A DNA stretch of 64,000 nt from Candidatus Avelusimicrobium intestinale (GCA_902765225.1 CACWYV010000004.1:124001-188000); one strand, 5' to 3'. Positions 1 through 64,000 are shown, counted from the first letter of the stretch. Translations and numbers: made by a program. The notes: a model not told the origin generated them from the letters alone.

Positions 1-1565
1 ATTTCTGTGCCGGACCATATGATAACGGGGGAACAGATAATCAATCAATTTGTACGGCATTGGCGGCAGGAGTTATTTGGGTTATTTACCAATGAGCAAT
101 TGGACGTTGTAGAGAAAGCATTTATCAGTACGGATAAACAGTTCTTTGAAGTAGAAGGGAAAAAGGTTACGTACATACCGGGCGAAAAGTGGAATTACGA
201 AGAACAATTTGGGATAGAACTGCGTGCGATATTGGAAGAAAGGGGATTATCGCTCACAGAGCGGCAGTGGAAACATATTTTTGGTGGCAAAGGGCCAATT
301 TTTGCGCCGTTGGCTATTCCCTTAAAAATGTTGTCCACGGAGTGTTACAAAGCCGCTTATGGGAAGATTCCCTCGCAAAAATCGACTGATGGGGTGGTTA
401 AATCCTTGGGTAGGTGGAATGCGAAGTTGAAGGAAAATAGACGAGAAACCAATGACCCGTTTCTGTTGGGTTACATTCATTTTTTAGATGATAACAGAGA
501 GAAGATACGCCATAATCCGCAAGAGAACTTGGCAAAACTACAAGCGTTTTTAGAAGAAGGTGGGGAACTTTCTTCCAATCGCGCTGCTTCAAATAATAGG
601 TTTTATTCTGTATACCAACATTATCAAGAAAGGCTGAAAGCAGGTACCTACACTGATCAAGAGAAAGAAGCCGCCCAAGCCTTTGTGGAATTGTTTGAGA
701 AAAACTGGGAGCGGCAATTACATACTCCGCAAGAGAACTTGGCCGATTTAAAAGCATTTTTAGAAGAAGGCGGAGAACTTTCTACCAATCGTTCTACTCC
801 GGGATATCGGTTTTATCCCATATACCGACGTTACAAAAAAGGATTTGAAGCAAGTATCTATACCGAACAAACAAAAAAGGACGTTCAATCCTTTTTAGAA
901 TTGTTTGAAGGAAACTGGGACCGTCAAATACAACAATATACGCCGCAAGAGAACTTGGCCGATTTAAAAGCATTTTTAGACAAAGATGGAAAACTTTCTT
1001 CCAATCGCTCTACTCCAAATGATAGGTTTTATCCCGTATACCGACGTTACCAAAAAGGATTGGAAGCAGGTACCTACACCGGACAAGAAAAAGAAACCGT
1101 TCAAGCATTTGTAAAATTATTTGAGGAAAACTGGGACCGTCAGATACTACATACTCCGTCAGAGAAGAAGGCGGAGAACTTTCTTCCAGTTCGGCTGCTC
1201 CGGGTTACAGGTTTTACAATGCATATCGGAATTATCAAAAAGGACTGGAAAGAGGTATCTATACCGAACAAACAAAAGAAACCGTCCAAGCCTTTGTAGA
1301 ATTGTTTGAGAAAAACTGGGAGCGGCAATTACATATTTCGCCGGAGAACTTGGCCGACTTAAAAGCGTTTTTAGACGAAGGCGGAGAACTTTCTACCAAC
1401 CGTTCTACTCCGGGATATCGGTTTTATCCTATATACCAACGTTATAAAAAAGGGTTGGAAGCAGGCATCTATGCCGCAGAGGAAAAAAGGGCCGCCCAAG
1501 CCTTTGTGGAATTGTTTGAGGAAAACTGGCAGACCAAGATAAATAACGGGCGAAAAGACAAATGA
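1..1565 (+). pseudogene. Secreted ~70-aa-repeat protein, paralogue 1 (5'-truncated by window, frameshifted)
   Basis: The reading frame is open from base 1 and reads ISVPDHMITG, matching the middle of the two downstream paralogues, so the true start and signal peptide lie before the window. A globular region follows, then C-terminal units beginning (T/N)PQENLA and ending near ELFE-NWERQ. Three intact units run in frame 1 (about 514-1150). In the fourth unit the sequence jumps from ACTCCG to GAAGAAGGCGG; compared with its neighbour units about 28 net bases are missing, which shifts frame. Frame 1 then stops at 1299 after a nonsense tail, while repeat-like sequence (rest of unit 4 and a full unit 5) continues in frame 3 to the stop at 1563-1565. 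This could be a decayed copy, a slippage (phase-variation) state, or an assembly error. Function unknown; I recognise no named family. Confidence 0.7.
514..1530 (+). repeat. Coding tandem repeats, five ~70-aa units (fourth truncated)
   Basis: Each unit of roughly 210 nt follows the pattern TPQENLADLKAFLEEGG-L-S-N, then RFY--Y--Y--GLEAG-Y, then a helix ending VELFE-NW-RQ. Units 2 and 5 are very alike at the DNA level, which favours recombination or slippage. Unit 4 lacks about 28 nt at its start. Confidence 0.85.
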
Positions 1566-3091
1566 CGAATATGAAGAAACTATCTATTGTTTTAGCGGTG
1601 TTCTGTATCGGCTTATTCACGCATGTGCAGGCACAGGTGCCGGCCGAAATCGTGGCGCGGACGGTAGATTTGCTGGTGAAAAACGGAGCTAAAGCTACCC
1701 CGCAATTAAGATACGCCGTTAGTCATTATTATGCAAAAACAATCCGCAAATCAGGCCCTCTTCCGGCGAACGCAGAAGACTCTTTTATTATAGAACATGT
1801 CCAAAAGTTTATATCGGCAAGTCCCCGTTTATTTACAACCAAAGAACTGAAACAGTTGCAACAACAATTGACGAATGAACTAAAACGCACGGTTCCCAAG
1901 CAACCAAAAAAGCAAACCGTTGGGACTGCGTTGGAACGGGCCGCGCTGGAAGCAACGGTGGGGGAAGAACTAACGATTTCGGTGCCGGACCATATGATAA
2001 CAGGGCTAAAAGCGTTGCAATACGCTGCGCCAAATTGGCGGGAAGAATTGTTTGGTATATTTAACGAAGAAGATTTGACCATTATCCGCACGGCATTAGA
2101 GAATACGGATGAACACTTTTTTGAAATCAAAGATAATCATGTTATTTTTAAACAGGGAGAGGAGTGGAACTATGAAGAGCAATTTGGGATAGAATTGCGT
2201 GCTATCCTGGCAGAGCGGCAAATATCGTTCACAGACCGGCAGTGGAAACATATTTGGGGCGGTTCGGGAATAAAACTTGCGCCGCTTTCTATCCCGTTTA
2301 AATTAGTATCTACGGAATGTTATCTGGCGATCTATGAAAAGATTCCGTCGGGAAAAGGTCCTGAACCGGTGGTAAAATCTTTGGCCAAATGGAACGGAAG
2401 ATTCAAGCAAAGCATGCAAAATTCATCCAACCCTTTCGTTCGGAGTGTCGTTGCTTTTTTAAATGACAATACACGAATTCAAAAACCGCCGCAAGAATGG
2501 TTGAAATCTCTTAGCGAGTTGATAGAAAAGGGAGGCAAAGTGTCTTTAACTACTTCCAATCCCTTCTATATGAAATATAAGAATTTTCAAAGATCGTTGG
2601 CCCAAGTTGATTATCCGCCGCAAGAGAAAGCCATCATCTTACAATATATGAGATTGGTGGAACAAAATGCAGACAAAAAATTTAAAACTCCGCGACAATG
2701 GCTCCAAGAACTTCAAAACTTTTTGGATAAAGGGGGGGACTTATCCACCAACGATAAAAACCCAAGTGTTCGTTTTTACAACAAATACCAGCACTACCTC
2801 ACTAATGAATATACTTATACGCCGGAAGATCAATCAATTATTCAAGAATATCTGCAAACGTTTGAAACCAGCTGGAAGCGAAAAATCAGAAAACCAAAAG
2901 AGTGGTTAACCGATTTGCAAGATTTTCTGGCACAAGGAGGCCGGATATCTTCCAACTCTTCCGGGTTGTGTTATATGTTCTATGTCCGGTATTATCATTA
3001 TAAAACCGTCACCTATGACTATACTTCCGAAGAGCAAGAAATAATCCGACAATACATAGAATTATTTGAGAAAAACTGGGAGCGAAAATAA
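1562..3091 (+). CDS. Secreted ~70-aa-repeat protein, paralogue 2
   Basis: Hypothetical exported protein of 509 aa. The start ATG overlaps the stop of the upstream copy (ATGA), implying translational coupling; an alternative ATG three codons later gives the tidy signal peptide MKKLSIVLAVFCIGLFTHVQA, cleaved before QVPAE. Residues about 25-135 form a helical N-terminal region, about 137-305 a conserved globular region (landmarks VPDHMITG, GEEWNYEEQFG, RQWKHIWGG), and about 309-509 hold three diverged repeat units (starts PPQEWL, TPRQWL, KPKEWL). The layout is shared with the genes on both sides. No catalytic motif, anchor or known domain is visible. A periplasmic or extracellular role is inferred from the signal peptide only. 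Confidence 0.85.
   Translation: MTNMKKLSIVLAVFCIGLFTHVQAQVPAEIVARTVDLLVKNGAKATPQLRYAVSHYYAKTIRKSGPLPANAEDSFIIEHVQKFISASPRLFTTKELKQLQQQLTNELKRTVPKQPKKQTVGTALERAALEATVGEELTISVPDHMITGLKALQYAAPNWREELFGIFNEEDLTIIRTALENTDEHFFEIKDNHVIFKQGEEWNYEEQFGIELRAILAERQISFTDRQWKHIWGGSGIKLAPLSIPFKLVSTECYLAIYEKIPSGKGPEPVVKSLAKWNGRFKQSMQNSSNPFVRSVVAFLNDNTRIQKPPQEWLKSLSELIEKGGKVSLTTSNPFYMKYKNFQRSLAQVDYPPQEKAIILQYMRLVEQNADKKFKTPRQWLQELQNFLDKGGDLSTNDKNPSVRFYNKYQHYLTNEYTYTPEDQSIIQEYLQTFETSWKRKIRKPKEWLTDLQDFLAQGGRISSNSSGLCYMFYVRYYHYKTVTYDYTSEEQEIIRQYIELFEKNWERK
2486..3088 (+). repeat. Coding tandem repeats, three diverged ~66-70-aa units
   Basis: Three C-terminal units with the spine (P)xxWLxxLxxFLxxGGxxS, FYxxYxxY and a closing LFExxWxRK helix. 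They are more diverged from one another than the units of the upstream copy. Confidence 0.8.
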
Positions 3092-3097
3092 ATTATT

Positions 3098-5302
3098 ATG
3101 ATTAAAAGAGTGTTTATTATAGTGACCGTATCTTGTATCGGTTTGTTTTCATCTATATGGGCCCAAGTCCCGGCGGAAGCGGTTAGGATGACGGTACAGG
3201 TGCTCGTAGAAGGTGGGGCAAAAGCCACCCCGCAATTAACCCAGGCTGTTACTCGTTATTATGCTCAATTGGGACGGCAATTCGGCACGAATCAATCCGT
3301 CGTAGACAATGCCTTTATTCTAACGCACGCCCAAAAATTTGTAGCGGCCAATCACGATTTGTTTTCCTCCATCGTAACCAAACAGTTGCGGCAACATCTG
3401 CAGAAACAATTAGCGGAAGACGTAAACAATGTACTCCCCAAGCATCAAGAGGCTTCCTCCTTACAAACTGCTTTGGAACAAGCCTCTCGTCAAGTTACTA
3501 ACGGGGAAAATTTAATCATTTCCATACCGGATGACATGTTGACGGGGGTAGAAGCCCTAAAAATGTCCGCCCCGAACTGGCGGGCGCAGTTGTTTGTGCG
3601 ATTTTCCAGGGAAGAATTAGATCTACTTGAATTAGCCTTACAGAACACGGACGATTACTTTTTTGAAATCAAAGACGGAAAAGCTGTTTTTAAACCGGGG
3701 GAAGAATGGAATTATGAGGAACGATTTGGACGGGAATTGCATTGGCTCTTACAAGAACGCGATATCATGTTTACGGACTTGCAGTGGAAATACATCTGGG
3801 GCGGCAACGGGAGTATCAATGCACCGCTATCTTTTCCGTTAAAAGTGCTTTCCAATGAATGTTATGTGGCCGTTCACGGAAAAGTGCCCTCTCAAAGGGC
3901 CACTGAGCCGGAAAAAAAATCGTTGGCTTCCTGGAATAATCGATTTAGAAGTCGCAAAAAAGAATCGCAGGCTCCTTTCGTACGGAGTGTCATGGAATTT
4001 TTGGATAGATATACGATGCCGCGGAAAACGCCGCAAGAAAATTTGGCTCTATTGAAAGACTTCCTGGAAACAGGCAACTCTCTTTCCTCCTATCGGTCAT
4101 CTCCTAGCTTTCACCTCTATTTGGTATACAAAAATTATGTAGCCAACGTTGAAAAAACCATCTATACTGGGGAAGCCTTGGAAGCTGCCCGGGAGTACGT
4201 GCGCCTGTTTAAGGAAAACAGTACCTTGCAGGAGCAGAAAACGCCGCAAGAAAATTTGGCAGAACTGCAACAGTGTTTAGCGCAAGAGGGCAAACCTTCT
4301 GCCAAGCGTGATTCCGATCTCAAACGCCACTACTACACATACAAATACTACAGAACTAAACTGAAAAAAGGTTTATATACCGGGGATGCCCAAAAAGTTG
4401 TGCAACAATATGTGCAGTTATTTGAAGATAATTGGGACCGGCATCTACAGCGCACTCCACAAGAGAATTTAGCGCTATTGCAAGAATTCCTGGAAACAGG
4501 CGAATCCGTTTCTGCCGCCAATGATTCCAAACAAGCACCTTGGTTGCACAGGTCCTACAAACGCTATGAGACGGGACTTAAAACGGGTGCCTATACGGGA
4601 GAAGCAGAAAAGGCTGCGCGGGCATTTGTAGAACTGTATGAAGGAAATTGGAACCGGACACGTAAAACACCGTCCCAAAACTTGGCAGAATTAGAACAAT
4701 TTTTAGCACAAGGAGGGAAACTGTCTGGCAATACTTCTTCCCCGGCCCACCGGTTCTATGCGATAATGCAGAATTACATAACCGGATTGGAAGCCGGTAT
4801 CTATAAAAAACCCCAAGAAGAAACTGTTAAAAAATATATTCAAGTATTTAAAGCAAATTGGAAATACGCCTATAACACTCCACAAGAAAATGTAGATGAA
4901 TTAAACCAATTTTTAAGTGAAGGGGGAACAATTGTTCCCAGTCCCGCTGCACCAAGTAGGCGGCTTTACAATATCTACCAGCGTTATAAAGCCCGGTTAA
5001 AGAAAGGTATTGAAAAGGATCCGCAAGCAGTGGCCGCTATGCGGGAATTCATAAGCATACTTGAAGCAAATATATCCCGAAGCATACAACGAATTCCTTC
5101 TGAGAACTTGGTAGAATTGGAAAAATATCTTGCCGCAGGCGGGAAACTTTCTGCCAGTTATTCGGCTCCGGGCTCTCGTTTTTACCATATCCGTAATCGT
5201 TATAAAATCAACCTGGGAAAAGGAATCTATACAGGCAAAGAGACCGAAGCCGCCCGACGTTTTGTGGAACTGTTTGATAAACATTGGGTAAAAAACAAGT
5301 AA
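3098..5302 (+). CDS. Secreted ~70-aa-repeat protein, paralogue 3
   Basis: Largest member of the tandem family, 734 aa, starting 6 nt after paralogue 2. Signal peptide about 1-22 (MIKRVFIIVTVSCIGLFSSIWA, cut before QVPAE). The N-terminal region keeps the family phrase GGAKATPQL; the globular region (about 145-305) keeps SIPDDMLTG, GEEWNYEERFG and LQWKYIWGG. Six repeat units fill about 311-734, each starting (T/I)P(Q/S)(E/Q)N and ending with an aromatic-rich helix. The unit number differs between the three genes (five, three, six), so expansion and contraction seem active. The stop lies 2 nt from the convergent kinase gene's stop. Function unknown; the regular alpha-helical units suggest a solenoid or elongated surface scaffold (inference). 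Confidence 0.87.
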   Translation: MIKRVFIIVTVSCIGLFSSIWAQVPAEAVRMTVQVLVEGGAKATPQLTQAVTRYYAQLGRQFGTNQSVVDNAFILTHAQKFVAANHDLFSSIVTKQLRQHLQKQLAEDVNNVLPKHQEASSLQTALEQASRQVTNGENLIISIPDDMLTGVEALKMSAPNWRAQLFVRFSREELDLLELALQNTDDYFFEIKDGKAVFKPGEEWNYEERFGRELHWLLQERDIMFTDLQWKYIWGGNGSINAPLSFPLKVLSNECYVAVHGKVPSQRATEPEKKSLASWNNRFRSRKKESQAPFVRSVMEFLDRYTMPRKTPQENLALLKDFLETGNSLSSYRSSPSFHLYLVYKNYVANVEKTIYTGEALEAAREYVRLFKENSTLQEQKTPQENLAELQQCLAQEGKPSAKRDSDLKRHYYTYKYYRTKLKKGLYTGDAQKVVQQYVQLFEDNWDRHLQRTPQENLALLQEFLETGESVSAANDSKQAPWLHRSYKRYETGLKTGAYTGEAEKAARAFVELYEGNWNRTRKTPSQNLAELEQFLAQGGKLSGNTSSPAHRFYAIMQNYITGLEAGIYKKPQEETVKKYIQVFKANWKYAYNTPQENVDELNQFLSEGGTIVPSPAAPSRRLYNIYQRYKARLKKGIEKDPQAVAAMREFISILEANISRSIQRIPSENLVELEKYLAAGGKLSASYSAPGSRFYHIRNRYKINLGKGIYTGKETEAARRFVELFDKHWVKNK
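4028..5299 (+). repeat. Coding tandem repeats, six ~70-aa units
   Basis: Six consecutive units starting with TPQENLALL, TPQENLAEL, TPQENLALL, TPSQNLAEL, TPQENVDEL and IPSENLVEL. Units differ at many positions, so this array is older than the near-identical units of paralogue 1. Confidence 0.85.
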
Positions 5303-5304
5303 AG

Positions 5305-6087
5305 TTATTTCATACGGCCGGACGTCCAAAACCGGGCTCCCGGTAATTTCTTTAATAGCCGTTTGAGCCGGCTGTAGACATTGCGCCACCCGCGTAGCTG
5401 CCCAACTTGCCGCCATAACTGTGGAGAGGCCTGGTGAGAAAACTCCTGATAATAAGATACGAACCGCTTCATTTCCCGTTTATCGGGAAAGGGTTGCATT
5501 AAATTAATCCGGCGTAAAAAACCGCGTATCGGTTTTTTACGGAAGATAAACCGGTTGATGTCAATAAGTGTAAAACGGTATTGTCCGTTTTCCTGTGTGT
5601 ACAAAACGTTGTTTAGGATGTAATCCCGGTGCATAAGGCCGTGTGCGTGTAAATCCGCCGTGAAACGGGCGAACGCCCTTACTAATTTATCATCTTTTTT
5701 ATCCTGCGCCACCGTGCGCACCGGTTCAATAAATTCTCCTACCGAAAAGGATTCATAAATCTGTCCGTTTTTCCGTACCAGCACATACCCATACTGACGC
5801 GGTGTGTAGAAACCGCGTTCTAAAATCATTTGTGAATTCTTATACGTACGTTCGGCTTTGGGTGTGCGTAAACCCCACGAATACAAAAGCCTATTTAAGC
5901 GGGGAGGAATGCCGTATTTTTTTACACATACAGTCTGTCCGTTTACTTGGAAGATCTTAATTTCATTACGGCCCTTATAAATTGTTTTACCTTCACAGGG
6001 AAAATATTCGGGTAATTGTTCTAAAAAACCGCTAGGTAGGGGGGAAGTAGGCGCTTCTACAACTTTACAGCAAATTTTTGTCTTCAT
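5305..6087 (-). CDS. Kdo/WaaP-like lipopolysaccharide kinase family protein
   Basis: 260-aa protein-kinase-fold small-molecule kinase. Visible motifs: the ATP-binding lysine region VCVKKY (about 54-59), the catalytic loop HRDYILNNVLY with H153, D155 and N160, and the metal-binding IDIN with D176. This pattern matches the WaaP/InaA/KdkA lipopolysaccharide-kinase clan, which phosphorylates heptose or Kdo in the inner core of LPS from the cytoplasmic side of the inner membrane. Exact substrate cannot be read from sequence. It is alone on its strand, convergent with the repeat-protein cluster and divergent from the LexA-like gene, sharing a 170-nt intergenic region. Confidence 0.78.
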   Translation of the reverse strand: MKTKICCKVVEAPTSPLPSGFLEQLPEYFPCEGKTIYKGRNEIKIFQVNGQTVCVKKYGIPPRLNRLLYSWGLRTPKAERTYKNSQMILERGFYTPRQYGYVLVRKNGQIYESFSVGEFIEPVRTVAQDKKDDKLVRAFARFTADLHAHGLMHRDYILNNVLYTQENGQYRFTLIDINRFIFRKKPIRGFLRRINLMQPFPDKREMKRFVSYYQEFSHQASPQLWRQVGQLRGWRNVYSRLKRLLKKLPGARFWTSGRMK

Positions 6088-6211
6088 AAAACGGAAATTT
6101 TTATCTCATTCACCTGGGGTTTAAAAAAGCAACAATAAGTATTATATCAAATTTATTTCCGTCGTAAAATTCTGTTTTTTTTCAATTTTTTCTTTACTTT
6201 TTACTAAAAAA

Positions 6212-6234
6212 ATTATAGAACAGATTATAGAACA
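6212..6234 (+). promoter_or_regulatory. Direct-repeat operator candidate upstream of the LexA-like gene
   Basis: The 11-mer ATTATAGAACA occurs twice (6212-6222 and 6224-6234), one base apart, giving GAAC-N8-GAAC, 25 nt before the LexA-like ATG. LexA proteins usually autoregulate, and alphaproteobacterial LexA uses GTTC-N7-GTTC direct repeats. Assignment as LexA operator is inference. Confidence 0.5.
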
Positions 6235-6258
6235 AGCAAAAAGTAACACAGGAGGCCT

Positions 6259-6867
6259 ATGAAAGCACTGCATCCTAAACAAAAAAAATTGTTGGAAATT
6301 CTAAAAGCCCACATCGCTGACCCGTTAACACTGGAGGAATTGGCCGAACGAATCGGTACCGGCGCTAAAAGCGTGGTATTCCACCATTTAAAACAATTAG
6401 AAAAAAAGGGTCTGCTCAAGCGCAATCCGGCTAACCCGCGCGACTACACCGTACTGCAAGATGCGGAAGATTCCGTGATTTATCTTAAAATGTATGGGAT
6501 GGCTAAATGCGGCCCCGAAGGAACTATTTTGGATGGCACGCCCACGCGTATCGTGCCAGTAGATCCCAGTATGATATATTTCCCGGCCTGTAAAGGGTTT
6601 ATGGTGGAGGCCAAAGGCGATTCCATGGAGCAATTAATTTCACCTAAGGATTGGCTAATTGTGGAACAAAACCACCAACCTAAAAACAAAGACGTAGTAG
6701 TATGTGTTAATAACGGCGAAGTATTGGTCAAACGGTTTACGCGGGATGGGGAAAATGTAATTTTACAATCGGAAAATCCACGATATACACCTATCGTAGC
6801 GGATAAAACGTCTTTTCACGTAGAAGGCATCGTACGCAGTATCATTAAAAGGAGCGTCACTTGCTGA
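6259..6867 (+). CDS. lexA: LexA-like SOS repressor (S24 family autopeptidase)
   Basis: 202 aa, normal LexA length. N-terminal winged helix-turn-helix about 1-65 (KQKKLLEILKAHI, LTLEELAERIGT, KGLLKRNP). C-terminal S24 protease domain with autocleavage dipeptide Cys84-Gly85 (MAKCGPEG), nucleophile Ser122 (GDSM) and general base Lys158 (VLVKR). E. coli LexA cleaves Ala84-Gly85; Cys-Gly is the bond used by UmuD-type members. RecA-stimulated self-cleavage would derepress DNA-damage genes. Start chosen by the GGAGG at 6251-6255. A direct repeat lies just upstream as a probable operator. The wHTH differs from the E. coli form (SVVFHHLKQLEKKG), consistent with a different box. It could be another S24 repressor, but length and residue spacing fit LexA. 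Confidence 0.82.
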   Translation: MKALHPKQKKLLEILKAHIADPLTLEELAERIGTGAKSVVFHHLKQLEKKGLLKRNPANPRDYTVLQDAEDSVIYLKMYGMAKCGPEGTILDGTPTRIVPVDPSMIYFPACKGFMVEAKGDSMEQLISPKDWLIVEQNHQPKNKDVVVCVNNGEVLVKRFTRDGENVILQSENPRYTPIVADKTSFHVEGIVRSIIKRSVTC

Positions 6868-6889
6868 CGATAATTCCTGCTAACATCAA

Positions 6890-6918
6890 ACCCCCGAAGA
6901 GGATTCTCCGGGGGTTTT
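6890..6918 (+). terminator. Intrinsic terminator after the LexA-like gene
   Basis: CCCCCG-A-AGA pairs with TCT-C-CGGGGG around a GGAT loop and is followed by TTTTT. The A-run on the 5' side would let it also serve the convergent coiled-coil gene. Confidence 0.85.
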
Positions 6919-6948
6919 TAACATATTACAGATTACAAACACGTCTGT

Positions 6949-7551
6949 TTAGTGGGCGGGAGCGGGGGGCAAATTACCCACGGGTTTCCCTTGGGGTCCT
7001 TGCGGCCCGGACATTTTTTTACGGTGAATCCGGAATTTGCGCAGAAACGCCTTTCCCCCTTTCTTTCCTTTTGTTACGTCCCGGGGCCCTTGCGGACCCT
7101 GTTTCGGTCGTTCAAAAAGTACCTTTAAATCGCCATTGGCTTCAATGAGTTTACCGGTCTTTTCGTTTACCCACGCCTCTTTGTCTGCTTTTTCAGCCGT
7201 GACCTGTTTCTCCATTTCGGCCAAACGGCGGGTGAATCTATCTAACTGGGCCTGTTTAAATTTCAACTGTTCTTCGCGAATTGCAGCTACTTCGGCCACC
7301 AATTCAGCTTTTTTGGCCTCTTTTTTCTTCCCTTTCAATTGTTGGTAGTCCTTTACCAATTTAGCCATTTTTTCTTCAGTGGCTTTCATCTTGGCACGAT
7401 GCTCCTTTTGGGCCTTGATAAATTCACCTCTATCTTGAACCACGGCCGGACGTTCATCCATCCGGGGTTTTTCCATAGCCGCTTTGTCTTCGGCCAAGGC
7501 AGACCCGAAAAGTACGCCTGCCAGTAGTGTAATCATTCCAAGTTTCTTCAT
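6949..7551 (-). CDS. Secreted charged coiled-coil protein of the ECF sigma operon
   Basis: About 200 aa. The start at 7551 is chosen because AGGGGAGG precedes it and it begins a clear signal peptide (MKKLGMITLLAGVLFGSALA, cut before EDK). The mature protein is a long Lys/Glu/Ala-rich coiled coil (about 40-130), then a basic segment and a Gly/Pro/Gln-rich tail containing GPQGP twice. It is third in the operon with an ECF sigma factor and a zinc-finger anti-sigma, the position often held by Spy/CpxP-like periplasmic chaperones or metal sensors; the helical charged body would fit, but I see no LTxxQ motif, so the family is unproven. Gap to the anti-sigma gene is 13 nt. Confidence 0.72.
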   Translation of the reverse strand: MKKLGMITLLAGVLFGSALAEDKAAMEKPRMDERPAVVQDRGEFIKAQKEHRAKMKATEEKMAKLVKDYQQLKGKKKEAKKAELVAEVAAIREEQLKFKQAQLDRFTRRLAEMEKQVTAEKADKEAWVNEKTGKLIEANGDLKVLFERPKQGPQGPRDVTKGKKGGKAFLRKFRIHRKKMSGPQGPQGKPVGNLPPAPAH

Positions 7552-7564
7552 AAATTTCCTCCCC

Positions 7565-7981
7565 TTACAGATATTTTTCCAAATCATCCAGTTCATCTTC
7601 CAACTCGGTCACTTCGTCCCATTGATAATAATCGCTTCCGTTGGCATTCATATAGGACACTAATTCCTGTGCACTAAAAGAAGGGGTAGACGAGTGGAAA
7701 AATCCAAATCCCACTACCGCACATACCATAGCTGCCGCGGCGGACGTCCAGGCCCATTTAAAACGCATCCAGACCGGTTTTTTACGCGTAGTACAGGCAA
7801 ACAATTTATCCACGGCCCGTTGCGGGGCAGCCGGAACTGCCAAGGCTGCGTCCAATTGTTCCAAAAACTTGAGTTCAGCCCGGCAATCAGTGCACGTTTT
7901 TAAATGCGCCTCAAAGGCCTGTTTTTCGGCCCCGGACAATTCTCCTTTTTCATACAACAGTACTTGTTCACACGGTTTCAT
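7565..7981 (-). CDS. Zinc-finger (zf-HC2) transmembrane anti-sigma factor
   Basis: 138 aa. The N-terminal anti-sigma zinc motif is visible: C4, then H26-x3-C30-x2-C33 (HLKTCTDC), typical of ZAS/RsrA-like anti-sigma domains that bind the partner ECF sigma in the cytoplasm. One membrane helix spans about 78-96, followed by a short exported tail rich in acidic residues and Tyr. The start overlaps the sigma gene stop by 4 nt, so the pair is translationally coupled, the usual arrangement for a sigma/anti-sigma module. Release of the sigma probably follows an envelope signal (inference). Confidence 0.85.
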   Translation of the reverse strand: MKPCEQVLLYEKGELSGAEKQAFEAHLKTCTDCRAELKFLEQLDAALAVPAAPQRAVDKLFACTTRKKPVWMRFKWAWTSAAAAMVCAVVGFGFFHSSTPSFSAQELVSYMNANGSDYYQWDEVTELEDELDDLEKYL

Positions 7982-8583
7982 AATAACTCCTTATGGGCCG
8001 TTTGGGACCCTAAAATTTGCCGTATTTTTTTAACGGCCCGGTGACAATCGGCCAACACCGTTCCTAGCGGGCGGCCCACCGTCTCGGCAATTTCCTGAAA
8101 AGACATAAATTGCCGCAGGTAAATCATTTCCCGTTGGCGGGGCGGTAATTGGTCTATCGCACGCGCCACGGATGTTTCAAACTCTCTAAAACTTAACTCA
8201 TCCAACGCAGAAGGTGCCTGATCCGGCAGTATCTCCTGCAAAAAAGCGTTTCCGTCTTCATCGGTCTGGTCCAACGAGGCCGTTTGTTTATGGTCGCGCC
8301 AGTGGTTAATCACTTTGTTACGGGCGGTTAAAAACAACCATGCTTTAAATTTCCCTTGGGCCCGATAAGACCGAGCATGTTTAAAAAATGAAATAAACAC
8401 GTCCTGAAATAAATCTTCTGCGGTACTCTCGTCTTTCACAAGCGAGAGAATATACTGATATAACGGGTTCTTATACCGCAATACAAGTTCTTCAAACGCC
8501 TCATTATTACCCTGGCAAAATGACGCGACTAATACATCATCCGGCCGTGTTTCATTTGTTAAATCCATATCTATATAACCCAT
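7978..8583 (-). CDS. ECF-type RNA polymerase sigma factor (RpoE-like)
   Basis: 201 aa with region 2 (about 20-95: AFEELVLRYKNPLYQYI, EDLFQDVF, FKAWLFLTARN) and region 4 (about 130-190: LPPRQREMIYLRQF, SFQEIAETVGRPLGTV) of group IV sigma factors. It directs RNA polymerase to a small regulon and is held by the anti-sigma encoded immediately downstream. An alternative start is five codons in (MDLTNE); neither has a good Shine-Dalgarno. A TATAAT lies about 30 nt upstream on the minus strand. Sigma, anti-sigma and secreted coiled-coil protein form one operon. Confidence 0.9.
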   Translation of the reverse strand: MGYIDMDLTNETRPDDVLVASFCQGNNEAFEELVLRYKNPLYQYILSLVKDESTAEDLFQDVFISFFKHARSYRAQGKFKAWLFLTARNKVINHWRDHKQTASLDQTDEDGNAFLQEILPDQAPSALDELSFREFETSVARAIDQLPPRQREMIYLRQFMSFQEIAETVGRPLGTVLADCHRAVKKIRQILGSQTAHKELL

Positions 8584-8630
8584 AAAGTGAATTTTTTATT
8601 GCATTTACTATTATAACTATTTTGCGGCAT

Positions 8631-8656
8631 AAAAAACCCCCGGCCGGGCCGGGGGG
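8631..8656 (-). terminator. Intrinsic terminator of adhE
   Basis: On the minus strand a GC-rich stem (CCCCCGG paired with CCGGGGG, 5-nt loop) is followed by TTTTTT, five nt after the adhE stop. Confidence 0.88.
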
Positions 8657-8661
8657 ATAAA

Positions 8662-11307
8662 CTATTTCCCTTTTTTATGTTTAATGGGTTTACCGTAGTA
8701 GGCCTTTAAAAACAGGTCCTTAATTTCACTAATGAGCGGATAGCGCGGATTGGCTCCGGTACATTGGTCATCAAAGGCCATTTCTGCCAGTTGGTCCAAA
8801 TTCGCCAAGAAATCTTTCTCCGCGATTCCGTATGCCTGCAACGAGCGGGGAATATTCAGTTTATGTTTTAGATTCTCCACCCAATCAATCAATTGTTGCA
8901 CTTTGGCATCTTCATCATCCCCTAGGTTATGCTCGGGCTCCAGATAATCCACAATTTTAGCATAGCGTCCTTTTACAAACGGATAGCGGTACTGCGGGTA
9001 CAACCCCTGTTTGGTCGGTTTATCTGTGGCGTTAAATTCAATGACGTACGACAAAAGCATGGCGTTAGCCAGTCCATGTGGCACGTGGTACATAGCCCCC
9101 AGTTTATGCGCCATGGAGTGACACAAGCCCAAAAACGCATTGGCAAACGCCATGCCCGCTACGGTACCGGCGTAGTGCATTTTTTCGCGGGCGGTCACAT
9201 CTTTGGCCCCTAAATTGTAGGAACGCTCCAGATACTTAAACACAAGCCGGGCGGCCTCTAAGGCTTGGCCTTCCGTAAAATTGGTAGAGAAAATGGACGT
9301 ATACGCTTCAATGGCGTGGGTTAACACGTCAAGACCCGAATAAGCCGTAAGAGCTTTAGGCATTCCCAATACAAATTCCGGGTCAATAATGGCCATATCG
9401 GGCGTGAGGGCGTAATCGGTAATAGCGTATTTAGTACCCGTTTTTCCATCCGTAATTACGGTAAACGGTGTAACTTCCGAGCCGGTACCCGAGGTGGTGG
9501 GAATGGCCACCATGGTGGCTTTTTTCCCCAGCGGCGGAGCCGCATAAATACGTTTGCGGATATCCATAAAGCGCATGGCGATATCTTCAAAACTCGTATC
9601 CGGGTTTTCATACATCAGCCACACCATTTTGGCTTCGTCCATCGCCGATCCGCCTCCCAGCGCAATAATTAAATCCGGCTGCCAGCTTTTGGCAATCTCC
9701 AACGCTTGCAACACATTGGAAATATCGGGATCCGGTAACACATCCGAAAAGACACGGAATTTGATATTTAAATTCTCCAACACGTCCGCCACGGTCCGCA
9801 CGTGACCCAATTGTTCCATCGTTTTATCGGTAATAATATAGGCACGCTGTTTGTCTTTCAGTTCTTCCATGGCCTGCGAAAGTGCCCCGCGTTTAAAATA
9901 AATTTTGGAAGGCACTTTATACCAATACATATTTTCCCGACGTTCTGCGACGGCTTTGATGTTCATAAGATGTTTTACTCCGATATTTTCGCTGACTGAG
10001 TTGCCGCCCCAGGAGCCGCAACCCAACGTTAAAGAAGGAGCCAATTTGAAATTATACACATCTCCAATCGCCCCTTGAGAAGACGGAATATTGATCAGCG
10101 TCCGTGCGGTAGGCATATCCTGAAACGCCTCAATATGGTCCTCGTTCGTTTCGTCAGTATACAAAACCGACGTGTGTCCCGCACCGCCGTAGAGGATTAA
10201 ATCACGTGCCAACGTGACAGCGTGTTCAAAATCGGCAGCACGGTAAAGTGCCAGGACCGGGGAAAGTTTTTCGCGTGCGAAGGGTTCCTCGTCACAAATT
10301 TCGCGGGCCTGGGCAATTAAAATTTTGGTGTGTTCGGGTACGTGGATACCGGCCATTTGGGCAATTTGTACGGCACTTTGACCGACAATGGCAGGATTTA
10401 ATTGATTGTCAATCACAATAGTATCTGCTAATTTTTGGCGGTCCTTACCCGTTACAAAATGACATCCCCGGGCAGTAAATTCTTCTTTCACCTGTTGATA
10501 AATACTTTCTTCCACCACGACTGCCTGTTCGCTGGCACAAATCATTCCGTTATCAAACGTCTTACTCATAATAATGGAACTGACAGCCATTTTAATATCG
10601 GCTGTCGCATCAATCACAGCAGGTGTATTGCCGGCTCCGACTCCGATAGCCGGTTTACCCGAAGAATAAGCAGCACGCACCATTCCCGGACCGCCGGTGG
10701 CTAAAATCAAATTGATGTGGGGATGATGCATCAGCGCGCTGGAAAGTGCCGTAGTGGGGGTATCTATCCAACCGATAATATCTTCCGGAGCACCGGCGGA
10801 TACCGCCGCCTCTAACACAATACGTGCCGCCTCAATGGTGCATTTTTTAGCACGAGGATGGGGGGAAAAAATAATCCCGTTACGTGTTTTTAAGGCAAGT
10901 AAACTTTTAAAAACGGCCGTGGAAGTGGGATTGGTCGTTGGGATTACCCCGGCAATAACCCCTATCGGTTCGGCTACCTGACGGTAACCAAAAGCATCAT
11001 CATCCGACAGTACCCCGCAGGTACGGGTATCTTTGTATTGGTTATAAATATACTCGGATGCAAACTGGTTTTTAATAACTTTGTCTTCCATCACCCCCAT
11101 ACCTGTTTCTTCCACGGCTAATTTAGCCAGCGGAATACGGTGTTGGGCCGCGGCAATGGCCGCCGCGCGAAAAATTTTGTCCACCTGTTCTTGTGTAAAA
11201 GTAGCGTATTGGCGTTGGGCATCACGCACCCGCTCTACCAATTGGTCCAGACAGGCCAATTCTTTGGGGGATGCCGTATTTTGCGTAGTTTTGCGTTTGA
11301 TAACCAT
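8662..11307 (-). CDS. adhE: Bifunctional acetaldehyde-CoA/alcohol dehydrogenase AdhE
   Basis: 881 aa, full length for AdhE. N-terminal CoA-acylating aldehyde dehydrogenase domain (about 15-445) with the catalytic Cys257 in GMICASEQ; C-terminal iron-dependent alcohol dehydrogenase (about 455-875) with the NAD site ALGGGSAMDEAK, the TTSGTGSE motif and the iron ligands in HAIEAY, GLCHSMAHKLG and HVPHG. It reduces acetyl-CoA via acetaldehyde to ethanol, oxidising two NADH; AdhE usually assembles as spirosomes in the cytoplasm. With acetate kinase elsewhere in the window it indicates ethanol/acetate fermentation. It lies downstream of the GlcNAc operon but has a 98-nt gap with its own promoter candidate. 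Confidence 0.97.
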   Translation of the reverse strand: MVIKRKTTQNTASPKELACLDQLVERVRDAQRQYATFTQEQVDKIFRAAAIAAAQHRIPLAKLAVEETGMGVMEDKVIKNQFASEYIYNQYKDTRTCGVLSDDDAFGYRQVAEPIGVIAGVIPTTNPTSTAVFKSLLALKTRNGIIFSPHPRAKKCTIEAARIVLEAAVSAGAPEDIIGWIDTPTTALSSALMHHPHINLILATGGPGMVRAAYSSGKPAIGVGAGNTPAVIDATADIKMAVSSIIMSKTFDNGMICASEQAVVVEESIYQQVKEEFTARGCHFVTGKDRQKLADTIVIDNQLNPAIVGQSAVQIAQMAGIHVPEHTKILIAQAREICDEEPFAREKLSPVLALYRAADFEHAVTLARDLILYGGAGHTSVLYTDETNEDHIEAFQDMPTARTLINIPSSQGAIGDVYNFKLAPSLTLGCGSWGGNSVSENIGVKHLMNIKAVAERRENMYWYKVPSKIYFKRGALSQAMEELKDKQRAYIITDKTMEQLGHVRTVADVLENLNIKFRVFSDVLPDPDISNVLQALEIAKSWQPDLIIALGGGSAMDEAKMVWLMYENPDTSFEDIAMRFMDIRKRIYAAPPLGKKATMVAIPTTSGTGSEVTPFTVITDGKTGTKYAITDYALTPDMAIIDPEFVLGMPKALTAYSGLDVLTHAIEAYTSIFSTNFTEGQALEAARLVFKYLERSYNLGAKDVTAREKMHYAGTVAGMAFANAFLGLCHSMAHKLGAMYHVPHGLANAMLLSYVIEFNATDKPTKQGLYPQYRYPFVKGRYAKIVDYLEPEHNLGDDEDAKVQQLIDWVENLKHKLNIPRSLQAYGIAEKDFLANLDQLAEMAFDDQCTGANPRYPLISEIKDLFLKAYYGKPIKHKKGK

Positions 11308-11352
11308 GTATTTGTCTCCGTTTTACATTCAGTGCTGCGTAGAATCTTCCAT

Positions 11353-11381
11353 ATTGTAACTTTTCCCGTGTCAAAAGTAAA
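11353..11381 (-). promoter_or_regulatory. Sigma-70-type promoter candidate of adhE
   Basis: Minus strand TTTACT (11376-11381), 17-nt spacer, TACAAT (11353-11358). Initiation would give a leader of about 40 nt before the adhE ATG. Confidence 0.5.
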
Positions 11382-11405
11382 CCGTGCACCGGGGGTAAAA
11401 ATCTT

Positions 11406-12560
11406 CTACTCTATGCGTTTTCCCCGGACAAATGTTACCTGTGGAGAAAAATCATCCCGCCGCAGTAACGTAACATCAGCTTGAAATCCGGCGGCCAATT
11501 GTCCAACACGCGACAGTTTTAATAGGCATGCCGGATTGTACGTAGCGCAACGTACCGCTTGCGACAGCGGATACCCATAATCCGTTAGATTTTTAATTCC
11601 CCGGTAAAGCGTCAAGGCCGAACCGGCAATCACACGGTCAGCTGCCCGCCGCCATACGCCGCCTTCCAAAACAACTTCCTCTCCGTTGGCCAACAAGGGT
11701 CCTCGGGTTTGGGCGGTAGGCATCAAGGCATCCGTGATCAGTACCAATTTGTCGGGTGCTTTTACCCGTTGCAAAAATGCCAACACCTGCGGATGTACGT
11801 GTACACCATCGGCAATCATTTCGCAAGAAACTTCCGGCTGCATCAGTACCGCTCCGGCAGCTCCGGGTTCGCGGTGGTTAAATGCACGCATGGCATTAAA
11901 AGCATGGGTAGCGTGAGACACCCCCTTATGCACGCCTGCCATAAACTCATCGTAAGTGGCGTTGGTGTGACCGGCTTGCGGTAAAATTTTGTGTTGCAGA
12001 CAAAAATCTATTACCGGAGCGATATTTTCCAGTTCCGGGGCCAACGTAACAATCGCTATATGCCCTTGAGCCGCTTCGTAGAGCCGCGCCAATATAGTTA
12101 CGTCGGGAGAAACAATATCCTGCGGTTTCATGGCTCCCGGCTTATCAGGCGAGATAAACGGCCCTTCCAAATGAAAACCTAAAATTCGGGCTCCTTTTTC
12201 TTGACCGATAACAGGGGCCAGTCGGGCCAACAAACGTTCCATAACCTCGGGACGGGCACAATATAACGTGGGACAAAAAGCCGTTACCCCTTGCCGGGCT
12301 AAGATCAAGGACATTTCCTGCAACGCTTCCGGCGTTCCCAGTTCCGGTCCGTATCCACCCATACCGTGAATGTGCGCATCTATCAAGCCGGGCATAGCTA
12401 ACGCGCCTTGGCCGTTCACCGTAACCGCATCTTTTAAAACAGGTTTTTGCTCTAGGGGAAATACCGCTTCAATCGTTTCATCTTGTAACAAAATACAGTA
12501 ATTTTCACATATTTCGTTCTGTGTAACTAATGCAATGTTTTCAATACAAATGCGAGCCAT
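11406..12560 (-). CDS. nagA: N-acetylglucosamine-6-phosphate deacetylase
   Basis: 384-aa amidohydrolase. Motifs: DAHIHG metal site after the first barrel strand, LEGPFI with the metal-binding Glu, GHTNATYD and THAFNAMRAFNHREPG for metal and substrate binding, and the catalytic Asp in LITDAL. It converts GlcNAc-6-P to glucosamine-6-P and acetate in the cytoplasm. Last gene of the four-gene amino-sugar operon, 9 nt after nagB, so product handoff fits the import-deacetylation-deamination order. The ATG at 12560 is preceded by GGGAGAGC. Confidence 0.95.
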   Translation of the reverse strand: MARICIENIALVTQNEICENYCILLQDETIEAVFPLEQKPVLKDAVTVNGQGALAMPGLIDAHIHGMGGYGPELGTPEALQEMSLILARQGVTAFCPTLYCARPEVMERLLARLAPVIGQEKGARILGFHLEGPFISPDKPGAMKPQDIVSPDVTILARLYEAAQGHIAIVTLAPELENIAPVIDFCLQHKILPQAGHTNATYDEFMAGVHKGVSHATHAFNAMRAFNHREPGAAGAVLMQPEVSCEMIADGVHVHPQVLAFLQRVKAPDKLVLITDALMPTAQTRGPLLANGEEVVLEGGVWRRAADRVIAGSALTLYRGIKNLTDYGYPLSQAVRCATYNPACLLKLSRVGQLAAGFQADVTLLRRDDFSPQVTFVRGKRIE

Positions 12561-12569
12561 ATGCTCTCC

Positions 12570-13382
12570 CTATAGTTCTACTGTCCAAGTATCGTTTTTG
12601 GGTGATTTTTCACGTGCCTGCTGTAATTGATACGCCGCCGGGCCGGTTAATTCGGCTGTGGCTGCTTCATCCACAAGTAAAATGGCGTGGGGATGAGTTT
12701 TTAAAGCAGTGATCGGCCAGTTCGGGGTAATTTCTCCCAGGGCCAGCCGCGCTACGGCCGTGGCTTTAGATGATCCGCTAGCTAAAAACAACAATTCCCG
12801 CGCCGCTAAAATCGTACCAATTCCTACCGTTAGTGCTTGTGCCGGCACACGGGAGGAATTACCCCCAAAAAAACGAGCGTTGGCCTGCCGGGTACTGGGG
12901 GTTAACGTAATCGGCCGCGTGCGTGAAGTAAAAGAAGAGCCCGGTTCGTTAAATGCCAAATGACCGTTGCGGCCCACCCCGCCGATAAACAATTCTATTC
13001 CTCCCGCCCGGGCAATCGTCCATTCATACTGTTCGCACTCGGCCGATAAATCGGCCGCTTGTCCATTTAAGATATGCGTATATCCCGGACGAAAGTGAAC
13101 CCTATCAAACAAATTTGTTTGCATGTAATAGTGGTAACTTTGCGGGTCTTGCGGAGATAAACCAACATACTCATCCATGTTAAAAGTCATCCAGTGGCTG
13201 ACGTCCAACCGGGCATTTTGGTAATCGCGGCATAAACAAGCATAGAGATCCAATACCGTACTTCCCGTCGGTAAACCTAATACAAACGGTTTGTTTGTCC
13301 GCGGAGCAAATGCCTCTGCACGGGTTTGAATAAACCGGGCGGCCCACTCACCCAGATTTTGCCGGCTGACAATTAACTGCAT
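12570..13382 (-). CDS. nagB: Glucosamine-6-phosphate deaminase
   Basis: 270 aa of the NagB/6-phosphogluconolactonase fold. Phosphate-binding LPTGST near the N terminus, the MDEYVGL active-site segment and GRNGHLAFNEP with the ring-opening His and catalytic Glu are all present. It isomerises and deaminates glucosamine-6-P to fructose-6-P and ammonia, feeding glycolysis. Nine nt from nagE and nine from nagA. No C-terminal allosteric extension beyond the normal length is evident. Confidence 0.95.
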   Translation of the reverse strand: MQLIVSRQNLGEWAARFIQTRAEAFAPRTNKPFVLGLPTGSTVLDLYACLCRDYQNARLDVSHWMTFNMDEYVGLSPQDPQSYHYYMQTNLFDRVHFRPGYTHILNGQAADLSAECEQYEWTIARAGGIELFIGGVGRNGHLAFNEPGSSFTSRTRPITLTPSTRQANARFFGGNSSRVPAQALTVGIGTILAARELLFLASGSSKATAVARLALGEITPNWPITALKTHPHAILLVDEAATAELTGPAAYQLQQAREKSPKNDTWTVEL

Positions 13383-13391
13383 GAAAACTCC

Positions 13392-14816
13392 TTATTTCAA
13401 ATAGGGTTTGATTTCCTCTAATACCAAATCTACATCCGGTCCAATGACCACTTGTACTTGTCCGTCCGTTGTTTTCAAGATTCCGCGGGCACCCAGCTGT
13501 TTAAGTGTGGCTTCATCTATGAGGGCAACATCCTTTACGTGTAACCGCAGCCGTGTGGCACAGGCACCCAGCATCACAATGTTTTCTTTACCGCCCAACG
13601 CCTCTACATAACGCATCCCGCGGATAGAAGCGGCTTGATTAACGGGTGTGTCGGCGGGAGGAATAACCGCTTGGGGAGTATCTTCCCGGCCCGGTGTTTT
13701 TAAGTCCCACCAGGAAATAGCCACATAGAAAATAATGAAATATACCACCCCATATAATAAGCCGACCGGAATTAACCACAGGGCATTTGTTCCTAGGCCG
13801 TAACTCAGTAGGTAGTCAAACAATCCGGCCGAGAACGTAAAGCCCAATTTGATGTGTAATAAATTCATGACCACCATGGAAGTTCCCATGAGTACCGCGT
13901 GCAACAAATACAGCGGGAACGCCAGGAACATAAAGGCAAATTCCACCGGCTCGGTAATACCGGTTAAAAAGGAAGTCAACGCAATGGAAAATAACAAACC
14001 AGCCGTGGCTTTTTTACGCGAAGAATCGGCCTTTACCAACATGGCTAAACAAGCAGCCGGCAACCCAAACATCATAACCGGGAAAAACCCCGCCATAAAA
14101 GTTCCTGCAGTCGGATCTCCCGCAAAAAAACGGGTCAAATCGCCGTGAACAACAGTCTCCACTCCGTTCTGCAACGTTGCAAAATCACCAAATTGGAGCC
14201 AAACCAAATTATTTAAAATGTGGTGTAATCCCAAAGGAATGAGCAGGCGGTTGGCAAACCCATAGAAGAACAACCCCACATTGCCGGAATCAATCGTCCA
14301 CTGCCCAAAAGAACTAATAGCGTGTCCAATGGGCGGCCAAATAAAATACGCCAACCACGCCACTAACAACCCGGCGCCTCCCGTTATAATCGGGATGAAA
14401 CGTTTCCCGCCGAAAAAAGCCAAATACGGCGGTAATTTAATGGCATAGTAACGATTGTACAGTAGACCGGCCAAAACCCCCATAATAATACCGCCTACCA
14501 CGCCCATATCAATGGTCGCATCCAGCGTTTTCAACGCGGAAACCATAATCATATAGCCGATAAATGCCGCCAAAGCCGCCGCCCCGTGATTCTCGCGGGC
14601 AAAACTGACCGATACGCCAATGGCAAAAATAATGGGCAAGTTAGTAAACACGGCATTGCCCGCCTCAAACAAGAATGGCATATTCAGTAAATCCGGCTTA
14701 CCTAACCGGAGCAACAGTCCCGCTACCGGCAAAACGGCAATGGGTAACATCAGCGACCGCCCCAACTCCACCAGTCCGGCCCCGAATTTAAGGAAACAAG
14801 TTTTTATCATCTTCAT
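13392..14816 (-). CDS. nagE: PTS N-acetylglucosamine permease EIICB (NagE)
   Basis: 474-aa inner-membrane PTS permease of the Glc/GlcNAc family. The IIC domain (about 1-375) has multiple hydrophobic helices, with the family phrases SLMLPIAVLPVAGLLL and GITEPVEFAFMF; the soluble IIB domain (about 395-474) carries the phosphorylated Cys419 in GACATRLR. It imports GlcNAc and releases GlcNAc-6-P. There is no IIA domain here; that is supplied by the fused EIIA-HPr-EI protein 8 nt upstream. Assignment to GlcNAc rather than glucose rests on the nagB-nagA context. Confidence 0.92.
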   Translation of the reverse strand: MKMIKTCFLKFGAGLVELGRSLMLPIAVLPVAGLLLRLGKPDLLNMPFLFEAGNAVFTNLPIIFAIGVSVSFARENHGAAALAAFIGYMIMVSALKTLDATIDMGVVGGIIMGVLAGLLYNRYYAIKLPPYLAFFGGKRFIPIITGGAGLLVAWLAYFIWPPIGHAISSFGQWTIDSGNVGLFFYGFANRLLIPLGLHHILNNLVWLQFGDFATLQNGVETVVHGDLTRFFAGDPTAGTFMAGFFPVMMFGLPAACLAMLVKADSSRKKATAGLLFSIALTSFLTGITEPVEFAFMFLAFPLYLLHAVLMGTSMVVMNLLHIKLGFTFSAGLFDYLLSYGLGTNALWLIPVGLLYGVVYFIIFYVAISWWDLKTPGREDTPQAVIPPADTPVNQAASIRGMRYVEALGGKENIVMLGACATRLRLHVKDVALIDEATLKQLGARGILKTTDGQVQVVIGPDVDLVLEEIKPYLK

Positions 14817-14824
14817 AAGTTTCT

Positions 14825-17311
14825 TTACTCCTCAAAATTCTTTTTTAACAATTCCCGCACGGCAGCTGCATCCGCCAATTTGAGTGCCTCCTGCGCTACT
14901 TGCGTGCAACGGGAGAAATCCAGTTGGCGAACGACCGCCTTGGCACGAGCAATTCCCCCGGCACCCACCGCCAAACTGCCTACGCCCAATCCCACTAACA
15001 ACGGTACGGCGGCACTGTCTCCGGCCATGGCTCCGCAAACCGATACGGGACAGTGGTGCTTGGCAGCCCCCTGACACGTTTGAGCAATTAACTGAAGAAC
15101 GGCCGGATGAAAGGAGTCAGACAAAACACTTAACTCTCGGTGCCCGCGGTCAATGGCCAGCGTATATTGGGTTAAATCGTTCGTTCCGATGGAAAAGAAA
15201 TCCGTTTCTTGGGCTAAATGTTCGGCAATTAACGCAGCCGAAGGCACCTCAATCATGATTCCCAACTGGGCCGGATCATTGATTCCCAAAGCCGCCACTT
15301 CTTCATTAAAGATTTTGCGGAACTGGATTACTTCGTGCAGAAACGAAATCATAGGTAGCATAATGCGTACCCGGTTTTGCGGAATCAGCCGCAACATGGC
15401 CCGTAACTGAATGCGATAAAAGGCCTCGTTGTTACGTAATGCCCGCATTCCGCGCACGCCAGCGATAGGATTGTCTTCCGGGGCAATAGTGATAAACGGT
15501 AGCGGTTTGTCACCGCCGGCATCCAGCAAACGGAACGTAACCTTTTTGCCCGGGATATTATCCAGGATGTTCTGGTAAACGGTATGTTGCTCATCTTCCG
15601 TCGGGGCAAAAGGTCTATCCTGAAACAAAAATTCTGTACGGACCAACCCAAATCCGTCCGCTCCGGCCGCATAGGCCCGGGCCGCTTCTTCCGTGCGGGA
15701 AATGTTTCCCTCTATGAAAATCCGAACACCGTCGCGGGTGACAGCGGGTTCCTGGGCGTGTTGGCTGTCTTGTACGTCTTGCTCCCGGAAACGGACCAAA
15801 CGGTCTTGAAACGCCCGCACTTGTTTATCGGTGGGAGCAATAACGGCTTTCCCGGCGGAAGCATCCAACAAGATAGTCGTCTGGGCCGGAATATCCAATA
15901 CGCCGGCTCCGGCCTGTGCGATAGCCGGCATATTGCGGTTGCGCAGCAAAATACCGGCGTGTGCCGTCGGAGAACCTCCGGCCAACAATACACCTGCCAC
16001 GTCAGCAGGTAGAGAACAAATATCCGAAGGCAATAATTCGTCAGCTACCACAATACTTCCCGGGGGAATGTTCAAAACGCGGCGCCGTTGGCCGGTCAGC
16101 TGGCAGAGTACTTCGCGGCGTAAATCTTTTAAGTCCGCGATGCGTTCCATCAAAAAACGGTTTTGGGTCTGTTTTAAAATATCCACACTGCGGCGGATCG
16201 CACTGTTAAACGCAAATGCAGCTGTTTTGCCCTGTTGGATGGTTTGATGCGTAGTACTGGACAAGAGCGGATCTTGCAACAAAACTAAATGGGCATTCAA
16301 GATATCGCGCGTGACGGGATCTTTTTCTTCACTCAAACGTTTTTCCATCTGCTCTTTCAACGATTCAATGGCTTGGTCAAACGATTGGGCCTCTGCCGCT
16401 AAATCCAAGGCATCTTCTTTAAAAGCGAGCGTATTGCTGGGCAGTATAAATGCCGGGCCGAATGCCAAACCGTTGCTGGCACACAATCCCCGAACACAGG
16501 ATTCCTGCTTTTTTTTCTGTACCGGAGTTTCCGTCGGATAACAGAGGGTATGTTCCAGCTGATTTTGAAAAGCCTCCTGCAAACGGACCAACATGGCTTT
16601 CGCCTGTTCCTTGGGACCGAAAATGCGAAAAACTATTTTGTCCCCGCGCAGTAGACCCATTCCCATCAATCCCACAATACTTTTGGCATCGGCACATTGG
16701 TTGTTTTTACAGATTTCCACCCGGTACGGATAGGATGAAACCGTGTGCGCCAATACCGCGGCCGGGCGCGCATGCAACCCATTGGGACTGGTAACTTCTA
16801 CCGGGAGAGAAGAAATCATTTCCGTAGAAGATAAAACCGATTCCGTGGATACGTTGGGTTGGGAAATTTTAAAAAGCGGCAAACCGGTTTTGACACGTTC
16901 GTCCGCTAGGACAGTAATCGGTACTTCCTGCGGGGAAGTAACCACCAACATCACCAACGGACTGGCCGCTTTCCGGGTGAGTAAATCCAAATCAAACGAA
17001 AGTATTTTTTGCCCGGCACTCACCCTTTGCCCTTTGCTGACGAACATTTTAAAACCTTCGCCTTTGAGAGATATACTTTCCAACCCCACATGAATTAGCA
17101 ATTCTATGTCTTCATTTTTAATTATAAAAGCATGTAAGGCCGGATTGATATTGATGATTTCTCCGGCCATAGGTGCAAAAATAAGTTCGCTGGTTGGTAA
17201 AATAGCCAACCCGTCTCCCAACATGCGTTCGCTAAAAACAGGATCCGGTACTTTAGATAGAGATACAACATCCCCGTCCAACGGGCTAATCAACGTGATA
17301 TCGGTCGTCAT
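14825..17311 (-). CDS. nagF: Fused PTS protein EIIA(Glc/Nag)-HPr-EI
   Basis: 828 aa from the ATG at 17311, which has GGAGAG upstream; a longer frame to 17404 has no ribosome site. Three domains in order: EIIA of the Glc family (about 1-150, phospho-His74 in LLIHVGLES), HPr (about 168-255, His180 in NGLHARPAA, with the regulatory-serine region AKSIVGLM), and Enzyme I (about 272-828, phospho-His451 in GGSPTAHAG, C-terminal PEP-binding barrel). One polypeptide thus passes phosphate from PEP to NagE. This resembles Pseudomonas NagF; databases may name it ptsP. As first gene of the operon it makes the system self-sufficient. No other ptsH or ptsI is in the window. Confidence 0.93.
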   Translation of the reverse strand: MTTDITLISPLDGDVVSLSKVPDPVFSERMLGDGLAILPTSELIFAPMAGEIININPALHAFIIKNEDIELLIHVGLESISLKGEGFKMFVSKGQRVSAGQKILSFDLDLLTRKAASPLVMLVVTSPQEVPITVLADERVKTGLPLFKISQPNVSTESVLSSTEMISSLPVEVTSPNGLHARPAAVLAHTVSSYPYRVEICKNNQCADAKSIVGLMGMGLLRGDKIVFRIFGPKEQAKAMLVRLQEAFQNQLEHTLCYPTETPVQKKKQESCVRGLCASNGLAFGPAFILPSNTLAFKEDALDLAAEAQSFDQAIESLKEQMEKRLSEEKDPVTRDILNAHLVLLQDPLLSSTTHQTIQQGKTAAFAFNSAIRRSVDILKQTQNRFLMERIADLKDLRREVLCQLTGQRRRVLNIPPGSIVVADELLPSDICSLPADVAGVLLAGGSPTAHAGILLRNRNMPAIAQAGAGVLDIPAQTTILLDASAGKAVIAPTDKQVRAFQDRLVRFREQDVQDSQHAQEPAVTRDGVRIFIEGNISRTEEAARAYAAGADGFGLVRTEFLFQDRPFAPTEDEQHTVYQNILDNIPGKKVTFRLLDAGGDKPLPFITIAPEDNPIAGVRGMRALRNNEAFYRIQLRAMLRLIPQNRVRIMLPMISFLHEVIQFRKIFNEEVAALGINDPAQLGIMIEVPSAALIAEHLAQETDFFSIGTNDLTQYTLAIDRGHRELSVLSDSFHPAVLQLIAQTCQGAAKHHCPVSVCGAMAGDSAAVPLLVGLGVGSLAVGAGGIARAKAVVRQLDFSRCTQVAQEALKLADAAAVRELLKKNFEE

Positions 17312-17339
17312 ATTCTCTCCAAGATGATAAGTTTCTTCT

Positions 17340-17345
17340 ATTATA
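17340..17345 (-). promoter_or_regulatory. -10 box of the GlcNAc PTS operon
   Basis: A perfect TATAAT on the minus strand, 28 nt before the fusion-gene ATG. No good -35 hexamer at 16-18 nt is visible, so an activator or an extended upstream element may be needed (inference). Confidence 0.5.
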
Positions 17346-17394
17346 GTATATCTGAGTCGTTTTGGGAGAATCAATTTACAAAACCCACCAATCA

Positions 17395-17444
17395 CGAAAA
17401 ACACCTGTCTCCGAAACGGCCGAAATGCCGAACGCAGGCAGGTG
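17395..17444 (-). terminator. Terminator of the A2M-family gene
   Basis: Minus strand stem CACCTG/CAGGTG with an inner CGGC/GCCG pairing, followed by GTTTTTC. It separates the A2M-family gene from the PTS operon. Confidence 0.7.
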
Positions 17445-17460
17445 GGGGGAAAAGAAAAAA

Positions 17461-20400
17461 CTACTTTTCCACACTCATGGAAGTGCCGGCTGAATGAGCC
17501 CCATACTGTGGTGCGTACATGGATTGCACTTGGGCAGGGAGTGCTTGCATACGTCCCGTCACCGTGGGACGTAACACGTAACGCAAAGTTACCTGACCGC
17601 GCGGCACAAACGGCAGGAAAAATTGGGTGGAAGCATCTTTCACTTCACGGTAGAAGGACAGCGTATCATACGCCCAACCGCTCAATAAATCCGTGCTTTC
17701 AAAACCGGCCGGTTTAGGGTCTTGCAGAAAGACGTACTCAAAGGCACTATCGCTTGTTAATGTTAGGTGCACTTCTACTTCGTCTCCGGGACGGAGTGTG
17801 GCTACATCCTCCAAGGGCACTAACTGAGACTGCCCGTCCTCACGCACCCGGCGCAAGTAATACCGGCGGTCCACATTCAATACCCCTTTGGGCGAAGCCG
17901 CCACCCGGCTTCCTCGGTAAATAGCCGTCAACGAAGCAAAATCAGTTTGCTTACTCTGTTTTTGGATACGGGCCGATAAAGCGTTGGGCGCAATTTGTGA
18001 ACCGGTACGCACCCACTGCAACGGAGTCGTCCATTCCAAGGGGTCAAATGTGTGTATCTTGGTTTGGCCGCCCCAATCCACTTGATAGGAAGAAGCTGTT
18101 TCCAAAGCTCCGCGGGTTTGCATTACTTTTAGCAGCGTAAACAGCGTTTGGGCCGCGGCATTGGAGTTGTTCCATTCGTTGGTTTGGCGGTTAAACAATA
18201 ACCACTGGGTGAGGGTATCTACCTGACGGGCCTGCGGGCGCATTTCCAATAACGTACGCAAGGCGGCCGTCTGTGTCGTGAGGGTATCGTTATACCAAAT
18301 CCAACTCTGCGCTTCGGGAGCAAAATACGCCCCGGTCAACGGATCTTCTTTCAAGCGGGAAAGCAGTAGATTTAAGTAACGTTCCGCGGCAGTTTTGTCG
18401 CCTAATCGGTGGTAAACGGCCGCTGCATACGTAAGGCCTAACGGAGTCATGAATTTGAGATGTTTGTCGGCGTACGCAACCCAACGTTTTATATACGCCG
18501 TGGCCTGACGTGTCTGCTCCCAATCGGCGGGGAACGCCGAAAGCGTATACGCGGCATACAGGGCGTGTGCGACCGTAGCGGCAGAACCGGAAGTATCTTT
18601 TTTCAACCGTTCTTCTACGCGGGGCACTAAATATGTAATGGCTTTTTGAACAGATGCCTCCGGCAACGCGGCCCCATACGATTTCACTTGCGCAAACGTA
18701 TTTAAGGCGTATAGAGTAAGGTAATCGTCATCCGGGCCGCCCGGGAACCACGTAAAAGCCCCACTGGGCTTTTGCAAGCGGGAAATACGCGCCAGTTCTT
18801 TCTGCAAATAAGTATTTACTTGCTTATCATCAAACAGGGAAAGTATTTCTGCTTGTTTATCGGCGTTTCCTTGCGATTGACGTAACCAGGGTGTTTGCTC
18901 CAATAGCTGCAAACGCAGCGGATCCTGGTCGTTCCACGGAGCCGTACGTCCGGTCCGTTTGGGTAGTTTTTTAACGGCCTGTTGAAGAGACGGATACGTC
19001 GTATAAAATTGGTGTACGATGGCCAGGGGAGCGTACCGGTTTAACGTAGTGACTAAATCATTATAGGGGGTCACTAATAACCCCGGTAACGATTCCAACA
19101 CCGACAGGGCTAAACTGGGATCCAATCGCAAGGCCACTGTGTCTATATCTGTCACGGGTACGCTGTCCAGTTCCGCCAGAGAAAGCAAGTTGTTCCCATT
19201 CTGCAAAGCTACCGAGGAAGAAGCCAATAAGCGCATTTTTCCCGGCAACACGGGAACCGTTCTTTGTTCGGCATCACTGTCGGCAGCCGTACGGGCTACA
19301 GCCGTTACTTGATACAACGCCGGATCGGCAGGGGCTGTTATCTTCCAAGAAACGAACCGGGTAGAATTAGCCGGCACGGACACCGTTTGTTGCGCTTGGG
19401 TAATACCCCACTGGTCCAATACGGAAGCATCCCCTTTTTTTACGGCCAGTGTCACCCGCGCCTTTACGGCTTTTCCCGTTTGATTCGTCACGGCCGCCTG
19501 AAGAATACTCTGGTCTTGTTCCCGGTAAAACCGTGGCATTTGCAAACGTACCATCAATTCTTTACGCGTAAACACAGAGGTCTCAAAAGTTCCCCAGTCA
19601 CCCTGATACGTTAGAGCAAACCCTTGCACTTTCCAGGTGGTTAACGCCTGGGGTAAAGTAAAATGCAAAGAAGCTTTGCCGGTTTGCAAAGGTAATGCCG
19701 GGTTAAAATAAGCCGTTTCCGAAAAATCCGTCCGTACGGGAATTTTTTCCTCAAAAGGTTCTTCCTCTGCCGCTTCTTCCGGCGCGGATACACTATCAAA
19801 CCCTTCTCTCATACTGTTACCGGCCATGAAAGTAACATTGTCGGCCATGGTTTCTTTTCTCATCATCGGTGAAGCCACCGCGCCACGGGCCAACCCTTTC
19901 ACCGCGTATAACATTCCCCGGAATTGCAAATTCAGGACAGGCAATTCTAAGGCCCGTTGACGGGATACTTGGGTGTCTTCTTGCAACGGCCTGTATGTCC
20001 GTACCGGCGGTAACCAACGGCTATCGGTGATCCGAGCCGCAGCTGTTCGTTGGGGATAAAGTTGCTCAAACGTAAACGGCAAGTGATTTTCTCGGTAATA
20101 ATCAAGCGATTTATCATAGACCGTAACGTTGACTAACCCATTCACCGCAGAACCCGACGAATCCTTGACCGTCAATTTCCAACGAACATTTTCGCCCGGC
20201 TTGACGGCTTGCGGCGTTTGGAGATCTGTCCGCAATTGTTTATCCAAGAAGGGGATTTTCACAGAGGTCTGAGCCGTATGGAAACGGTAGTTACTTGCCC
20301 CAAACCACCGCAAGGCCACACCGCCCGACTGTGCCTGCGTGAGCGGCCAAGTAAAGATCTCTGCACCACCGCCCAGTAAGGCCCGATGGGTTAAAAATTG

Positions 20401-23382
20401 ATCTTTTTGATAAATTTCCACCCACTTGGATCCTTGTAAATTACCCGCGCCCAATAGAACCTGCAACATTTCTCCCGGGTAATAGGTGGACTGCTTGGCA
20501 ATGGCCACATCCGGCAATTGCAAGGCCGATTTTTCGGCCGCTACAATAAAGATGAGTTGCTGGGGAGTGGCTTTTTCACCTGATACCTCCAAGCGATAAA
20601 CACCCTCGGGCAATGCGGGCAAAGTAAGCACTTGGGGCCCCGGCTTGCGGAACGTAAGTGTCCGGGTGAAAGCGGTTTCTACCGCTTTAAAATCTTTGTA
20701 CCACGACTCTAAAGAGGGTTTATCGGCTTGAGAAGAGAAGGGGGATTCTTGACTCTGCGGCATCCGGTTCTCCAACCGAACGGCCCGCACGGTCATGGTA
20801 CCGGGAATACTCTTACCTCCCGAATCCGTTAAATCTACTTCCGCCAAATCGGCTTTTTTCCCGGCCTCATAAAACCCCTGCGTAAATGTGACGCGGAACA
20901 AGTAGGGATGCGCACTAATCCGATAACTGCGGTCGGCCGATATACTCCTTCCGCTTGCATCCTGTACATGGGCCTGCAATATATATTGGGCAAATTCTTC
21001 ATCCTCGGCTTGTTTCACGGGAATGATGGGAATGGTAAATTTTCCGTTTTTATCCGTCATTGTCTTACCTTGCAGGAGGATTTTTTCGCCACCTACGGGA
21101 CGGGGTATCCACCAATAAAACAACGGGCGGTAATTTTGCCGCTTAAGCGTATAAGTAATTTCCGCCCCTTCCAAAGGAGTTCCCATATAATAACGGGCAT
21201 TTCCAACCACCTCTGTTTTTTGGTCATATACCAAAGAGGCATCTTCCAGCGTCAGTTCGTATTCGGGCCGACTATATTCTTCCACGTTGAAATCTTGGTA
21301 AGCACAAGAATCCTGTTGGGAAATTTTAACACAAGCCGATACGGCATACGTACCCAACAGATTGGCTTGCGGCAACGTCATTTCCGTCTGAGCGCTTCCC
21401 AACGCGTTAAACGGCGCTTGGGCCGAGTAGATAGTTTTTCCGTTCGGATCTGTTATTTGAAAACGGACAGTGGTATCGCTCAGTGTTTTTAGCCCGCGCG
21501 GCAGATTTTCAAAAGCTTGTGCCGCTAACTGCACCCGTTGTCCGGGGCGGTAAATCGGACGGTCGGTTTGTGCAAAAATTTGGACGACCGGCTCATTATT
21601 AAAATGGAAATAAAGAGAATTATTTAAAAAAGCAGTGGAACCGTCTTTTTGAGCCAAGACATCCAGCGTATAACTCTCGTTTCGGTCCTGACGGTGGGGG
21701 GAAACAACCACTTTCCGCGGTAAATCTACCACTCCGTCCGAACTGCTCCGGGCTGTCGTGTGCGTGTTTTTCCGGTAATCGGTAATCAATTGCAATTCGG
21801 TTGCCGGCTCGGGGATACCGGTCTGTAAATTGAGCGTATAGAGATGAAATACGGCCGGGTCAAGGGAGCGGGGAGCCGCCGTACGGGACGGGACATAATC
21901 AGCCGGATTACCGGCAACGGCCGCCGACGCAAATACCGCCAAATCCGTTGCGTTCAGAACGGTGCCGCTTATGGCAGTTGTGGCCGCATTAAAAGTTTCT
22001 TCCGGCGATAATAATACGACGTAAAATCCCTTTTCCAAAGAGGTCAATTCCACCCGGCCTTCCTGGGTACTTCCTACTTCCTTGTTAGGTACTTTGACGG
22101 TTTGCGTTAGCAAGGGTTTGCGGGCCGCAAAAGACAAAATGTCCTCTTTATCAAGTCGGAAATGATCGGTTAAACGCCACGAATGGGGGCGTTTGCTCCA
22201 GTCTTCGTACGAAGTAGCATACACGCGTGCGTACACACGGGTCAAATTTTTTCCCTGAAAAGAAATCTGCGGGACTAACCGGTTCACCGGAAATCCCCCG
22301 TCTTGAATAGATAATTCCACCCGGGTAATTTGTTCGGCCAAGTCCGCACATTGTTGCGTAAAATAGGAAGGGGTTAACTTCCGGGCTTGTTGGCACACCT
22401 CCAGGGCCTGCGCATAACGCTGGTTTGTATATAAAAATTGGGCCAATTCAGCGGCCACATAACTGCGGCCGTAAACGGTTTGCGACGGATTGGGGAAAAC
22501 TGATTTTTTCTTCTTTCCGGCGGGTTTGGAGGTACCTTGCCATAAGGGTTGTAACCGGTCTATAACCTGCCGGGTAGCTTTTTCTTTATTTTCTATGACA
22601 AAATCAGCAGAAGAAAACGGTTGTAAAATAGCATCCGTTTGCCAAAACAATACCGCATTTTCACGCTCCGTACCGCCCGGTACGGCGGCCGCCGCCAAAA
22701 TCTGTGACCGCAGTTGGGTAGTAGCCTTAGCCGGCCCTTCTTTAATCCGGGCTGTACCCTCCAAATAAGACGGGGACGTTGCATTCAACGGGGCTACCGC
22801 CAATGCCGAATTACGTCCCAAATAGGCAAGCCAATCATGAACCACAAAATCAAACAAGGTGGGTATACGCCGGACATCTGTATCTTTTAGATCTAAAATC
22901 AGACTTTCCTGGGTAATGGGTGCTTCTTTTAAGGTATCCTGCAACGCCCACAACCGACGGAAATCTTCATCTATCTGGCGTTGCCATTGTTCGCGGGTCC
23001 ATTGGGATTTATCCGCAGCGGCCGAAGCCGAGTCAATAGGTGTAACATTGAGCAACGGACGGTATACGCTAGAGGCTTGATTGGCCATTTGAATACGGTA
23101 AAGTAAAAAGCGTGCTTGCCAAATTTTAGCTTGCGGCAAAGGATAATCATACATTTGCTTAGCGGCATTTAAATAGGCCCCCAAGTGATATTCACATGCA
23201 GCCAGACGCAACTGGATTTTCCAACCACTTTGGCCGTTGGCATTGGGTAATAATTTTTGATATTCTGCGCGGGCGGTAGTAAAATCTCCGTCCTGAAAAG
23301 CCTTCTCTGCCGAAGACATCGTTTGCGCCCAGGTGCTAAAAGGAAAAAGAATGAGTAAAAGTAAATAAATAAGTTTTTTCAT
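17461..23382 (-). CDS. Alpha-2-macroglobulin family protein lacking the thioester
   Basis: 1973 aa from the ATG at 23382 (AGGAGG upstream; signal peptide MKKLIYLLLLILFPFSTWA, cut before Q). After a TPR-like N-terminal stretch (AEKAFQDGDFTTARAEYQKLL) there is an MG2-type macroglobulin domain (FAQTDRPIYRPGQRVQLAA), more macroglobulin domains, an acidic bait-like stretch (APEEAAEEEPFEEKIP), the A2M domain (SETAYFNPALPLQTG, LTTWKVQGFALT) and the alpha-alpha barrel (KPSGAFTWFPGGPDDDYLT). Where thioester members carry a C-x-E-Q motif after PYG, this protein reads TPYNDLVTTLNRYA. Bacterial A2Ms are periplasmic protease traps; YfaS/MagD-type members also lack the thioester. No PBP1C neighbour is present. 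Confidence 0.9.
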   Translation of the reverse strand: MKKLIYLLLLILFPFSTWAQTMSSAEKAFQDGDFTTARAEYQKLLPNANGQSGWKIQLRLAACEYHLGAYLNAAKQMYDYPLPQAKIWQARFLLYRIQMANQASSVYRPLLNVTPIDSASAAADKSQWTREQWQRQIDEDFRRLWALQDTLKEAPITQESLILDLKDTDVRRIPTLFDFVVHDWLAYLGRNSALAVAPLNATSPSYLEGTARIKEGPAKATTQLRSQILAAAAVPGGTERENAVLFWQTDAILQPFSSADFVIENKEKATRQVIDRLQPLWQGTSKPAGKKKKSVFPNPSQTVYGRSYVAAELAQFLYTNQRYAQALEVCQQARKLTPSYFTQQCADLAEQITRVELSIQDGGFPVNRLVPQISFQGKNLTRVYARVYATSYEDWSKRPHSWRLTDHFRLDKEDILSFAARKPLLTQTVKVPNKEVGSTQEGRVELTSLEKGFYVVLLSPEETFNAATTAISGTVLNATDLAVFASAAVAGNPADYVPSRTAAPRSLDPAVFHLYTLNLQTGIPEPATELQLITDYRKNTHTTARSSSDGVVDLPRKVVVSPHRQDRNESYTLDVLAQKDGSTAFLNNSLYFHFNNEPVVQIFAQTDRPIYRPGQRVQLAAQAFENLPRGLKTLSDTTVRFQITDPNGKTIYSAQAPFNALGSAQTEMTLPQANLLGTYAVSACVKISQQDSCAYQDFNVEEYSRPEYELTLEDASLVYDQKTEVVGNARYYMGTPLEGAEITYTLKRQNYRPLFYWWIPRPVGGEKILLQGKTMTDKNGKFTIPIIPVKQAEDEEFAQYILQAHVQDASGRSISADRSYRISAHPYLFRVTFTQGFYEAGKKADLAEVDLTDSGGKSIPGTMTVRAVRLENRMPQSQESPFSSQADKPSLESWYKDFKAVETAFTRTLTFRKPGPQVLTLPALPEGVYRLEVSGEKATPQQLIFIVAAEKSALQLPDVAIAKQSTYYPGEMLQVLLGAGNLQGSKWVEIYQKDQFLTHRALLGGGAEIFTWPLTQAQSGGVALRWFGASNYRFHTAQTSVKIPFLDKQLRTDLQTPQAVKPGENVRWKLTVKDSSGSAVNGLVNVTVYDKSLDYYRENHLPFTFEQLYPQRTAAARITDSRWLPPVRTYRPLQEDTQVSRQRALELPVLNLQFRGMLYAVKGLARGAVASPMMRKETMADNVTFMAGNSMREGFDSVSAPEEAAEEEPFEEKIPVRTDFSETAYFNPALPLQTGKASLHFTLPQALTTWKVQGFALTYQGDWGTFETSVFTRKELMVRLQMPRFYREQDQSILQAAVTNQTGKAVKARVTLAVKKGDASVLDQWGITQAQQTVSVPANSTRFVSWKITAPADPALYQVTAVARTAADSDAEQRTVPVLPGKMRLLASSSVALQNGNNLLSLAELDSVPVTDIDTVALRLDPSLALSVLESLPGLLVTPYNDLVTTLNRYAPLAIVHQFYTTYPSLQQAVKKLPKRTGRTAPWNDQDPLRLQLLEQTPWLRQSQGNADKQAEILSLFDDKQVNTYLQKELARISRLQKPSGAFTWFPGGPDDDYLTLYALNTFAQVKSYGAALPEASVQKAITYLVPRVEERLKKDTSGSAATVAHALYAAYTLSAFPADWEQTRQATAYIKRWVAYADKHLKFMTPLGLTYAAAVYHRLGDKTAAERYLNLLLSRLKEDPLTGAYFAPEAQSWIWYNDTLTTQTAALRTLLEMRPQARQVDTLTQWLLFNRQTNEWNNSNAAAQTLFTLLKVMQTRGALETASSYQVDWGGQTKIHTFDPLEWTTPLQWVRTGSQIAPNALSARIQKQSKQTDFASLTAIYRGSRVAASPKGVLNVDRRYYLRRVREDGQSQLVPLEDVATLRPGDEVEVHLTLTSDSAFEYVFLQDPKPAGFESTDLLSGWAYDTLSFYREVKDASTQFFLPFVPRGQVTLRYVLRPTVTGRMQALPAQVQSMYAPQYGAHSAGTSMSVEK

Positions 23383-23401
23383 GTAAATCCTCCTTATCCC
23401 C

Positions 23402-23407
23402 ATTGTA
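23402..23407 (-). promoter_or_regulatory. -10 box candidate of the A2M-family gene
   Basis: Minus strand TACAAT, 19 nt before the ATG at 23382, just downstream of the argS operon terminator. No convincing -35. Confidence 0.4.
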
Positions 23408-23410
23408 CTA

Positions 23411-23448
23411 AAAAAATTATCCCTCTCTGTAAAGAAGGATAATTTTTT
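23411..23448 (-). terminator. Terminator of the wecA-like to argS operon
   Basis: Perfect 12-bp stem AAAAAATTATCC/GGATAATTTTTT with a 14-nt loop, 41 nt after the argS stop on the minus strand, ending in a T-run. Confidence 0.82.
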
Positions 23449-23489
23449 GTCAGTAAATGAAACCCATCCGGTGACTTCTCCCCGTTTGG

Positions 23490-25082
23490 TTACATCTTCT
23501 CCGGCGCGGTAACGCCAATGAACTCCAGCCCCTTTTTAATCCGCTCGGCTACACGGTCGCAAATGAACAGACGGGAAAGGGTTAAGTCCGGGTGTTGGGT
23601 ATCCACAATCCGGCACGTATCGTAAAAGGCATGGAATAAGCCGGCCAATTCCACCAAGTAGGTGGTTAAATGATGCGGGCTTAAATCCGCTACGCAATTG
23701 CGCAAGACTTGTTTAAACCAAACTAATTTTAACAACAGCGCCCGCTCCGGTTCACTCAACGCGGTGTTAATGCCGTCAAAGCGTGTGAAACCTTTCTCAG
23801 CCGCGGCCTGAAAAATAGAATGGATGCGTGCGTGCACATACTGAACGTAAAATACCGGGTTTTCGTTCGTACGTTTTTTGGCTAAGTCCATATCAAAAAG
23901 CATATGAGCATTAGGTGTACGGCTGGCAAAGAAAAAACGGCACACATCTGTTCCTACGTCATTCATCAATTCACGTAACGTAATGAAGTGCCCCGCCCGT
24001 TTGGACATTTTGACTTGCTCACCGTGCTCGGTCAAGTGAACAAGCTGGTGAATAATGGGTACAAAAGATTTTTCCTCGTGTCCAAGCGCATGTACAGCGG
24101 CTTTCATTCGCGGCACATAGCCGTGGTGATCGGCCCCTAAAATATCAATGAGCGTGGTGTAACCGCGGTCGTATTTATTTTTATGATAGGCAATATCTGC
24201 CATAAAATACGTCGGGCGGCCATCCTTACGCACGAGCACCCGGTCTTTATCGTCCTGGGCTTGCGCATCTTGGGTGGAACCGAACCAAACAGCTTCGTCT
24301 TTTTTGTAGGTATATCCTTTTTCTTCCAAAAAATGGAGTGCTTGTTGCGGAGCCTGTTCCCGGTGCAAGTCCGACTCACGAAACCAACGCGTAAAATCCA
24401 CGTGAAAATCCTTCATATCCTGCTGCTGGGTTTTGATCAGTTCTTCCATTGCCCAACGGCCGTATTGGTCTTGTGGCAAATCCTCGGGAATTCGTTTCGC
24501 TAAATCAATCAAGTAAGAGCCGTGATACCCGTTTTCCGGCGGCTCTTTGCCTTCTTTACGGGCTTTGAGTGAAACAGCCAACAACTCGGCTTGATTTCCG
24601 GCATCATTGACATAATACTCGCTGTCACACGCATACCCAAGCGCCCGGTGAATTTTTACCAGACTATCACCCAAACTGGCCCCACGGCCACTGGCCACGT
24701 GCAAGGGCCCGGTAGGATTGGCAGACACAAATTCAATCAAGATGCGCTGGCGGTTATTTTCGGCCGCGCGGTCTTTAATGCGCCTGTCGGAAGCGATTTC
24801 AATGATAAAAGTATCACTTAACTTGAGGTTAATAAAACCGGGCGCAGCCGCAGTGGCCTGCTCAATGGCGGTTAATTCACTTAGTAATTTGCTGGCCTCT
24901 TTGGCAATCAAGAGCGGATTCTTGTGCATGGTCTTGGCCGCAGCCATTGCCCACGTAAGCGAAATATCTGCGCCTGTATGGGCTGGTGCGGCGGCAAATT
25001 CAACTTCCGGTAGCGTAAACCCCTGGAAGTAATCTGCTTTAGAGAGTTTTAAATAAATATCTTGTTTCAGTTTATCTAGCAT
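23490..25082 (-). CDS. argS: Arginyl-tRNA synthetase
   Basis: 530-aa class I synthetase. N-terminal Add-1 domain, the HIGH-like HVASGRG at about 128-134 preceded by EFVSANPTGP, the KMSKS-like VKMSKR at 357-362, and the DALR anticodon-binding domain at the C terminus. Charges tRNA-Arg in the cytoplasm. Starts 2 nt after rsfS and is the last gene of the operon before a strong terminator. Confidence 0.97.
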   Translation of the reverse strand: MLDKLKQDIYLKLSKADYFQGFTLPEVEFAAAPAHTGADISLTWAMAAAKTMHKNPLLIAKEASKLLSELTAIEQATAAAPGFINLKLSDTFIIEIASDRRIKDRAAENNRQRILIEFVSANPTGPLHVASGRGASLGDSLVKIHRALGYACDSEYYVNDAGNQAELLAVSLKARKEGKEPPENGYHGSYLIDLAKRIPEDLPQDQYGRWAMEELIKTQQQDMKDFHVDFTRWFRESDLHREQAPQQALHFLEEKGYTYKKDEAVWFGSTQDAQAQDDKDRVLVRKDGRPTYFMADIAYHKNKYDRGYTTLIDILGADHHGYVPRMKAAVHALGHEEKSFVPIIHQLVHLTEHGEQVKMSKRAGHFITLRELMNDVGTDVCRFFFASRTPNAHMLFDMDLAKKRTNENPVFYVQYVHARIHSIFQAAAEKGFTRFDGINTALSEPERALLLKLVWFKQVLRNCVADLSPHHLTTYLVELAGLFHAFYDTCRIVDTQHPDLTLSRLFICDRVAERIKKGLEFIGVTAPEKM

Positions 25083-25084
25083 GG

Positions 25085-25609
25085 TTATTTCTGGGAAGAC
25101 GTCTTCTGGCTCCGCACACGCCGTGCGGCTGTTTTTTTGCCTGTTTGGGCAGTTGTCTTTTTAACGGTAGTTTTTTTACCAACCGTCTTTTTGACGGATT
25201 TTGTAGTAGTTTTCCGACGAGTTGTTTTTTTAGAGACCGTTTTGCGGGAAACGGTTTTTTTCACGGGTTTAGTAAAATCCACCCGTTTACCACTGGCAAA
25301 CAATTCATCTAATTGAAAATGTTCCCGTGCTTCCTGCGTCATCAAGTGTAACAGGAAACTGCCGTAATCACTAATGCGCCAACAATTGCTTTCGCGGCCG
25401 TCACGGTTCAGTTTGTAACAACGGTGCTCTTTGAGCTTTTTGGTAACTTCTTCTTCTACCGCATCTAGGTGCGGTTTGGAAGTAACCGTGGCAATGACCA
25501 CATAGTCGCATATAGCGGGCTGTCCTTGCAGGTCAAGCACACGGATATCTTCGGCTTTTTTTTCATCAGCCAGCCGGGCAGCTAAACAGACCAATTCTTC
25601 TGTTTTCAT
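25085..25609 (-). CDS. rsfS: Ribosomal silencing factor RsfS with Lys/Thr-rich tail
   Basis: 174 aa. Residues about 1-112 are a complete RsfS (ADEKKAEDIRVLDL, DYVVIATVTSKPH, RDGRESNCWRISDYG), which binds uL14 on the 50S subunit and blocks subunit joining during starvation. Residues about 113-174 are an added low-complexity tail of KKT/KTV/TTVKK repeats resembling bacterial histone-H1-like tails; ordinary RsfS ends near residue 110-120. The tail is probably disordered and could bind rRNA or DNA (inference). Placement next to the nadD-yqeK fusion and argS is in line with the common nadD-yqeK-rsfS neighbourhood. Confidence 0.9.
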   Translation of the reverse strand: MKTEELVCLAARLADEKKAEDIRVLDLQGQPAICDYVVIATVTSKPHLDAVEEEVTKKLKEHRCYKLNRDGRESNCWRISDYGSFLLHLMTQEAREHFQLDELFASGKRVDFTKPVKKTVSRKTVSKKTTRRKTTTKSVKKTVGKKTTVKKTTAQTGKKTAARRVRSQKTSSQK

Positions 25610-25666
25610 ATCTTTCCTCTTTTCTCTATCTTTTTAGTCTAGCATTTTTAGCGGGAATTTGCGCGT

Positions 25667-26527
25667 TTAAAGCGGCATCTTAAAATCTTTACCCAGAATA
25701 ATACGGGTATCACAAATTACATTGGGCGTATTACCCGCACGGATTTCTCCGTGGATTCCCAGTGCACTACCCAGTTGCTTCAGTTGCAACGGCCGTCCGG
25801 CATAGTCTTCCAACCACGAAGTTTCCTGTATGGTGGGATAATTATCATATTGCAGTACATCTACGCGCAACAGCCCCCGTGTATTTTGTTCACGCAGGTA
25901 TTGGGTAAGCTCCAGGGCAAGCCCTTTCCGCCCAGAAGCATTTAATACTTCCGCAACAATCGGCCGGTCCTGCAACGTTAGCGGGGCCTTATCCAGGGGG
26001 GAAGGTTCTAGCGGAACCTCACGACGGCGCGGAGTTGATTTGGCGGATACACGGGATGGAAGTTTAACAATAAAATCATTCGTTTTCAAACGGGACAGTT
26101 CCAAACCCACTAAAAGGAACTCACCTACCGATATGTTGGTGCGTCCTTGCCAACGGGCCGATACATATGCTTGCACAACACCGCCCAATAACAACGGGTT
26201 ATAGCGCCAAGAAGAAAGTGTTTTTTTAAATGCCTCCCAAAACGGCCCCTGGTGAATTTCGCGGGGGGTGAAATAAGGAAGAGAAACGGTTTCTTCGGTT
26301 GGGCAATCGGTCTGTTTAGCGCGACAGGCAGAGAAAGGTTGAACTGTCACGTACACAGTTTTAGCCGAAGGCGTGTAGGCCACATGCATAGCCGGGCGCG
26401 TGCGGATCATCCACTCCACCGGTTTATCGTCCCACGCAGATAAACGGCGAATCCGCCCGGAAGCATACTGTTCCCAGGCCGCACTTCCCAGTAATAAAAC
26501 GAGTAATACGAGCAGCAGACGCTCCAT
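25667..26527 (-). CDS. Membrane-anchored LytR_C domain protein
   Basis: About 286 aa from the ATG at 26527, which overlaps the nadD fusion stop (TAATG); a start 10 codons earlier is possible. N-terminal hydrophobic helix (MERLLLVLLVLLLGSAAWEQ) acts as anchor or signal. The C-terminal ~95 residues match the LytR_C (LytR/CpsA/Psr C-terminal) domain: VAEVLNASGRKGLALELTQYL ... GEIRAGNTP ... DTRIILGKDF. The catalytic LCP domain that attaches glycopolymers is not present. Orphan LytR_C proteins often sit between nadD and rsfS. Role unknown, likely envelope-associated. Confidence 0.78.
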   Translation of the reverse strand: MERLLLVLLVLLLGSAAWEQYASGRIRRLSAWDDKPVEWMIRTRPAMHVAYTPSAKTVYVTVQPFSACRAKQTDCPTEETVSLPYFTPREIHQGPFWEAFKKTLSSWRYNPLLLGGVVQAYVSARWQGRTNISVGEFLLVGLELSRLKTNDFIVKLPSRVSAKSTPRRREVPLEPSPLDKAPLTLQDRPIVAEVLNASGRKGLALELTQYLREQNTRGLLRVDVLQYDNYPTIQETSWLEDYAGRPLQLKQLGSALGIHGEIRAGNTPNVICDTRIILGKDFKMPL

Positions 26528-27657
26528 TATTTTGCTTGCTTGATGAGATGGTTCCATAAATCAATTCCAAGCGGGCACAACCATTTCTGCGAGTCTATCG
26601 TAAAAAGCAGTTTGCGATTTGCCGCATACAAGAGGGCCTTATCCAAATCTTCGGCCGCCATGTTACGGATTAAAAAAGCATCTTTATATTTACGGTCTTT
26701 GGAAGAAATATCGGCAACGAACAAAATTTTAGATAGTACACTCATTTGTAAACTACCGAGCGTATGTTCGGCAATCGCTTGTAAAACTTCCGGCTTTCTC
26801 ACGCGAAATTCGTGTTGTGCCAACCAAGCCGATACAAAACTGTGCAACAGACTGGGTTCTTGCCGGCACATATCTTCAAAAAAGGGCACCTTTATTTTAT
26901 GGGTACGGCAAAACCGGACCAACTCCGGGCCGGTAAATCCTTTCCCGGCATCATGTAAAATAGCGGCAAGAACGGCATCTTCCACGTTGACATCATAGAT
27001 ATCTGCCAGCACGGCTGCCATATCGGCTACTTTTTGGGAGTGGATATACCGGTTGGGTTTCAAACGGGCTTTAAGCCAACGGTGGATGTTTAACCCATAT
27101 AAGTTGTGTTGGCGGATCGTATTGACCACTTGGACCGGAACTGTATCGGGAATATCTCCACACGCTAAAATATGCGCCCGCACCCGACTGGAAGAAAGTT
27201 TGGGGAAAAATCCCGGTAAAAACAGGTGATTAAAACGGGCCGGACGTTCCTGATACCCTTTGCGTTTGCCGGCCACCACCGTAGCATTTTTAAAAATCAC
27301 TTGCGGGTTTTTCCAATTGTGTAAATCGTTAAGGCAATCAGTACCTACCAATAAATAAATTTCCGGCTTAACATACCGCTTTTGCAAGTACTGGATGAGT
27401 TGATAGGTATATGTTTTACCGCCTTGGCGCAACTCGTAATCGTCAAAAATTAAGTTTTTGCCAAGTCCCGCAAACGCCTGACGTGCCATCTGCATACGTA
27501 AACGGAACGGGGTGGGAGATTTGGCTTTAAACGGAGAATGATACGCCGGCACGATATGCGTTGCATCCGGAGCAATTATTTTAATTGCCCGACGTAACAA
27601 AGATACGTGTCCCTGATGAATGGGGTCAAAACTGCCCCCGAAAACGAGTATTTTCAC
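26527..27657 (-). CDS. nadD: NadD-YqeK fusion: nicotinate-nucleotide adenylyltransferase plus HD hydrolase
   Basis: 376 aa. N-terminal half (about 1-190) is NadD: nucleotide-binding GGSFDPIHQGH at 7-17, PAYHSPFK, and SSSRVRAH equivalent to the ISSTxIR motif; it makes deamido-NAD from NaMN and ATP. C-terminal half (about 195-376) is a YqeK-type HD domain with H206, H235-D236 (ILHDAGKG) and later His residues; YqeK proteins hydrolyse diadenosine tetraphosphate. nadD and yqeK are separate adjacent genes in many Firmicutes, so this is a fusion of neighbours. It starts 4 nt after the FAD oxidoreductase gene. Confidence 0.92.
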   Translation of the reverse strand: MKILVFGGSFDPIHQGHVSLLRRAIKIIAPDATHIVPAYHSPFKAKSPTPFRLRMQMARQAFAGLGKNLIFDDYELRQGGKTYTYQLIQYLQKRYVKPEIYLLVGTDCLNDLHNWKNPQVIFKNATVVAGKRKGYQERPARFNHLFLPGFFPKLSSSRVRAHILACGDIPDTVPVQVVNTIRQHNLYGLNIHRWLKARLKPNRYIHSQKVADMAAVLADIYDVNVEDAVLAAILHDAGKGFTGPELVRFCRTHKIKVPFFEDMCRQEPSLLHSFVSAWLAQHEFRVRKPEVLQAIAEHTLGSLQMSVLSKILFVADISSKDRKYKDAFLIRNMAAEDLDKALLYAANRKLLFTIDSQKWLCPLGIDLWNHLIKQAK

Positions 27658-27661
27658 TTTT

Positions 27662-28936
27662 TTAACCTGCTAACCGGTGTGCTATATCCCGTCCTTGCAA
27701 AAGCGACTTTTCCATGAAGGAATATTCCCACAATCCATACCGCCCGGCGCATAAACAACCGTATTTTTCCAACTTATATATAGCGCAACGCACGGCCGCA
27801 CGACGTTGTTTATCATATACTACATAAGCACATGGAATATATTGCCATAGCGACGTTATCTTTTCGTCACACTCTTTTATTATACCTTTTTGGAGGAGTG
27901 CCTTCCAAATTTGCCGCTCGCGCGACAAACTGGGAGATACCCGCCCCGGCAGTTCTATATAAAGGGAATACGTACCGCGCGGGGCATTGGCAGCCGCAAA
28001 ACCGCTTTGCAAACCTACGCGGTAAAACGGATCTTTTTCATCGGGGCAATAAATCCAACTAAACGGCGTACAAGACCCCTTTAGCGCGACCTGATAGACG
28101 CTTATCGGTTGGCAGTGCATGGAATCGGCCAGTTTTTTCAAAGAGGGCTCTGCGGTAAGCCGCAAAAATAAAGGAAGCGGTAAAGTATTAACAAGCCGGT
28201 TAAAAGAGAAAATTTTTCCACCCGCAAAAACTTTTTTGTTTTTCAAATCAATCCGGGTGACGGGCATACCTGTTTGAAGGTGTGCCACCTGATTTGCGAT
28301 AGCCGACACCAACGCCCCGGCACCGCCTTTTTTGGGATAATAGAAGGATGTATTATACCCAAACTGCCGCGTGGTTTTTTCTACCGCACTTCGGCGGATT
28401 TGCGCAACCGTCGGCGCCGGAACAAACGGGCCGCACCAGTCGCACGTGAGTTCCCGCGGGGAGCGACCCCATAATTTTGTGTTATAAGGCCGCATAAATG
28501 TTTCATAAATCCCTTTTCCAAAGGCCCGTAAACAGAATGCCTCAAAATGAGCCGGGGGAGTTTTGTAGACACGCTTGACCTGTAGCAACCCTTCTACACA
28601 CGCTTGGCGCACCTCTTTGGGCAACGCATACAGATGGGCTTGAAACGGAAAGGGGACCCGCGAAGCTCCGGTATAAATCCAAGCCCGGCGCGGCAACCGT
28701 TGCAAGTTGTTCTTCAACAATGCACGAACCAACTTCTTTCCGTATGTTGTATGCAAATGAAGTAAATGGCCCGAATAATCAAATGTAAAACCGTCTTGGT
28801 AAACGCTACGGCACAGACCGCCGGGTTCGCGTTCCTTTTCCAGCACGATGTAATCGTGTTGTCCCAGCTGCTCCAAGTGATAGGCTACACTCAAGCCGGT
28901 TAATCCTCCGCCCAAAATCAGCGTGTTAACGTGCAT
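27662..28936 (-). CDS. FAD-dependent amine-oxidase/UGM-like oxidoreductase
   Basis: 424 aa. Rossmann FAD motif GGGLTGLSVAYHL at about 9-21, followed by VLEKEREPGGLCRS and FDYSGHLLH. This class (NAD(P)-binding_8/amino-oxidase clan) includes UDP-galactopyranose mutase, protoporphyrinogen oxidase and many polysaccharide-locus enzymes; FMRPYNTKLWG is typical of the polysaccharide-associated group. Its start overlaps the WecA-like gene stop by 11 nt, so a role in an undecaprenyl-linked glycan is likely but the reaction is not established. Confidence 0.78.
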   Translation of the reverse strand: MHVNTLILGGGLTGLSVAYHLEQLGQHDYIVLEKEREPGGLCRSVYQDGFTFDYSGHLLHLHTTYGKKLVRALLKNNLQRLPRRAWIYTGASRVPFPFQAHLYALPKEVRQACVEGLLQVKRVYKTPPAHFEAFCLRAFGKGIYETFMRPYNTKLWGRSPRELTCDWCGPFVPAPTVAQIRRSAVEKTTRQFGYNTSFYYPKKGGAGALVSAIANQVAHLQTGMPVTRIDLKNKKVFAGGKIFSFNRLVNTLPLPLFLRLTAEPSLKKLADSMHCQPISVYQVALKGSCTPFSWIYCPDEKDPFYRVGLQSGFAAANAPRGTYSLYIELPGRVSPSLSRERQIWKALLQKGIIKECDEKITSLWQYIPCAYVVYDKQRRAAVRCAIYKLEKYGCLCAGRYGLWEYSFMEKSLLQGRDIAHRLAG

Positions 28937-29957
28937 GGCAGCCTCCCCGTTTCAGTAGTATATAACCGGTCCAAACAGCTCCCAATGCGACCCCCAAAAA
29001 GATAGCACTCACTTCAAGCGGTGTACAACGGGTTACGGCTAAACCCAACAGGTTACAACCCACCGCCACGGCCGCAAATACACCTACCACACGGCCCGAA
29101 GACCACCCTGTTTTCTTCAACCGAAGTGCCGCGTGATCGTCGCTTCCTTTCAACGGATTTTTACCTTGTAGTACCCGTGCGACAGAAACAAACGCCACAT
29201 CCGCCAACGGAACCGCCACAATCAAAAGGGGAGCCAAAAACCCCCACGAAGAGGTTTGGCTATATCCCGTTCCCAAACAAAGGGCGGCTATTAAAAATCC
29301 CAGCAAATTAGAACCGCTATCTCCTAAAAATAATTTATGGGAAACCGAAAAATTGAAAGGTAAAAAAGCCGCGCCGGCTCCCAATAGAGCCAAAGCCGCA
29401 AAATTAACATAGATAAATTCGGAAGGCAAGGCAATCACGGCTAACCCCAACGTACACACCATGGCTTGTGTAGTACACAATCCGTCTAAGATATCCAATA
29501 AATTAAAGGCGTTGGTCAGCCCTACCACCCACAAAAAAGTGATGGGAAAAGAAATCCACGGAATTTCAATAAAACGAACGAGAATGCCGTAATAAATCAG
29601 ACACGCAGTGGCCAGACCCTGTAGCAGTAATTTAATCCAAACGGGTAGGCCCTGCGGTTTACGCAAATCATCCAGCAAGCCCATAGTAAAGATGATTAGA
29701 CCGCCCCAAATAATACCGCGCAAACTGTGTAAAGTGCCGGAAGGAAAATTCGTCGTTAATCGGATACAAACCAAAGCGGCTGTCATCCCTATAAAAATTC
29801 CGCAGCCGCCCAAAACCGGCACCGCTGCCGCATGATGTTTTAAGCCACCGGGTGCATCCAACAAATATTTCCCGGTGTACCGCGCCAACACCGGAAGCGA
29901 CAACCGGGTCACTACCCACGCCACCGCAAACGCTAAAAATAAGACAAAAACATTCAT
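28926..29957 (-). CDS. WecA/MraY-like undecaprenyl-phosphate sugar-1-phosphate transferase
   Basis: 343-aa polytopic membrane protein of the polyprenyl-phosphate N-acetylhexosamine-1-phosphate transferase family (WecA, TagO, MraY). Key cytoplasmic motifs: NAFNLLDILDGL (nucleophile and Mg-binding Asp region), LFLGDSGSN and the late basic loop GSDDHAALRLKKTG where WecA relatives carry HIHHR. It would start a lipid-linked glycan by transferring HexNAc-1-P to undecaprenyl phosphate. First gene of the six-gene operon. The ATG has no Shine-Dalgarno but a TATTAT lies 7 nt upstream, suggesting a leaderless message. Confidence 0.87.
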   Translation of the reverse strand: MNVFVLFLAFAVAWVVTRLSLPVLARYTGKYLLDAPGGLKHHAAAVPVLGGCGIFIGMTAALVCIRLTTNFPSGTLHSLRGIIWGGLIIFTMGLLDDLRKPQGLPVWIKLLLQGLATACLIYYGILVRFIEIPWISFPITFLWVVGLTNAFNLLDILDGLCTTQAMVCTLGLAVIALPSEFIYVNFAALALLGAGAAFLPFNFSVSHKLFLGDSGSNLLGFLIAALCLGTGYSQTSSWGFLAPLLIVAVPLADVAFVSVARVLQGKNPLKGSDDHAALRLKKTGWSSGRVVGVFAAVAVGCNLLGLAVTRCTPLEVSAIFLGVALGAVWTGYILLKRGGCHAR

Positions 29958-29963
29958 AATAAC

Positions 29964-29970
29964 TATAATA
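29964..29970. promoter_or_regulatory. Overlapping divergent -10 boxes
   Basis: TATAAT on the plus strand (29964-29969) overlaps TATTAT on the minus strand (29965-29970), between the divergent lipoprotein and WecA-like genes only 32 nt apart. A single near-symmetric element may fire both ways. Confidence 0.5.
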
Positions 29971-29989
29971 ATACTACAAGGAGAAAATT

Positions 29990-30619
29990 ATGCTTAAACA
30001 AATTTTAACATTTTCATTGGCCTTTTTGCTCTGCGCTTGTGTGGGGGGGATACGGAAGTCTCACTGGGCAGACCGGGGTATATACCAGCACGTGAATTTT
30101 TTTGCCGCGAATCACACACAGGCCGCTTTTAAAGCGGTAGGAACCATGAACGGAATGGGATTGGAAGGAGTCCTCATTGTAAAAAAAATCAGTGAGGATG
30201 ATTACGAAGTTTCTGTATTGGCAGGCGGTGCTTACCGGGTCATGCAGGCACAGGTAACCCCACAGGGAATTGCCTACCGGTACCTTTTTAAAGAGGCCGA
30301 TACGCCACTGGTGCGCGGACGAATTTCCCAATTTTTAAGTCTCCTTTTGTTGGCCCCGGGAGACTATCAACGCCATTCCCAAAAAAATGACGAATTAACC
30401 GTGGTGTATAAAAACGACACGGCAACCGTCCGCCTTTTCTATACCTTGCCGGAAGTTTTCCCCGTTAAAGCCCAAACGGCCACCCTACTCAATACCGCGG
30501 AAATGTTTTACGGTCAGTATGCCCCCGCCGACGAAGTTGGGAGCACCTGGGTGCCGCACGAACTGATGTATAAGGACGGAAAAATTGAACTGGCACTGGA
30601 ATTAATCCGCTTGCAATAA
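29990..30619 (+). CDS. Putative outer-membrane lipoprotein
   Basis: 209 aa with a lipoprotein signal peptide MLKQILTFSLAFLLCACVGG; the lipidated Cys is probably Cys17 (LCAC) . The mature part is mostly beta-strand-like (VGTMNGMGLEGVLIVKKISEDDYEV, split into short strands) and resembles DUF3261-type or LolB-like lipoproteins in style, without a motif I can name. GGAG lies 8 nt before the ATG. Single gene between a divergent operon and a strong terminator. Confidence 0.75.
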   Translation: MLKQILTFSLAFLLCACVGGIRKSHWADRGIYQHVNFFAANHTQAAFKAVGTMNGMGLEGVLIVKKISEDDYEVSVLAGGAYRVMQAQVTPQGIAYRYLFKEADTPLVRGRISQFLSLLLLAPGDYQRHSQKNDELTVVYKNDTATVRLFYTLPEVFPVKAQTATLLNTAEMFYGQYAPADEVGSTWVPHELMYKDGKIELALELIRLQ

Positions 30620-30637
30620 TTCCTGGTACAACTTATA

Positions 30638-30678
30638 TAAAAGACATCCCCCGTGAAATTCGCAGGGGATGTCTTTTT
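30638..30678 (+). terminator. Bidirectional intrinsic terminator
   Basis: Stem AAAAGACATCCCC with GGGGATGTCTTTT around a 13-nt loop, with A- and T-runs on both sides; serves the lipoprotein gene and the convergent surface-repeat gene. Confidence 0.88.
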
Positions 30679-30693
30679 GTTTCTAAAACTAAC

Positions 30694-31311
30694 TTAGAAG
30701 CGGCCGTTGACTAAAACCATTACCGGGAAATATCCGTTTTCGGCAATGTTGACCAGACCGATTTGTAAACCGTAAATGTCACGCGCGTAGTTGACTAAAC
30801 CCAACTGCACACCGCTTACGTGTCCTTCGTTCCAGTTTACAAACCCGGCTTCCAAACCTTTGGTAGAGCCGGTGTTGTAGTTGACCGCACCCAACTGGGC
30901 ACCGGTTACGTGACCGCGGGCAATATTGACAGCGGTATAACCACCCTGCAAACCGACGAGTTCGCGTTCGTTGATGGTTACCAAACCGCTTTGGATACCG
31001 CGTACTTCCCCACGGTTGATGGCTACTAAAGCTGCTTGTAAACCCCACACTTCTTCGGCCGTGTTGTAAATCCACGCGGATTGTACACCACGTACTTCGC
31101 GGGAGTGGTTGCGAATTAAATCCCATTGAAAACCGTAGATGCTATCCACGGTAGAACCAATACCTAATGATACACCGCGTACATCGTTGATGTTATTCGG
31201 GGCAGCGATGGCGATATCGTCCCACAAAGACAATTTGATAATGCCCTTGTCACCTGCAAAAGCCGGAGCGGCACAGAGCACGGCGGCTACTAATGCTACT
31301 ATTTTTTTCAT
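30694..31311 (-). CDS. LA_2272-like surface-repeat protein
   Basis: 205 aa from the ATG at 31311 (AAAGGAG upstream; signal peptide MKKIVALVAAVLCAAPAFA). The mature protein is a run of short repeats of the form VxGxQxGLVN (VRGVQSAWIYN, VWGLQAALVAIN, VRGIQSGLVTIN, LVGLQGGYTAVN, VTGAQLGAVNYN, VSGVQLGLVNY, IYGLQIGLVNI), spaced about 17-20 residues. This is the pattern of the LA_2272 surface-repeat family known from Leptospira and gut bacteria. Likely a beta-rich outer-membrane or surface protein; function unknown. Confidence 0.82.
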   Translation of the reverse strand: MKKIVALVAAVLCAAPAFAGDKGIIKLSLWDDIAIAAPNNINDVRGVSLGIGSTVDSIYGFQWDLIRNHSREVRGVQSAWIYNTAEEVWGLQAALVAINRGEVRGIQSGLVTINERELVGLQGGYTAVNIARGHVTGAQLGAVNYNTGSTKGLEAGFVNWNEGHVSGVQLGLVNYARDIYGLQIGLVNIAENGYFPVMVLVNGRF

Positions 31312-31445
31312 GTGTGTTTTTCTCCTTTGTATAACTATGTGTTTCCACAGAGGGTTATTCCGCGGCCACATGTAATTATTGTACCACTTTTTTAGCGCAC
31401 CGTTTCACAAAAAAACTGCTACAATACATTATAGGGGTGAATATC

Positions 31446-32450
31446 ATGAAGAACCGCTTGTTATGGCTACTGTTGGGGTTGCTGGTTGCAGAAATACCGC
31501 TGCAAGCCAAAGATACTTTATTTTTAGGACCTAAAAATTTGCGCGTGAGTGACTCGGGGGAGTTTAGCCGGGTGGAAGAAAAAAAACCGGTGGAGACTCC
31601 GATAGATAACTTGTGGGCTTACCGTTTGTACCCGCAAGAAAAAAAATTGACCGGGCACGGCGTTACCGTGGCAGTAGCCGATAGCGGCATTTCGCCCCAT
31701 GCCGAGTTCAACGGCAAAAACATCCAAGGGCAGGACTTTACTTTATCTCCCTCTATTGCCGACGCGAAAAATCACGGAACGGGAGTGACCGGAATTATCG
31801 GCGCACGCGGAATACAGTTTTCCGGCGTAGCCCCACAGGCCCGCATCATCGTGTATAAAATTGATGACGGAAGCCGGCTTATCGGTCCGCAAGCGGCGGC
31901 AGCAGCCGTAAACACTGTGCTGGCTCATAACGAAGAACACCCCGATCAAAAAATTTCCGTACTTAATTTAAGCTACGGCGTATCCGGCGGGGGAAGTGTG
32001 GCGTTAACCCAGGCCCTCCGCCGTGCCTATGATACGGGTGTGGTAGTCGTGTGCCCGGCGGGGAATGTGGGTTTTCCCGGCGTATATTATCCTGCCAATC
32101 AATCCTCTACTTTGGCGGTGGGAGCCATGGCTAAAGATGGCAAACATATATATGGCTCGTCTTCGTTTGGTAAGGAATTGGACTTTGTTGCCCCGGGCAA
32201 TCACATCTATACGACAGATGCCGATGGGGGATATGTCTTGATGAGTGGGACGTCAGTGGCGGCCGGATTTGTCAGTGCGTCGGCCGCACTGGCCATAGAA
32301 GGACTTACCAAAAAGTTAGGCCGCTATCCAACCGTTCCCGAAGTAAAACAAAGCCTTATCCAAGCCGCCGTGCAACTCCCCGGCGTTCAACGGGAAAAAC
32401 AAGGATATGGTTTTATTGATGTAAGCCGCCTGGAGAGCCAATTCAAATAA
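31446..32450 (+). CDS. Secreted subtilisin-like serine protease (peptidase S8)
   Basis: 334 aa from the ATG at 31446 (AGGGGTGA upstream, TACAAT at 31420-31425). Signal peptide MKNRLLWLLLGLLVAEIPLQA. Catalytic triad of subtilases: Asp79 (VADSG), His110 (NHGTGVTGI) and Ser270 (MSGTSVAAG), with the oxyanion Asn207 (PAGN). The propeptide is short (about 22-55), and there is no C-terminal extension, so it is a minimal single-domain protease acting in the periplasm or outside. Single gene. Target unknown. Confidence 0.93.
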   Translation: MKNRLLWLLLGLLVAEIPLQAKDTLFLGPKNLRVSDSGEFSRVEEKKPVETPIDNLWAYRLYPQEKKLTGHGVTVAVADSGISPHAEFNGKNIQGQDFTLSPSIADAKNHGTGVTGIIGARGIQFSGVAPQARIIVYKIDDGSRLIGPQAAAAAVNTVLAHNEEHPDQKISVLNLSYGVSGGGSVALTQALRRAYDTGVVVVCPAGNVGFPGVYYPANQSSTLAVGAMAKDGKHIYGSSSFGKELDFVAPGNHIYTTDADGGYVLMSGTSVAAGFVSASAALAIEGLTKKLGRYPTVPEVKQSLIQAAVQLPGVQREKQGYGFIDVSRLESQFK

Positions 32451-32481
32451 CCGCTCCCTTCCTACTCCGGCGTAAATTTGC

Positions 32482-32487
32482 TAAAAT
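32482..32487 (+). promoter_or_regulatory. -10 box 7 nt before the yceD ATG (leaderless candidate)
   Basis: TAAAAT followed by 7 nt and the ATG at 32495; no Shine-Dalgarno. Transcription would begin at or next to the start codon. Confidence 0.5.
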
Positions 32488-32494
32488 ATAACGT

Positions 32495-32989
32495 ATGACA
32501 CAAAATATATTCTATCGCGATTTTGACGTCCCGACCGATTTAAAATTTAAAACAGTAGATATCGTGCACATGGGCGGACTTCGTTGTTCCTGCCTATTAA
32601 CGGACCGGCAAACAGAAGGGATGTTAGAGGCGCCTAACCGGATTACCCAAGCCAAAGTAGAATTGTCGTTTACGCTGGCTGCGGCGGATATCTTAGTTCG
32701 GGGAACGATTCACGGCAAACGGTACGTTGAGTGTGCGCGTTGTTTAACGTTTACCGAACAACCCTTCCGGGAAGAATTTACAGAAACCTATAGCCATAAA
32801 ACAGAAATAATTGATATAATGTATCTAGTACGGCAAGCATTGGCGCTGAGCGAAGAGATTCGTTTTCTTTGCCGCCCGGATTGCAAGGGGCTTTGCCCGA
32901 TGTGTGGGCAAAATTTAAATGAAGCTGCCTGTAATTGTAAGCCGGAAATTTTTTCGCCTTTTGCCGCATTGAAAGGAAAATTTAAATAA
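32495..32989 (+). CDS. yceD: YceD/DUF177 family protein
   Basis: 164 aa. The family hallmark is a pair of Cys in the middle (VECARCLTFTEQPF) and C-terminal metal-binding-type cysteines (CRPDCKGLCPMCGQNLNE). YceD proteins are nearly always encoded just before rpmF, as here, and affect 23S rRNA or large-subunit biogenesis in bacteria and plastids. First gene of the yceD-rpmF-plsX-fabG-acpP-rnc cluster; 40 nt before rpmF. Confidence 0.9.
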   Translation: MTQNIFYRDFDVPTDLKFKTVDIVHMGGLRCSCLLTDRQTEGMLEAPNRITQAKVELSFTLAAADILVRGTIHGKRYVECARCLTFTEQPFREEFTETYSHKTEIIDIMYLVRQALALSEEIRFLCRPDCKGLCPMCGQNLNEAACNCKPEIFSPFAALKGKFK

Positions 32990-33029
32990 TTCTTTAGATA
33001 TTGTTCTAGAGTAAAATAGGAGTAATGAA

Positions 33030-33245
33030 ATGCCGAATCCAAAGAAAAAACACACTCGTTCCCGCCGGGATATGAGAAGATCTCACAACTCGGGAGTGGA
33101 ACTTCCGCAGTTAGTGGAATGCCCCAATTGCAAGGCCATGCGCTTGCCGCACAACGTTTGCCCGTCTTGCGGATTTTATAAAGACCGCGTTGTTGCTGCG
33201 CCGAAAGCCAAAAAGCAAGCCGAAGAGTCCACCGAAGCCAAATAG
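33030..33245 (+). CDS. rpmF: 50S ribosomal protein bL32
   Basis: 71 aa. Begins MPNPKKKHTRSRRDMRRSH as in all bL32, with the zinc-ribbon cysteines CPNC (about 32-35) and CPSC (about 45-48), and a Lys/Glu/Ala-rich extension at the C terminus. Structural protein of the large subunit near the peptide exit region. AGGAG precedes the ATG. Eight nt upstream of plsX, the classical rpmF-plsX linkage. Confidence 0.97.
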   Translation: MPNPKKKHTRSRRDMRRSHNSGVELPQLVECPNCKAMRLPHNVCPSCGFYKDRVVAAPKAKKQAEESTEAK

Positions 33246-33253
33246 TATATTCT

Positions 33254-34303
33254 ATGAAAATAGCCCTGGATGCTTTAGGCGGCGATTTTGGCGCCCAACC
33301 CAATGTGCTGGGTGCGTTGAAAGCCCTTAAGAATAATCCCCAGTTGGAAATTATTTTAGTAGGGGATGAGGCTGTGTTGCGCCAAGAACTGAAGAACCAG
33401 GGATATGATCAACTGCCTGCCCGGTTGTCCGTGGTACACGCCCCCAACACCATTGATATGGGGGCCGAACCTGCTAAAGAATGCCGCAGTAAAAAAGACG
33501 CCAGTATCGTGGTGTGCGCCGATTTGGTGCATACGCACGCGGCAGAGGCGTTTGTGTCTGCCGGACATTCCGGGGCTTCCATGGTGGCGGCTTTATTTGG
33601 GATGGGCCGCATCCGCGGCGTACAACGCCCGGCCATCGCTACGCCCATGCCCACTTACAAGGGTGTCAGTTTGTTGTTAGACGGCGGAGCCAACGCCGAT
33701 TGCAAACCTATTCACTTGTTACAGTTTGCCGTGATGGGTTCCGTGTACATGCAGAAAGTGTTTGACATCCCGGCTCCCTCGGTAGGGATTTTATCCATCG
33801 GGGAAGAAGAAACGAAAGGGAATATGCTTGTCAAACATACGGTGCCGCATATGCGCAGCATCGGTGTTAATTTCCGCGGAACTATAGAAGGACGGGATGT
33901 AAATACCGGAGAAACGGACGTTATTGTCTGCGATGGATTTGTGGGAAATATCGTCTTAAAAACGGCGGAAGGATTGGCTAAAACGATGATACGTATGATC
34001 AAGCGCGAAGTCAAAAAACGCCCATTGGCCATGCTGGGGGCTTTACTCTCCAAAGGAGCCTTCAAGGCCGTCAAAGATCACACGAACCCGGACATTTACG
34101 GAGGAGCTCCCTTAGTAGGGGTAAACGGAGTGGCCATCATTGCCCACGGCCGTTCCAATGATTTAGCCATTTTGAACGCCATCCAAACGGCCGCCCGCTT
34201 AGTAGAGAAAGATTTTGTGGGAGATGTGGCCACCAAAATAGCTGCTCTTAAACCCACTTTTACCGCGATTGAACAAGAATTGCACGGAGGCGACCATGAG
34301 TAA
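33254..34303 (+). CDS. plsX: Phosphate acyltransferase PlsX
   Basis: 349 aa. Starts MKIALDALGGDFGAQPNVLGA as in PlsX, and keeps SAGHSGA, LLDGGANADCKP and SIGEEETKGN. It converts acyl-ACP to acyl-phosphate for PlsY in phospholipid synthesis, peripherally at the inner membrane. Full length. Its 3' end overlaps fabG by 8 nt, so translation is coupled. Confidence 0.96.
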   Translation: MKIALDALGGDFGAQPNVLGALKALKNNPQLEIILVGDEAVLRQELKNQGYDQLPARLSVVHAPNTIDMGAEPAKECRSKKDASIVVCADLVHTHAAEAFVSAGHSGASMVAALFGMGRIRGVQRPAIATPMPTYKGVSLLLDGGANADCKPIHLLQFAVMGSVYMQKVFDIPAPSVGILSIGEEETKGNMLVKHTVPHMRSIGVNFRGTIEGRDVNTGETDVIVCDGFVGNIVLKTAEGLAKTMIRMIKREVKKRPLAMLGALLSKGAFKAVKDHTNPDIYGGAPLVGVNGVAIIAHGRSNDLAILNAIQTAARLVEKDFVGDVATKIAALKPTFTAIEQELHGGDHE

Positions 34304-35039
34304 TTTTACCGGTAAAACCGTTATGATTACCGGGGCTTCCCGCGGTATCGGGTTGGCCGTGGCGGAAGAGTTTGCCAAAGCCGGAGCTAACTTGGCTCTA
34401 TGTGCCACCCGACCGGATGCCTTAAAACAAGCGGTGGAACATCTTGCCGTTTACGGTATTAAAATACACAGCCAAACCGTTAACATCGCCAACGTAGCGG
34501 AAGGGGAAGATTTTATAAAAAATGCCTTGCAAGTTTTTGGCTCATTAGATATACTTATTAACAACGCCGGTATTACCCGGGATAATTTAGTCGTCCGGAT
34601 GAGCGAACAAGAATGGGACGATGTCATTAATGTTAATTTGAAAGGGACTTTTTTAATGTCCAAAGCCGCGCTCAAAGTCATGTTTAAAAAACGCAGCGGC
34701 AGTATTGTTAATATTTCTTCCGTGGTGGGAGAAATGGGCAACCCCGGCCAGGCCAATTATGTGGCCAGTAAAGCGGGGATAATCGGGCTAACTAAAACGT
34801 TAGCCAAGGAATTTGGCGGACGCAACGTACGGGTCAATGCCGTTGCGCCCGGGTTCGTGCAAACGGCCATGACGGACGCTTTGCCCGAGGACGTAAAAGC
34901 CAAAGCGCTGGAGGCGATACCGCTCAAGCGGTTTGCTTCCGTGCACGACATCGCCAAGGCAGTTTTATTCTTGGCGGGAGAAGATGCCGCGTATATCACG
35001 GGGCAAGTGCTTGCCGTTAACGGCGGGCTATATATGTAA
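34296..35039 (+). CDS. fabG: 3-oxoacyl-ACP reductase
   Basis: 247 aa from the ATG at 34296, chosen for the GGAGG at 34286-34290 and because the longer frame adds nothing conserved. SDR fold: TGASRGIG cofactor loop at 12-19, NNAG, and the Ser142-Tyr155-Lys159 triad (SSVVGEMGN, YVASK). Reduces 3-ketoacyl-ACP with NADPH in fatty-acid elongation. fabD and fabF are not in this cluster. Confidence 0.95.
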   Translation: MSNFTGKTVMITGASRGIGLAVAEEFAKAGANLALCATRPDALKQAVEHLAVYGIKIHSQTVNIANVAEGEDFIKNALQVFGSLDILINNAGITRDNLVVRMSEQEWDDVINVNLKGTFLMSKAALKVMFKKRSGSIVNISSVVGEMGNPGQANYVASKAGIIGLTKTLAKEFGGRNVRVNAVAPGFVQTAMTDALPEDVKAKALEAIPLKRFASVHDIAKAVLFLAGEDAAYITGQVLAVNGGLYM

Positions 35040-35090
35040 GTTTACAAAGTCAGTCAGGGGATATCCCTTTTTAAAAATACGGAGGAAAAC

Positions 35091-35336
35091 ATGTCTGTAG
35101 AAAATGTGCAAGAAAGAGTGAAAAACATCATCGTAGAACAATTGGGTGTAGAAGCCGATCAAGTCAAACCGGAAGCCCAATTTGTCAACGACTTGGGTGC
35201 CGATTCGTTGGATACGGTTGAACTCATTATGGCTTTGGAAGAAGAATTTGACGTTGAAATTCCCGATGAAAAAGCCGAAAAAATTAAAACCGTCGGCGAA
35301 GCCGTAGAATACATCGAGCAAAACGCTAAAAAATAA
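35091..35336 (+). CDS. acpP: Acyl carrier protein
   Basis: 81 aa, acidic, with the phosphopantetheine site Ser39 in [10 protein letters not shown]. Carries growing acyl chains for FabG and delivers acyl-ACP to PlsX. Well-placed CGGAGGA before the ATG. The stop is 1 nt from the rnc start codon. Confidence 0.97.
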
Positions 35337-35337
35337 A

Positions 35338-36006
35338 GTGTATACCTACATTGAAGATATCATTGGGTATCGCTTTAGGAATAAGGACCTTTTACGGGAA
35401 GCACTCACTCATAAATCGTACTCCGGGGAACACCGCCGTATCAAACATAATGAACGGTTGGAATTTCTGGGCGATAGCATTTTAGGCGCTGTGGTTGCGG
35501 ATTACATCTACAACCAGTGCCCGCATGTTGAAGAGGGGGTGCTTTCCAAAATTAAGTCCAACTTAGTTTCCCGCCGCAATTTATATTTCTGGGGCAAAAA
35601 GTTAGAAGTGGGCCGGTTTATGCTACTGGGCCACGGAGAGATTGCCACCGGCGGACGGGAACGGGATAGTATCATCTCCAATGCGGTAGAAGCCGTTATC
35701 GGGGCCGTTTATTTAGACGGTGGCTATCAAGCCGCCCAAACGGTTATTCTGCCTTGGGTGCGTACTCAAACCCTCACGCAAGATGCACAAGATTTTAAAA
35801 GCATCTTGCAAGAGTTGTTGCAAAAACAAGGTCCCCAAACTCCCGAATATGAAGTCATCCAAACGGTCGGGCCGGAACACGACAAAACATTTACTATCCG
35901 AGTCCGTTTGGCCGATCGGGAATTAGGGATAGGCAAAGGGCACAATAAAAAATCGGCAGAGCAGGCCGCTGCACAAGATGCCCTCAAACGTCTGCGTCAA
36001 GAATAG
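35338..36006 (+). CDS. rnc: Ribonuclease III
   Basis: 222 aa beginning at a GTG codon 1 nt after acpP. Catalytic signature NERLEFLGDS at 38-47 (E42, D46), second acidic pair in the VEAVIGAVYLDGG segment, and a C-terminal dsRNA-binding domain (about 152-222, ending GHNKKSAEQAAAQDAL). Cleaves double-stranded RNA, including 30S rRNA precursors. The acpP-rnc linkage is common. Weak ribosome site, so translation may be coupled to acpP. Confidence 0.95.
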   Translation: MYTYIEDIIGYRFRNKDLLREALTHKSYSGEHRRIKHNERLEFLGDSILGAVVADYIYNQCPHVEEGVLSKIKSNLVSRRNLYFWGKKLEVGRFMLLGHGEIATGGRERDSIISNAVEAVIGAVYLDGGYQAAQTVILPWVRTQTLTQDAQDFKSILQELLQKQGPQTPEYEVIQTVGPEHDKTFTIRVRLADRELGIGKGHNKKSAEQAAAQDALKRLRQE

Positions 36007-36017
36007 GATTTCTATAT

Positions 36018-37748
36018 ATGTCCGTTTCCCAAAATCCCCGTTCGTCATCTACCGAGGCCGCAAAAAAAATCTCGCGCTTGGTGGTTTTCTTCATTAAGAA
36101 ACCACTGACTGTGTTGGCTATCGTCGCGCTATTACCCATTTTATTTTTAATCCTTTTTACATTTAAAAGCGGCTATGCGCCCAAGTATCATAAACATAAA
36201 GTAGATAGTTTGGTTGTGACCAAAATGCCTACCGAAATTGCCAACGAAGCCACCCGCTTGTTACAAAAACGAGATCTGGACGGATTTTCGGAATTGCTGC
36301 ATGAGTTGGGCCCAAACATCAATGTAGTCAACGGTCGGGGAGATCCTCTCTTGTTGGTAGCCGCAACCTTGGGGAACCTCAAAGCCGTTGAAATTCTGCT
36401 TTCTGCCGGAGCGGATATCAATGCCCGTAATGCCCTTTCCGGGGATACCGCGCTCTTGCGGGCGCTTCTGCACACGAATAATTTTGACTTAGTGTCCAGT
36501 CTGGTTGTTTATGGGGCAGACATCAATGCCGTCAACAATTACGGTCAATCCCCCATGTCTTTGGCCTTGGAAAAACCAAGCGACGAAGCACACGACTACT
36601 TGCAAGATAAACTGGTAGATTTGTTTTTATCGCGGGGAGTATCGGTAGGATTAAGCGGCGAATATTTATTGCGCGCCAGCGGTAAGAAAAATTTGACCGG
36701 AGTGGTTGCCATGCTCAAGGGGGGGGTCAACCCCGACGTAGCGGATGCCAAAGGGAATACCCCACTCATTATTTCCTCTTCGTTAGGCGACTTGCAAAGC
36801 GTCAAATGGTTGCTGGACTACCGCGCGGACATCAATGCCGCCAATAAAGCCGGCAATACGGCCTTAATTTATGCAGCCAGTTACAACCGCTTGGATGTGG
36901 TAATAGAATTGTTAAAGCCCCAAACCTTGCAAGCCCCCTTAGATATCAACGCTAAAAACAAATTAGGGCAAACAGCCCTCTATCTGGCCGCTTCCCGCGG
37001 CTATGAAGATGTTGTTAAACGGCTTTTGGCTGCGGATGCAGACCCCACCTTGGCCGCCAATGACGGGCTCATCCCCTATTTGGTGGCCCGTAACAACAAA
37101 CGCCAGAGCGTACTTCCGTGGTTTGAGAAGAGTTTGCAAGAGGTCAAAAACAGCGTTATCCAAGACGATCAAGCGTTAGCCCGGGCGGAAGGACGCCAAC
37201 TGCAAGAAGAAATTCTTCAACCCGCTGTAACCGATGCTGATATTTTCAAAGCAGCCCAAACGGGCGATATAGACTTGGCCCGTCAAGTATTGCGGCTTAA
37301 CAAAGCTGTTGTGTTCAACAAAAACAAAGAAGGTGCCACTCCTTTATTGGTTGCTGTTGAAAACGGCCACCAAGAAATGGTGGATCTGTTACTGAAGAAT
37401 TTCGCCCGGTTATTTGAATCGTCCGTGAAGGGAAATGTTTTCCATATTGCGGTGCAAACAGAGAATTTGGATATGCTCAAACATTTGGTGCAACAAGCTC
37501 GTCAAGAGGGACGTTTACCCGTCATGTTGGAGTTCAAAATCAATATGGCAGGGCAACAGCAATTGACACCTTTGGGATTGGCGGCGCTCAATTGCAATAA
37601 AGAATTTTATGATTATTTGATTTCCATCGGTGCGCGCCCCGGCACGCGGGGAACGGGCCAATCCAATCTTTTGGGAATAGTTTCCCCGGTGGACCGGATG
37701 GCCGCCTGTAAAGCAAAACCCGCCCGGGCCAAAACATTCAAAAAGTAG
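36018..37748 (+). CDS. Membrane-anchored ankyrin-repeat protein
   Basis: 576 aa. One N-terminal membrane helix at about 30-50 (PLTVLAIVALLPILFLILF) preceded by basic residues, so the bulk is probably periplasmic. Then about 10-12 ankyrin repeats with the pattern G-TPL--A---G----V--LL--GAD-N (LVAATLGNLKAVEILLSAGA, TALIYAASYNRLDVVIELL). A non-repeat helical stretch (about 355-410) splits two arrays. Ankyrin arrays bind proteins; the partner is unknown. It is the last gene after rnc, 11 nt downstream, and is followed by a strong terminator. Confidence 0.88.
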   Translation: MSVSQNPRSSSTEAAKKISRLVVFFIKKPLTVLAIVALLPILFLILFTFKSGYAPKYHKHKVDSLVVTKMPTEIANEATRLLQKRDLDGFSELLHELGPNINVVNGRGDPLLLVAATLGNLKAVEILLSAGADINARNALSGDTALLRALLHTNNFDLVSSLVVYGADINAVNNYGQSPMSLALEKPSDEAHDYLQDKLVDLFLSRGVSVGLSGEYLLRASGKKNLTGVVAMLKGGVNPDVADAKGNTPLIISSSLGDLQSVKWLLDYRADINAANKAGNTALIYAASYNRLDVVIELLKPQTLQAPLDINAKNKLGQTALYLAASRGYEDVVKRLLAADADPTLAANDGLIPYLVARNNKRQSVLPWFEKSLQEVKNSVIQDDQALARAEGRQLQEEILQPAVTDADIFKAAQTGDIDLARQVLRLNKAVVFNKNKEGATPLLVAVENGHQEMVDLLLKNFARLFESSVKGNVFHIAVQTENLDMLKHLVQQARQEGRLPVMLEFKINMAGQQQLTPLGLAALNCNKEFYDYLISIGARPGTRGTGQSNLLGIVSPVDRMAACKAKPARAKTFKK

Positions 37749-37780
37749 CCTCATTTTAACAGATACGGAATCAGCATTAC

Positions 37781-37811
37781 AAAAACGGCAGACAAATGTC
37801 TGCCGTTTTTG
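37781..37811 (+). terminator. Bidirectional intrinsic terminator
   Basis: Perfect stem AAAAACGGCAGAC/GTCTGCCGTTTTT with an AAAT loop between the ankyrin gene and the convergent efflux operon. Confidence 0.9.
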
Positions 37812-37837
37812 GGGTCTAATCCGAAAAATATTACTTA

Positions 37838-39067
37838 TTATTCATACCGCAAAGCATCAATGGGAGTTAATTTAGACGCTTTATAGGCCGGATAAAAGCC
37901 GAAAAACACCCCCGTAGCCGCTGAAAATCCAGCCGACACCAAAATAGCCCAAATACTCAAATGTGCCTGTAAGGACATATATTTAGCTACAAACAACGTA
38001 AAAATAATACCCAGAATAATTCCAATAAGTCCGCCCATACATGAAAGCGTGACCGCTTCTCCCAAAAACTGCATACGGATATTCCAACTGGTAGCCCCTA
38101 TAGCCATACGGATGCCGATTTCGCGTGTACGTTCGGTCACGGATACGAGCATAATATTCATTACCCCGATACCGCCCACAATAAGCGAAATGGCCCCGAT
38201 AATTCCCAAAAACAAGCTCATCGTTGTAGCCGTGCTTTTGGCCTGCTCTACAAACGAAGCCATATCATCTAACTGAAAATCATCCTTGCCGAGCGGGTGA
38301 ATGCGGTGCGTATTACGCACCACATTTTGAATATCCACTTTCGTATTTTCAATCTGGTTAAAATCGGCCACTTTTATAACCACGCGGTCCAACGCCCGGC
38401 GGTCTTTACTGTTCCAACCGCTTACATCCAACTTTACTTTGCCCGTCGTGTAAGGGATTAAGGCCCCTTCGTCAATGTTAAATCCAAAACCGCTGGAACC
38501 GGTCTTTTTCGTTACGCCGATTACCGTAAACGGGATGTTATTAAGCACAACCGTTTTGTTCAGCGGATTCACATCCCCAAAAATGGTTTGGGCGGCACTG
38601 GCCCCCAACACCATGACTTGGGAATAATTTTCAATTTCACGCTCCGTGAATTCCCGTCCGCGTTCTACACTCCAATCGTATGCTTTCAAAATATCTGTAT
38701 CGGTGGCCAATGCACTTAAAGACACGCTGGTATTACGGTATTTCACTTCAAAACTTGATTGGATATACGGCGCAGCGGCATCCACTCCCGCCAGTTCGCG
38801 AATAGCCCGGACATCCGTCATGGTTACATCTTTGGGAGAGGAAATACTGGCATCCAAATTCCACGGCTGGCGCAGGAAAATAATGTTAGTACCCATATTG
38901 GAGAACCGGTCCGCAATACTCTTTTTAGTGGCAGCACCGACGGCTAACACCGTAATCACCGCCGCTACCCCAATGATGATTCCCAAACTGGTCAGTGCAG
39001 CACGCATTTTGTTAGCAAAAATGGCTTTTAATGAAATTTTAAAAATAGCGCAAAAAGAATCCCACAT
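37838..39067 (-). CDS. MacB-type ABC transporter permease
   Basis: 409 aa, FtsX/MacB topology: a helix near 22-45 (ALTSLGIIIGVAAVITVLAVGA), a large periplasmic core domain (about 50-270), then three helices at the C terminus (about 285-400, with GGIGVMNIMLVSVTERTREIGIR). It is the permease half of a mechanotransmission-type exporter whose ATPase is the separate upstream gene. Last gene of the tolC-macA-ATPase-permease operon. Substrate (antibiotic, siderophore, lipopeptide or protein) cannot be read. Confidence 0.9.
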   Translation of the reverse strand: MWDSFCAIFKISLKAIFANKMRAALTSLGIIIGVAAVITVLAVGAATKKSIADRFSNMGTNIIFLRQPWNLDASISSPKDVTMTDVRAIRELAGVDAAAPYIQSSFEVKYRNTSVSLSALATDTDILKAYDWSVERGREFTEREIENYSQVMVLGASAAQTIFGDVNPLNKTVVLNNIPFTVIGVTKKTGSSGFGFNIDEGALIPYTTGKVKLDVSGWNSKDRRALDRVVIKVADFNQIENTKVDIQNVVRNTHRIHPLGKDDFQLDDMASFVEQAKSTATTMSLFLGIIGAISLIVGGIGVMNIMLVSVTERTREIGIRMAIGATSWNIRMQFLGEAVTLSCMGGLIGIILGIIFTLFVAKYMSLQAHLSIWAILVSAGFSAATGVFFGFYPAYKASKLTPIDALRYE

Positions 39068-39068
39068 A

Positions 39069-39752
39069 TCATTTTACCTCATCACTGACTTTTTGGCCGT
39101 CTTTAAATTTAATAAGCCGCGAGGCATACGCCGCGATATCCGGCTCGTGCGTAATCAAAATAACAGTCTTGCCCATTTCTTTATTGAGCCGGGTGAATAA
39201 TTCCATCACCTCAATACTCATTTTGGTATCCAAGTTTCCGGTCGGCTCATCGGCGAAAATGATAGGGGCATCACACACCAAGCTGCGCGCAATGGCCACC
39301 CGCTGTTGCTGACCGCCGGAGAGTTGGTTGGGTAAGTGAAACGCCCGCTGCTCCAGACCGACGGCTTTTAAAGCCGCCAACGCTTTTTCCCGCCGTTCAT
39401 GTGCGGGAGTATGGTTATAAATCATGGGAAGTTCTACGTTTTCTACGGCCGTGGTCCGTTTGATTAAATTAAACCCCTGAAATACAAACCCGATTTTTCG
39501 GTTACGTACGCCAGCCAATTTAGATAAGTCCGTTTCCGTCACATTGATACCGTCCAACATATACGAGCCGCTGGTCGGTTTATCCAGACAACCCAAAATA
39601 TTCATAAACGTAGATTTCCCCGAACCGGAAGGCCCCATCACTGCCACAAACTCGCCTTTATCAATGGAAACACTTACTCCGTTGAGTGCACGCACTTCCA
39701 CGTCGCCCAGTTTGTATATTTTATACAAGTTTCGCGTATCAATCAGCGCCAT
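39069..39752 (-). CDS. MacB/LolD-type ABC transporter ATP-binding protein
   Basis: 227 aa. Walker A GPSGSGKST at 40-48, signature LSGGQQQRVAIARSL, Walker B IIFADEPTGNLD and the H-loop ITHEP. Partner of the permease encoded 1 nt downstream. In E. coli MacB the ATPase and permease are fused; here they are two genes, as in many other phyla. Confidence 0.93.
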   Translation of the reverse strand: MALIDTRNLYKIYKLGDVEVRALNGVSVSIDKGEFVAVMGPSGSGKSTFMNILGCLDKPTSGSYMLDGINVTETDLSKLAGVRNRKIGFVFQGFNLIKRTTAVENVELPMIYNHTPAHERREKALAALKAVGLEQRAFHLPNQLSGGQQQRVAIARSLVCDAPIIFADEPTGNLDTKMSIEVMELFTRLNKEMGKTVILITHEPDIAAYASRLIKFKDGQKVSDEVK

Positions 39753-39770
39753 AGGAGCCCCCGTTTTTTG

Positions 39771-41015
39771 TTAGCGCCGCCGTCCGCCACCACCCGGACG
39801 CGGGGGATTACCAAATCCGGACGCGGCAACAGCTTTCAAATTATTCTCGCCGACAATGACCATATCGCCTTCTTGCACATCACCGGAAACAATTTCCGTA
39901 TTTTTAGCCGCAATGATACCAATAGAAACATCTACCCGCTCCGGCGCAGCCCCGCGGCGCATCTTCCACACACCGGTTTTTTCGTACGTTTTGCGGTTGG
40001 TGGAGGGGGAGAAACGGAGCGCCTCGTTCGGCACCAACAGGACATCTTTCTTCTCTTGGGTAAAAATCGTCATGGTAGCCGTCATGCCGGGTTTTAAGCG
40101 CAAGTCTTCGTTAGACACGTCCACAATGACCGTATACGACGTACTGCTGGAAGAGGAAGCCGTATCCACGTAATTTGTGCGCACTTGGCGGACGGTTCCG
40201 CTGAATTTTTCGCCCATGTAACCATCTAACGTAAATTCGGCTTTTTGGCCGGCTTTAATTTTAACGATATCGGCCTCGGAAACTTTGGCTTCAATTTGCA
40301 TTTTGGTTAAATCTTGCGCTACCACAAACAGTTCCGGCGTAGAAAAACCGGCGGTAATCGTTTGACCTTCGCTCACCTTACGCGTCAGCACAACCCCGTC
40401 AATGGGGGAAACAATTTTGGTATTGGACAAGTTTTTCTGGGCCGTGTCCACGTTGGACTGTGCCCGCACCACACTGGCCCGCGCCGCATTGAGCGAACTT
40501 TTGGCGTTGGCATAAGACAATTCATGTTCTTCCAAATTCACTTTGGAGACATATTCTTTTTGGTAGAGCGATTTGTATCGCTCATAATTCTTTTTAGCCA
40601 AACGGTACGATACCTCGGCCGATTGCAAACTTTCTTTGGCCGATGACAAACTGGCATTGGCTTCGGCTAAAGAGGCCAAAATTTGCGTTTGGTCAATAAC
40701 CGCCATCAAATCGCCTTTTTTGACTTCGCTATTATAATCTACATAGATTTTTAAAATTTCACCCGACACCAACGATCCGACTTGTGTGGTATTGACGGGG
40801 TTAATCGGGCCGGAGGCCTCCACCAAATCGGCAATATCGCCCCGGGTCACGCGTGCCAAACGGAACATCGGAGCCGTGCGGTGTTTGCCAAACATACCTT
40901 TGAGCCCGACGAACACGGCCAGTACAATTAAAATGAGGATGATTTTTTTCCACCATCCGCCGCGCCAACACAGGCCCAGCACTTTTTCTTTTGCGTTATA
41001 TAAGAACTGTTTCAT
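39771..41015 (-). CDS. MacA-like periplasmic adaptor (membrane fusion protein)
   Basis: 414 aa. N-terminal membrane helix about 23-40, lipoyl half-motifs flanking a long coiled-coil hairpin (about 100-200, SLAEANASLSSAKESLQSAE and repeats), then beta-barrel and membrane-proximal domains (LKPGMTATMTIFTQEKKDVLLVPNEAL, in parts). C terminus is Gly/Arg-rich (NPPRPGGGGRRR). It bridges the inner-membrane ABC pump and the TolC-like channel encoded immediately upstream. Confidence 0.92.
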   Translation of the reverse strand: MKQFLYNAKEKVLGLCWRGGWWKKIILILIVLAVFVGLKGMFGKHRTAPMFRLARVTRGDIADLVEASGPINPVNTTQVGSLVSGEILKIYVDYNSEVKKGDLMAVIDQTQILASLAEANASLSSAKESLQSAEVSYRLAKKNYERYKSLYQKEYVSKVNLEEHELSYANAKSSLNAARASVVRAQSNVDTAQKNLSNTKIVSPIDGVVLTRKVSEGQTITAGFSTPELFVVAQDLTKMQIEAKVSEADIVKIKAGQKAEFTLDGYMGEKFSGTVRQVRTNYVDTASSSSSTSYTVIVDVSNEDLRLKPGMTATMTIFTQEKKDVLLVPNEALRFSPSTNRKTYEKTGVWKMRRGAAPERVDVSIGIIAAKNTEIVSGDVQEGDMVIVGENNLKAVAASGFGNPPRPGGGGRRR

Positions 41016-41016
41016 A

Positions 41017-42387
41017 TTAGTTTGTCCCCATCGCTTGTTTCAAATCGGCTACCGCGGCGGCGTAATCATACCGGGCGGTCAGCAAACTCAATTCGGCATC
41101 CGTGTAAGCCACTTCGGCATCTTTGAGTTCAATACTATCTCCAATTCCTTCGTTGTATCGGCCCTGTGCCAGTTCCAAATTTTCTTTGGCTTTTTCCACA
41201 TTCAGTGCCGCCAGCGGAATACTTTCCGCAGATTCCTGCATGGCAATGTAGGCACTTTGTACTTCTAAGAATACGTCATTGAGCAGGCTGCGGTTGGAGT
41301 TATTGATTCGCTCCAAATTCAGCCGCGCCTGTTTGACACTGTTGTAGGTCTTAAACGCACTGAAAATGGGAATATCAACGGACAGCATCAATTTAGTTTC
41401 CTCGTTATCCAGCCGCAAATCGTCGCTGTATTTATTAAACCCGGCCGAGAAAGAAAACGTCGGCAGATATCCGGCCTTGGCTTGGTTGACGCGGATTTGC
41501 CCGATTTTAGCATTCGTTTGAGACGATAAAATATCGGGTCTGTTTTCGTACGCTGTTTTGACCGCATCCGGAAAAGAAAGGGTCAGCGGTTCTACTTCTT
41601 CCACCTGCACCACCTGTAAAACGTGGGGGGTTGTTAAACCCATTGCATTAGACAAATTAGCCGAGGCCGTTTTCACCGCGTTTTGGGCACGGATGAGACG
41701 TAATTTTTCGTTATTAAGGTTTACTTCCGCCGTCGTAACATCTACTTTGGGCCGCAATCCTTGTTTGTAATATTCGGTCGCACGGTCGTATTGTTCCTGG
41801 TATAATTCGCGTGATTTGGTGCGGATATCCACCGCGCGCTGGGCGGAAGCCAACGCGTAATAGGCCCTTTTGACGTTACGGGAAATTAAATTGGTTTGGT
41901 TGTTTTTGTCCAGTTCGGCTTGGGCTACCTGCATATCGGCAATTTTAACGGCTCTGACCTTATCGGTAAACCCCGAAATAGATACCTGGGCTTGGGCATA
42001 AGCATTAGAAGCCCCGTGGTCTGCCGTCGGTTGTCCGGCCGGTTGGGAAACCGTATAATTTTGGGAAGCACCGGCCTTAACAGTAGGTAAAAACTCCCCG
42101 CGCGCTAGGTTCAATTGCACGTGCGCTTCTTCCACCGCCAATTGCGCACTATGTGCCCGGGGGCTGTGGATAAGCGCGATGCGGATGCAATCTTCCAGCG
42201 TAAGTGTACCTGTCAATAACTCATCTATTTCTTTCTTTTGCTCATCCGTTAAGCGCAAGGGGTCCTTTTCCTGCGCGGTGGCGTCTTGCGGGTACAACCC
42301 CGATGAACGCAACAATTCATCCGCCGCCTGTGCGGAAAAAGAAACCAATAAAATGCTACATCCCAAAAGTATCCCAAGTTTTTTCAT
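41017..42387 (-). CDS. TolC-family outer-membrane efflux protein
   Basis: 456 aa with signal peptide MKKLGILLGCSILLVSFSAQA. Two OEP repeats of long helices and beta segments (LTLEDCIRIALIHSPRAHSA at the start of the first; LSFPDAVKTAYENRPDILSS of the second) form the trimeric channel-tunnel. First gene of the efflux operon, 1 nt from the adaptor gene. TATAAT lies 6 nt before the ATG with no Shine-Dalgarno, so the operon message may be leaderless. Confidence 0.93.
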   Translation of the reverse strand: MKKLGILLGCSILLVSFSAQAADELLRSSGLYPQDATAQEKDPLRLTDEQKKEIDELLTGTLTLEDCIRIALIHSPRAHSAQLAVEEAHVQLNLARGEFLPTVKAGASQNYTVSQPAGQPTADHGASNAYAQAQVSISGFTDKVRAVKIADMQVAQAELDKNNQTNLISRNVKRAYYALASAQRAVDIRTKSRELYQEQYDRATEYYKQGLRPKVDVTTAEVNLNNEKLRLIRAQNAVKTASANLSNAMGLTTPHVLQVVQVEEVEPLTLSFPDAVKTAYENRPDILSSQTNAKIGQIRVNQAKAGYLPTFSFSAGFNKYSDDLRLDNEETKLMLSVDIPIFSAFKTYNSVKQARLNLERINNSNRSLLNDVFLEVQSAYIAMQESAESIPLAALNVEKAKENLELAQGRYNEGIGDSIELKDAEVAYTDAELSLLTARYDYAAAVADLKQAMGTN

Positions 42388-42393
42388 AGTATA

Positions 42394-42399
42394 ATTATA
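42394..42399 (-). promoter_or_regulatory. -10 box 6 nt before the efflux operon ATG (leaderless candidate)
   Basis: Minus strand TATAAT, then TATACT and the ATG at 42387. Confidence 0.5.
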
Positions 42400-42477
42400 T
42401 AAATTTCACTGATTCAATTTTAGACTTTTTTAAAACGCTCACAAAGTATAAACCCCCGTCCGACTTATTTTATTGCA

Positions 42478-42520
42478 GGGGACCAAAGGGCCCATTCTCC
42501 TCTAGGTCTTTGGACCCTTG
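42478..42520 (+). promoter_or_regulatory. GGTC/GACC palindromic box element, copy 1
   Basis: GGGACCAAAG (42479-42488) can pair with CTTTGGACCC (42508-42517), 9 of 10 positions. The box TCTAGGTCTTTGGACCCTTG (42501-42520) matches 18 of 20 bases of a box upstream of the secreted ankyrin gene at 54812. Lies 50 nt before the secreted TIKI/ChaN-like gene. Function (operator or RNA hairpin) is unknown. Confidence 0.5.
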
Positions 42521-42570
42521 TTATTACATACTTTTTGGGTTACAATTTAAGTAACTAATAAGGAGAAAAT

Positions 42571-43815
42571 ATGTCAACTAGGTTGAAAGAAAAAATTTTA
42601 TCTTTATGTGGTGTGGTGGTGGTGTTACTTACTCCGGTATATTTGTTAGCACAGCAGAATCCGATAAACCTGTTGCGCCAAAAAGATCCCAAACTGGCCC
42701 GAGAATTTGAATTATTACTCAAAAAAGACCCTACTTTATTAGATCGCTTAAAAGAAGCAGCTCAACCGGCCCAATCTTACAAAACCCGCATATTCAACGA
42801 TAATGGATATGGTATACCGCAGTTGCAAACGTGGTTGACAGATTACATAGCTAACTTGCCTCAGGAGCAACGTCCGATTTTTGAGCAGGCCCGCTTCAAT
42901 TTAGCGGCACCTTTTGAGCCGCGGACCCGTGCCCCAACCTCTTCTTTAACAACACAACAAACATACCTGGCTTGGGAAAGATTACTTCAGCGTAACAAAG
43001 CGGTTTCTTTGCAAGAGAAGAACCCGTTTACATTACCCGAACTACGGTCGGCCCGACTTATTTTACTGGGGGAAGACCATACCCACCACTATCCGGCCGA
43101 ACAGATGGTGGAACAGATCATTTCATATAACAAAACCGCCCCTGAGGGGAAAAAAATTACCCATTTATTTGTGGAGTTTTCCTATCAAGGAAATTTTGCC
43201 ATGGACTATCTTCGCGCTCATAGGAATGATGGCCTTGACGAACCAACTTTGTTCAAGCAAGCCATCGCCTATAGTAAAAAGAAGATGGGTGCTTATTTTA
43301 TACCCGCCACCTTACGCGAGCAGGTCCGTTGGCTACGTCTGGGATACCGATTGCTTCAAGAAAATACCGAGGTTCAGTTTTACGCTTATGACAGGCCCTC
43401 GTCGTCCGTCCTGGCCCGCAACCAAACGGCCTGGGCTTTTATGGATGCTGTGTATAAGCAACCGCACACCAAAGCCGTATTTATAGGGGGAGCCTTGCAC
43501 GTGCTGCGTGGGAACATTCCAACGGCACTATTCCGTATGATTTCCGCAGCGGAATCGTTACCCAATATCCCGACCGTACCCGATAAAGATATCGTTACTA
43601 TTTTTATTGCCGGAGGCCAACAGTGGACGGACGATTTACCGCTCTACGGGGGCCAACAGGAAGAAAAAGAATTGTATGACATTTTATTGGAATATTACCA
43701 GGACAAACCCGGTACTTGGGCATTAAAAACAAACCCGGCCACCTTTGGATTTGATTATTATTTTATCTTTGACCAACACGGAGTTCCCACCGTTACAGAT
43801 GCAAACCGTTGGTAA
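42571..43815 (+). CDS. Secreted TIKI/ChaN/EreA-superfamily-like protein
   Basis: 414 aa. Signal peptide about 1-27 (LCGVVVVLLTPVYLLAQ). The central domain begins ARLILLGEDHTHHYPAEQMV, the GExHxx pattern of the TIKI/TraB/ChaN/erythromycin-esterase superfamily, and continues with FVEFSYQGN and a later IGGALHVLRG, where a second conserved His is expected. ChaN-like members bind haem, TIKI members are metalloproteases, EreA members are esterases; which applies here cannot be decided. GGAG 8 nt before the ATG. TACAAT at 42541-42546 may be its -10. Single gene between the efflux operon and a terminator. Confidence 0.65.
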   Translation: MSTRLKEKILSLCGVVVVLLTPVYLLAQQNPINLLRQKDPKLAREFELLLKKDPTLLDRLKEAAQPAQSYKTRIFNDNGYGIPQLQTWLTDYIANLPQEQRPIFEQARFNLAAPFEPRTRAPTSSLTTQQTYLAWERLLQRNKAVSLQEKNPFTLPELRSARLILLGEDHTHHYPAEQMVEQIISYNKTAPEGKKITHLFVEFSYQGNFAMDYLRAHRNDGLDEPTLFKQAIAYSKKKMGAYFIPATLREQVRWLRLGYRLLQENTEVQFYAYDRPSSSVLARNQTAWAFMDAVYKQPHTKAVFIGGALHVLRGNIPTALFRMISAAESLPNIPTVPDKDIVTIFIAGGQQWTDDLPLYGGQQEEKELYDILLEYYQDKPGTWALKTNPATFGFDYYFIFDQHGVPTVTDANRW

Positions 43816-43828
43816 TAACATCTACCCC

Positions 43829-43863
43829 AAAAAACACGCCTGCACCTGTGGGAGTGTTTTTTT
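43829..43863 (+). terminator. Intrinsic terminator after the TIKI/ChaN-like gene
   Basis: AAAAAACAC pairs with GTGTTTTTT around a 16-nt loop, ending in a T-run. Confidence 0.7.
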
Positions 43864-43880
43864 ATATCCCTTAAGTAATA

Positions 43881-43886
43881 TATAAT
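43881..43886 (+). promoter_or_regulatory. -10 box 6 nt before the DUF486 ATG (leaderless candidate)
   Basis: TATAAT, then ATAATC and the ATG at 43893; no Shine-Dalgarno. Confidence 0.5.
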
Positions 43887-43892
43887 ATAATC

Positions 43893-44225
43893 ATGCTCAA
43901 ACCTATTCTCCTGTTGTGCATCGCGAACCTTTTTATGACCGTGGCATGGTATGGTCACCTCAAATTCAAAGATGCCTCTCTTTGGCTTATTATTGTTGTC
44001 AGTTGGGCTATCGCGTTTATTGAATATTGTTTTCAAGTACCCGCCAACCGCATAGGCAGTACCTATTTTACCGTAACCCAATTAAAAGTAATGCAGGAAG
44101 TCATCACGTTAGTCGTCTTTGCCGGATTTTCGGCTGTATATTTTAAAGAAACATTCAAATGGAATCACTGGGTCGGGTTCCTCTGCCTGGTGGCAGCGGT
44201 ATTTTTTGTATTTAAGAAGTGGTAG
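43893..44225 (+). CDS. DUF486/DMT-family small membrane protein
   Basis: 110 aa with four hydrophobic helices (LLLCIANLFMTVAWYGHL; LWLIIVVSWAIAFIEYCFQ; VITLVVFAGFSAVYF; VGFLCLVAAVFFVF). PANRIGSTYFTVTQLKVMQE is the conserved DUF486 stretch. DUF486 proteins belong to the drug/metabolite transporter superfamily and probably act as dimers; substrate unknown. Followed 44 nt later by the dCMP deaminase gene with its own ribosome site. Confidence 0.88.
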   Translation: MLKPILLLCIANLFMTVAWYGHLKFKDASLWLIIVVSWAIAFIEYCFQVPANRIGSTYFTVTQLKVMQEVITLVVFAGFSAVYFKETFKWNHWVGFLCLVAAVFFVFKKW

Positions 44226-44269
44226 ATTAAACAAGGTCTGTAAAAACGTACGTAGGGATAGGAGTCCCC

Positions 44270-44776
44270 ATGAAAAACGAACATCAATTATTTATTAAAA
44301 TGGCGCAATTGGTGGAAGAACAGTCCACCTGTTGCCGGTTGCACGTCGGCGCGGTACTGGTCAAGGATACCCGTGTCATCAGTATGGGATTTAACGGCAC
44401 GGCCTCCGGGCAAAAACACTGCGAGGACTATTTTAAAGAACTGTACGAAAAAGAATACCAAAAGGAATTTGCCACGCTAGCCGATTTTATGGCCAGCCGT
44501 ACATTTTACGATTTGCACGGGAAATTTTCCATTGATAACGAACTGCACGCCGAACAAAATGCCATTTCCTTTGCGGCTAAAAACGGGATTGCCACCGAAG
44601 GGGGGACTATCTACGTTACGTGGTCGCCGTGCGTACACTGCGCTAAAGTTATCGTCAGTGCGGGGATTAAAAAAGTATTTTTTAAAAACCTCTATGACCG
44701 TAGTCAGGAAGGAATTTATTTCTTGCGGAAAAACGGCATTGAATGCGCCCAACTGACCGGGCCGGACTGTGACTAG
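44270..44776 (+). CDS. dCMP deaminase (ComEB-like)
   Basis: 168-aa zinc-dependent cytidine/deoxycytidylate deaminase. Active-site H93-A-E95 (LHAEQNA) and the zinc ligands C121 and C124 (WSPCVHCAKV) are intact; the N-terminal C-RLHVGAVLVKD stretch is characteristic. Makes dUMP from dCMP for thymidylate synthesis. TAGGAG upstream of the ATG. Confidence 0.92.
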   Translation: MKNEHQLFIKMAQLVEEQSTCCRLHVGAVLVKDTRVISMGFNGTASGQKHCEDYFKELYEKEYQKEFATLADFMASRTFYDLHGKFSIDNELHAEQNAISFAAKNGIATEGGTIYVTWSPCVHCAKVIVSAGIKKVFFKNLYDRSQEGIYFLRKNGIECAQLTGPDCD

Positions 44777-44800
44777 TGGTCACACCCCTATTAAATTTAC

Positions 44801-44806
44801 TATAAT
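44801..44806 (+). promoter_or_regulatory. -10 box 8 nt before the TPR gene ATG (leaderless candidate)
   Basis: TATAAT followed by ATAGATAT and the ATG at 44815; no Shine-Dalgarno. Confidence 0.5.
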
Positions 44807-44814
44807 ATAGATAT

Positions 44815-45474
44815 ATGAACAAACAAACAACCGCTCCGGCGGAAACTCACGATTTTTTGGCCGACCCTTTGGCCAATATCATTCGTTTTTGTAAACAAAA
44901 CCGCAAGCCGCTTTTAGCCGCGCTTGTTGCCGTTCTTATCGTTACGGTGGGGATTTCTTTGTATGTTAATCACTGCAAAAAAGTGACGGAAGATTCCTGG
45001 GCGGCTTATTACCAAGCCCAAGTAGCCTTCTTCCAACAAGGCGAAGAAACCGGGTTTAAACAATTGGACGACGTGGCTGCCCGCTTTGCGGGAACCCCGG
45101 CCGCCCAGTATGCCCAACTATTCAAGGCCGACCGTATATATGATGCTGAAAATTATGCCCAAGCGGCTCAAATATACGCCGGATTAACAAGTTCCACCAA
45201 TGAAATCATTCGTTCCGTGGCTACGCTCTCGCAAGCGGCTGCGTTGCAAGGAGCGCAAAATTATCCGCAGTCCATCAGCGTACTACAAAGTTTTATTGCC
45301 CAGAACTCCAAAAGTTTTATGTTGCCGCAAGCGTATTTGACCTTGGCCCTTAGCCAGGAACTCGCCGGCAATAAAGCGCAAGCGTTGGAATCTTACAAAT
45401 ATCTGTTGGAAAATTACACACAAACCTATTTTGGCACCTTCGCCAAGGATAAAATTTCGGAACTGCAAAAATAA
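44815..45474 (+). CDS. Membrane-anchored TPR protein (YfgM-like)
   Basis: 219 aa. Cytoplasmic N terminus, one membrane helix at about 32-51 (PLLAALVAVLIVTVGISLYV), then TPR-like helical pairs (AQYAQLFKADRIYDAENYAQ, ANKAQALESYKYLLENY in parts). The topology matches TPR_21/YfgM proteins associated with the Sec translocon and periplasmic chaperones, but sequence alone does not prove that partner. Followed by a terminator. Confidence 0.78.
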   Translation: MNKQTTAPAETHDFLADPLANIIRFCKQNRKPLLAALVAVLIVTVGISLYVNHCKKVTEDSWAAYYQAQVAFFQQGEETGFKQLDDVAARFAGTPAAQYAQLFKADRIYDAENYAQAAQIYAGLTSSTNEIIRSVATLSQAAALQGAQNYPQSISVLQSFIAQNSKSFMLPQAYLTLALSQELAGNKAQALESYKYLLENYTQTYFGTFAKDKISELQK

Positions 45475-45476
45475 GA

Positions 45477-45519
45477 AAAACCCGTTTTCTCGTTATTTCT
45501 AAGAGGAAACGGGTTCTTT
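45477..45519 (+). terminator. Intrinsic terminator after the TPR gene
   Basis: AACCCGTTT(T)CTC pairs with GAGGAAACGGGTT, then TCTTTCT. Confidence 0.8.
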
Positions 45520-45553
45520 CTGCTTCAAAATTCAATTACGAAAAAGGAAACTT

Positions 45554-46768
45554 ATGAAAAAATTAACAGTTGTACTATGCTGTTCTTTCCTGTTAGCCGA
45601 ACACGCTTTCGGCGCAGGATTTGCCCTGTACGAATACAGTGGCCGCTCTACCGCTATGGGTGGAGCCGTGGTAGCCAATGAAGCCGAACCGGCCTCGTTA
45701 GCGACGAACCCGTCCTTAATTACCGAATTGGAAGGGACCCAACTGCAAGCGGGTATGACCGCCGTCCAAGCACACGCCAAAACGACCGTGGCCGGCGATT
45801 CACGCACGCTACGCAAGGATACGTGGTTGTTGCCCAATCTCTATGTTACCCACAAATGGAGTGATGAAGTTTCGTTCGGGATTGGTGCGTTTTCTCGTTA
45901 TGGATTAGGTGGCACCTATAAGAACCGTGAAACGTGGCCGGGCAGTAATTTGGCCTATCGCGTTAAATTAGAAACATTTTCTTTCACGCCCACCATTGCC
46001 ATCAAAGCCAACGAGCAAGTCTCCGTTGCCATGGGATTAGAAGCCATGACGATTGACTTTACTCAAAATTCCCAATTAATGACCCCGACCAATAGTTATG
46101 AAATTCACGGAACGGGTATCAGCTGGGGGGGAAATTTCTCGCTAACTTACCGCCCCGAATGGGCTGAAAAATGGTCAATGGGAGCCATGTACCGCTCTAA
46201 AGTAAAACAAAACTTGGACGGATACATCCACACCTCCACCGGCACGGATGTGTCCACGTCCTTGCGTCACGCTCCGGCCTCGGGTGCTATCAACTTGCCC
46301 GACAGCATTACGGCCGGCATTGCTTTCCGTCCCACAGAAGACTGGATATTGGAGGCCGGTATTGTCGGCACGTTCTGGAGTGCATACGACCAAATTGTGA
46401 TTGAATATACCGATACGGAAACCGCACCGACCATTCATAACAAAAAACTGTATCAAGATACATATCGTTTGAATTTTGGTACGGAATATCAGTTGACTTC
46501 TCACTGGGCCTTGCGCGCCGGGTATGTGTTTGACAAATCGCCTATCCGCTCCAGCGCGATGGATACCCTCGTACCGGTAGATGACAGACACCTCGTCAGC
46601 ACAGGTTTTGGTTATAAAACCGATACCTGGAGTGCCGACGTGGCCTACACCCATATCTTCGGTAAAGACTTGAAAGGAGACAGCAACAACCAATCCGGGA
46701 ATATTCCCATGCAATATGCCGAAGGCCGCAGCGACATGGTGGCTTTCACCGTCGGCTATCGGTTTTAA
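45554..46768 (+). CDS. OmpP1/FadL family outer-membrane transporter
   Basis: 404 aa. Signal peptide MKKLTVVLCCSFLLAEHAFG followed by the FadL N-terminal hatch sequence AGFALYEYSGRSTAMGGAVV with the family's ASLATNPSLI. The rest is beta-barrel with alternating aromatic strands, ending in the C-terminal Phe of outer-membrane proteins (VGYRF). FadL relatives take up long-chain fatty acids or hydrophobic compounds; the substrate here is open. AAAGGA before the ATG. Confidence 0.93.
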   Translation: MKKLTVVLCCSFLLAEHAFGAGFALYEYSGRSTAMGGAVVANEAEPASLATNPSLITELEGTQLQAGMTAVQAHAKTTVAGDSRTLRKDTWLLPNLYVTHKWSDEVSFGIGAFSRYGLGGTYKNRETWPGSNLAYRVKLETFSFTPTIAIKANEQVSVAMGLEAMTIDFTQNSQLMTPTNSYEIHGTGISWGGNFSLTYRPEWAEKWSMGAMYRSKVKQNLDGYIHTSTGTDVSTSLRHAPASGAINLPDSITAGIAFRPTEDWILEAGIVGTFWSAYDQIVIEYTDTETAPTIHNKKLYQDTYRLNFGTEYQLTSHWALRAGYVFDKSPIRSSAMDTLVPVDDRHLVSTGFGYKTDTWSADVAYTHIFGKDLKGDSNNQSGNIPMQYAEGRSDMVAFTVGYRF

Positions 46769-46789
46769 GTTAGTTCACGGGTAAATATA

Positions 46790-46826
46790 AGACCGGGGAT
46801 TTTCTTATGAAAATCCCCGGTTCTTT
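46790..46826 (+). terminator. Bidirectional intrinsic terminator
   Basis: Perfect 13-bp stem ACCGGGGATTTTC/GAAAATCCCCGGT with a TTAT loop between fadL-like and the convergent AlbA_2 gene. Confidence 0.88.
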
Positions 46827-46847
46827 TAAATTATTTGTCTAGCGTTT

Positions 46848-48035
46848 TTACGGCTCAATTTCTTGTACCAATTTATGGACAAATCCCTCAATTTCCGCCG
46901 TTGGAATCTGAAGGCCGAGCGCCCAGTACATTTCGTGAACCAGCGGGACTAATTTCGCATGAAAATCCAACCGCAGATCATCCGGTTGGAAGATACGGTC
47001 CAACCGCAAATAGTCTTCCAACACGGTGGCTTGGTGGCGCGCAAATAAGGCCCGCCGCGCCCGGGTATTATTCATCTTTAAACGAAAATAAAGTGACCCG
47101 CCCACATTCAATTTCTCTAAAAATTTTTGTGCCGTCACAAAAAACAACACCAAATTTTGTGCCAGCCGCTCCGCCCGCAAGGTACTGGCCGCATGACCGT
47201 TTACTACTTCTTTAGAAGATACGATTTGCTTATTCATCACCAGGCCGTACGCATTAAATTCCGTCATCTTATATACACCGCGTTGGTTAGAGATAACCGC
47301 CGCGCCGTCTTGCACAGCCAGTAAAGGTAAGTGCGGGTCGGCCATTATCCCGTAGGGAGCCCGGGTAGCCGCTTGTTCAATCAAAGCCGGCAGATTTTTG
47401 TAATTGGTCAACGGCTCGTCGGGGTAATACGGCAAAAGCGCCAACGTACACACCACTTCACCCGTTGCACTAGCCGTGCGTGTTTTTAGATAATTTTCAA
47501 AATGACTTTCGGCCTTATCGTACAAAATGTGGCGCAAACGTTCCGATTTTCGCCGGTGGTCCAGCAACCAGGGCAGTTTTTCCGGGTGAACAATGGCCTC
47601 CGGCCGGCTGCTTTGCCCGGTGCGGATATAGGCGCGTTTGAGTTTACCTACCAAGTGGGGGGTTAAATTACTTTGTGGAATTTGGATCAACACAAACATC
47701 CTGTCTCCGGTCTTATTAACACAGATGTTGATATCTACAAATACAATCGGATCAATATAAACTTGAATAATATCTTCTATAGTATTACGTAGTTTTTCGT
47801 GGTATGCAATCCCTGTAAAAGGCGGACGGGGCAAATCATTTTTATCATCCTGGATACCCACAATAATCAGACCGCCCAGCGCATTGGCAAACGAAGCAAT
47901 CACTTTGGCAAATTTTTCATGATTTTTAGGTAGCAAATACTTGTAATCCAATTGTTTTCCTTCGGGCACACGCTTCTTACAAAATTGGACTACATCATTA
48001 AAAGTAACTTCTTGGAACGGTTTATCAAAAAACAT
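46848..48035 (-). CDS. AlbA_2 (Schlafen-like) ATP-binding domain protein
   Basis: 395 aa from the ATG at 48035 (GAGAGGGA upstream; a start four codons earlier is possible). The N-terminal ~130 residues fit the AlbA_2/divergent AAA-4 domain: LDYKYLLPKNHEKFAKVIASF, then ANALGGLIIVGIQDD, and RAYIRTGQSSRPE. Such proteins are often transcriptional regulators or nucleic-acid-binding proteins of unclear role; here the C-terminal ~220 residues match nothing I recognise. Single gene. Confidence 0.78.
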   Translation of the reverse strand: MFFDKPFQEVTFNDVVQFCKKRVPEGKQLDYKYLLPKNHEKFAKVIASFANALGGLIIVGIQDDKNDLPRPPFTGIAYHEKLRNTIEDIIQVYIDPIVFVDINICVNKTGDRMFVLIQIPQSNLTPHLVGKLKRAYIRTGQSSRPEAIVHPEKLPWLLDHRRKSERLRHILYDKAESHFENYLKTRTASATGEVVCTLALLPYYPDEPLTNYKNLPALIEQAATRAPYGIMADPHLPLLAVQDGAAVISNQRGVYKMTEFNAYGLVMNKQIVSSKEVVNGHAASTLRAERLAQNLVLFFVTAQKFLEKLNVGGSLYFRLKMNNTRARRALFARHQATVLEDYLRLDRIFQPDDLRLDFHAKLVPLVHEMYWALGLQIPTAEIEGFVHKLVQEIEP

Positions 48036-48116
48036 ACTCCCTCTCATTTTGGCGGATTGCTTTCTAATTTATTATAATAAAATTATCCGGCAAAAACACT
48101 CAAAAATGGATTACGT

Positions 48117-48872
48117 ATGAATTCACCCATACACACTTTGGCCAGTGCCATTACCGAAAAATTTATCTTGGCCGCCCCTGAAAAAGCTGCCGCCGCCTTG
48201 GAATCCCTGGCGACGCATGAGGTTTTGCAGTTAATTTCCCCGTTAAAAGCACAGGTAATTATCACGGTGCTTAACCCCATGGATCCGGCTAAAGCAGCGG
48301 CCGTGTTGCGTCGGTTGCCCTTGCGGCAGGCTTCTTATGTCTTGGCCCGGATGCACGTTCCGCAAGCGGCGCGGTTGATGCAGGCTTTTTCCGCCCCGTA
48401 CCGGGAACGCATCTGCGCCGTATTGGAACCCGCCTTTTTACACTTGTTGGAAGAAACGTCCTCTTTCACGCAGGACGCTGTCGCTCATTTTATGCAAACT
48501 GATACGGTCACCGTGCGCACGGATGTCAAACTGACGCAACTGATTGAACGGTTAAAAAATTTACCGCGCCGAAAAATTCCGCCTCTGTGCCCGGTAACGG
48601 ACAAAGAAGGCACGTTGAAGGGAGTGCTTCGTCCGGCGGAGCTGGCATTTTATGCGCCGGACTGTGTAGCCGGATCCGTTATGAGTCCGAGTGATGTGTT
48701 ACACCCGGCGGACACCGCACTTCACGCGCAAGAAGTTTTTGAAAAAACCCAGGTGGACGTGCTCCCCGTCGTAAATGAACAACAGATCTGCCTCGGGGTA
48801 TTGATTCGTACCCATCTTCCGCTGACTTCCGCGGCACCTAAAAAGTCTTTCTGGAAAAAATTAACCGATTAA
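48117..48872 (+). CDS. Soluble MgtE_N/CBS-domain protein without the channel
   Basis: 251 aa. N-terminal helical superhelix of the MgtE_N type (LASAITEKFILAAPEKAAAA, MDPAKAAAVLRRLPLRQASY) about 1-120, then two CBS motifs (AHFMQTDTVTVRTDVKLTQL; GSVMSPSDVLHPADTALHA) about 125-235. The five-helix Mg channel domain that follows in MgtE is missing: the protein ends 15 residues after CBS. It could sense Mg or nucleotide as a free regulator, or be a degenerate transporter (inference). No Shine-Dalgarno; TATAAT lies 38 nt before the ATG. Confidence 0.8.
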   Translation: MNSPIHTLASAITEKFILAAPEKAAAALESLATHEVLQLISPLKAQVIITVLNPMDPAKAAAVLRRLPLRQASYVLARMHVPQAARLMQAFSAPYRERICAVLEPAFLHLLEETSSFTQDAVAHFMQTDTVTVRTDVKLTQLIERLKNLPRRKIPPLCPVTDKEGTLKGVLRPAELAFYAPDCVAGSVMSPSDVLHPADTALHAQEVFEKTQVDVLPVVNEQQICLGVLIRTHLPLTSAAPKKSFWKKLTD

Positions 48873-48913
48873 CTCCTCTGCAAGACCGCCCTTCCAACGC
48901 GGAGGCCACCCTG

Positions 48914-48942
48914 TTGACAACCCCCGCAGAAACATCTACAAT
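48914..48942 (+). promoter_or_regulatory. Consensus-like sigma-70 promoter
   Basis: TTGACA (48914-48919), exactly 17 nt, TACAAT (48937-48942), about 45 nt before the DUF885-like gene ATG. The best -35/-10 pair in the window. Confidence 0.75.
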
Positions 48943-48987
48943 ACAAGAGGTCCATTCTTAAATTATTGCTACAAAGGAAGATGAAAC

Positions 48988-50859
48988 ATGAAATACTTTT
49001 CTGCCGCTTTTAGTGCGGTTTGCAGTATGATGTTTTTGGGAATTACCCCTGTGTGGACGCCCATGGCGCACGCACAAGGATCGGTCAGTTTTGGAGGTTT
49101 GGATTCCTTCTTAGAAGAAAACCAATTGGAAGAAGCCACCAAACGTTACACCTCTGTCCTCGTGTCTTTTTACCCGGAGCAAGCCACCCGGTTGGGTTTT
49201 ACGGGGGCGAACGATAAACTCAACGTGCGCACCGCCCAGCAAAGCGCCATGGCCCTGGCGGCCCTATACCCCGTTAAAACAGCTTTGGAAAAAATCAATC
49301 TGCAAAAAATATCAGACTCTAAACGGTTGGATTATGCCCTGCTCTTAAATGCGGTAAATACCTCTATCTGGGAAGAAGAGCAAAACCGTTTTCTTAATAA
49401 TCCTTTGTACTACGCACAGGCGCTGGAATCTGTCTATGATTTGTTACTTCAACCCAAGACCAATCCCGCACAACTGCGCTTGCAGGTGAAAGCCCGCTTA
49501 GCTGCCTGGCCAACCGTAGCCGAACAAGCCGAAAAAAACTTGCGTAATCCGTCTGCCTTTTTGGCTAAACTGGCTATGGACAAGACGTACAATGCCCAAT
49601 TGGCCGCCGATTCGTTAGAACCCATTTTGTCATACAATATGACGGATGAGTATGAAATTAACGAACAAAAACGCCTTATCGCCAGTGCCCGGCAATCGGC
49701 CGACAAACTGTTTGAATTATTCAAAAAGTTTTCCGAGCAGGAAAATTCCCAAGATTTTCGCTTAGGTGAGGAAACCTACTCCCGGTTATTGGACTTGCAC
49801 TATCAGTACCATAAGCCGTTAGAACAACTGCTGGCCGATACCGACAAATACCTGCAGGAAACCCAAGCTACGTTATCCCAAACAATGAAACCGTTCTTGG
49901 AACGTGCTCGCCAAGGGATTACGGCCAAGTCCGCTAAGGCGGACAATGCCCTGGGTTTAGAAACTTTACCGTCTCTTACCCCGGAAACGAGCGCGGAAAA
50001 GAATGGATCCGAGAACGCTTCGCAGAAAAGTGCTACGGATTTCTGGGTAGCTGCACGGCCTCTGTTCATGGCCGAAATAGATGAAACACCCTTACTCACC
50101 ATTCAACGCGATGCTGCCGAGGCCCAGAACTTTTTGGTAGCGCAAGGCACGTTGCCGCCCGCTAAAATAACTTTTACGGCAACCGAACTGCCCCTGTATT
50201 ACGCTTATTTCCAACCGTATGTATTCCGCGGAGGTAATAACCAACCGGCTTTCTTCCTGCGTGTGCCGGCCGGCCCTACCGCTTTACGTCAGGAAATATT
50301 TGATCAGGATTTCAACGCCCCGGCCCGCAAAATATTGGTCAGTTCCCAACTGGTCCCCGGCGCTTACTACCGGGTTATGCAGGGGGGAAAAGATTCCACC
50401 GTCCGCCGCCTTTATCCCGCGAAAAGTTTGGTCAACGGGTGGATAGCTTACGCCAAACAATTGGCCAAAGACGAAGGATATTTATCATCGGATGAAGACT
50501 TATTGTTTTTCGCGTGGGACGAATACCGCCAAGCGCTGGCCGCTTGGACGGACGTACGCTTGCACGCGCGCCGTTTGACATTGGACGAAGCACAGACCGT
50601 ATTGACCAACCTGCACGGTTTTTCCACCCAGCAGGCGGATGATATGCTGGCCCAAATTGCGGAACACCCCGGGTATGCCGTCAGTTATGTGACGGGAAAA
50701 ATGACCTTGGAAAATCTGCACCAAAAATTCCGCAAGAAAATGAAAAAATCGTTTAAAGAGGCCGATTTTAACGCCTGGTTATTCCAAACCGGAAATATTT
50801 TGCCGGATAGTTTGGAAGGGGAAATCACCCGCTTATCCAAAGCCGCTTCCCTTAAATAA
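48988..50859 (+). CDS. Secreted DUF885-family protein with degenerate active site
   Basis: 623 aa. Signal peptide about 1-30 (VCSMMFLGITPVWTPMAHAQ). Overall layout of DUF885 proteins (YPEQATRLGF, SDSKRLDYALLLNAV, LHYQYHKPLEQLL, TDFWVAARP). Active members carry HEGYPGHHLQ and EGWALYAE zinc-protease motifs; at the equivalent sites this protein has SQLVPGAYYRVMQ and NGWIAYAKQLAKDEGY, so the zinc ligands are lost. It is therefore likely a non-catalytic relative with a binding role. AAAGGAAG before the ATG, strong promoter upstream, terminator downstream; single gene. Confidence 0.8.
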   Translation: MKYFSAAFSAVCSMMFLGITPVWTPMAHAQGSVSFGGLDSFLEENQLEEATKRYTSVLVSFYPEQATRLGFTGANDKLNVRTAQQSAMALAALYPVKTALEKINLQKISDSKRLDYALLLNAVNTSIWEEEQNRFLNNPLYYAQALESVYDLLLQPKTNPAQLRLQVKARLAAWPTVAEQAEKNLRNPSAFLAKLAMDKTYNAQLAADSLEPILSYNMTDEYEINEQKRLIASARQSADKLFELFKKFSEQENSQDFRLGEETYSRLLDLHYQYHKPLEQLLADTDKYLQETQATLSQTMKPFLERARQGITAKSAKADNALGLETLPSLTPETSAEKNGSENASQKSATDFWVAARPLFMAEIDETPLLTIQRDAAEAQNFLVAQGTLPPAKITFTATELPLYYAYFQPYVFRGGNNQPAFFLRVPAGPTALRQEIFDQDFNAPARKILVSSQLVPGAYYRVMQGGKDSTVRRLYPAKSLVNGWIAYAKQLAKDEGYLSSDEDLLFFAWDEYRQALAAWTDVRLHARRLTLDEAQTVLTNLHGFSTQQADDMLAQIAEHPGYAVSYVTGKMTLENLHQKFRKKMKKSFKEADFNAWLFQTGNILPDSLEGEITRLSKAASLK

Positions 50860-50879
50860 GAAACGATTGTTATGTTAGC

Positions 50880-50910
50880 GCCCCGGCCCGATGGCCGGGG
50901 CTTCTTATTT
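50880..50910 (+). terminator. Intrinsic terminator after the DUF885-like gene
   Basis: GCCCCGGCC-CGAT-GGCCGGGGC perfect 9-bp stem followed by TTCTTATTTG. Confidence 0.88.
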
Positions 50911-51002
50911 GTTTTGTTTTACGCGAAAGTTATATTTTGGTACAATAAGAATAGAGGAATTTATTCCTACTTTGCCCCCGTTGGCTTACGAAGGATAGTA
51001 AC

Positions 51003-52367
51003 ATGATTATATTGTTTTTAAACTGCGGTAGTTCATCTGTCAAATACAGTGTGTACGATTGGGAACAAAAAAAGAGTTTGTGCGCCGGTGGCGTAGAGCG
51101 TATTGGCATTGACGGAACGCGCCTCACGCAAGACCGTCCCGGGTTTCCCTCGCTGGAAATCAACCGTAACTGCAAAGATCACAAAGAAGCTATCAATTTA
51201 GTTATCCAAACCTTGACCGATAAAGAACACGGCGTAATTGAAGATGTAAACGTGATTAGTGCCGTCGGACACCGCATCGTACACGGCGGAAAGTTTGCTA
51301 AATCCGTCGTGGTAGATCAAAGTGTCATAGACGAGCTGCGCAATATTTCCGATTTGGCTCCTTTACACAACCCCGCCCACATTATGGGTATTGAAGCCGC
51401 CCAAGCGCTACTACCCAACGTGACGCACGTGTGTGTCATGGATACCGCTTTTCACCAAACTATGGAACCCGAAGCGTATATGTACGCCCTGCCGCGTAAG
51501 TGGTACACCGACTATGCCGTGCGTAAATACGGTTTTCACGGTTCGTCCGTGTTATACACTTCGCGCCGGGCTGCGGTGCTAATGGACCGCCCGGTAGAAG
51601 AACTGAATACCATTGTCTGCCACCTGGGAGCAGGGGCCAGTTTGACAGCCGTGCAAAAAGGCCGCTGCATTGATACCAGCATGGGCTTGACCCCGTTAGA
51701 AGGGTTGGTGATGGGTTCCCGTTCAGGAGATATTGATCCGTCTGCGTGTTTTTACATGATGCAAAAACTCCACATGTCTCCCGAGGAGATGTACCCCATT
51801 TTAAACAAAAAAAGCGGTATGTACGCGTTGACCGGAGACCGGTTTTCCGACCAGCGAGACGTACGCAAAGGCATTGACGAAGGAGACGAACTGTGCGAAT
51901 TGGCCGCCCAAGTGCAGGCTCACCGCATTAAAAAATACGTGGGGGCATACATGGCCGAACTGGGAAGTTTGGATTGTATCGTCTTTACCGCCGGCATCGG
52001 TGAGCGCGATCCCGACGTCCGTGCCCGGTCTTTAGCCGGACTGGAAAATTTCGGCATTATCCTGGATAAAGAGCGCAACGAAGCTGCCAATACCAACAAA
52101 GCCGAGTGTTTACTTTCTGCGCCGGAATCAAAAGTAAAGATTTTCTTAATTCCTACCGACGAAGAAATTGTAGGTGTGCAGGACATTGTAGCTATTTTGG
52201 AAGGAAAGTATGATGTCTACACGAAATTCCGGTATATCTTTCAAGAAAAGGATTACCGCAATAAACTGCGCGATGCGGCGTTTATAGAAGACGTGAAGAA
52301 AAAACCCGAACTGCTAAAAGCCGCTATTAACCTGCCCGAGCAGTTAAAGAAACAATTGAAGCACTGA
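51003..52367 (+). CDS. ackA: Acetate kinase with extended C terminus
   Basis: 454 aa. ASKHA fold with LFLNCGSSSVKYSVYD at the start, HRIVHGG, HNPAHIMGIEAAQ, FHQTMEP, KYGFHGSS, CHLGAGASLTAV and DTSMGLTPLEGLVMGSRSGD. It makes ATP and acetate from acetyl-phosphate. Typical AckA is near 400 aa; after the usual IPTDEE ending this one adds about 50 residues that are Lys-rich and helical (EKDYRNKLRDAAFIEDVKKK). No pta is adjacent. TACAAT at 50940-50945. Confidence 0.95.
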   Translation: MIILFLNCGSSSVKYSVYDWEQKKSLCAGGVERIGIDGTRLTQDRPGFPSLEINRNCKDHKEAINLVIQTLTDKEHGVIEDVNVISAVGHRIVHGGKFAKSVVVDQSVIDELRNISDLAPLHNPAHIMGIEAAQALLPNVTHVCVMDTAFHQTMEPEAYMYALPRKWYTDYAVRKYGFHGSSVLYTSRRAAVLMDRPVEELNTIVCHLGAGASLTAVQKGRCIDTSMGLTPLEGLVMGSRSGDIDPSACFYMMQKLHMSPEEMYPILNKKSGMYALTGDRFSDQRDVRKGIDEGDELCELAAQVQAHRIKKYVGAYMAELGSLDCIVFTAGIGERDPDVRARSLAGLENFGIILDKERNEAANTNKAECLLSAPESKVKIFLIPTDEEIVGVQDIVAILEGKYDVYTKFRYIFQEKDYRNKLRDAAFIEDVKKKPELLKAAINLPEQLKKQLKH

Positions 52368-52373
52368 TTTACG

Positions 52374-52404
52374 CGCCCGTTTGTGTTTACAGACGGGCGT
52401 TTTA
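52374..52404 (+). terminator. Intrinsic terminator after ackA
   Basis: CGCCCGT pairs with ACGGGCG around a 12-nt loop, then TTTTATT. Confidence 0.8.
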
Positions 52405-52429
52405 TTAAAAACCCCTACGGAGAAAACGT

Positions 52430-53047
52430 ATGTTGTTACCAAAAGAAGATAAATTTTTTGATCTGTTTGACAAACAAGCGGAAAATATTGTCCGCGCCGC
52501 GGAATTGTACCGCAAACTGGCTGAAGAAAATGCCTTTACGCCCGAAAATGTGCGTAAAATGCACGAGTTTGAACACTATGGAGACGAATTAACCCACACC
52601 ACAATTAACAAACTCAACGAAACTTTTATTACCCCCTTTGACCGCGAGGATATTTTAGCCTTGGCGAACCGGCTGGACGATATCATGGACAATATCTATT
52701 TGCTGACCAGCCACTTTCTACTCTACAAAATCCAAAAACCTACCGAGTACATAAAAAAATTGGCTATCACATTGGAACAAACCACCCGGGCCCTGCAAAA
52801 AGCGTTGGCCTCGCTACGGCACAAAAAGAGAATGACCGAAACCTTGCGCCAATGCGTAGAAATCAACCGGTTGGAAAACGAAGGGGACGTACTGCACGAT
52901 GAGGCCATTTCTTACCTGTTTGAACACGAAAAAGACCCCATTATGGTTATCAAACAAAAGGAACTCTACGAAATTGCGGAAAGTACCACGGATTATTGTG
53001 AACATGTAGCCAATTTGGTAGAGTCCATTTTGGTTAAAAACAACTAG
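52430..53047 (+). CDS. DUF47 (PhoU-like) phosphate transport regulator
   Basis: 205-aa all-helical protein of the DUF47/PhoU-like group: KFFDLFDKQAENIVRAAELY, the metal-binding-type FITPFDREDILALANRLDDI, and EINRLENEGDVLHDEAI. DUF47 proteins are nearly always encoded with a PiT transporter, as here with a 10-nt gap, and control phosphate uptake. Cytoplasmic. Confidence 0.92.
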   Translation: MLLPKEDKFFDLFDKQAENIVRAAELYRKLAEENAFTPENVRKMHEFEHYGDELTHTTINKLNETFITPFDREDILALANRLDDIMDNIYLLTSHFLLYKIQKPTEYIKKLAITLEQTTRALQKALASLRHKKRMTETLRQCVEINRLENEGDVLHDEAISYLFEHEKDPIMVIKQKELYEIAESTTDYCEHVANLVESILVKNN

Positions 53048-53057
53048 GGTGTGACGT

Positions 53058-54104
53058 ATGTCGTGGATTATTTTTCTTATTATTTTGGCTTTGTTTTTTG
53101 ATTACCTCAACGGGTTTCACGACGCGGCCAATGCTGTTTCCACGGTTATTTCTACGCGTGTGCTCTCACCACGGCTAGCAGTGTGGTGGGCGGCATTTTT
53201 CAACTTTGTAGCGTTTTTGATTTTTGGCACGGCTGTAGCCAAAACAATCGGTGCAGGGATTATTTACACGCAATTTATTGATTCCAACCTGGTGTTCGGG
53301 GCCTTGATAGGGGCTTGCGGGTGGAATTTGATTACCTGGTGGTTTGGGTTGCCGTCCAGTTCCTCACACGCGCTCATCGGCGGATTGATCGGAGCCGGAT
53401 TTTTAAAAGGCGGCACGGATGCTTTGGTAGCCAGCGGGATTTTTAAGACGGTGGCCTTTATTTTCATTTCCCCATTATTGGGTTTTTTACTCAGCACGGT
53501 AATTGGGATTGTTGTGTTTAACATCGCCAATAACTTTAAACCTTCTAAAGTAGATGGGTTTTTCCGTCGCGCGGAATTATTCTCCGCAGCGGCTTACTCG
53601 CTGGGTTACGGGGGAAATGATGCCCAAAAAACCATGGGGATTATCAGCATGTTACTGGTAGGTGGAATGGCCGGGGCAGACATTACCCCGTTGCAAGAAT
53701 TTTTCTACTCCCACCAGGAACTAGCCGCCATACATCACGGCGAGTTCATTGTACCGTTTTCCGTGGTGATTATTTGTCAGGCGGCCATTGCTATCGGTAC
53801 GCTCTCCGGCGGGTGGAGAATTGTAAAAACCATGGGCCAAAAAATTACACGTTTGCGCCCGGTGGACGGTTTTTGTGCCGAATCGGCGGCAGGTACATCC
53901 ATTTTTATTGCGTCGTTTTTGGGTATTCCCGTCAGCACCACGCATACCATTACCGGTTCTATTGTGGGTATCGGGTCGTTGCGGCGGCTCTCGGGCGTGC
54001 ACTGGGGGGTAGCCAAACGGATTGTGTGGGCTTGGTTTATCACCATTCCGGCCGCAGCCCTGATTTCCGCGGTGGCTTATCAACTTAAAGTTTGGTTGTT
54101 CTAA
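53058..54104 (+). CDS. pit: PiT-family inorganic phosphate transporter
   Basis: 348 aa with about ten membrane helices. The two PiT signature copies are visible: DYLNGFHDAANAVSTVIST near residue 15-35 and SLGYGGNDAQKTMGIISML in the middle; also GLPSSSSHALIGG and GIPVSTTHTITG. Low-affinity Pi (metal-phosphate) uptake through the inner membrane. Downstream partner of the DUF47 protein. Confidence 0.93.
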   Translation: MSWIIFLIILALFFDYLNGFHDAANAVSTVISTRVLSPRLAVWWAAFFNFVAFLIFGTAVAKTIGAGIIYTQFIDSNLVFGALIGACGWNLITWWFGLPSSSSHALIGGLIGAGFLKGGTDALVASGIFKTVAFIFISPLLGFLLSTVIGIVVFNIANNFKPSKVDGFFRRAELFSAAAYSLGYGGNDAQKTMGIISMLLVGGMAGADITPLQEFFYSHQELAAIHHGEFIVPFSVVIICQAAIAIGTLSGGWRIVKTMGQKITRLRPVDGFCAESAAGTSIFIASFLGIPVSTTHTITGSIVGIGSLRRLSGVHWGVAKRIVWAWFITIPAAALISAVAYQLKVWLF

Positions 54105-54119
54105 TTAAAACGAAACATA

Positions 54120-54157
54120 GAAAAACCGGGCGTTCCGCAAGGAACACCCGGTTTTTA
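54120..54157 (+). terminator. Bidirectional intrinsic terminator
   Basis: AAAAACCGGGCGTTCC pairs with GGAACACCCGGTTTTT around GCAA, between the PiT gene and the convergent ankyrin gene. Confidence 0.88.
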
Positions 54158-54182
54158 TGTAAGACAAGAAGACTAATCCCAT

Positions 54183-54812
54183 TTATTTGGAAAGCATTTT
54201 TTGTACGTCTTGTTTCCACATTTCCATATAATCCTGCACGCTCCGGCCGGAGGCATCTTTGGCCGTTACATCCGCTCCGGCGCGTACTAAAGAATCAATA
54301 ATATCTTTGTCGCCCAAGTGAATGGCATACATTAAAATAGTTTCTTCCGTTTTATAATTTACAATCGTATTGGCACTTATGTCCGTGCTCAGTAATAAGC
54401 CGACCAGGAGGCTATCTTGCATTTCTACCGCACGAGACAACAATGTTTCGATTTTCCCGTCTTTTCCCGGCTTACAAAACGTTAAAGATCCGCCCTTATT
54501 TACATATTCCCCTAAATCATGATAGATGGCATTGCCATAATCCGGACTTCCTATGTTGACAATCATCCGCGTCCAAATATCAAGCAATTCCCTCTTTGCT
54601 TCTTCACTCATTTCTTTTTCTTGTGTAATAGGGCAGAAGGGAGGTATCTGCTCTATCTTAATTTTTAACCGAATTGGCGTTTGTCTCTTTGCCGACGATA
54701 ACATCGTTGAGGTGGTGGCATTATATCCTTGAGAGTTTACCTGTCCCAAAGCCAACTGCGGCATTAACGCTACGACCAACAAAAGTACGCCTGTACCAAC
54801 TATTTTCTTCAT
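54183..54812 (-). CDS. Secreted ankyrin-repeat protein
   Basis: 209 aa. Signal peptide MKKIVGTGVLLLVVALMPQLA(LG), mature start near QVNSQG. The C-terminal half has two to three ankyrin repeats (ETLLSRAVEMQDSLLVGLLL; ETILMYAIHLGDKDIIDSLV; RAGADVTAKDASG). The N-terminal half is unrecognised. GAGGAG precedes the ATG. Its 5' region carries the GGTC/GACC box element shared with the secreted gene at 42571, so the two may be co-regulated. Confidence 0.83.
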   Translation of the reverse strand: MKKIVGTGVLLLVVALMPQLALGQVNSQGYNATTSTMLSSAKRQTPIRLKIKIEQIPPFCPITQEKEMSEEAKRELLDIWTRMIVNIGSPDYGNAIYHDLGEYVNKGGSLTFCKPGKDGKIETLLSRAVEMQDSLLVGLLLSTDISANTIVNYKTEETILMYAIHLGDKDIIDSLVRAGADVTAKDASGRSVQDYMEMWKQDVQKMLSK

Positions 54813-54879
54813 ACACCTACTCCTCTTTTACATTTTTAGTTACTGCTTTTACCATTATTATCTTTTTTCAATTACCTCG

Positions 54880-54945
54880 CAAGGGTCAAAAGACCCAGAT
54901 GGCAAAAGATAAAAGACCTAGAAAAAACTAGGTCTTTAGGTCCCT
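54880..54945 (-). promoter_or_regulatory. GGTC/GACC palindromic box element, copy 2
   Basis: On the minus strand: GGGACC (54940-54945), a perfect 10-bp hairpin AAAGACCTAG/CTAGGTCTTT (54912-54937), then the box TCTGGGTCTTTTGACCCTTG (54880-54899), which contains GGGTC-TTTT-GACCC. The box matches copy 1 (42501-42520) at 18 of 20 bases and lies 67 nt before the secreted ankyrin ATG. Confidence 0.5.
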
Positions 54946-54984
54946 GTTTTCAGTTAAATGCGGCGACAGGCCGCCGGCATTTGG

Positions 54985-54990
54985 TATAAT
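54985..54990 (+). promoter_or_regulatory. -10 box 6 nt before the SpoIID-like ATG (leaderless candidate)
   Basis: TATAAT followed by GATAGT and the ATG at 54997; no Shine-Dalgarno. Confidence 0.5.
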
Positions 54991-54996
54991 GATAGT

Positions 54997-57135
54997 ATGA
55001 AAAAACTGATACTTTTTTCCGCCCTTTTTTTTGTTTGGTCCGCGGCAACAGCCGCCGAACCGGCCCCGGAAAGCGCGCCGGCTATACCAACGGGAACAAA
55101 ACCGGCGTTGGCTTCGGCCCGTTTTAACGGAAATCTCAATGAGGCCGCCTTGTATAAAAGCGTGCTGGATTATTCCCTGCCCCCGGAGGTAGCCGCCACC
55201 GCCCAAAAGTGCGTTACCGCCCATCCGGATGAGTGCTATATTGCCTTGAAAGCGTATGAAAATTCCGATGATCCCCAACAAGCCGCTGCCGCCAACCTAG
55301 AATTAGCCGTGCTAGCTATGCAGCGCGGACAAACTAAACGTGCGCTCAGTTACCTGGATAAAGCTGCCGCACTCCGCCCCGAGGACCCTTTTATCCAATT
55401 AACCCAGGGGTGGTTTCTCGTCAGTGTGGGTAAGTACAAAAAAGCACGCAAGGCCTTTGAATCTCTCCTCTACTTAACGGCCGATTTTGAATACGTTTCT
55501 TCGGCTAAATTGGGTAATGCATTGGCTTGGTATTTAAGCGGAAACAAAGAAAAGGCCGCCACAGAACTACAATATCTGTACACTTCTAACCCGTACGCCA
55601 TCTCTTTTGTTTCGTATTTATTGGGGGATATTGCTTCCCACATCAAAAAAACGAAAAAATTGGCCCCCGTGTTTCTGCAGCAATCGCTTTCTCACGATGA
55701 ACGCAACTACGCAGCCGCTGCTTTATTTGCCCAATTATCCGAGAAAGAAAAAAACAAACTACACGCCTGGCAGTACTACGCTACGCTGTACAGTTTGGAC
55801 CCCAATAATAAAAAATTAGCCAAAAAAATGGCTAAATACAGTAAAGATTTCGGCGATAAAAGTATTGACTACCTGTTTTACTTGCGGTTGGAACAACCCA
55901 TTGTTCACGTCATGCCATCCACTCCGTCGGAAATGGTCAAAATGGCCCTGTACGCTAACGCTGTCCAAGAACCGCAAGCGCTGTTATCCGCGGCCGTGAT
56001 GGGCTCGGGAGCGATAACAGTTACCGATACCAAATTGGGCGAAATCCTGCACACCCCGCCTTACATTGAAAAAACGATTTCCTTTAATCAAGAAACGGGC
56101 GGTGTGGACGTAAAAGATGCCCGCGGTCATGTAGAATTTTCCACTAAAAGGCCCTTTACCTTTTCGTTAGACAAAGATAAATTTACGCTGCTCGTGCGCA
56201 ATGTGCGCGCTGCCAACATTTTTGCGGCCAATTTAAGCGATAAAGAATTGAAAGGCGCACTGACCGTGATTCCTCAAGAAAACGGATTCCGGCTCGTCAA
56301 TCAAACATACGCGGAAGATTTAATTCCGGCGTTACTGGCTACCCAAGCCCAAGAAGTCAAACACAAAGCCGCGTTGACGGCCTTGGCAGTGGTGTTCCGC
56401 TCCTTACTATCGCAACAAGTGCAACAACAAACAGATGCGCCGTATCATATTACCGATAACGATCCGCTTTTCAAATTTGCCGGTATCAATTTGGTTTTTA
56501 AAGATTTATTGGATGCATCCCAAACATCCAGTACAATCCGCCTGACGCAAGCCCCGGCCGGTTTTTATACCGACTGCGGGGTACTCACCGAGGAAGGTTT
56601 GGAAAATACCGCGCAAAAACCGGCCTATATTTTCTCGCCGGCCAACGTCAGCAAATACATTTTATCTAATCCGCCGGAAGATCTTTTTTCCCGTCCGCAA
56701 GATCCCACACACTGGGCCGGCATCAAATGGATTTACCTTTACGAAGCCAAAGATATTACAGCGCGTATCGCTTTACAAAAAGATATCGGCAAATTGCGGG
56801 CCATCGTTCCGGTCCGGTATACGCCGGCAGGACGTATTTTGGCGGTACGGTTTGAAGGAAGCAAGGGCTCTTACGAAACGACTTCCCCGCAGGAAACCTC
56901 GTTTCTGTTAAGTGCTTCCACGCTACGTTCTAATTTGTTTGACGTGATACCGTTGTACAAAGGGAAAAACATCCGCCGCGTGATTGTACGCGGCTACGAT
57001 ACCGGCAACGGCGAAGGGCTTTGCTTACACGGAGCGGACGGACTGGCCAAAAAAGGGTCCGATTACATGGCCATTATTAAGTATTATTTCCCGTATGCCC
57101 GCATTATAAATACTTCCACAGGACAGGTCTATTAA
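54997..57135 (+). CDS. TPR-SpoIID/LytB-domain secreted protein
   Basis: 712 aa from the ATG at 54997, which opens the signal peptide MKKLILFSALFFVWSAATAA. Residues about 85-290 are TPR-like (AANLELAVLAMQRGQTKRAL, PFIQLTQGWFLVSVGKYKKA). The second half contains a SpoIID/LytB-type domain: YAEDLIPALLATQAQEVKHKA is the degenerate ylxxVvxxE-P---ALkAQAvAaRT segment, followed by a Cys-containing FYTDCGVLTEEG in place of the usual AyHSTcGG. SpoIID proteins strip peptidoglycan; the divergence leaves activity uncertain. The glycosyltransferase gene starts directly after its stop. Confidence 0.75.
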   Translation: MKKLILFSALFFVWSAATAAEPAPESAPAIPTGTKPALASARFNGNLNEAALYKSVLDYSLPPEVAATAQKCVTAHPDECYIALKAYENSDDPQQAAAANLELAVLAMQRGQTKRALSYLDKAAALRPEDPFIQLTQGWFLVSVGKYKKARKAFESLLYLTADFEYVSSAKLGNALAWYLSGNKEKAATELQYLYTSNPYAISFVSYLLGDIASHIKKTKKLAPVFLQQSLSHDERNYAAAALFAQLSEKEKNKLHAWQYYATLYSLDPNNKKLAKKMAKYSKDFGDKSIDYLFYLRLEQPIVHVMPSTPSEMVKMALYANAVQEPQALLSAAVMGSGAITVTDTKLGEILHTPPYIEKTISFNQETGGVDVKDARGHVEFSTKRPFTFSLDKDKFTLLVRNVRAANIFAANLSDKELKGALTVIPQENGFRLVNQTYAEDLIPALLATQAQEVKHKAALTALAVVFRSLLSQQVQQQTDAPYHITDNDPLFKFAGINLVFKDLLDASQTSSTIRLTQAPAGFYTDCGVLTEEGLENTAQKPAYIFSPANVSKYILSNPPEDLFSRPQDPTHWAGIKWIYLYEAKDITARIALQKDIGKLRAIVPVRYTPAGRILAVRFEGSKGSYETTSPQETSFLLSASTLRSNLFDVIPLYKGKNIRRVIVRGYDTGNGEGLCLHGADGLAKKGSDYMAIIKYYFPYARIINTSTGQVY

Positions 57136-58374
57136 ATGGAAAAAACAAAAATCCTCTATTTCATCACGCGCATGGACCAAGGCGGTGCCCAGGCCAGCGT
57201 ATTGATGACAATGAAAAATCTAAACAAACAACAGTTTGAGGCCTATTTGGCAACCGGACCCGGCGGACGGTTAGAACACCGCGTCAAACACGACCCAGCC
57301 CACGTATTTTTTATTTCCGCCCTACGCCAGCCGGTTCAAGCCAAGTATTTGTTCCACGATTTGTGGGCTATTTTCCAAATGGGACGCATTTTGCGCCACG
57401 TACGGCCGGATATCGTCCACACCAATTCGCCAAAAGCCGGCGTGTTAGGACGGATTGCCGCCCGGATTTTTTGGCGCCGGGCCAAAGTGGTCCACACTTT
57501 TCACGGGCTCGGTTTTGCCAAGGAACACGGGGAAAAGCAGTTTAAGATTTTTGTTTTTGTGGAAAAATTCTGTGCCAAACTGACGGACGTATTGGTGTTC
57601 GTGTCGCGTAAAAATGCCACCGAGGCCGCCCAGTTAGGTATCGGCAAAGGGGTACGCACGGAACTTATCCGCGCCGGTATCAACTTCAGCCCCATCTTGC
57701 CCCTAAAATTTGACCCGGTAGCCAAAAAAGCCTCTCTGCACATTCCGCCTAATGCCAAAATCGTGCTGGCCTTGGCCAACTGCAAACCGCTCAAAAACCC
57801 GGTCCATTTCGTATTAGCGGCTTACAAAGTGCTTAACCAGATGAAAAACGTCTATTTTATTTTTACCGGCGACGGCCCCCTGAAAGCCACTGCCGAAAAA
57901 CTGACCAAGGATTTAAGTATTGAAAAACAAGTTTTATTCCCCGGGTGGCGTAATGATGCGTTGGAACTGTTAGCTATCAGTGATGTGTTTGCCAGTGTAT
58001 CGTTACGTGAAGGACTGCCCATGTCGCTTTTGGAGGCTATGGCCATGCGCGTACCGGCCGTCTGTTACAACGTGGACGGAATCAGTGAAGTGATAACGGA
58101 TAACAAGACCGGGTTTTTAGTTCCGCCGCGTGATATTAGTTTGTTTGCCGAGAAATTAAAAGTTTTACTACGCCATTCCTCCTTGCGCGCACGTTTTGAA
58201 GCGGCCATTGACCACCGGGATTTCTCGGAATTTACTGTTTCTACGATGGTTAAAAGGCAAGAACGAATGTACCGCAGTTTAGTACCTCCTACCAAAAAGA
58301 ACGGGGGAAAACGACGTTTTTTCCGGCGGCGGAAAAATACACACAAGGGGGGAACGCATGGATTACGCCATTAA
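57136..58374 (+). CDS. GT4-family glycosyltransferase
   Basis: 412 aa, GT-B fold. N-terminal donor half begins FITRMDQGGAQASVLMTMKN with HTNSPKAGVLGRIAARIFWR; C-terminal half has VLALANCKPLKNPVHFVLA, the E-x7-E motif region SLREGLPMSLLEAMAMRVPA and GFLVPPRD. Adds a sugar to a surface glycan or lipid-linked precursor; donor unknown. The C terminus is unusually basic (KKNGGKRRFFRRRKNTHKGG), which may bind membrane. Overlaps the next gene by 17 nt. Confidence 0.9.
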   Translation: MEKTKILYFITRMDQGGAQASVLMTMKNLNKQQFEAYLATGPGGRLEHRVKHDPAHVFFISALRQPVQAKYLFHDLWAIFQMGRILRHVRPDIVHTNSPKAGVLGRIAARIFWRRAKVVHTFHGLGFAKEHGEKQFKIFVFVEKFCAKLTDVLVFVSRKNATEAAQLGIGKGVRTELIRAGINFSPILPLKFDPVAKKASLHIPPNAKIVLALANCKPLKNPVHFVLAAYKVLNQMKNVYFIFTGDGPLKATAEKLTKDLSIEKQVLFPGWRNDALELLAISDVFASVSLREGLPMSLLEAMAMRVPAVCYNVDGISEVITDNKTGFLVPPRDISLFAEKLKVLLRHSSLRARFEAAIDHRDFSEFTVSTMVKRQERMYRSLVPPTKKNGGKRRFFRRRKNTHKGGTHGLRH

Positions 58375-60055
58375 TGAGTTGGAACGCGAAGTACTTAACA
58401 CCAGCCGGGAACTGGTTCAACGAAAAATCAAGTCCTTGCGCGCCGAAATGGATGCCAAGGAGCAGTTTTCTACGCAAATGTTGGAGGAATACCGCCAATC
58501 GGGGATGTTCGGTTGGTGGATCGCCCAAGAATACGGCGGACGCGGGGGGGGAATTACCTGTCTGGCCATGGCCTTTGAAGAACTCTCACGTGGTTGTGCC
58601 GGACTGGCTTTAACGCCGGGAACCTCGGCCCTGGGAGCCATTCCCATGTACCTGGCGGCTACGCCACAGCAACGCCGACGATGGTGCCCCGATTTAGCCA
58701 GCGGAAAAAAACTGTGGGCCTTTGCTTTGACGGAAGCAGAAGCCGGTTCGGACGCAACGGCCCTCAAAACGACTGCCCTTAAAGACGGCGATTTTTACGT
58801 AGTCAACGGAGCCAAACATTTTATTTCTACCGGCAAAGAGGCAGATTTTTATACCGTAGCCGTCAACACCAATCCCAGCCGCGGGGCACGTGGGATTTCA
58901 TTACTGGTCATTGAGAAGGGAACTCCGGGATTTACTTTTGGTAAGAAAGAAGAAAAAATGGGGATCCGCTCCAACCCAACCTACGAATTGATTTTTGACA
59001 ATGTCCGCGTGCCGAAAGAAAACTTGCTGGGAAGCGAGGGCCGCGGGCTGCTCTACGTGCAGGAAACATTGGATTATTCCCGCCCCGGCGTGGCGGCACA
59101 GGCCGTAGGAATTGCGCAAGGCGCGCTGGATGTAACTATTCCATACTTGCGCACCCGCAAACAGTTCGGCCAACCGCTCATTACGTTCCAAGCCTTGGGC
59201 CACAAAGTGGCGGAACTGGCCGCCAAGACAGAAGCGGGCCGGGCCCTGGTGTATAATTTAACCCACCGCATGGACGAAGAATTTTTACCCGCTGTTAAAA
59301 ATGCTATCGCCAACAATACCACGATACATGACGAACTAAAAAAATTAAAAAGCATTCGGTGGACGAAATACAGTGCCGAAGCCAAACTATTTTGTTCCAA
59401 CGTCGCTATGGAAGTAGCAGATGAATGTGTTACCTTGTGCGGCGGAATTGCCTATATGCGCGATTTCCCGTTGGAAAAATACATGCGGGACGCTAAAGTT
59501 ACACAGATTTACGAAGGAACCGTCCACATCCAAAAGAACGAAATCGTAACGGCCCTTATCAAAGAATACGCAGCCAACGCTACCTCTGCGGGGGCTTCTC
59601 CCACGTCTAAAACGGGTACGTTAGAGGAACTTCTGCGCGGTTATCACCCAAACAAAACGTCTTCTGCCCAACCGGAAAAGGAAGGGGGGGATATTTCGCA
59701 AGCGCAAGTAATCGTGGCCGGCGGCCGCGGAGTGGGAAACAAAGAAGGATTTGAACTCCTTCAAAAACTGGCTGACCGCTTGGGCGGAGTAGTGGGCGGA
59801 ACACGTCCGGCAGCGGAAAACGGGTGGATTGATACGCACGCTGAAATCGGCGTAACGGGCCAAACCGTTCATCCCAAACTCTATATTGCCTGCGGGATTT
59901 CGGGGCAGACGCACCATACGGCGGGAATTAGCGGAAACCCTATTCTTGTGGCGATTAACAAAGACCCCAACGCCCCTATTATGAAACAGGCCCACTATGC
60001 CGTGGAAGGGGATTTGTACGAGGTGATTCCGGCTTTGCTGGAAAAACTGAAATAA
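58358..60055 (+). CDS. Acyl-CoA dehydrogenase fused to an EtfA C-terminal FAD domain
   Basis: 565 aa; start preceded by AAGGGGGG. Residues about 1-400 are a full acyl-CoA dehydrogenase: FALTEAEAGSDATALKTTA, MGIRSNPTYELIFDNVRVP, TRKQFGQPL, and the catalytic Glu in QIYEGTVHIQ. After a linker (about 400-445) residues 446-565 are the C-terminal FAD-binding domain of electron-transfer flavoprotein alpha: VIVAGGRGVGNKEGF, GVTGQTVHPKLYIACGISG, HTAGISGNPILVAINKD, and a final GDLYEVIPALL. The EtfA N-terminal domain and EtfB are absent here. The fusion would place the ETF FAD beside the dehydrogenase, so electrons may move inside one chain. Substrate chain length unknown. Operon with the glycosyltransferase may be only positional. 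Confidence 0.9.
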   Translation: MDYAINELEREVLNTSRELVQRKIKSLRAEMDAKEQFSTQMLEEYRQSGMFGWWIAQEYGGRGGGITCLAMAFEELSRGCAGLALTPGTSALGAIPMYLAATPQQRRRWCPDLASGKKLWAFALTEAEAGSDATALKTTALKDGDFYVVNGAKHFISTGKEADFYTVAVNTNPSRGARGISLLVIEKGTPGFTFGKKEEKMGIRSNPTYELIFDNVRVPKENLLGSEGRGLLYVQETLDYSRPGVAAQAVGIAQGALDVTIPYLRTRKQFGQPLITFQALGHKVAELAAKTEAGRALVYNLTHRMDEEFLPAVKNAIANNTTIHDELKKLKSIRWTKYSAEAKLFCSNVAMEVADECVTLCGGIAYMRDFPLEKYMRDAKVTQIYEGTVHIQKNEIVTALIKEYAANATSAGASPTSKTGTLEELLRGYHPNKTSSAQPEKEGGDISQAQVIVAGGRGVGNKEGFELLQKLADRLGGVVGGTRPAAENGWIDTHAEIGVTGQTVHPKLYIACGISGQTHHTAGISGNPILVAINKDPNAPIMKQAHYAVEGDLYEVIPALLEKLK

Positions 60056-60433
60056 GCAGCCATCCCCCGTTTCACGTTTACAATCACACGTTCCCACCGC
60101 TACTCACGCGCAGCAAAATCATCCCTCATTTTGCAACGCTGTTTAGGGGGGAACAAAAATTCACTTTTGCACAACAAGCCCCCTTTTTAGGGGCCTACCT
60201 TTCAAAAATTCTCACTCTTTTACTTATATACAGCTTACAAATCACATTTTGTCCGCAAAATAACAATCTTTTTTATACAAAGAAAAACCGAATTATCGTC
60301 GGAGAAAGGAAGTTATGCACCGAGTTTGACATATAGAAACATATAAATACATATATTTACATAAGACAATAAAAAAGATACAATATGTCAAACACCGTGG
60401 ATAATTTCTGCGGATAACCCCTAGGAGAAACGT
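60056..60433 (+). other. 378-nt intergenic region with hairpin, palindrome and promoter
   Basis: No gene is visible. A small GCCCC/GGGGC hairpin at about 60178-60195 may end the upstream operon. The right half is AT-rich and holds a perfect 11-bp inverted repeat around a good promoter (60324-60393) ahead of the gene at 60434. Confidence 0.6.
60324..60393 (+). promoter_or_regulatory. Promoter flanked by a perfect 11-bp inverted repeat
   Basis: GTTTGACATAT (60324-60334) and ATATGTCAAAC (60383-60393) are exact reverse complements 48 nt apart. Between them lies TTTACA (60356-60361), a 17-nt spacer and TACAAT (60379-60384), whose end overlaps the right arm. A repressor bound to both arms could loop the promoter. 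Start of transcription would be near 60391. Confidence 0.6.
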
Positions 60434-61039
60434 ATGAGCGATACACCAACCCCCAAGGTTAGATTTAAACTGCCCGGAGGGGAAGAATTTGAAGCCGAAG
60501 GATCTGCGGAGTTTATAGAAGCCCAGCGCGACTACTTTCTGCAACTGTTGCACCGGCAGCCGCTTTCTGGCGCGGCCTCTACCCACGAAAAACTTCCTTT
60601 CCCGCGCCCGCTACAAGAGGATAAGGCCGTATCCGGCACACTTACCCCGTACGCAACTGTTACCTCCCTACAAACAGATAGCAACCCTCTTACGGGTGTT
60701 TTTTCTTCCGCCCTGCGGTTATGGGAACAACTGTTAGCGCAAGAGGGAGATTTTGTCTACTTGCGCCATAAACTGCACTTGCAGGCAGAAGAAGCGGCAC
60801 TCATCTTACTGGCAGGGGGAAAAGAGTTATTGCATAAGGAAAGCTGCACCGCCTTATGGCTGGCACGCGCGTTGGAGAAATCCGGCCTTACCATAGGCCG
60901 TTTAGACCGCCTATTGGCTACCCCCATAAAACTGGGATTTATCCAATCCCAGGGAAGCAAGCGCAGCCGCTCCTACACATTAACGGCTCCGGGGTTGGCG
61001 CGAGCGTTTGTTTTGGCTGAAAAGAAAGCCCTTTCCTAG
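60434..61039 (+). CDS. Unknown winged-helix-like protein
   Basis: 201 aa; TAGGAGA before the ATG. Not a family I recognise. N-terminal motif KVRFKLPGGEEFEAEGSAEF then IEAQRDYFLQLL looks like a small beta-hairpin plus helix module. The middle (about 45-95) is low complexity and probably disordered. The C-terminal ~90 residues look like a winged helix-turn-helix (EEAALILLAGGKELL, ARALEKSGLTIGRLDRLLAT, GFIQSQGSKRSRSYTLTAPG). Together with the palindrome-flanked promoter this suggests an autoregulated DNA-binding protein (inference). Isolated by non-coding DNA on both sides. Confidence 0.75.
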   Translation: MSDTPTPKVRFKLPGGEEFEAEGSAEFIEAQRDYFLQLLHRQPLSGAASTHEKLPFPRPLQEDKAVSGTLTPYATVTSLQTDSNPLTGVFSSALRLWEQLLAQEGDFVYLRHKLHLQAEEAALILLAGGKELLHKESCTALWLARALEKSGLTIGRLDRLLATPIKLGFIQSQGSKRSRSYTLTAPGLARAFVLAEKKALS

Positions 61040-61061
61040 TTCATTCCCCCTTGTATTTTTA

Positions 61062-61110
61062 TCAAAAATCTAATTTCAAGAATTAGATTTTTGACATTTT
61101 TTTAAATGTC
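61062..61110 (+). terminator. Tandem overlapping hairpins (terminator)
   Basis: A perfect 14-bp stem TCAAAAATCTAATT/AATTAGATTTTTGA (61062-61094, 5-nt loop) is followed by GACATTT/AAATGTC (61093-61110, TTTT loop). They share two bases, so full pairing of both at once is slightly exclusive. Terminates the wHTH gene transcript. Confidence 0.75.
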
Positions 61111-61612
61111 TTGTGCGTATGCCCTTTTTGCGCTGTATAATAAGAACGCAAACTTTGTTCTTAATGGTTTAAGGGGGGTTATTTGACAGATTAACTTTAC
61201 TAACGATAATTTTTATTATGTTAATTATTTAGGAAAGAACAAGGCCGAATACAGACCAATATACAATATAATAAAATATTGAATTATATATAATATTTAA
61301 TGATTTTTATGCTAAAATTAATACGCTTTATAGATTTTATTTCTTAGCAATCAGTAAATACTTGCCCAACTCACAAAATATGTTTTGGTTTTAAAAATTT
61401 ACTTTTTCCGTTCATTTCCCTCCCCCTCATATTAAAAATGCAAAAATAAATATGATTTTGCATTTTTTACCGGAAACGCGCTAAAACGCCCCAGAACGAT
61501 TTGGGGGTACCTAGGATATTGACAAAAATAAAATGGCAATTTTAAAAAGTGTTAAAATTTAAATATTTTTATAAAAACGCCCTCCCCAGGTCGTCATTCC
61601 GTACCCCCCAGT
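61111..61612. other. Strongly AT-rich non-coding stretch
   Basis: No open reading frame of note. Contains TAAGAAC/GTTCTTA palindrome (61141-61163), a promoter-like pair TTGACA-N16-GATAAT (61183-61210), and AT-rich palindromes near 61260-61310. No tRNA or known RNA is recognisable. Confidence 0.6.
61183..61210 (+). promoter_or_regulatory. Orphan promoter candidate in the non-coding stretch
   Basis: TTGACA (61183-61188), 16 nt, GATAAT (61205-61210), with no coding gene downstream on this strand for more than 1.5 kb. It may drive an RNA. Confidence 0.4.
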
Positions 61613-61692
61613 CGTCATTCCATACTTGATACGGAATCTCGCTGTTCGTGTAGTACATAACAACGAGATGCTGAATCAAGTTCAGCATGACG
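61613..61692. repeat. MITE-like palindromic repeat, copy 1
   Basis: Begins CGTCATTCCATACTTGATAC and ends GTTCAGCATGACG. GTCAT, CTTGAT and ATCTCG in the left half are matched by CGAGAT, ATCAAG and ATGAC in the right half, making a long imperfect hairpin. Partial fragments flank it (61591-61610 and 61702-61719). Confidence 0.75.
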
Positions 61693-61770
61693 TGTCTCTT
61701 TTATGATTCAGCATGACAGCAAGAAGAGGATGCGCGGCATTCCCCAAGTCGTCATTCCGTGCCACCAAGC

Positions 61771-61838
61771 CGTCATTCCGTACTTGATACGGAATCTCGC
61801 TGTTTGTGTAGTTATAACAACGAGATGCTGAGCATGAC
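61771..61838. repeat. MITE-like palindromic repeat, copy 2
   Basis: Nearly identical to copy 1 over its left two thirds (CGTCATTCCGTACTTGATAC) but lacks about 10 nt (ATCAAGTTCA) in the right arm. Confidence 0.75.
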
Positions 61839-62012
61839 AATAGGGGAGAGAGGGTGTGGCCTAACGGCTGGGAAGGGGGCCTATAGCATAGAGTAGAGGG
61901 GGAAGGAACCCCCATAACAAATAAGGCAGAAAGAGGCCAAAAGGACAGAGCAGGAGATCGGCGGCTTGGACGTCCGAAAAGCAACAAGTACAAGTATAAA
62001 ATTTGCACAGAA
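61839..62012. other. Non-coding stretch between repeat copy 2 and the pilin terminator
   Basis: Purine-rich sequence with no support for a gene on either strand. A 108-codon open frame on the minus strand across 61682-62008 is mostly repeat-derived. Confidence 0.5.
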
Positions 62013-62038
62013 AAACCCCCCGGGGTTCCGGGGGGTTA
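62011..62038 (-). terminator. Intrinsic terminator of the pilin gene
   Basis: AACCCCCCGG/CCGGGGGGTT perfect stem with GGTT loop; on the minus strand it is followed by TTTTTC. Confidence 0.88.
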
Positions 62039-62062
62039 AAACAACTCTAAACCAGCCAACTA

Positions 62063-62572
62063 CTAGTTAATTTTACCCGTAGAGTTATTGGCAATAGCTT
62101 TACAGATTTTGTTGCCAACGTCTGTGTTAAACGTCGTCTTTGAAGCAGCTATGGAACTTTCGCACCACCGCGTTATCGTACCGTCGGAAGCGATTGTCAG
62201 ACCAATGGCGTATTTGTTATCACCTGTGGTCACAGCCGTCGTACCACTCGCGCGGGAAGCCCACGCCACCAATGCTGTAGAATGGTCAGGCGAACCAATT
62301 CTCAAGATAAAGTTCTTGGTGGTGGTAGAGGCGGTTTGCGTGGCTCCCACACCGGGCAACTGCAAGTCCAGCAGACTCAAGTCGTTCGTATACGAACCGG
62401 TCTGCATGAAATACACTTGTTCGGCGGTCGCTAGATCACCGAGCAATTGTATGGCTTCCGTAGCACGGGCCTTTTCCACCGCTTTGGTGTACTGGGGCAA
62501 CGCCACAGACGCTAAAATACCAATAATCAGAACTACAACGAGTAGCTCAATCAAGGTGAAACCTTTTTTCAT
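62063..62572 (-). CDS. Type IV pilin-like (prepilin) protein
   Basis: 169 aa from the ATG at 62572 (AAGGAGA upstream). Short class-III leader MKKG followed by the pilin N-terminal helix FTLIELLVVVLIIGILASVA, with Glu5 of the mature protein and the PilD cleavage site G/F. AVEKARATEAIQLLGDLATA continues the alpha helix; the globular C-terminal part has two cysteines (WCESS, NKICKA) that may form the D-loop disulphide. Large numbers of such pilin genes are typical of Elusimicrobium. No assembly genes are near, so its use as major pilin or pseudopilin is open. Confidence 0.92.
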   Translation of the reverse strand: MKKGFTLIELLVVVLIIGILASVALPQYTKAVEKARATEAIQLLGDLATAEQVYFMQTGSYTNDLSLLDLQLPGVGATQTASTTTKNFILRIGSPDHSTALVAWASRASGTTAVTTGDNKYAIGLTIASDGTITRWCESSIAASKTTFNTDVGNKICKAIANNSTGKIN

Positions 62573-62675
62573 AAGAGATCTCCTTTTTTGTATATATACC
62601 CGGCCCATAAAGGACCTATTAATAGTTTAGCGTACTTGGAGTAATTTTTCAAGTGGTTTTTTTACTTTTATCATT

Positions 62676-62756
62676 GGTGTCATTCCGCACTTGGTGCGGA
62701 ACTCCTCCTCTTTAAAAACGAAACAAGGAGAGATGCTGAGTCAAGTTCAGCCTGAC
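62676..62756. repeat. MITE-like palindromic repeat, copy 3 (diverged)
   Basis: GGTGTCATTCCGCACTTGGT ... GAGATGCTGAGTCAAGTTCAG ... CTGAC, in pieces. Same plan as copies 1 and 2 with an altered centre. Ends only 37 nt before the rbfA ATG. Confidence 0.65.
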
Positions 62757-62779
62757 AAACGGGAAATTTCCCAAAATGA

Positions 62780-62785
62780 TATAAT
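62780..62785 (+). promoter_or_regulatory. -10 box 7 nt before the rbfA ATG (leaderless candidate)
   Basis: TATAAT, then AAATATT and the ATG at 62793; no Shine-Dalgarno. Confidence 0.5.
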
Positions 62786-62792
62786 AAATATT

Positions 62793-63149
62793 ATGATAGA
62801 TAGAATCAAACGGTTAGAAACCCTTTTATTGGAAGAAATCAATACACTCATCACGAAAAAAGCCGCCCACGGCGAGTTGGGCGGATTCGTGACGATTACA
62901 GCCGTCCATCTTACCAAAGATTTATCGGCGGCCAAGGTGTTCTTTTCGGTATTTGGCTCCCCGGAAGACCGCCAAAAAACGCAAGAAGCGTTGGGAATTT
63001 TGCGTAAGGAAATCGGGGCGCAACTGCGCAGCCGGCTGCATTTGAAACGGATTCCGTCATTCACCTTTGAATACGACGACACGCCCGAAAAAGCCGCCCG
63101 CGTAGAAGCCATCTTTCAAGTCATTGAAAAGGAACACACCCATGAATAA
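62793..63149 (+). CDS. rbfA: 30S ribosome-binding factor RbfA
   Basis: 118 aa from the ATG at 62793 (MIDRIKRLETLLLEEINTLI); an upstream extension in frame to 62691 is repeat DNA. KH-like RbfA fold: GFVTITAVHLTKDLSAAKVF is the conserved core, with LRSRLHLKRIPSFTFEYDD at the end. Assists 16S rRNA 5'-end maturation. Overlaps the next gene by 8 nt, the usual rbfA-nrnA (recJ-like) linkage. Confidence 0.93.
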   Translation: MIDRIKRLETLLLEEINTLITKKAAHGELGGFVTITAVHLTKDLSAAKVFFSVFGSPEDRQKTQEALGILRKEIGAQLRSRLHLKRIPSFTFEYDDTPEKAARVEAIFQVIEKEHTHE

Positions 63150-64000
63150 CAACTCCCAAAATTTAAAATCCGTTTGGCAGGCCTTGAAAAACGGCCAACA
63201 CTTTTTTGTGGCCGGTCACCTCAACCCGGACGGTGATTCGCTGGGATGCACCTTGGCAGTGACTTCGCTGTTGGAACGGATGGGGAAAACGGTGTATGCT
63301 TATGCCGCACCCGCCGTGGGAAACGACCTGAAATTTTTGCCCGGATTAAATAAAGTACACATCGGTGAACTCCCCCCCCAACCTGCATTTGATACGGTCA
63401 TTTTATTGGAATGTTCCGATAGGCAACGCGGGGGCGATTTGGAAAGTATTTTGCGCCCGGCCCAAACACTCATTAACATTGACCACCATTTAGTCAGTGA
63501 TGCCTACGGGGATGTGAATTACATAGATTCGGGAGCTTCTTCTACCGCCGAAATTATTTTTCAACTCTTTGAAACTTCCGGACCGGACGGTTGGTTACCC
63601 ACCCCGGACGAGGCCACTTGCCTTTATACCGGGCTAGTGACCGATACGGGCCGCTTTGTCCACTCCAACACCACCGCTGAAGCACTACGGGTGGCTTCCG
63701 CATTGGTCGCCTTGGGGGCCGACGTACAACAAATCAACCAAGTGATTTACTTTACGAAATCATACATTGAACTTAAACTGCTGGGCCGTGCCTTGGAAAA
63801 AATGGAAATGCGTTTTGACAATAAGTACAGCCAGATTATTTTAACGAAACGCGATTTTGAAACATTTGGGGCCACCCCGGCCCAAACGCAGGGTATCGTC
63901 AGCCAGCCCACCATGATACCCGGGGTGGAAATCTCTGCGCTGATTAAAGAAGAACCGGATAAAGTATCCGTCAATTTACGTTCGCGCGGAAAGGCTGACG
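63142..64000 (+). CDS. nrnA: DHH phosphoesterase, NrnA-like (3'-truncated by window)
   Basis: 286 codons are visible and the frame is open to the window end. DHH-family motifs: HLNPDGDSLG (H26, D30, D32), ECSDRQRGG (D93), NIDHHLVSD (D114, H115, H116) and TGLVTDTGRF; the DHHA1 substrate domain is just beginning (ISALIKEEPDKVSVNLRSR). NrnA degrades nanoRNA and dephosphorylates pAp. The start overlaps the rbfA stop by 8 nt. Confidence 0.92.
   Translation, partial: MNNNSQNLKSVWQALKNGQHFFVAGHLNPDGDSLGCTLAVTSLLERMGKTVYAYAAPAVGNDLKFLPGLNKVHIGELPPQPAFDTVILLECSDRQRGGDLESILRPAQTLINIDHHLVSDAYGDVNYIDSGASSTAEIIFQLFETSGPDGWLPTPDEATCLYTGLVTDTGRFVHSNTTAEALRVASALVALGADVQQINQVIYFTKSYIELKLLGRALEKMEMRFDNKYSQIILTKRDFETFGATPAQTQGIVSQPTMIPGVEISALIKEEPDKVSVNLRSRGKAD

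Follow-up and report, generated by a model that had tools for sequence, protein, structure and literature searches.

Members of the Elusimicrobiaceae occur in animal guts; to our knowledge, their interactions are largely uncharacterised and the phylum Elusimicrobiota is little-known. Among described repeats, HA (PF03457; solved example 2kta) forms tandem units of ~60 aa, with helix 1, a Gly/Pro turn, and two helices, and HA itself binds nucleic acids. PMBR (PF09373), found in PeiP and PeiW of methanogen viruses, is a tandem helix-(G/N)RxP unit, and the Homing endonuclease associated repeat (PF18780, HNH_repeat) has a similar GRxP-type motif. PMBR units are 30-35 aa long, and binding requires at least three repeats (PMC2989375). 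At the level of the whole gene, the described polymorphic toxin systems are exported and modular, with conserved leader regions, an exchangeable C-terminal domain, and tandem paralogues (PMC3482391).

The window analyzed here (the whole stretch of 64,000 nucleotides, G000:C4:124001-188000, of Candidatus Avelusimicrobium intestinale, whose genus is placed among the Elusimicrobiaceae) holds part of a putatively exported, modular Elusimicrobiaceae family. Its core and its C-terminal domain (CTD) match no Pfam family, and the nearest relatives of its repeat are found in helicases and in archaeal wall binding. In our view the family is novel in being exported, in having a core and a CTD that could not be placed, and in being restricted to one lineage as far as searched, and its genes are concrete, testable candidates for how Elusimicrobiaceae contact their surroundings.

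The host genome (1.41 Mb in 7 contigs, 98.9% complete) carries four paralogues in tandem on the same strand (gene0 to gene3). The window contains the 3′ part of gene1, gene2, and gene3, all on the plus strand. An earlier note on this DNA had described a tandem three-gene family at positions 1-5302: the three adjacent same-strand paralogues are present, and tandem duplication is supported, but a fourth copy lies upstream (gene0, L003:10163-12643, ~357-2837 bases before the window start) and gene1 is broken. Only gene2 (1562-3091, 509 aa) and gene3 (3098-5302, 734 aa) are intact open reading frames. In gene0, the core comes with three typical units, one unit linked to the CTD, and, at the C-terminus, an additional domain of ~230 aa, the CTD itself. 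Gene1 (1-1565 in the window, start upstream at L003:12646) is pseudogene-like and retains a core and five units. Its N-terminus reads M..FSAAPVQAG..VTDY and then goes out of frame (L003 ~12812) a little past the signal peptide; the core and first units are open at 1-1158, a second frameshift falls at ~1165, and unit 5 is read in a different frame at 1302-1565. Gene0 has an in-frame TAA close to its start, at the same N-terminal spot where the gene1 frame breaks, and since an ATG follows directly in the same frame, re-initiation yielding a product without signal peptide is conceivable. At this spot, gene0 and gene1, which show 5 nt of difference, have ~20 codons fewer than gene2 and gene3; the stop in gene0 and the frame lesions in gene1 may also be assembly errors. 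Stretches of 99 nt that are identical in gene0 and gene1 point to a recent duplication or exchange.

Signal peptides were assigned from the hydropathy of the h-region together with sequence reading. Every complete family member presents one (h-region hydropathy 2.1-3.2), and those of gene2 (MTNMKKLSIVLAVFCIGLFTHVQA-Q, 1562-1633, hydropathy 2.89) and gene3 (MIKRVFIIVTVSCIGLFSSIWA-Q, 3098-3163) end in a cleavage site of the AxA-Q type. This supports a family of exported (Sec) proteins, from which we infer their final location. The signal peptide that had been described as shared by the three genes is, within the window, limited to gene2 and gene3, with the start of gene1 lying outside. Hydropathy revealed no further segment of strong hydrophobicity in the window genes, and neither a surface anchor nor a sorting signal or autotransporter domain was seen. 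In gene2, a basic (pI 10) N-terminal helical module spans 1637-1960, according to the AlphaFold2 (AF2) model and charge computation, and recurs weakly in a second exported protein encoded by this genome (L029/L037). In L037:6816-8054 (G000:C3), an exported protein of 412 aa, this module (E 4e-4) is combined with a different C-terminal region.

The conserved globular region, or core, was correctly recognized: the motifs VPDHMITG, EEWNYEE-FG, and QWK-IWGG are present in gene1, gene2, and gene3. HMM searches placed it at 1-375 in gene1 (E 6e-56), 1961-2350 in gene2, and 3503-3892 in gene3. The gene2 core is mostly helical with one beta hairpin in the AF2 model, and the cores of the window cluster are acidic (computed pI 4.6-5.4). 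No Pfam or NCBIfam model scored above its cut-off on the core, and a profile search against PDB gave nothing significant; the best match there, a Mur ligase (E 0.09), was discarded. That the globular region belongs to no known family thus agrees with the Pfam, NCBIfam, and PDB sequence searches. Three exported proteins of 640-652 aa (L068, L069, and L070, from G024, G065, and G002) have a distant core and no repeats, and they may form a branch of their own within the family.

Manual and HMM parsing identified three, five, three, and six typical units in gene0, gene1, gene2, and gene3, respectively, the count of gene1 being the sum over two frames; the numbers five, three, and six first reported for genes 1-3 are therefore right. 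Typical units are ~65-71 aa long, with one of only 63 aa in gene0. In gene1, units 1-3 lie at 514-723, 724-939, and 940-1149, followed at 1150-1547 by unit 4, which is frameshifted and has helix 1 partly deleted, and by unit 5 in the second frame. Gene2 has units 1-3, of three helices each, at 2489-2689, 2690-2893, and 2894-3088, and gene3 has units 1-6 at 4031-4243, 4244-4456, 4457-4666, 4667-4879, 4880-5092, and 5093-5299. A degenerate unit 0, detected with an iterated profile, joins core to array: it is located at 2300-2488 in gene2 (aa 247-309, three helices in the AF2 model) and at 3845-4027 in gene3 (aa 250-310). The periodicity is clear in both intact genes: gene3 presented 62 identities at a lag of 71 aa (shuffle maximum 43, 1000 shuffles) and gene2 presented 42 at a lag of 68 aa (shuffle maximum 21).

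Across the genus and one sister genus, the iterated profile retrieved 117 units of 57-90 aa in 23 proteins, from 1 to 17 per protein, and all 12 measured arrays are basic (pI 8.2-9.95). Units are more similar within a protein (33%) than between proteins (20%), and for 68 of 112 units the nearest unit lies within the same protein (5.9 expected), which argues for concerted turnover of units. Unit counts differ between genes and between species, as the suggestion of a changing repeat number implied. The diversifying selection proposed together with it is not supported: pairwise dN/dS is 0.15-0.41 for the core, with near-saturated dS in comparisons with gene2 and gene3, its median between units is 0.39, gene2 and gene3 together give 0.18 at near-saturated dS, and two of the four copies are decaying. 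With dN/dS of ~0.4 or below, constraint dominates over diversification.

We tentatively favor the reading that gene2 and gene3 (and the decayed gene0 and gene1) encode exported modular scaffolds for multivalent binding to an anionic polymer as candidate ligand. The signal peptide, legible in the sequence, would be cleaved as the protein is exported from the cytoplasm, its destination beyond that being our deduction. After the acidic helical core, the basic trihelical array is predicted to form an extended chain, which would grip the anionic polymer –envelope/cell-wall polymer, mucus glycan, or nucleic acid– multivalently outside the cytoplasm. The CTD, which some family members carry behind the array or in an adjacent gene, would probably do the active work, with the array holding it in position. 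Genes would duplicate in tandem and units would recombine, altering copy and unit number, and surplus copies would decay; such a turnover of copies through recombination and decay is our best reading of the cluster. In favor of these scaffolds count the signal peptides of complete members, the plan of core and units common to relatives, the trihelical units of the AF2 model, the basic arrays beside acidic cores, the helicase-type fold matches and the PMBR match of the family profile (both below), the likeness of units within a protein, the 99-nt identities, the fused or separate CTD, and the core dN/dS. Several points weigh against them. No HMM scores over its curated cut-off; the basic charge would suit binding to proteins or membranes just as well; an anchor was not found, leaving surface retention putative; and the CTD model is only partly confident.

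The AF2 model of gene2, built with six related rows, reached a pLDDT of 73 and a pTM of 0.40. From the N-terminus onward, it shows a helical module, a core that is mostly helical and includes one hairpin, and trihelical units; in the array, the units are separate, have three helices each, and show mostly pLDDT 70-93. These separate helical units fit the elongated scaffold of the earlier note, but the adhesin role tied to it stands only as a rival reading. According to this rival, the proteins are surface adhesins or protein scaffolds whose alpha-solenoid-like units bind a specific protein partner (from the host, a protist, or a neighboring bacterium), with repeat number setting the reach. The chain of helical units and the variable repeat number speak for it, as do the HEAT/ARM, importin-type, and 14-3-3 segments found in a second look at solved structures with VIA (Z 5-6). 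However, the tool's own note gives Z 5-6 as chance level for helical proteins, an anchor, sorting signal, or autotransporter domain was not observed, and pairwise dN/dS displays no sign of positive selection, so we regard a protein-binding adhesin as possible but doubtful. Searching the gene2 model against PDB, Foldseek found nothing under E 0.4 and VIA gave Z of at most 6.3, which the tool rates as ordinary for helical proteins, without 2kta among its rows; both barely covered the core. In the PDB profile search, the repeat matched ‘E8’ (8fje, a repetitive 145-aa chain) and ribosomal S18 through short helices only, and neither was retained. The same goes for ASXH, Spectrin_5, CudC, and TipAS, each a single short helical match that is not credible. 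Whole-protein scans with Pfam, NCBIfam, PHROGs, and PADLOC gave nothing credible.

The CTD (~230 aa) contains invariant R, H, and E residues in IRMGxHE...HLHIE (conserved R, HE, and HxHxE). It is fused onto core and repeats in gene0 (G000) and in G031, G017, and G011, the G017 copy being broken, and it is encoded by a separate neighboring gene in G022, G004, and G074; in the first two of these, that gene has a signal peptide of its own. This pattern of fusion and fission suggests that core plus array and CTD work together. We found no Pfam or PDB sequence family match for the CTD and no recognized toxin or enzyme family. In an 812-aa relative, the CTD region retrieved mostly the complex I 30-kDa subunit (VIA) and small alarmone synthetases (Foldseek); with E 0.5 and Z 5.2 at best, on a partly confident model, both identities were rejected.

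The CTD is at the center of another rival, an export-linked effector in which a CTD enzyme hits neighbors or the host, core and repeats deliver and target it, and gene2 and gene3 are accessory or immunity-like. Like polymorphic toxin systems, the family is exported and modular, with conserved leader regions, an exchangeable C-terminal domain, and tandem paralogues, and this modular swapping favors an effector. Unlike in them, no known toxin domain was identified, and the three genes of the window consist of core and repeats only. The invariant R, H, and E also point to an effector, as does the occurrence of the CTD within giant proteins that include ART-like, MFS, and WaaP-kinase regions. Nevertheless, the CTD matched no recognized toxin or enzyme family, gene2 and gene3 lack it, and no immunity gene was identified: besides paralogues and a WaaP-type kinase, the genes seen nearby look ordinary. 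The ART-like label comes from visual inspection, and Pfam matched neither of two stand-alone relatives of the segment. We thus consider an effector unlikely.

The giant proteins were read from three ORFs of 1695-2558 aa cut by contig ends: L071 (G102:C19), L124 (G006:C164), and L125 (G076:C19). In them, the CTD is joined to MFS-transporter and/or WaaP-kinase regions and to FRGM...S segments, which look ART-like by eye. L071 also carries a core and 17 repeats, and in L071 and L125 WaaP-type kinase domains are fused behind the CTD. Two small exported proteins beside pnp in G031 (L030:119-925 and 1347-2099) contain FFRGM and FYRGM, match nothing in Pfam, and also appear ART-like by eye. In the window, a Kdo/WaaP-type kinase gene (5305-6087, minus strand; Pfam PF06293, E 2e-11) lies tail to tail with gene3, and in G031 a 59%-identical kinase gene lies ~1.9 kb from the gene with core, repeats, and CTD. 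That the kinase is part of the system is only suggested: among the loci read, it lies near family genes only in G000 and G031, and for this reason we did not count it as a component.

HMM searches, the check proposed by the earlier note, gave no strong match to a characterized family, and its claim that the repeat belongs to no known family stands in that no HMM exceeds a curated cut-off. It needs qualifying for the HA-helicase fold matches and a family-wide PMBR-like helix-(G/N)RxP. The six best fold matches in BFVD were five giant-virus SF2/DEAD helicases and one phage ‘Helicase associated domain’ protein. These matches are weak (E 0.009-0.22, probability up to 0.89), and the helicases are identified by name. 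That even the best E is 0.009, and that helical repeats match many things, also counts against the polymer-binding scaffold. They agree with the sequence comparison, in which HA matched weakly but in register, at best with 15 bits (cut-off 28.4), on the segment joining core and array. A profile-profile comparison with HA gave 7% (2/150 and 0/150 shuffles), which is suggestive only. In layout the family units are comparable to those of HA, standing in tandem and apparently built of helix 1, a Gly/Pro turn, and two helices. Extracellular nucleic-acid binding, where HA-like units would bind DNA or RNA in uptake, biofilm matrix, or competence, draws on these fold matches, the weak HA sequence match, and the basic arrays. 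It takes its ligand, however, from HA itself, and no family f1 member reached the HA cut-off in the phylum search of 248 genomes. The HA signature W...LGxWVxxQR...GFxW is present in genuine Elusimicrobiota HA units but absent from the window units, LGxWVxxQR included. The family also differs from HA proteins in being exported and in its score far under the cut-off, and none of the members scanned has a helicase domain. We find this function quite improbable.

PMBR recurs weakly in scans of long-unit relatives. When the family repeat profile was aligned with ten PMBR units from PeiP, PeiW, and PhiF3, hhalign gave 85%, with a score of 22.2 vs. a shuffle maximum of 12.2 (0/150 shuffles), falling to 62% without the giant protein L071. 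The PMBR model ranked family members in all six top positions over 786 ORFs, although across 66 genomes it stayed under its cut-off (best 18 bits vs. 24.9) and had no match in G000 at E<=1. The window cluster's own units reach 0.9% in hhalign and have lost the helix-(G/N)RxP motif, a further point against the reading we favor. The common part is one helix plus (G/N)RxP, and as it covers only ~21-24 columns, convergence is possible. Family arrays are mostly of 3-17 units and, at the level of the family profile, resemble PMBR in their tandem helix-(G/N)RxP, but their units of 57-90 aa have two more helices, and no catalytic endoisopeptidase domain was seen. HNH_repeat matched one unit without significance (E 0.12), and family proteins differ from its hosts in being exported and having no nuclease. 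HA and PMBR are the closest known units, and on the present tests the family cannot be assigned to either. There is only a slim chance that the arrays are polymer-binding proteins that share an ancestral helix-(G/N)RxP unit with PMBR and that some herbivore-gut Elusimicrobiaceae use them to bind or act upon the pseudomurein walls of methanogens living alongside them, the CTD being the active component.

Least probable of all is a decaying family without current function in this strain, its remaining copies also on their way out, which would match the gene0 stop, the double frameshift of gene1, the broken G017 CTD, and the patchy presence, but not gene2 and gene3, open over 509 and 734 codons with dN/dS of 0.18 at near-saturated dS.

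The family appears confined to Elusimicrobiaceae, as far as searched. The core profile was detected, patchily, in 15 of 66 genomes of the genus, and in 12 of 295 genomes of the phylum, representing 2 of 90 genera (its own and one sister genus). No family member was found in collections of viral contigs, phages, and plasmids. In a genome-contig collection, a single-protein scan gave nothing and an alignment scan retrieved three loci in two MAGs. Tandem groups of family genes were also observed in G022, G004, G074, G015, G011, and G036. The relatives follow a common plan: a signal peptide, an acidic core, and a basic array of 1-17 trihelical units.
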